Shown in pieces: positions 1 through 14,050 of a DNA stretch of 14,050 bases; position 1 is the stretch's first letter, and every line of letters starts with the position of its first letter. The position numbers and the translations under genes are program-made. Source of the stretch: an uncultured Spirochaetaceae bacterium (GTDB lineage: Bacteria; Spirochaetota; Spirochaetia; Treponematales; Treponemataceae); contig CADBRC010000136.1 of assembly GCA_902796985.1 (NCBI GenBank), positions 1 through 14,050 on the forward strand, read 5' to 3'. Under the pieces are notes generated by a model. The model searched no databases, was not told the DNA's origin, and saw nothing but the letters and a program-made list of their open reading frames with translations.

Positions 1-264
1 TTCCTGCCCGTCAGCGAGAACTACGACATCAAAAAGACCTACGGAACGCGGCACCGGGCAGCCCTGGGCCTGAGCGAGCAGAGCGATGCGGTGATACTCA
101 TCGTCAGCGAGGAGTCCGGAGCCATCAGCCTGGCCTACGATGCACAGCTCCACTATGACCTTTCCATGGAGACCCTGATAAAAATACTTGAGAAGAAGCT
201 TGAGATAAAGAAGGAAGACCAGAAGTCAGAGGATACGGAAGATGAACACAAGCCTGATTCGTGA
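1..264 (+). CDS. cdaA: Diadenylate cyclase CdaA, 3' end only (partial)
   Basis: Only the last 87 codons are in the window; the reading frame is open from base 1 and stops at 262-264. The family makes cyclic di-AMP from two ATP at the inner membrane. The visible part carries the DAC-domain signature GTRHRAALGL (fragment residues 15-24) with the RHR nucleotide-binding triplet, followed by a segment of the type SDAVILIVSEESGAIS that is typical of the end of the cyclase domain. A charged tail rich in Lys, Glu and Asp ends the protein. The N-terminal membrane helices that would separate CdaA from DisA lie outside the window, so CdaA is inferred from the YbbR gene downstream, which overlaps this one by 23 bases. 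That overlap suggests translational coupling and a membrane complex of the two products. Confidence 0.9.
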   Translation, partial: FLPVSENYDIKKTYGTRHRAALGLSEQSDAVILIVSEESGAISLAYDAQLHYDLSMETLIKILEKKLEIKKEDQKSEDTEDEHKPDS

Positions 265-1276
265 AAAGCTGCTCAGCAACTGGAAGGAGAAGCTCGCCTG
301 CTTCGCCATGGCGATAGCCATCTACACCTACAACCAGACGACCAAGTTCGAGAAGGAAGAATTCACCGTTCCCCTGGAAATCAGGACCCCCAGCCTGCTC
401 ACGGTCAAAAGCGGCTTCGCCGTCCCCAGCAAGCACGTCAAGGTCAGTGTCAAGGCAAGCAAGGATGAACTCGGGGGCATTTCATCTTCAGACCTCAAAG
501 CCTATATAGACCTGAGCAGCGCAGACCCGGTCAACGTCGCAGAGGAAGGGGGCTGTAACTTCACGGTGAACGTAGAGACAACAGGCAGGCTCTCCAATAT
601 TTTCCCGCTCGATATAACCGTGCAGCCCAAGACAGTCTATGTGCAGGTGGAGGACGAAATAGTCCGCTACCTGCCGGTCAAGGTGAACGTTCCCGGAGAG
701 CCGGCATACGGTTATGAAGTTGACAGGGAGAAAGTCTCCGTCAATCCCAGCTTCATAGAGATAAAGGGGCCGAAGAGCCAGGTGGAGCGGCTGGAAGAAG
801 TCCAGACCGAGGCCGTCAGCCTGGAAGCAGCAACCAAAACCGTAGAAGCGGAGGTCAGGTACATCGACCCCATCACGCTGGAGCCGTCAAATTCCTCGCA
901 GAGACTGACCGTCAGCGTCCCTCTGGTTCCCAGAATATCGACGAGAACGGTGAAGGGGATCGAAATCGTCTACGACAACATACCGCCCAACATCGACATC
1001 GCCTATAACAACGTCCTTATGGACGTAACCTTCCAGGGGGAACAGCTGGACCTGGACAAGCTGAAGGCAAAGGACTTTTTTGCCGTAGCGGACTGCTCCG
1101 AATGCACCAAACCCGGGGAGTTCTCCATCAAGATCAACAAATTCCCAAATGCGACGAACAAAAAAGTCGTAGCGACGGCATGGAGCCTCCACGAAATCAA
1201 AGTGACTGCACGGTGGAAGCCTGAAGAATATACAGTGGACGAGCCTATCCATAACCGGGACAATGCCCTGGAGTAA
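242..1276 (+). CDS. cdaR: YbbR-domain protein, CdaA regulator (CdaR-like)
   Basis: Membrane-anchored extracytoplasmic protein of 344 residues. A short cationic N-terminus is followed by one hydrophobic segment (about residues 18-30), consistent with a single anchor. The rest reads as successive YbbR-type beta repeats, roughly at residues 38-137 and 143-230, with a more divergent third at 230-325. Characteristic YbbR phrases include FTVPLEIR near the first repeat and RYLPVKVNVPGEPAYGYEV near the second. In Firmicutes, YbbR/CdaR proteins bind CdaA and modulate c-di-AMP synthesis; that role here is inferred from family and from the 23-base overlap with cdaA. An AGAGGA ribosome-binding site at 228-233 lies 8 bases before the ATG, inside the cdaA coding sequence. 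acpS follows after 5 bases. Confidence 0.88.
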   Translation: MNTSLIREKLLSNWKEKLACFAMAIAIYTYNQTTKFEKEEFTVPLEIRTPSLLTVKSGFAVPSKHVKVSVKASKDELGGISSSDLKAYIDLSSADPVNVAEEGGCNFTVNVETTGRLSNIFPLDITVQPKTVYVQVEDEIVRYLPVKVNVPGEPAYGYEVDREKVSVNPSFIEIKGPKSQVERLEEVQTEAVSLEAATKTVEAEVRYIDPITLEPSNSSQRLTVSVPLVPRISTRTVKGIEIVYDNIPPNIDIAYNNVLMDVTFQGEQLDLDKLKAKDFFAVADCSECTKPGEFSIKINKFPNATNKKVVATAWSLHEIKVTARWKPEEYTVDEPIHNRDNALE

Positions 1277-1281
1277 GGCTC

Positions 1282-1665
1282 ATGATATTCGGGATTGGAT
1301 GCGACATCGCCAAAATCTCCCGCTTCGACCGCTGGCTGGACAGGCCGGGGATGATTCCCCGCTTCTTCAACGAGAAGGAACTGTTTCCCCGCGAAGATGC
1401 AGCGAGGGGACGGATGCTGGAATGGTACGCGGCACGCTTTGCGGCGAAGGAAGCCTTCTCAAAAGCCTTAGGAACTGGTTTTTCCGGCTTCAAACTTGCC
1501 GATATTTATATAGAGAAAAACTGTGACGGACAGCCTTTCCTCCGCGTGACGGGCGGGGCAAGGGAGAAGCTTGAGTCCCTGTGCGGCAGTAACGCGGGCA
1601 TTCACGTCTCCCTGAGCCATGAGAAGGAATATGCCGTGGCATTTGTTATAATAGAGAAGAGGTAA
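1282..1665 (+). CDS. acpS: Holo-[acyl-carrier-protein] synthase
   Basis: Transfers the 4'-phosphopantetheine group of CoA to a serine of apo-ACP, activating it for fatty acid synthesis in the cytoplasm. The 127 residues match the usual AcpS length of about 120-130. The N-terminal motif GIGCDI places the Mg-binding aspartate at D8. The second family motif, FAAKEAFSKALG, puts the conserved Lys-Glu pair at K56-E57. The C-terminal stretch HVSLSHEKEYAVAFVI is the usual end of the family. GGAG at 1270-1273, inside the end of the YbbR gene, lies 8 bases before the ATG and supports this start. The gene sits between the YbbR gene (5 bases) and the DUF2225 gene (1 base), so it is surely co-transcribed. 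Confidence 0.94.
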   Translation: MIFGIGCDIAKISRFDRWLDRPGMIPRFFNEKELFPREDAARGRMLEWYAARFAAKEAFSKALGTGFSGFKLADIYIEKNCDGQPFLRVTGGAREKLESLCGSNAGIHVSLSHEKEYAVAFVIIEKR

Positions 1666-1666
1666 T

Positions 1667-2575
1667 ATGGCTACTAAGAAAGAGGAAGAGAACGGCAAGA
1701 AGCCGGCAGTGACATACTGGAAGAAGGACCTCGCAGTCTGCCCGGTGTGCGGCAAGAAATTCGGGCAGGAGGAGATGCACAAGGGAGGCGGACGCATGAT
1801 AGCAGGCCCGCTGACCGACGAGCTTCACAGGGTCTTCGAACCGTCCAAGAAATTCGGCCGTGTTTACCCCCTTATCTACGATATCGGATGCTGCCCCAAG
1901 TGCAACACCGCCCTGTTCTGGAACGACTTCACCGACATAAAGGACAAGGCGACTTTCGAGCGGCTTGATGAGGACACCCCGCAGAGGCAGAAAAAGGTCG
2001 AAACGGTCTTTCCAAACTTCAATGTCTCCACAGACAAGAATTTCATAGAGCGGAATCTCTACGACGGAGTAGCCTACTACTACCTGGCCCTCCTCTCCTA
2101 CGAGAAGGTTGACCTCGCCTACGGCCCCACATTCAAGAGGGCACTGATAAGCCTGCGCCTCGCATGGCTCTGCAAGGATTTGGAGACAGCCTGTCCCGGC
2201 CACAACTTCGACTACATCTCAGATGTTTTCTACCGCAAGGCCCTCTTCTTCTACCAGCAGACCCTGATAAACGAGACAAGCCGGATCGAGTCCATCGAGT
2301 CCATCCACTACTTCGGTCCCGACATGGACAAGAGCTACGGCTACGACGGCATCCTCTACCTCTGCGGACTGCTTGAGTACAAGTACGGACAGAGGGAGGA
2401 CGAGAACCTCAGGCTCAAGAAGCTCAGCGAGTTCAAAGGCGCAATAGCAAAGCTCTTCGGCCTGGGAAGATCCTCCAAGGAGAAGCCGGGCCCCCTTCTT
2501 GAGGTGGCCAAGAACCTCTATGACAATATAGCCAAGGAACTCTCAAGCAATAACATCTTCTCGGACGATGAGTAA
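1667..2575 (+). CDS. DUF2225 family protein with two N-terminal Cys motifs
   Basis: Conserved protein of unknown function, 302 residues. The first 25 residues are charged. A CPVC motif (C25, C28) and a second CCPKC motif (C75, C76, C79) followed by NTALFWNDF fit the DUF2225 pattern, in which two cysteine pairs probably hold a zinc ion. The C-terminal two thirds is mostly helical by composition, with aromatic and leucine-rich segments such as YYYLALLSYEK and AWLCKDLE that recall TPR-like helices seen in relatives. There is no signal peptide or membrane segment, so it is probably cytoplasmic. Its ATG is one base after the acpS stop, with AAGAGG at 1657-1662 as ribosome-binding site. It runs directly into truA. 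I do not know its biochemical role; the operon position links it only loosely to c-di-AMP or lipid synthesis genes. Confidence 0.82.
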   Translation: MATKKEEENGKKPAVTYWKKDLAVCPVCGKKFGQEEMHKGGGRMIAGPLTDELHRVFEPSKKFGRVYPLIYDIGCCPKCNTALFWNDFTDIKDKATFERLDEDTPQRQKKVETVFPNFNVSTDKNFIERNLYDGVAYYYLALLSYEKVDLAYGPTFKRALISLRLAWLCKDLETACPGHNFDYISDVFYRKALFFYQQTLINETSRIESIESIHYFGPDMDKSYGYDGILYLCGLLEYKYGQREDENLRLKKLSEFKGAIAKLFGLGRSSKEKPGPLLEVAKNLYDNIAKELSSNNIFSDDE

Positions 2576-2578
2576 TTG

Positions 2579-3361
2579 ATGACTAACGTACTTCTCTCCA
2601 TCTCCTACGACGGAACGGACTTCTCGGGCTGGCAGAGGCAGGACAAGTCCGACGGCGGAATGCCAGTCCGCACCGTTCAGGGAGAGATGGAAGAAGCGAT
2701 ATCCCGGATGCTCAAAGGCCCCGTAAAGCTCTACGGATCGGGCAGAACTGACAGCGGGGTCCATGCACGGGCGCAGAAGGCAAACTTCTTTTCCCCCTAC
2801 CCCTCCATTCCCCCGTCCGGCTACGTCCGCGCGCTGAACGGTTTTCTGCCGCAGGACATACGGGTGCAGTCAGCGGAAATCGTCCCGGAAAGCTTCAACG
2901 CCCGCTTCAGCGCAACATCCCGCAGCTACCGCTATTTTATCAGGACCGGAACAACCCCTCCGCTCGCCAGCGAAACCAGGTACGTCTGGTACCTGCCGCA
3001 CGAGCTGGACCTGGACCGCCTGAATGAGATGGCTTCATTCCTGCACGGAGAGACCGACTGCGCGACATTCTCCGCTGCAGGGGACCAGAGCCTTTCCACC
3101 AGGCGTTACATAGACCGGGCGGCCTTCTTCCGGGAAGGCAGTAACACCATCGTATTCGAGATAGAAGCCAACGCCTTCCTCTGGAAGATGATACGCTCGC
3201 TCGTCGGCACCTTCACCCAGCTGGACATGAAGGGGGCGGCCCCCTCCGCCTTCAGGGAGATACTGGAAAGCCGGGACAGGAGGCAGGCCTTGATGACCGC
3301 CCCCCCGACCGGCCTCTTCCTCTGGGATGTGAAATTCGACGGGATCAGGCGACACATCTAA
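2579..3361 (+). CDS. truA: tRNA pseudouridine synthase A
   Basis: Isomerises uridines 38-40 in the anticodon stem-loop of many tRNAs. The 260 residues match the family length. The N-terminus reads LLSISYDGTDFSGWQRQ, a standard TruA opening, and the catalytic motif GSGRTDSGVHA places the nucleophilic aspartate at D58. The segment FNARFSATSRSYRYFI and the C-terminal FLWKMIRSLVGT are further family signatures. I chose the ATG at 2579; a TTG immediately before it (2576) would add one residue and is less likely. The gene starts 3 bases after the DUF2225 stop and has no obvious ribosome-binding site of its own, suggesting coupling. It is convergent with radC, and no strong intrinsic terminator is visible in the 25 bases between them. 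Confidence 0.95.
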   Translation: MTNVLLSISYDGTDFSGWQRQDKSDGGMPVRTVQGEMEEAISRMLKGPVKLYGSGRTDSGVHARAQKANFFSPYPSIPPSGYVRALNGFLPQDIRVQSAEIVPESFNARFSATSRSYRYFIRTGTTPPLASETRYVWYLPHELDLDRLNEMASFLHGETDCATFSAAGDQSLSTRRYIDRAAFFREGSNTIVFEIEANAFLWKMIRSLVGTFTQLDMKGAAPSAFREILESRDRRQALMTAPPTGLFLWDVKFDGIRRHI

Positions 3362-3386
3362 GCCGCCCGGGTACAGTCCGCTCCGC

Positions 3387-4061
3387 CTAATCCAGAAGTC
3401 CGTGCTCCAGAAAGCTGAAGTACTCGTCCCTGGACAGTATGATGTGATCCAGAAACGTTATCCCCAGTATCTCCGAAGAATCCTTCAGCACCCGGGTCGC
3501 AGCCCTGTCCGCCCCGCTCGGCAGACAGGGACCGAAGGGGTGGTTGTGGCAGCAGATGACCGCCGAGGCGTGTTCCGACACCGGCTCCGCGAGAACTTCC
3601 CGGGGATGAATTATCGCCCGGTCCGTTGTCCCCACGGAAACCACGCGGATATTCAGGATTTCGTGTGCACCGTTCAGGGAGACACAGACAAAATGTTCCT
3701 TCCGCTCCATGGCATAATGCTGCACGTAGGGAATAATTTCGCAGGGCCTGTTCACGACGGCCCGCAGGCAGCCCCTCATCCTCCTGCCCAACTCCAGCGC
3801 AGCTGCGACGGCGAGAGCCCTGGACATTCCCATGCCGCTGATTCCGCCCAGCTTTCCCACGACATCTTCGGGAGGACACTCCCTGATGACGTCCAGAGAC
3901 CTGCGCGCCATCTCCTCGACGGGAACATTCCGGGTCCCCGACCCGAGGATAAGCATCAGCAGCTCGCTGTCACTGGGAAACGAAAGCCCTTTCTGCATCG
4001 CAAGCTCCCGTATGCAGGGATTTTGCTTGGTCGTAAGGTAGTCTTTATCCTTTCTTTCCAT
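3387..4061 (-). CDS. radC: RadC family JAB/MPN-domain protein
   Basis: A 224-residue RadC homologue, the usual length for the family. The N-terminal half carries a helix-hairpin-helix-like region (ELLMLILGSGTRNVPVEEMA and GGISGMGMSRALAVAAALELG). The C-terminal JAB/MPN domain has the metalloprotease-like motif HPREV, then HNHP (H172, H174), then PSGAD with D185. The usual HNHPSG is HNHPFG here, a conservative departure next to the metal site. Metal ligands are intact, so it may be an active hydrolase. The early link of RadC to recombinational repair has been questioned, and its true substrate is not settled. It is transcribed alone, opposite to its neighbours; its upstream region (from 4062) is shared with the phoH promoter. 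No strong ribosome-binding site is seen close to the ATG. Confidence 0.92.
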   Translation of the reverse strand: MERKDKDYLTTKQNPCIRELAMQKGLSFPSDSELLMLILGSGTRNVPVEEMARRSLDVIRECPPEDVVGKLGGISGMGMSRALAVAAALELGRRMRGCLRAVVNRPCEIIPYVQHYAMERKEHFVCVSLNGAHEILNIRVVSVGTTDRAIIHPREVLAEPVSEHASAVICCHNHPFGPCLPSGADRAATRVLKDSSEILGITFLDHIILSRDEYFSFLEHGLLD

Positions 4062-4142
4062 GCAATATACATCTGTCCCTCTTCCCTAAAAATGTAAAAC
4101 TCACGCCCTCCCCTGCGCAAAAAAAACGAATAAACCGGTTAA

Positions 4143-4189
4143 GAAACTGCACCGGCAGGGAAGCTGCCGGCGTTGCCCAAGCCAGTTTC
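4143..4189. repeat. Nested inverted repeat between radC and phoH
   Basis: An outer 7-bp arm pair, GAAACTG (4143-4149) with CAGTTTC (4183-4189), encloses an inner perfect hairpin, CCGGCAG (4152-4158) with CTGCCGG (4164-4170) and a GGAAG loop. It lies 22 bases upstream of the phoH -35 box, so it would not be part of the phoH transcript from that promoter. No T-run follows on either strand at terminator distance; the T8 on the minus strand (4118-4126 region) is over 15 bases away. It could be a DNA-level site, or part of an RNA from another promoter. Confidence 0.4.
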
Positions 4190-4210
4190 CGAAGCGCCTA
4201 CACGAAAATA

Positions 4211-4239
4211 TTGACGGATTGTCTTTACTATATTACAAT
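4211..4239 (+). promoter_or_regulatory. Sigma-70 type promoter for the phoH operon
   Basis: TTGACG (4211-4216), a 17-base spacer and TACAAT (4234-4239) form a near-consensus housekeeping promoter. Transcription would start near 4246, leaving a leader of only about 14 nt before the phoH ATG at 4260, with the ribosome-binding sequence AAGGAAG at 4250-4256 filling most of it. This probably drives phoH, pgpH, ybeY, the CBS-protein gene and the TPR-protein gene. Confidence 0.72.
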
Positions 4240-4259
4240 AGCAATATATAAGGAAGATA

Positions 4260-5240
4260 ATGTCGGCTTACACGATAGTGGTCCCGGACAGCAAGGCACT
4301 GTGCCGTATCTGCGGGACAAATGACAGAAACCTTAAACTCATCGAGGATTTCCTTGGGATTCCAATATTCGCCTGCGGCAACGAGCTGTCCGTCGAGGAA
4401 GAGGATGCCGATGCAGTACGCCGTTTCCGCTTCGTCATAGACTCCATACTTGATGAGATAGCCCAGGACCCGAGGGAGATTTCCGACAGCGACCTCATTC
4501 AGTCCGTCCTCAAGTCACAGTGTCCCGGATCCGGCAGGACAAGTGCAGACGACCACGCCTTCTTTGAACAGAATTCCATACTGGTGCCCGGAGCAATCCG
4601 CAAAGTCTACCCCAGGACCCGGGGACAGGCATCGCTCGTGTCCAAGATGCGGAAGAACGACATAGTGATTGCGGAGGGACCGGCGGGATCCGGCAAAACA
4701 TTTCTCTGCATCTGTGAAGCGCTCAGGCTGCTTCTGACCCGCAAAGTCAGCGGGATAGTGCTGACCAGGCCCGTCGTGGAGGCAGGAGAAAACCTGGGCT
4801 TCCTGCCCGGAGACCTCAAGGAGAAGCTTGACCCCTACACCCGCCCCCTTTACGACGCAATGAATGCTGTCCTTCCCCGGGAAACCGTCGCCCGTCTGCA
4901 GGAAAACGGCATGATAGAGACAGCCCCCCTCGCCTACATGCGGGGACGGACCCTTTCCGCATCCGCGGTGATACTGGACGAGGCGCAGAACACAAGCCGG
5001 GAACAGATGAAGATGTTCCTGACCCGCCTCGGCGAGGGTTCCAAGATGTTCATAACCGGTGACCTGACCCAGATTGACCTGCCCCGGCGGGTCAAATCAG
5101 GACTTTCAGATGCGACGGAGCGGCTCGCCGATATAGAAGGAATAGCAATATGCCACCTGGATTCAGGGGATGTCGTGAGAAGCCCCCTGGTTAAAAGAAT
5201 AATAACCGCCTATGAGGATGAAACGAATGAAGAATCCTAA
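4260..5240 (+). CDS. phoH: PhoH family ATPase (PhoH/YbeZ type)
   Basis: Cytoplasmic P-loop ATPase of 326 residues, in the normal range. Walker A is GPAGSGKT at residues 140-147; Walker B is VILDEAQN at 237-244, and the following TRLGEGSKMFITGDLTQIDL is the PhoH sensor region. Residues 1-110 form the less conserved N-terminal domain seen in PhoH-like proteins. Family members are RNA-associated ATPases or helicases; in many bacteria phoH adjoins ybeY, and the two products are thought to act together in RNA processing and ribosome maturation. Here pgpH lies between them. The gene has its own promoter (4211-4239) and a good ribosome-binding site. Its 3' end overlaps pgpH by up to 29 bases. Confidence 0.94.
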   Translation: MSAYTIVVPDSKALCRICGTNDRNLKLIEDFLGIPIFACGNELSVEEEDADAVRRFRFVIDSILDEIAQDPREISDSDLIQSVLKSQCPGSGRTSADDHAFFEQNSILVPGAIRKVYPRTRGQASLVSKMRKNDIVIAEGPAGSGKTFLCICEALRLLLTRKVSGIVLTRPVVEAGENLGFLPGDLKEKLDPYTRPLYDAMNAVLPRETVARLQENGMIETAPLAYMRGRTLSASAVILDEAQNTSREQMKMFLTRLGEGSKMFITGDLTQIDLPRRVKSGLSDATERLADIEGIAICHLDSGDVVRSPLVKRIITAYEDETNEES

Positions 5241-6993
5241 GAAGAAAGGCTGGATAGGGATTATCCCCCTGTCTACGGCAAAATACATACGGAACAACAC
5301 CGTCAAGCTGCTGGCTTTTCTGGCCAGCTTCCTGATTGCCATCGCCCTCCTGTTTGTCCGCATAGGCCTGACGAACACAATCTCCGCACGGAGCATAAAC
5401 GAATACGAAGTAGATCAGATTGCCTTTACGACGATAACATCACCGAAGAAGTTCTCCGAGACGAGCGCAAACCCCGTCTCAATCAACAAGGGTGAGACAA
5501 TCATCAAGAAGGGCTTCCCCATAACGCCGGAAGGCATGGCCAAGCTCAAGCGCATGGCGGAAGACAGGGCTTACATAGACTACCGGTCCTTCGCAAACTC
5601 CATCCTTTTCATGATGCTCCTGGGAGCGCTCTATTTCTTCCTGTTCAGCCGGGTCTGCCTGGGCAAAAAATGCAGCACGCAGGAAATTCTCACCGAAGAT
5701 GCCTTCTTCATAGCAGTAATTGCCTGTACGGTGCTCGCCTCGCGGACGACGCTCCTGTCCACCCCATACTCCATGAACATCATATCGCCCATCGTGTTCT
5801 GCACCTTCCTGATGGCAATCCTATTCGGCCAGATGGACGCGATAAGCTTTGCCCTCGTCTCCTCCTTCGGGGTCCTCTGCGCTTCCGGCTACCAGCTCAT
5901 CCCCTTCATATACAGCCTTTGCGTCAGCCTCGCTGCCTCACGGATAGTCCGCAGGATTAAGCAGAGGATAGACCTTGTGTTTGCGGCCATGCTGCAGGGC
6001 ATTCTTTCACCAGCCTTCCTCTTCGCCATAATGATTATCTTCAACGGACCGGTCGATGGCAACCCGTCACGGGAAGGCTACATGGCGCTGGCCGGGGTCA
6101 TGCTCAACGGCTTCATGTCTGGAATCCTCTGCCTGGGTTTCCTGACCCCGCTCGAATACCTCCTGAACTCCGCCTCGGTCTTCCGCCTGATGGACTTGAG
6201 CGATACAAACGCCGACATAATCAAACGGATGTCCGTCACGGCGAGCGGAACCTTCAACCACTCAATAATGGTCGCCCAGCTCGCAGAGGCCGCCTGTGCC
6301 AAAATCGGGGCGAACGCCCTCCTTGCCCGGGTCGGCGGCTACTACCACGACATCGGAAAAATCGATAACCCCGAGTTCTTCACCGAGAACCAGAACAACA
6401 ATGAGAACATCCATAATTCCATAAACCCATCCCTGTCCGTCACGATAATAAAGAACCATGTCAGGAAGGGCGTGGAGATGGCGAAGGACCTGCACCTGCC
6501 CGCCCGGGTTGTTGACATCATCGCAGAGCACCACGGAAACGGCGTACTCAAGTACTTCTACAACAACGCCCTCGAAGAGGACCCCAATGCGAACCCCGGA
6601 GACTACTCCTACAGCGGAACCCCGCCGACGACGAGGGAAAGCGGAGTCGTCATGCTCGCGGACACCGTGGAAGCGGCCTGCAAGAGCCTGACCAACCCCT
6701 CCGCATCCAAGCTTGAGAAATTCATCCAGAAGCTGGTCAGCGAAAAGATTGAAGAGAGGCAGCTGAATAACTGCGACCTCACCTTCAAGGACATAAGCAT
6801 AATAGAAGATACCTTCACCCAGATTCTCATAGGCTACTACCACTCCCGCGTGAAGTACCCCGACCAGAAGGAGGATGAACCCGCGAAAACCGAGGGAGCA
6901 GACAGCGCAAAGGATGATGCCGACAAGCCCGGAGAAACTGACAGGCAGGAAGCCTCCGTGAAGACCGAAACTGAGGGGAAAGATGGCAAATAG
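5212..6993 (+). CDS. pgpH: 7TM-HD domain protein, c-di-AMP phosphodiesterase (PgpH type)
   Basis: Membrane protein of 593 residues that probably hydrolyses c-di-AMP to pApA. One hydrophobic segment (about 33-53) is followed by a small extracytoplasmic part (about 54-125), then seven further hydrophobic stretches between about 130 and 325, and a cytoplasmic HD domain. All metal ligands of the PgpH pattern are present: H350, H379-D380 (HDIGK), H416, H440-H441 (EHHG) and D484. The tail after about 551 is acidic, low in complexity and probably disordered. The external domain is about 70-80 residues, clearly shorter than the 7TMR-HDED domain of Firmicute PgpH. In-frame ATGs at 5212, 5218 and 5227 are all possible; GAGG at 5214-5217 sits 9 bases before 5227, which may be the real start and would shorten the protein by five residues. 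Confidence 0.9.
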   Translation: MRMKRMKNPKKKGWIGIIPLSTAKYIRNNTVKLLAFLASFLIAIALLFVRIGLTNTISARSINEYEVDQIAFTTITSPKKFSETSANPVSINKGETIIKKGFPITPEGMAKLKRMAEDRAYIDYRSFANSILFMMLLGALYFFLFSRVCLGKKCSTQEILTEDAFFIAVIACTVLASRTTLLSTPYSMNIISPIVFCTFLMAILFGQMDAISFALVSSFGVLCASGYQLIPFIYSLCVSLAASRIVRRIKQRIDLVFAAMLQGILSPAFLFAIMIIFNGPVDGNPSREGYMALAGVMLNGFMSGILCLGFLTPLEYLLNSASVFRLMDLSDTNADIIKRMSVTASGTFNHSIMVAQLAEAACAKIGANALLARVGGYYHDIGKIDNPEFFTENQNNNENIHNSINPSLSVTIIKNHVRKGVEMAKDLHLPARVVDIIAEHHGNGVLKYFYNNALEEDPNANPGDYSYSGTPPTTRESGVVMLADTVEAACKSLTNPSASKLEKFIQKLVSEKIEERQLNNCDLTFKDISIIEDTFTQILIGYYHSRVKYPDQKEDEPAKTEGADSAKDDADKPGETDRQEASVKTETEGKDGK

Positions 6994-7465
6994 GGTTCTC
7001 GTAAGCGTCGAAGAAGGCATGGCAGAGCCCGTCTGGCTTGCCAAGGCAGAAAGCTTCATTCTTAAGGCAATGAGTCTGGCAGGCTATGACGGCGAGGAGC
7101 TGTCAGTAATGTTCTGTTCCGACACGCTCATCAGGCAGCTGAACCGGGATTACCGTAACATTGACGAGGAAACCGATGTTTTAAGCTTTGAGGACGGGAC
7201 GGCATACACCGACGAAGACGGACAGGAGTGGAAGGCGATGGGCGACATAGCCGTAAGCCTTGAGACCCTGCCCAAGAACGCAGCGTATTTCGAAGTCGGC
7301 GAGGACGAGGAGCTCAAACGGCTGCTCGTGCACGGGATGCTGCACCTGAACGGGCTTGACCACGGGGACGAGCACGTTGAGAAAGGCAAGGAGCCGGTCT
7401 GCCCCATGCTCAGGAAGCAGGGGGAACTGCTCGAGGCTCTGAGAGAAGAGAAAATCTTAGGCTGA
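6983..7465 (+). CDS. ybeY: Endoribonuclease YbeY (16S rRNA 3'-end maturation)
   Basis: Zinc-dependent single-strand endoribonuclease, 160 residues, usual size. The signature HGMLHLNGLDH supplies the three zinc ligands H117, H121 and H127. The upstream motifs LNRDYRNIDEETDVLSF and GDIAVS are standard for the family. In other bacteria it matures the 16S rRNA 3' end and takes part in ribosome quality control. Its ATG lies 11 bases inside the end of pgpH, with GAGGGG at 6973-6978 as ribosome-binding site, so the two are translationally linked. The order phoH, pgpH, ybeY also occurs in Bacillus, while a CorC-type gene after ybeY is known from proteobacteria; this cluster combines both arrangements. 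Confidence 0.94.
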   Translation: MANRVLVSVEEGMAEPVWLAKAESFILKAMSLAGYDGEELSVMFCSDTLIRQLNRDYRNIDEETDVLSFEDGTAYTDEDGQEWKAMGDIAVSLETLPKNAAYFEVGEDEELKRLLVHGMLHLNGLDHGDEHVEKGKEPVCPMLRKQGELLEALREEKILG

Positions 7466-7490
7466 AGGACATAATAAGGATAGAACAGCG

Positions 7491-8330
7491 ATGAGCTTAT
7501 TCGGATTCATAAAGGATTCCAAGAAGGACGACGAAGGGCATTCTTCCGCCGGGGCTCTGGCGGACGGAGGCTCTGTCAGTGCAGAGGATGCCGCACAGCA
7601 GAAGCTTCTGACAGAAGAGAAAAAAGACATGATACGGGGGGTCGAAGACCTCTCCCAGACGACAGTTAAGGAAGTGATGATTCCCCGCATAGACGTGGAC
7701 TTCCTCTCCGTCGGCACGGATGCGGAGGAACTCCTCCAGAAAATAACCGAAAGCGGGCATTCCCGCTTCCCCGTCTACTCCAGCTCCATAGACAACGTGG
7801 TCGGCGTACTCTACGTCAAGGACCTCATAGCGGCCATATCACGGCACGAGGAGCTGAACCTGGAGAGAATAATCCGCAAGGCTTACTTCGTCCCCGAGAG
7901 CAAAAGGATAGACAGCCTGCTCCGGGAATTCAAAAGAAGGCACGTCCACATAGCAATAGCGATAGACGAGTACGGCGGCATAAGCGGCATCGTCTGCATG
8001 GAAGACATCATCGAGCAGATCGTCGGCGACATACAGGACGAATTCGACAACGAGCGGGAGGACATCCTGCCGCTCGGAGACAATGTGTGGCTCTGTGATG
8101 CGCGGGTGGACCTGGACGACCTGAACGAAACCATAGCATCCCCCTTTCCCTCCGATGACTTCGACACGCTCGGAGGATTTGTATTCGACCTCTTCGGCAA
8201 AATTCCCGTCAAATTCGAGAAAGTCTCATGGCACGACTGGGACTTCATCGTACAGGAGATGGAAGGGCATAAAGTTGACGTCATCAAGGTCGTATACCAT
8301 AAAGTACAGGAAAATAATACCGATGAATAA
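7491..8330 (+). CDS. CorC/TlyC-like CBS-pair protein
   Basis: Soluble protein of 279 residues with two CBS motifs and a CorC_HlyC C-terminal domain. The first CBS lies at about 59-118 (VKEVMIPRIDVDFL at its start), the second at about 126-185 and contains the family phrase IDEYGG. The C-terminal domain covers about 195-272 (DDFDTLGGFVFDLFGKIP). The DUF21 membrane domain of the larger CNNM/CorB proteins is absent. CBS pairs bind adenine nucleotides, and relatives have been tied to Mg/Co export or called haemolysins (TlyC) in spirochaetes; neither activity can be shown from sequence. A variable, acidic N-terminus (about 10-45) precedes the CBS part. AAGGA at 7476-7480 lies 10 bases before the ATG. 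It follows ybeY by 25 bases and precedes the TPR gene by 15. Confidence 0.88.
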   Translation: MSLFGFIKDSKKDDEGHSSAGALADGGSVSAEDAAQQKLLTEEKKDMIRGVEDLSQTTVKEVMIPRIDVDFLSVGTDAEELLQKITESGHSRFPVYSSSIDNVVGVLYVKDLIAAISRHEELNLERIIRKAYFVPESKRIDSLLREFKRRHVHIAIAIDEYGGISGIVCMEDIIEQIVGDIQDEFDNEREDILPLGDNVWLCDARVDLDDLNETIASPFPSDDFDTLGGFVFDLFGKIPVKFEKVSWHDWDFIVQEMEGHKVDVIKVVYHKVQENNTDE

Positions 8331-8345
8331 AAAAATGGGGGGAAA

Positions 8346-10517
8346 ATGAAAATCCGTTTTTTCGCATCACGGGGACTTTGCCTTTTTATTTTGATGTCGG
8401 CCGCAACGGGCCTTTATGCACAGACCAGAAGCAAGAGCGCGACCAGCCTGTACGAAGACGCGTACCGGGAGCAGCAGGCCGGAAATTACTATGGAGCCGT
8501 AGAATCCTACCGGGAGGCCCTGCAGCTGAACCCTCAGTACGGGGATGCCTGGTACAACCTTGCGACCTGCGTATACAACCTCGGCGAGTACGATTTAGCG
8601 GTTGAGTACGCCGACAATGCCCTCCGCTACTCCCGCAGGACGAGCGAAATACAGAACCTCAAGGGAATGGCCCTGATATCCCTCGGCCGTCTGGACGAGG
8701 CAAAAGAAGTCTTCAATGCGATACTCGCCAAATATCCCAACGACATAGACGCGAGGTTCGGCCTCGCTGAGCTCAAGCTCTACGGCGGCAGCCTCTCTTC
8801 CGCCGAGAACCTCTATCTGGATGCGCTCAAGCGCGACAGCAGGAACCGCAAGGCCCTCCTGAGCCTCGCCCTCGTCAGTGCAGAAGAAGGCAAGGACGAG
8901 CTGGCCGAGAAATACATCAGGCAGGCCATCGAGTACCACAACGGAGACCCGGAAGTCTACTATCTTGCCTCATACCTTTCGACCAAGCGGGGCAACCTGA
9001 CCGAGGCAGAGCGTCTGGTCAGGAGCGCAATACAGATAAACGCAAATTACGACCGGGCATACGAACTTCTCTCCAACATCCTGTACGAGCAGAAACGCTA
9101 TAACGAGGTCATTGACCTCTGCGACTACCGCATCTCCCGCAACAGAAACCTGACCGGAGCCTGGTACCTCAAGGGACTCTCACAGAAACGGCTCGGCAAC
9201 AGCGAAGGGGCCATCGCGACCTTCTCCACGGGCCTTACGATAGACCCCTACGACGAGGTCATGCGGTTTGCCCTTGAGCAGATAGCCTGCTCCACCCTCA
9301 GCGTAGAGGATCCCCGCAGGGCCAAGTGGGCGGCTTTCCACATAAACAAGGCCCGGGAGTTCAAGCGGAACTTTGACGGACCGAGCGAGAGGTACGAGTA
9401 TCAGAAAGCCCTCTCCGTGGACCCGCTGAATGCGGCCGCACGGCAGTCATTCGCCAACATGCTCGAGCGGGACGGCTTCTATGAGCTGTACCTGCAGCAG
9501 CTCAAGTTCATCAAGGAGAACGAGACGCTCACGAGCACGACCGAGGTACAGAAAGACGAGAACACGCCCAAGACAACCGTCAAGCGTACTGCCCAGCAGG
9601 TTAAGAACGACGACACCATAGAGGCGCTGGAAAGCATGATGGGCGACAACCTCGCCCACAAGTGGAGCGTAGACCCCTTCTATCTGGACAAAACCAGGTG
9701 GAACATCGGAATTTACTTCGTCGAGAGCGGAGTGCAGATTCTGCACGCCGACGTGGAAGAGATAATCTCCCTCGCTGCGGGAAGCATCTTTGAAGGTGTC
9801 CCGTCCACTGCTGTCAACGTCCAGACGACCGCGGTCTCCGGCTACGGCGACGCATACCACCAGGCCCGCACGTCAGGCAGGGACTACTTCATCATCCTCT
9901 CGGCAGGAGAGACGGAGCGGTCATTCTCTCTTGACGCCCAGGTCTACTCCGGCAGAACGGGAACCAAGACCACCGACATGCACATCTATCGGACGGGCAA
10001 CGACCGCTTTGCCAAGACCCTGAGACGGCTCAGGCAGGCAGTGCTGGACATCCTGCCCATCCGGGGCAACATCCTGAACAATGCGACCAACACCCTGCTG
10101 GTCGACCTCGGCAAGAGCGACGGCATCGTCAAGGGAGCCGTGTTCGACGTCGTAAAGCAGGGCAAGATAAAGACCGTGGACACCGGCACGGGAGTCGTCT
10201 ACAACAGCTCCGACACGCTCGGTACCTTCACCGTCACTAAAGCCAACGAGGAAATTTCCGAAGGCGAATACAAGAAGAAAGGCTTCTACGACGTACTGAA
10301 CGTCGGCGATGAAATAGTGCTGGTCAAACTGCCCGATAACGCAGAAGACCAGAGCAGCGACGGAAACGCGGTCACGGATACCAAGCCCGCCGCCAACGCC
10401 GAAGGAGAGCCCGCGACCCAGGCGGCAGAAAGCGCCGAGAGGGAGTCGCTCAAGGAAAGCATGAAGGTGCAGGCGCAGGAGTCTCCCCTCATCAACATGA
10501 TCCGATCGATACTGTAG
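8346..10517 (+). CDS. Exported tetratricopeptide-repeat protein with FlgT-like C-terminal region
   Basis: Large protein of 723 residues, probably periplasmic. The N-terminus is a signal peptide: positive charges at 2-9, a hydrophobic core at 10-23 and likely cleavage after A25 (LYA|QT). About nine TPR units follow from about residue 34 to 320, for example GNYYGAVESYREALQLNP and the next unit around GEYDLAVEYADNAL. A further helical segment runs to about 392, then a charged linker. Residues about 450-565 look like an alpha/beta domain of the CsgG/TolB-like periplasmic kind (weak). Residues about 573-663 (TNTLLVDLGKSDGIVKGAVFDV) resemble the FlgT C-terminal beta-barrel fold. The tail is Ala/Glu-rich and ends in LINMIRSIL. 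It is the last gene of the phoH operon, with GGGGGG at 8337-8342 as a close ribosome-binding site. I do not recognise a specific function; an assembly or scaffold role is a guess. Confidence 0.85.
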   Translation: MKIRFFASRGLCLFILMSAATGLYAQTRSKSATSLYEDAYREQQAGNYYGAVESYREALQLNPQYGDAWYNLATCVYNLGEYDLAVEYADNALRYSRRTSEIQNLKGMALISLGRLDEAKEVFNAILAKYPNDIDARFGLAELKLYGGSLSSAENLYLDALKRDSRNRKALLSLALVSAEEGKDELAEKYIRQAIEYHNGDPEVYYLASYLSTKRGNLTEAERLVRSAIQINANYDRAYELLSNILYEQKRYNEVIDLCDYRISRNRNLTGAWYLKGLSQKRLGNSEGAIATFSTGLTIDPYDEVMRFALEQIACSTLSVEDPRRAKWAAFHINKAREFKRNFDGPSERYEYQKALSVDPLNAAARQSFANMLERDGFYELYLQQLKFIKENETLTSTTEVQKDENTPKTTVKRTAQQVKNDDTIEALESMMGDNLAHKWSVDPFYLDKTRWNIGIYFVESGVQILHADVEEIISLAAGSIFEGVPSTAVNVQTTAVSGYGDAYHQARTSGRDYFIILSAGETERSFSLDAQVYSGRTGTKTTDMHIYRTGNDRFAKTLRRLRQAVLDILPIRGNILNNATNTLLVDLGKSDGIVKGAVFDVVKQGKIKTVDTGTGVVYNSSDTLGTFTVTKANEEISEGEYKKKGFYDVLNVGDEIVLVKLPDNAEDQSSDGNAVTDTKPAANAEGEPATQAAESAERESLKESMKVQAQESPLINMIRSIL

Positions 10518-10556
10518 GCCGGGCAGCTTCCCCCGCTCCCCTCCTGCATATCATAC

Positions 10557-10595
10557 AGCCCTGTAGTGCAAAGCACTGCAGGGCTTGTTTTTTTT
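10557..10595 (+). terminator. Rho-independent terminator of the phoH operon
   Basis: AGCCCTG-T-AGTGC pairs with GCACT-G-CAGGGCT across an AAA loop (10557-10585), giving a 13-bp stem with one U-G pair, followed by TG and eight T (10588-10595). It ends transcription from the plus strand just before the convergent lipoprotein gene. On the minus strand the hairpin is not followed by a T-run, so it is at best a weak terminator for the transporter operon. Confidence 0.94.
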
Positions 10596-11269
10596 CAGTT
10601 TGCGGATGACGCTCCGGGAACAAAAGCCATGCGGGCGTTCCTGAGCGTAGCGTAGGCACAGCCGTCCTCCTCGTATGAGTCGAACACGCCGGTGACGCAC
10701 ACCGGTCCGCCTTCCGCAGGGTAATCATTGGGATAGGTGTAGTTGCCGTCCAGAACAAATTCCATGCCCTGAGCACAGCAGGCAGTCGCATCCATTATGA
10801 GGCAGGCATAGTAGCGCCTGTCCCTGATTTCATCATACGAGGAATAGAACTGCCCCGCCATCTTAATCGTCTTGCCGATGTAGTTCTCCGGCGAAACCAT
10901 CATGTTGAAGACCTCGGAGTAGACCATCGTGGCAGAAAGGGCCGTCAGGTCCACGTCTATCCCCCCGGATGAAGCGGCAGCGGGAGTCTCCCCTCCCCTG
11001 TCAGCTTTCTGGGGCTCAGGCTTCTTTTCTGGCTCTTGGGCTGCCTCACCCGCAGCCCCTTCCGTGCCGTCAGTTCCGGAGGCTTTCCTGTCTGCCTCCG
11101 CCATTCCGGCGGCAAGTACGTCGCTGACACCGGGAGCCTGCTTTGCGGCCCGGGGGGCATTGGCCGGATTCCCGGACGACTGCCCGGCTTTCTTCCCGCA
11201 GCCTGTCAGGCAAGACAAGAGGCTGACAGACAGCACGGCGGCACCCGCCGCACGGACAAGGCGGCTCAT
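10595..11269 (-). CDS. Lipoprotein of unknown function in the metal-transporter operon
   Basis: Secreted lipoprotein of 224 residues. The N-terminal signal peptide ends in LSCLTGC; C24 is the likelier lipidated cysteine, though C20 (LLSC) is also possible. A low-complexity linker rich in Ala, Glu, Lys and Pro runs to about residue 103. The folded part (about 104-215) contains the distinctive phrases MVYSEVFNMM, YIGKTIKMAGQF and IMDATACCAQGMEF, with a Cys-Cys pair. I do not know a function for this domain. It does not resemble the cluster A-1 (ZnuA/TroA) binding proteins. Its ATG overlaps the znuB stop in an ATGA arrangement, so it belongs to the same operon and is presumably under the same metal control. 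A role in binding or sensing the transported metal, perhaps through the cysteines, is inference. Confidence 0.8.
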   Translation of the reverse strand: MSRLVRAAGAAVLSVSLLSCLTGCGKKAGQSSGNPANAPRAAKQAPGVSDVLAAGMAEADRKASGTDGTEGAAGEAAQEPEKKPEPQKADRGGETPAAASSGGIDVDLTALSATMVYSEVFNMMVSPENYIGKTIKMAGQFYSSYDEIRDRRYYACLIMDATACCAQGMEFVLDGNYTYPNDYPAEGGPVCVTGVFDSYEEDGCAYATLRNARMAFVPGASSAN

Positions 11270-12111
11270 CTGCGCCCCCTCCCCGACACAAACTCCGACA
11301 GCCAGCAGACTGCGAAGGCGAACATATCCACCGCAACGACCGTTGAGCCGACCGGAGTTCCGGCAAGGATCGAGATGATTATCCCGAGGAAAGCGCAGAC
11401 AACCGACAGGATGGCGGAGAATATGGTGACACTCTTGAAGCTGCGGAAAAGCCGCATCGCGGACAGGGCAGGAAATATCACAAGCGCAGATATCAGGAGG
11501 GAGCCGACAAGGTTCATCGCCAGCACGATGATGACGGCAATGATGACCGCCAGCAGCAGGTTGTATCCGCCGGCCCCCCGCATCGTCGCACGGGCGAAAG
11601 TCTCGTCGAAGGTCACGGCGAATATCTTGTTGTAGAAGAGGACGAAGATGGCAATCACGGCGACCGACAGGACGATGCAGAGCCAGACCTCATACCCAGT
11701 CAGCGTCAGTATGGACGTGGAGCCGAACAGGGTGGTACAGACATCCCCGGACAGGTTGGATGACGTGGAGAACAGGTTCATCAGGAGGTAACCAAGCGCA
11801 AGCGCACCCACGGAAATCATCGCGATGGCCGCGTCTCCCTTTATTTTGGAATTCTGCCCGGCACACAAAAGCAGGATGGCGCAGACAACCGTCACCGGCA
11901 GCACAAGCAGCATGTCATTGGTCATTCCCAGCACGGCGGACACGGACATTGCGCCGAACGCAACGTGGGACAGGCCGTCCCCTATGAAGGAGAAACGCTT
12001 GAGCACAAGGGTCACGCCGAGAAGCGACGAACAAAGGGCTATCAGCACGCCGACTATAAGGGCGTAGCGGACGAAGGGGTACTGCAGGTACATCCATAAC
12101 GTTTCAATCAT
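11266..12111 (-). CDS. znuB: ABC-3 family metal transporter permease (ZnuB/TroC type)
   Basis: Inner-membrane permease of 281 residues for a zinc, manganese or iron importer. Hydrophobic segments cover nearly the whole length. ABC-3 phrases are visible: SSLLGVTLVLKRFSFIGDGLSHVAFG near the N-terminus, NLVGSLLISALVIFPA in the C-terminal half, and a final GTPVGSTVVAVDM. The frame is open a further 38 codons upstream, but I place the start at the ATG at 12109-12111, because GGGGAGG (12122-12128 on the minus strand) lies about 10 bases before it and the protein then begins at the normal point. The gene overlaps the end of znuC by 8 bases and the lipoprotein gene by 4. The metal cannot be told from the sequence, so the zinc name is provisional. 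Confidence 0.9.
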   Translation of the reverse strand: MIETLWMYLQYPFVRYALIVGVLIALCSSLLGVTLVLKRFSFIGDGLSHVAFGAMSVSAVLGMTNDMLLVLPVTVVCAILLLCAGQNSKIKGDAAIAMISVGALALGYLLMNLFSTSSNLSGDVCTTLFGSTSILTLTGYEVWLCIVLSVAVIAIFVLFYNKIFAVTFDETFARATMRGAGGYNLLLAVIIAVIIVLAMNLVGSLLISALVIFPALSAMRLFRSFKSVTIFSAILSVVCAFLGIIISILAGTPVGSTVVAVDMFAFAVCWLSEFVSGRGRR

Positions 12112-12796
12112 CGCGCAAAAACCTCCCCGGCTCGCTTGCAAGATATTCGGCCTTGCTTCCAAAAAAGACGCTCGACCCGATGTGCAGGACATGGGTCGCA
12201 TAGCGCAAAGCCGCCCCCACATCATGAGAAACCATTATCACCGTGATTCCCTCACGGTTCAGCTCCTTGATGAGCCCGTACATTCCGGCAGTCGCGGCAG
12301 GATCCAGGCCCGAAACCGGCTCGTCAAGGAGCAGGGCTTTCCGCGTTGCGCACAAAGCCCTCGCAAGGAGGACCCGCTGCTGCTGACCTCCGGACAGTTC
12401 CCGGTAACAGCGGCCGGCAAGCTCTGATATGCCCATCCGCTCCAAGTTCCGGTCTGCAAGGGCCTTTTCTTCTTTATTGTAGAAAGGCCGCATCCCGCAC
12501 CGGCCCTGGCAGCCGGACAAGACGATTTCCCTGACCGATGCAGGAAAGTCCTTCTGGACAAGGGTCTGCTGCGGCAGGTAGCCTATTTCGTTCTCCTTGA
12601 GCCCGTCCCCGAACAGGACGCGGCCGCGGACCGGCTCCTGCAGGCGGAGCATCGTCCGCATGAGCGTGGTCTTGCCGGAGCCGTTCTCGCCGACGATGCA
12701 CAGATAGTCGCCCGCATTCACAGAGAAATTCAAAGCTTCTACGATGATGCGGGAATCATAGCCCAGAGACAGATCCTGGGCAGTGAGCAAAGCCAC
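12104..12796 (-). CDS. znuC: ABC-3 family metal transporter ATP-binding protein (ZnuC/TroB type)
   Basis: ATPase subunit of the metal importer, 230 residues. Motifs in order are Walker A GENGSGKT, the Q-loop region GYLPQQ, the signature LSGGQQQR, Walker B ALLLDEP with the D-loop SGLD, and the H-loop SHD. The start codon is GTG (12794-12796), preceded at 6 bases by AGGGAGGG on the minus strand, an unusually strong site that compensates for the weaker start. It is the first gene of the operon. No binding-protein gene (znuA/troA type) lies between it and the promoter, where such a gene is often found, so the solute-binding subunit must be encoded elsewhere. Expression is probably controlled by the Fur-family operator at 12967-12981, about 170 bases upstream. 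Confidence 0.91.
   Translation of the reverse strand: MALLTAQDLSLGYDSRIIVEALNFSVNAGDYLCIVGENGSGKTTLMRTMLRLQEPVRGRVLFGDGLKENEIGYLPQQTLVQKDFPASVREIVLSGCQGRCGMRPFYNKEEKALADRNLERMGISELAGRCYRELSGGQQQRVLLARALCATRKALLLDEPVSGLDPAATAGMYGLIKELNREGITVIMVSHDVGAALRYATHVLHIGSSVFFGSKAEYLASEPGRFLRDD
12122..12128 (-). promoter_or_regulatory. Ribosome-binding site that fixes the znuB start
   Basis: Read on the minus strand this is GGGGAGG, with its GGAGG core ending 10 bases before the ATG at 12111. It lies inside the last codons of znuC. It decides against the longer open frame that begins at 12225. Confidence 0.8.
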
Positions 12797-12830
12797 GGAT
12801 AGCCCTCCCTAAAAAACATACCTGAGGGAA

Positions 12831-12856
12831 CCTCGAAAAACTTCAGTTTTTCGAGG
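12831..12856. repeat. Perfect 12-bp hairpin in the znuC leader (H1)
   Basis: CCTCGAAAAACT (12831-12842) and AGTTTTTCGAGG (12845-12856) are exact inverted repeats with a 2-base gap. One more A-T pair and, across a small bulge, a GGG/CCC pairing (12826-12828 with 12860-12862) extend it. It lies 35 bases before the znuC start codon. It shares its arm sequence with the hairpin at 12913-12955, so the two are probably copies of one palindromic element. Confidence 0.85.
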
Positions 12857-12874
12857 TAACCCTGAAAACGCGAT

Positions 12875-12907
12875 GTCGTAAGTCGCGATATTGTAGCGAC
12901 TTACGAC
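12875..12907. repeat. Perfect 12-bp hairpin in the znuC leader (H2)
   Basis: GTCGTAAGTCGC (12875-12886) pairs exactly with GCGACTTACGAC (12896-12907) around a 9-base loop. Its sequence differs from the two flanking hairpins. No T-run follows on either strand, so it is not an intrinsic terminator. Confidence 0.85.
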
Positions 12908-12912
12908 TCGAC

Positions 12913-12955
12913 GGCATTCTCTAAAAACTGGGCTTGCCTAGTTTTTAGAGATGCC
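12913..12955. repeat. Long hairpin in the znuC leader (H3)
   Basis: TCTCTAAAAACT (12918-12929) and AGTTTTTAGAGA (12940-12951) are exact inverted repeats. GGCA (12913-12916) with TGCC (12952-12955) extends the stem past one bulged T, and the interior GGC-TT-GCC closes the top, giving about 20 pairs in all. The arms match H1 at 10 of 12 positions, and both differences are compensated on the other arm. It lies just downstream of the expected transcription start of the znuCB operon. Confidence 0.85.
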
Positions 12956-12966
12956 CTTGACTGATA

Positions 12967-12981
12967 TGAGAATTATTCTCA
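12967..12981 (-). promoter_or_regulatory. Fur-family operator (perfect 7-1-7 palindrome)
   Basis: TGAGAAT-T-ATTCTCA is an exact 7-1-7 inverted repeat of the kind bound by Fur, Zur, Mur or PerR proteins (Fur consensus TGATAATNATTATCA). It directly abuts the -10 box of the minus-strand promoter and covers the expected start point near 12975, an ideal position for repression. The half-site TGAGAAT is closest to known Fur boxes, so iron control is as likely as zinc control. Confidence 0.8.
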
Positions 12982-13010
12982 ATAATAGCGACCGGCAGGG
13001 CTTTTGTCAA
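12982..13010 (-). promoter_or_regulatory. Sigma-70 promoter of the znuC-znuB-lipoprotein operon
   Basis: On the minus strand TTGACA (13005-13010), a 17-base spacer and TATTAT (12982-12987) make an almost perfect housekeeping promoter. The operator follows without a gap. Transcription would begin near 12975 and run through a leader of about 180 nt with three hairpins to znuC. The -35 box lies 8 bases from the broken end of the DUF72 remnant. Confidence 0.85.
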
Positions 13011-13017
13011 GGAAGGG

Positions 13018-13543
13018 GTCAACAGCAGCTTCTACAGCATGCCCACGGCGGACCGGCTGCGTTCGTTCTACGAGCGGAGCGAAGAGCGGGTCCAGTTCAG
13101 CATAAAGGCCAACCGCCTGCTCACCCATGAAATCACGCCCCGGTGGGCCGATGCCGTCACGGAGTTCAAGAGCGCCGTCGCCCCACTCGCCCAAAGGGGA
13201 AAGCTCTGCGCGGTCCTGTTCCAGTTTCCCCAGGGCTTCCGCTACACGGACGAAAACAGGATCTACCTCGCACGGCTCATCGGGGCCTTTGCAGGCTACC
13301 CAGTCCTGATAGAATTCCGCCATGCCGAGTGGATACGCCCGTCCGTGTTCCAAGGGCTTACGGAGCGCGGGGCAGGGCTTGTCTACTGCGACTTGCCCAA
13401 ACTGGCACAGCTGCCCGACGGCAAGGCCCTGCAAAGCCCGGACCGAAGGCAAGCAGGTACAGGTCTACTTCAACAACCACCCCGACGGCAGCGGTGCCAA
13501 GAACGCAAAGCGGCTGAAGGAGATGATGGGACTCGCACTGTAA
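13018..13543 (+). pseudogene. Decayed DUF72 (YecE-like) gene
   Basis: Remnant of a DUF72 family protein. Similarity begins abruptly at VNSSFYSMP (from 13018), which is an internal motif of the family, so roughly the first 30-50 codons are gone and no start codon in place of them is convincing. Frame 1 continues through FSIKANRLLTHE, CAVLFQFPQGFRYT and VLIEFRHAEW to about 13431 (LPDGKAL). The family C-terminus EGKQVQVYFNNHPDGSGAKNA resumes in frame 2 at about 13445 and ends at TAA 13541-13543. The segment normally between these two, about 50-60 residues around the YVRFHGR motif, is missing, so an internal deletion of some 150-180 bp caused the frameshift. The function of intact DUF72 proteins is unknown. 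Confidence 0.85.
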
Positions 13544-13560
13544 AAAGCCGCAAAACACGC

Positions 13561-13610
13561 AAGCAAGAGAGTCTACCCGCACAAGCAAGAGAGTCTACCG
13601 ACACAAGCAA
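13561..13610. repeat. Tandem repeat, 22-bp period, about 2.3 copies
   Basis: AAGCAAGAGAGTCTACC occurs exactly at 13561-13577 and 13583-13599, and its first six bases recur at 13605-13610. The 5-base gap between copies differs slightly. The period equals that of the array that follows at 13617, although the sequences are unrelated. GCAAGCAA at 13559-13566 has an inverted partner, TTGCTTGC, at 13730-13737 beyond the array. Confidence 0.85.
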
Positions 13611-13616
13611 ATAGGA

Positions 13617-13723
13617 TGTAATAGTACTGTTTACAACATGTAATAGGACTAGTTACAAGTTGTAAACAATCTATTTACAAAGTGCAACTAGTCCTATTAC
13701 AATATGAATGTAGCCCTATTACA
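13617..13723. repeat. Array of alternating inverted 8-bp half-sites phased at 11 bp
   Basis: Five 19-bp units start at 13617, 13639, 13661, 13683 and 13705, exactly 22 bp apart. Each unit is an 8-mer, a 3-base spacer and an inverted 8-mer; units are separated by 3 bases. Written in one orientation the half-sites are TGTAATAG, TGTAAACA; TGTAATAG, TGTAACTA; TGTAAACA, TGTAAATA; TGCAACTA, TGTAATAG; and TGAATGTA (degenerate), TGTAATAG. So a half-site recurs every 11 bp with alternating strand. The linkers are not conserved, the half-sites are. This points to a protein-binding lattice rather than a coding or terminator structure. Function unknown. Confidence 0.85.
13639..13701. repeat. 28-bp imperfect inverted repeat inside the half-site array
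   Basis: 13639-13666 and 13674-13701 are inverted copies matching at 25 of 28 positions, with a 7-base centre CAATCTA. The outer 16 bases of each arm match perfectly, including the phrase GGACTAGTT. The repeat spans units 2 to 4 of the array and could extrude as a cruciform or fold as RNA. Confidence 0.85.
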
Positions 13724-14003
13724 GATGTTTTGCTTGCTGGCCAAAGCCTTCTTGCTGCGGCTGCCAGTTCCTCTTGCACGCAATCAGCCTTTACAATCCA
13801 ACGCCAAAGGGTTACAATTAAGGACGAAATTCAGGCGAGGGCCGAAGCCGTGATGCACGATAGGTGCGCGGTCGGGGCGCGCCGTCCACCCAGCCCTGCA
13901 CAGCGGGCCTGAGCTGCGCCCTACGGAAAGGCCGTTTTTGCGGGCCGACTACGGAAGGGAGATGATATGGACATGGCAACACCCTGGATTGAGCCGATTT
14001 TCT
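13724..14003. other. Stretch without a convincing gene; possible gene remnants
   Basis: No tRNA, terminator or complete gene is recognised. A frame open across 13682-13912 starts inside the repeat array and ends VTIKDEIQARAEAVMHDR...PAQRA; I recognise no family in it. A small hairpin, GGCC with GGCC around GTTTTTGCG, lies at about 13930-13946 and is flanked by CTACGGAAAGG and CTACGGAAGGG. After the ribosome-binding-like GGAAGGGAG (13953-13961), an ATG at 13962 opens 25 codons beginning MIWTWQHPG, faintly like the start of Fic-family DUF4172 domains, before a stop at 14037-14039. These are weak signals. Confidence 0.3.
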
Positions 14004-14050
14004 GTAAAAATGTGTAAAATCACGCAGGAAAAGCAGTAAAAATGTGTAAA
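14004..14050. repeat. Direct repeat, 15 bp at 32-bp spacing, at the window edge
   Basis: GTAAAAATGTGTAAA occurs exactly at 14004-14018 and 14036-14050, start to start 32 bases, with 17 unrelated bases between. The second copy touches the window end, so whether more copies follow is unknown. It may be the start of an array, or of a mobile-element end. Confidence 0.7.

Follow-up and report, generated by a model that had tools for sequence, protein, structure and literature searches.

The window analysed here is a 14,050-nucleotide stretch of DNA from an uncultured Spirochaetaceae bacterium, and near its right-hand end, at positions 13617 to 13723, we read five 19-bp dyads repeated with an exact period of 22 bp. 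From left to right, and without strand assignment, they are TGTAATAG tac TGTTTACA (13617..13635; PWM unit score 15.1), TGTAATAG gac TAGTTACA (13639..13657; 20.9), TGTAAACA atc TATTTACA (13661..13679; 20.5), TGCAACTA gtc CTATTACA (13683..13701; 18.2) and TGAATGTA gcc CTATTACA (13705..13723; 12.6), and they are joined by the linkers aca, agt, aag and ata, respectively. The array thus comprises ten 8-bp half-sites that alternate in strand, with exactly 3 bp between neighbours; nine are clear, and TGAATGTA, the left half of the fifth dyad, is decayed. A motif-free score for a lattice of ten alternating 11-bp cells reaches its maximum of 97.3 bits at 13612-13721, with the runner-up place in the 14 kb window at 52.1 and a maximum of 66.1 over 100 simulated second-order Markov windows. 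The per-column score is 7.55 for a cell size of 11 and 3.35–4.89 for the remaining sizes within 8–15. A preliminary description of this DNA had claimed alternating 8-bp half-sites with 3-bp gaps and 11/22-bp phasing, and both the direct reading and the motif-free score bear this out.

The whole array is enclosed by an imperfect inverted repeat (I1; arms 13604-13666 and 13674-13736, 73% complementary), whose outer parts flank the dyads as a left arm, CAAGCAAATAGGA (13604..13616, + strand), and a right arm, GATGTTTTGCTTG (13724..13736, - strand). By eye, edges resembling these outer arms occur in two other loci, on the left at L052 and L057 and on the right at L057. Left of the array and in its register lie two more 22-bp direct repeats on the + strand (CAAGCAAGAGAGTCTACCsrCA; D1, 13560..13603, 91% identity, spacing 22). 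Further left, at 13039..13543 on the + strand, is a DUF72 gene remnant in two frames; PF01904 matches two distinct ORFs there, scoring under the curated cut-off in the second. Its last stop is separated from the array by 73 bases; we treat it as a neighbour only. To the right, 327 bp remain before the contig ends, and the extreme end (14004-14050) contains two copies of GTAAAAATGTGTAAA 32 bp apart. We also observed by eye, at 12826-12956, upstream of apparent ABC transporter genes, three near-perfect inverted repeats in series (CTCGAAAAACttcAGTTTTTCGAG; GTCGTAAGTCGC..GCGACTTACGAC; CTCTAAAAACT..AGTTTTTAGAG).

The window's own draft assembly is 75.66% complete; when it was searched with a two-dyad pattern that tolerated up to 3 mismatches, the window array was the sole match, and the reversed pattern had none. 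The exact pattern, searched in one genome per species across 84,980 species, returned 25 stretches, of which 21 carry Treponema or Spirochaetaceae in the title. No match was found with the exact pattern in viral contigs, with a protein search of viral contigs limited to two peptide words, or with a DNA search of plasmid and phage collections. Of the four matches outside Treponema, L069 and L087 consist of two dyads only, and L074 and L079, from an Elusimicrobia and a Bacteroidales MAG, are near-perfect 22-bp tandems; among ORFs of at least 90 aa in the piece read, no HU gene was recognised by eye beside these last two (L079 is partly N).

An alignment in MAFFT of 25 arrays, cut in register, had no gaps, and the 63-column profile of these arrays matched 11 of the 200 Treponema genomes searched. 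Of 42 loci then scored with a half-site matrix, 39 were kept; L123, L142 and L143 were dropped for weak scores, and genomes G238 and G255 left the set of 11. The 39 arrays, of 3–8 units each, are distributed over nine genomes: one in the window's own assembly (G000), five each in G250, G081 (T. porcinum), G054 and G099, eight in G198, six in G258, three in G069 and one in G110. Their consensus is TGWAAnnAGnCTnnTTWCA followed by 3 free bases. The best 22-bp register scores 43.9–137 and the second-best no more than 19.1 in every array, although this test uses the single best register and therefore could not by itself reveal an array broken by an indel. The absence of other copies with this spacing had been put forward as grounds for rejecting the proposal; since 39 arrays with 11/22-bp spacing exist in 9 of 200 Treponema genomes, that objection falls away. 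The same description held that half-site words combine freely between units, and a comparison of 87 non-redundant units found this to be correct.

Several of these arrays share flanking DNA. In T. porcinum about 240 bp with sharp edges are common to four of the five arrays; in the fifth, the shared sequence covers the left part plus the array. Arrays of other species have flanks in common among themselves. A TTTCATCTTGATGAAA-like repeat, also of 22 bp (L060 9148-9215; L015; L020), accompanies T. porcinum arrays in their register and occurs alone in G091 and G040. Genes of PDDEXK_2 type adjoin six arrays (L115, L125, L135, L137, L138 and L140) in G054, G198 and G258, one assigned by a Pfam check and the others by similarity.

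The pattern of change in the arrays is that expected of a duplex protein site. Among the 87 non-redundant units (of 99, from 25 arrays), the variable arm positions 6–8 show no clear co-variation (p 0.05, 0.29 and 0.49). Position 3 does co-vary (p 0.003), which we take as a species effect because neighbouring dyads co-vary there as well (p 0.01). In three species an array is retained in the interval that separates a dCMP-deaminase gene from the adjacent gene, and at this locus the columns identical in all three are 28 of 30 for TGWAA, 8 of 9 for the centre, 14 of 18 for the inner positions and 0 of 6 for the linkers. Length and half-sites are kept and linker letters are free, and the array therefore resembles protein sites on one helix face. 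The best reading of these relatives, from their sequences, is that they are candidate protein-binding lattices. Were the array instead to act as RNA, in the form of tandem hairpins, a terminator or a sponge, paired changes in the arms would be expected to leave a trace; in those gene-linked arrays whose dyad is clear, changes on one side only (124 breaks and 75 G-U) exceed compensatory ones, of which there are 16 among double changes beside 13 that do not pair. The T. porcinum units TGTAAACA GTC TGTTTACA could fold, and a promoter-like TTGTTT..TATAAT is visible by eye left of the T. porcinum arrays, yet the window has no match in Rfam. The missing arm co-variation and the one-sided changes disfavour an RNA hairpin array, which we regard as very improbable.

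Clustering of the genes around the arrays identified one recurrent DNA-binding gene, which encodes an HU-like protein. At seven loci in six of the nine genomes this gene ends between the array itself, with overlap, and 205 bp before it, the array being invariably 3' of the gene; one of the seven genes is a fragment and one is shortened. In T. porcinum an HU-HIG gene is located at L078:5176-5883. The genes beside the arrays at L054 and L058 score above the cut-off for PF14848, PF18291 and PF14734, and thus have the HU-HIG/DUF4469 architecture of an HU-type domain (PF14848/PF18291) followed by an Ig-like DUF4469 domain (PF14734). Both of these intact proteins match only HU-HIG/DUF4469 models in Pfam, with no nuclease domain. 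The N-terminal part matches the solved HU chains 5eka and 5lvt (E 0.0017 and 0.0088); the VIA table covers the C-terminal domain only, so that the absence of HU chains from it is uninformative.

A profile built from five HU-HIG proteins detects relatives in 74 of the 200 Treponema genomes; DUF4469 is present in 96 of the 200 and absent from 14 named control genomes. Single genomes may hold several members: five DUF4469 genes share a single 2.66-Mb contig of G049, and G078 and G091 have twenty DUF4469 matches apiece. The nearest HU-HIG relatives outside the nine genomes, in G063 and G032, belong to the same fork of the tree (support 91) and have 22-bp 3' arrays with a different yet similar word. 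The window's own assembly, G069 and G099 all have arrays, and in none of the three was a close relative of the cognate HU gene detected.

To what extent the family and the arrays go together was examined in 89 HU-HIG genes with a readable 3' flank, among the matches listed of the profile search. A 22–24-bp tandem array lies within 500 bp 3' of 46 of these 89 genes, compared with 4 of 271 control ORFs, and of 40 of 83 when six genes found via their arrays are excluded; five of the 46 (L240, L266, L267, L271 and L272) are weak, and chance or coding sequence may account for them. The other 43 genes have no 3' array within 500 bp. With periods of 19–26 searched, the 46 arrays have periods of 22 (22 arrays), 23 (22) and 24 (two), they start a median of 33 bp past the stop codon, and in 31 of them dyad symmetry exceeds that of shuffled columns at p<0.05. 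Arrays 5' of the gene are found in 15 of 84 cases, ten with a period of 22 and five being simple repeats.

A scan of periods 14–40 in 40 HU loci (333 kb) and 400 kb of control DNA gave period 22 as the commonest, with 32 matches (28 without N runs) against 3 in the control, one of the three (L214) being itself a dispersed TTCCTAAG array. Period 23 had 17 matches (13 without N runs) against 1, and the further periods were 16 (14 against 1), 24 (19 against 14) and 36 (15 against 13). In a set chosen by domain, 35 DUF4469 loci of which 10 repeat genes of the 89-gene set, an array of period 12–40 lies on either side in 18, while the 240 flanks of 120 control ORFs yielded 6 array calls. In the window's own genome, four of five DUF4469 genes have an array, on the 5' side and with other words; these four (L310, L311, L313 and L314, on contigs C73, C425, C65 and C408) have 22–24-bp arrays with the words AGAATGGACATTCT, AAACGTCCGTTTAG, TAAGTTCnnACTTnTACGAACTTA and GGTGTCGTACTGCACC, respectively.

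The coupling extends across genera. Among 16 loci outside genus g1 from a search of the phylum, with periods 12–40 searched, 13 have an array of period 23 at 1–102 bp 3' of the gene and three have none; about nine words can be distinguished by eye among the 13, a GCATA-like core being frequent. On the T. saccharophilum plasmid pTS2, an array of period 23 begins at +0 after the HU gene, which lies at L315:5920-6627; its z is 6.5, slightly under the cut of 7. In a tree of 116 HU-HIG genes, no array was detected on either side of 49 within 500 bp, and 14 have one on the 5' side only. Side and period cluster on this protein tree, which needs 26 changes, compared with a mean of 58.8 after shuffling, and none of 200 shufflings gave so few; the 5' period-22 label alone is unclustered (10 changes, shuffled 10.7). 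We note two further arrangements upstream of HU genes. In the subclade of L184-L192, L209 and L210, the gene row is an HTH-like gene, a short gene and HU, with a 22-bp AAAATcTTTTTGGgCG-type array 0.9–1.9 kb 5' of HU. Upstream of the HU genes at L157, L158, L162, L166 and L168, there is a common TTGACA..TATAAT promoter and then a short terminator-ended segment that by eye resembles a small RNA.

Array words frequently differ from gene to gene, close relatives included; L268 and L269 are one such pair of relatives, with 27 differences. At HU flanks the word is TTCCTAAG agc CTTAGGAA in G021 and G221, AAAGTYnnnnRACTTT in G086 and G090, CTACC ggcataat GGTAG in G049, and GTGTAGG ctg CCTACAC in G196 and G208. 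Close HU-HIG relatives with different words show their greatest divergence in a single C-terminal-domain stretch, which an AlphaFold2 (AF2) model would place between the last two strands; mean pLDDT is 69, and low in the HU part, and we therefore make no claim about a dimer from it. In two of three sets, identity in this variable stretch tracks word similarity beyond that of the rest of the protein (rho 0.87, n=8, where near-identical pairs help the correlation; rho 0.33, n=22; 0 of 200 permutations each). In the third, clade 1 of the period-23 genes (n=19), there is no such relation between variable loop and word (rho 0.01), and the window that tracks best falls within the HU part (5 of 200 permutations).

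The words also differ in how far they have spread. In G221 eight TTCCTAAG array loci are distributed around a 2.73-Mb contig, one of them at the HU gene, and two copies have 860 bp in common at 96%. Besides the TTCCTAAG array at its HU gene, the G221 relative G021 has at least one other (C4:54874-55018, 85%). When a G221 array is compared with G021, homology resumes just past the array edge and the other side lies elsewhere, with no clean empty site. A dispersed element of about 335 bp (L283 1720-2054), with many copies in G021 and G085, lies beside one G221 array. Dispersal is not general, because the CTACC arrays of G049 and G436 stay beside HU genes: the word occurs as an array solely there, with a single 2-mismatch match elsewhere in G436.

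Among 59 loci with a 3' array, 39 have a co-directional next gene and 14 a convergent one, with the next gene far off at one locus and five loci cut; these orientations might be about those expected from gene order alone. With arrays of period 23 or 24, a simple rule classes 12 of 25 co-directional next genes as lipoprotein-like, compared with 24 of 314 control ORFs, some of the 25 being near relatives and the controls being drawn from five genomes; for period-22 modules the count is 0 of 14.

We propose that a sequence-specific protein would dock as a dimer on each 19-bp dyad, with one dimer per 22 bp, or two helical turns; at that spacing neighbours would share a helix face and be able to bind cooperatively. 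This agrees with the preliminary description insofar as a cooperative DNA-binding site is the best reading of constrained half-sites, free linkers, arms without co-variation and DNA-binding gene neighbours; the process that such a site serves we infer. The array is probably the landing strip of an HU-like protein of this kind, since such arrays often directly adjoin genes of one HU-like family and the word often changes with the gene, and the HU-HIG/DUF4469 family is the most likely source of the window lattice's cognate protein. Such a protein, with its N-terminal HU-type domain and C-terminal Ig-like (TIG-type) domain, would bind its own lattice, and many spirochaete HU-HIG genes are coupled to a lattice with a word of their own, often just 3' and less often 5'. 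Lattices linked to a gene seem to form the core of the system; in some species lattice copies are also scattered over the genome, the window array being one scattered copy.

What the bound protein might do can be put forward in outline. It would nucleate on the lattice and there build a nucleoprotein block, local in extent, by which adjoining promoters are silenced or gated, and paralogues would change their word and so avoid cross-binding. The 3' position of the array does not suit simple autoregulation; we favour a local, address-specific block on promoters because the gene next to arrays of period 23 or 24 is often lipoprotein-like. To this explanation as a whole, a cooperative HU-HIG lattice acting on nearby promoters, we assign a probability of about 0.6. 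That HU-HIG proteins bind their own lattices, and do so specifically, is a prediction from sequence in which we have considerable confidence; for local control of transcription by the bound protein, a prediction of the same kind, we would put the odds at slightly worse than even. A broader and speculative extension, on balance unlikely to hold in full, is that spirochaetes possess a self-addressing chromatin, in which the many paralogues of the HU-like protein would act as orthogonal locus-specific silencers or switches, with specificity set by a loop of the TIG-like domain and with a phased lattice beside each gene as its own target; the 23-bp class would address adjacent surface lipoprotein genes, with antigenic variation as the outcome, and new pairs would arise by duplication with joint change of loop and word. 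If true, there would be HU-type proteins with sequence specificity, an address label beside the gene, dozens of protein–lattice pairs and, in these, a natural code for DNA recognition by HU and TIG domains. They would also provide a candidate regulator of treponeme surface lipoproteins and a ready supply of DNA-binding pairs.

Other explanations have been considered. The array might be a centromere-like segregation site, at which HU-HIG pairs or tethers DNA and whose modules lie on present or former mobile replicons. As with sopB and sopC, the array is directly beside the gene of its presumed binder; one module does sit on a plasmid, pTS2, and differing words are compatible with incompatibility groups. 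A precedent is StbA, which binds 9-bp repeats spaced by 2, an 11-bp period, and works without its ATPase, according to PMC3098194. Segregation nonetheless sits poorly with many modules on one replicon, as on the G049 contig with its five DUF4469 genes or in G078 and G091 with twenty matches each, and with TTCCTAAG arrays at eight places around the G221 contig; no ParA-like gene was recognised by eye when the neighbours of 40 loci were clustered and the 14 most widespread clusters inspected, and we consider this explanation improbable. We give equally little credence to REP- or REPIN-like repeats, selfish or passenger palindromic DNA spread by a recombinase with HU-HIG as host factor or passenger. 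The preliminary description had offered a self-amplifying repeat family as its alternative, and this finds some support in the five T. porcinum copies, four sharing about 240 bp with sharp edges and the fifth a part of it, and in the eight array loci of G221, two with 860 bp in common at 96%. The outer inverted repeat in the window, the PDDEXK_2-type genes near six arrays (one Pfam-checked) and the ownership of words by genes, as RAYTs own REPs, point the same way. The absence of a nuclease domain from the two HU-HIG proteins scanned, the confinement of the CTACC arrays in G049 and G436 to HU genes, and the conservation of half-sites at a shared locus do not.

Alternatively, the arrays could be operators of another regulator, with HU-HIG genes merely close by. 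The consensus is an ordinary-looking dyad, binding by HU-HIG is predicted from sequence, and three genomes (G000, G069 and G099) have arrays and no detected close cognate gene. A bystander gene is nonetheless hard to reconcile with a coupling that spans genera, a word that often changes by gene, and a side and period that follow the HU-HIG tree, and we hold this to be more doubtful still than segregation or REP-like spread. The cooperative HU-HIG lattice thus remains the explanation that we prefer.

Among known systems, StbA lacks an HU fold, and we know of no word diversification among resident StbA paralogues. Its pairing with stbDR on plasmid R388 is nevertheless like that described here in that the gene adjoins an array of short sites with an 11-bp period and a single protein acts with its ATPase dispensable for stability (PMC3098194). 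In the same text, the system is plasmid-borne and stbDR consists of direct 9-bp repeats spaced by 2 around the operon promoter, whereas here the half-sites alternate in inverted orientation and gene-linked arrays are more often 3' than 5'. The two intact array-side proteins match HU-HIG/DUF4469 models only, and neither is an StbA-type binder or a ParB-type one (HTH or RHH). In SopB-sopC of plasmid F, sopC lies just 3' of sopB, the gene of its binding protein, and is made of tandem 43-bp units with an inverted repeat in each; SopB is a ParB-type binder with the ATPase SopA as partner. Here the unit is 22–23 bp and the neighbour is HU-HIG. As to HU/IHF nucleoid proteins and BVU_2165 (PDB 4fmr), we know of no HU protein with a private, multi-site, sequence-specific array beside its gene.

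REPtrons (TnpA_REP/RAYT with REP/BIME/REPIN) likewise have palindromic repeats of their own near the gene and dispersed copies, and depend on an HUH nuclease acting on single-stranded DNA hairpins, as PMC8266576 describes. The arrays reported here are phased and duplex-like in their constraints, one word tested shows no dispersal, and neither an HUH-type TnpA_REP gene (no nuclease domain in the two scanned proteins) nor hairpin repeats with arm co-variation were found. For insertion sequences and MITEs, which have terminal inverted repeats with target-site duplication, the relevant observations are the outer inverted repeat in the window, the sharp shared edges in T. porcinum and the lack of a clean empty site between G221 and G021. 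A description of the HU-HIG gene-array pairing was not found in the open-access full-text literature, and we rate the HU-HIG gene and its lattice as new as a gene-lattice system, less so if the lattice is a plain operator array.
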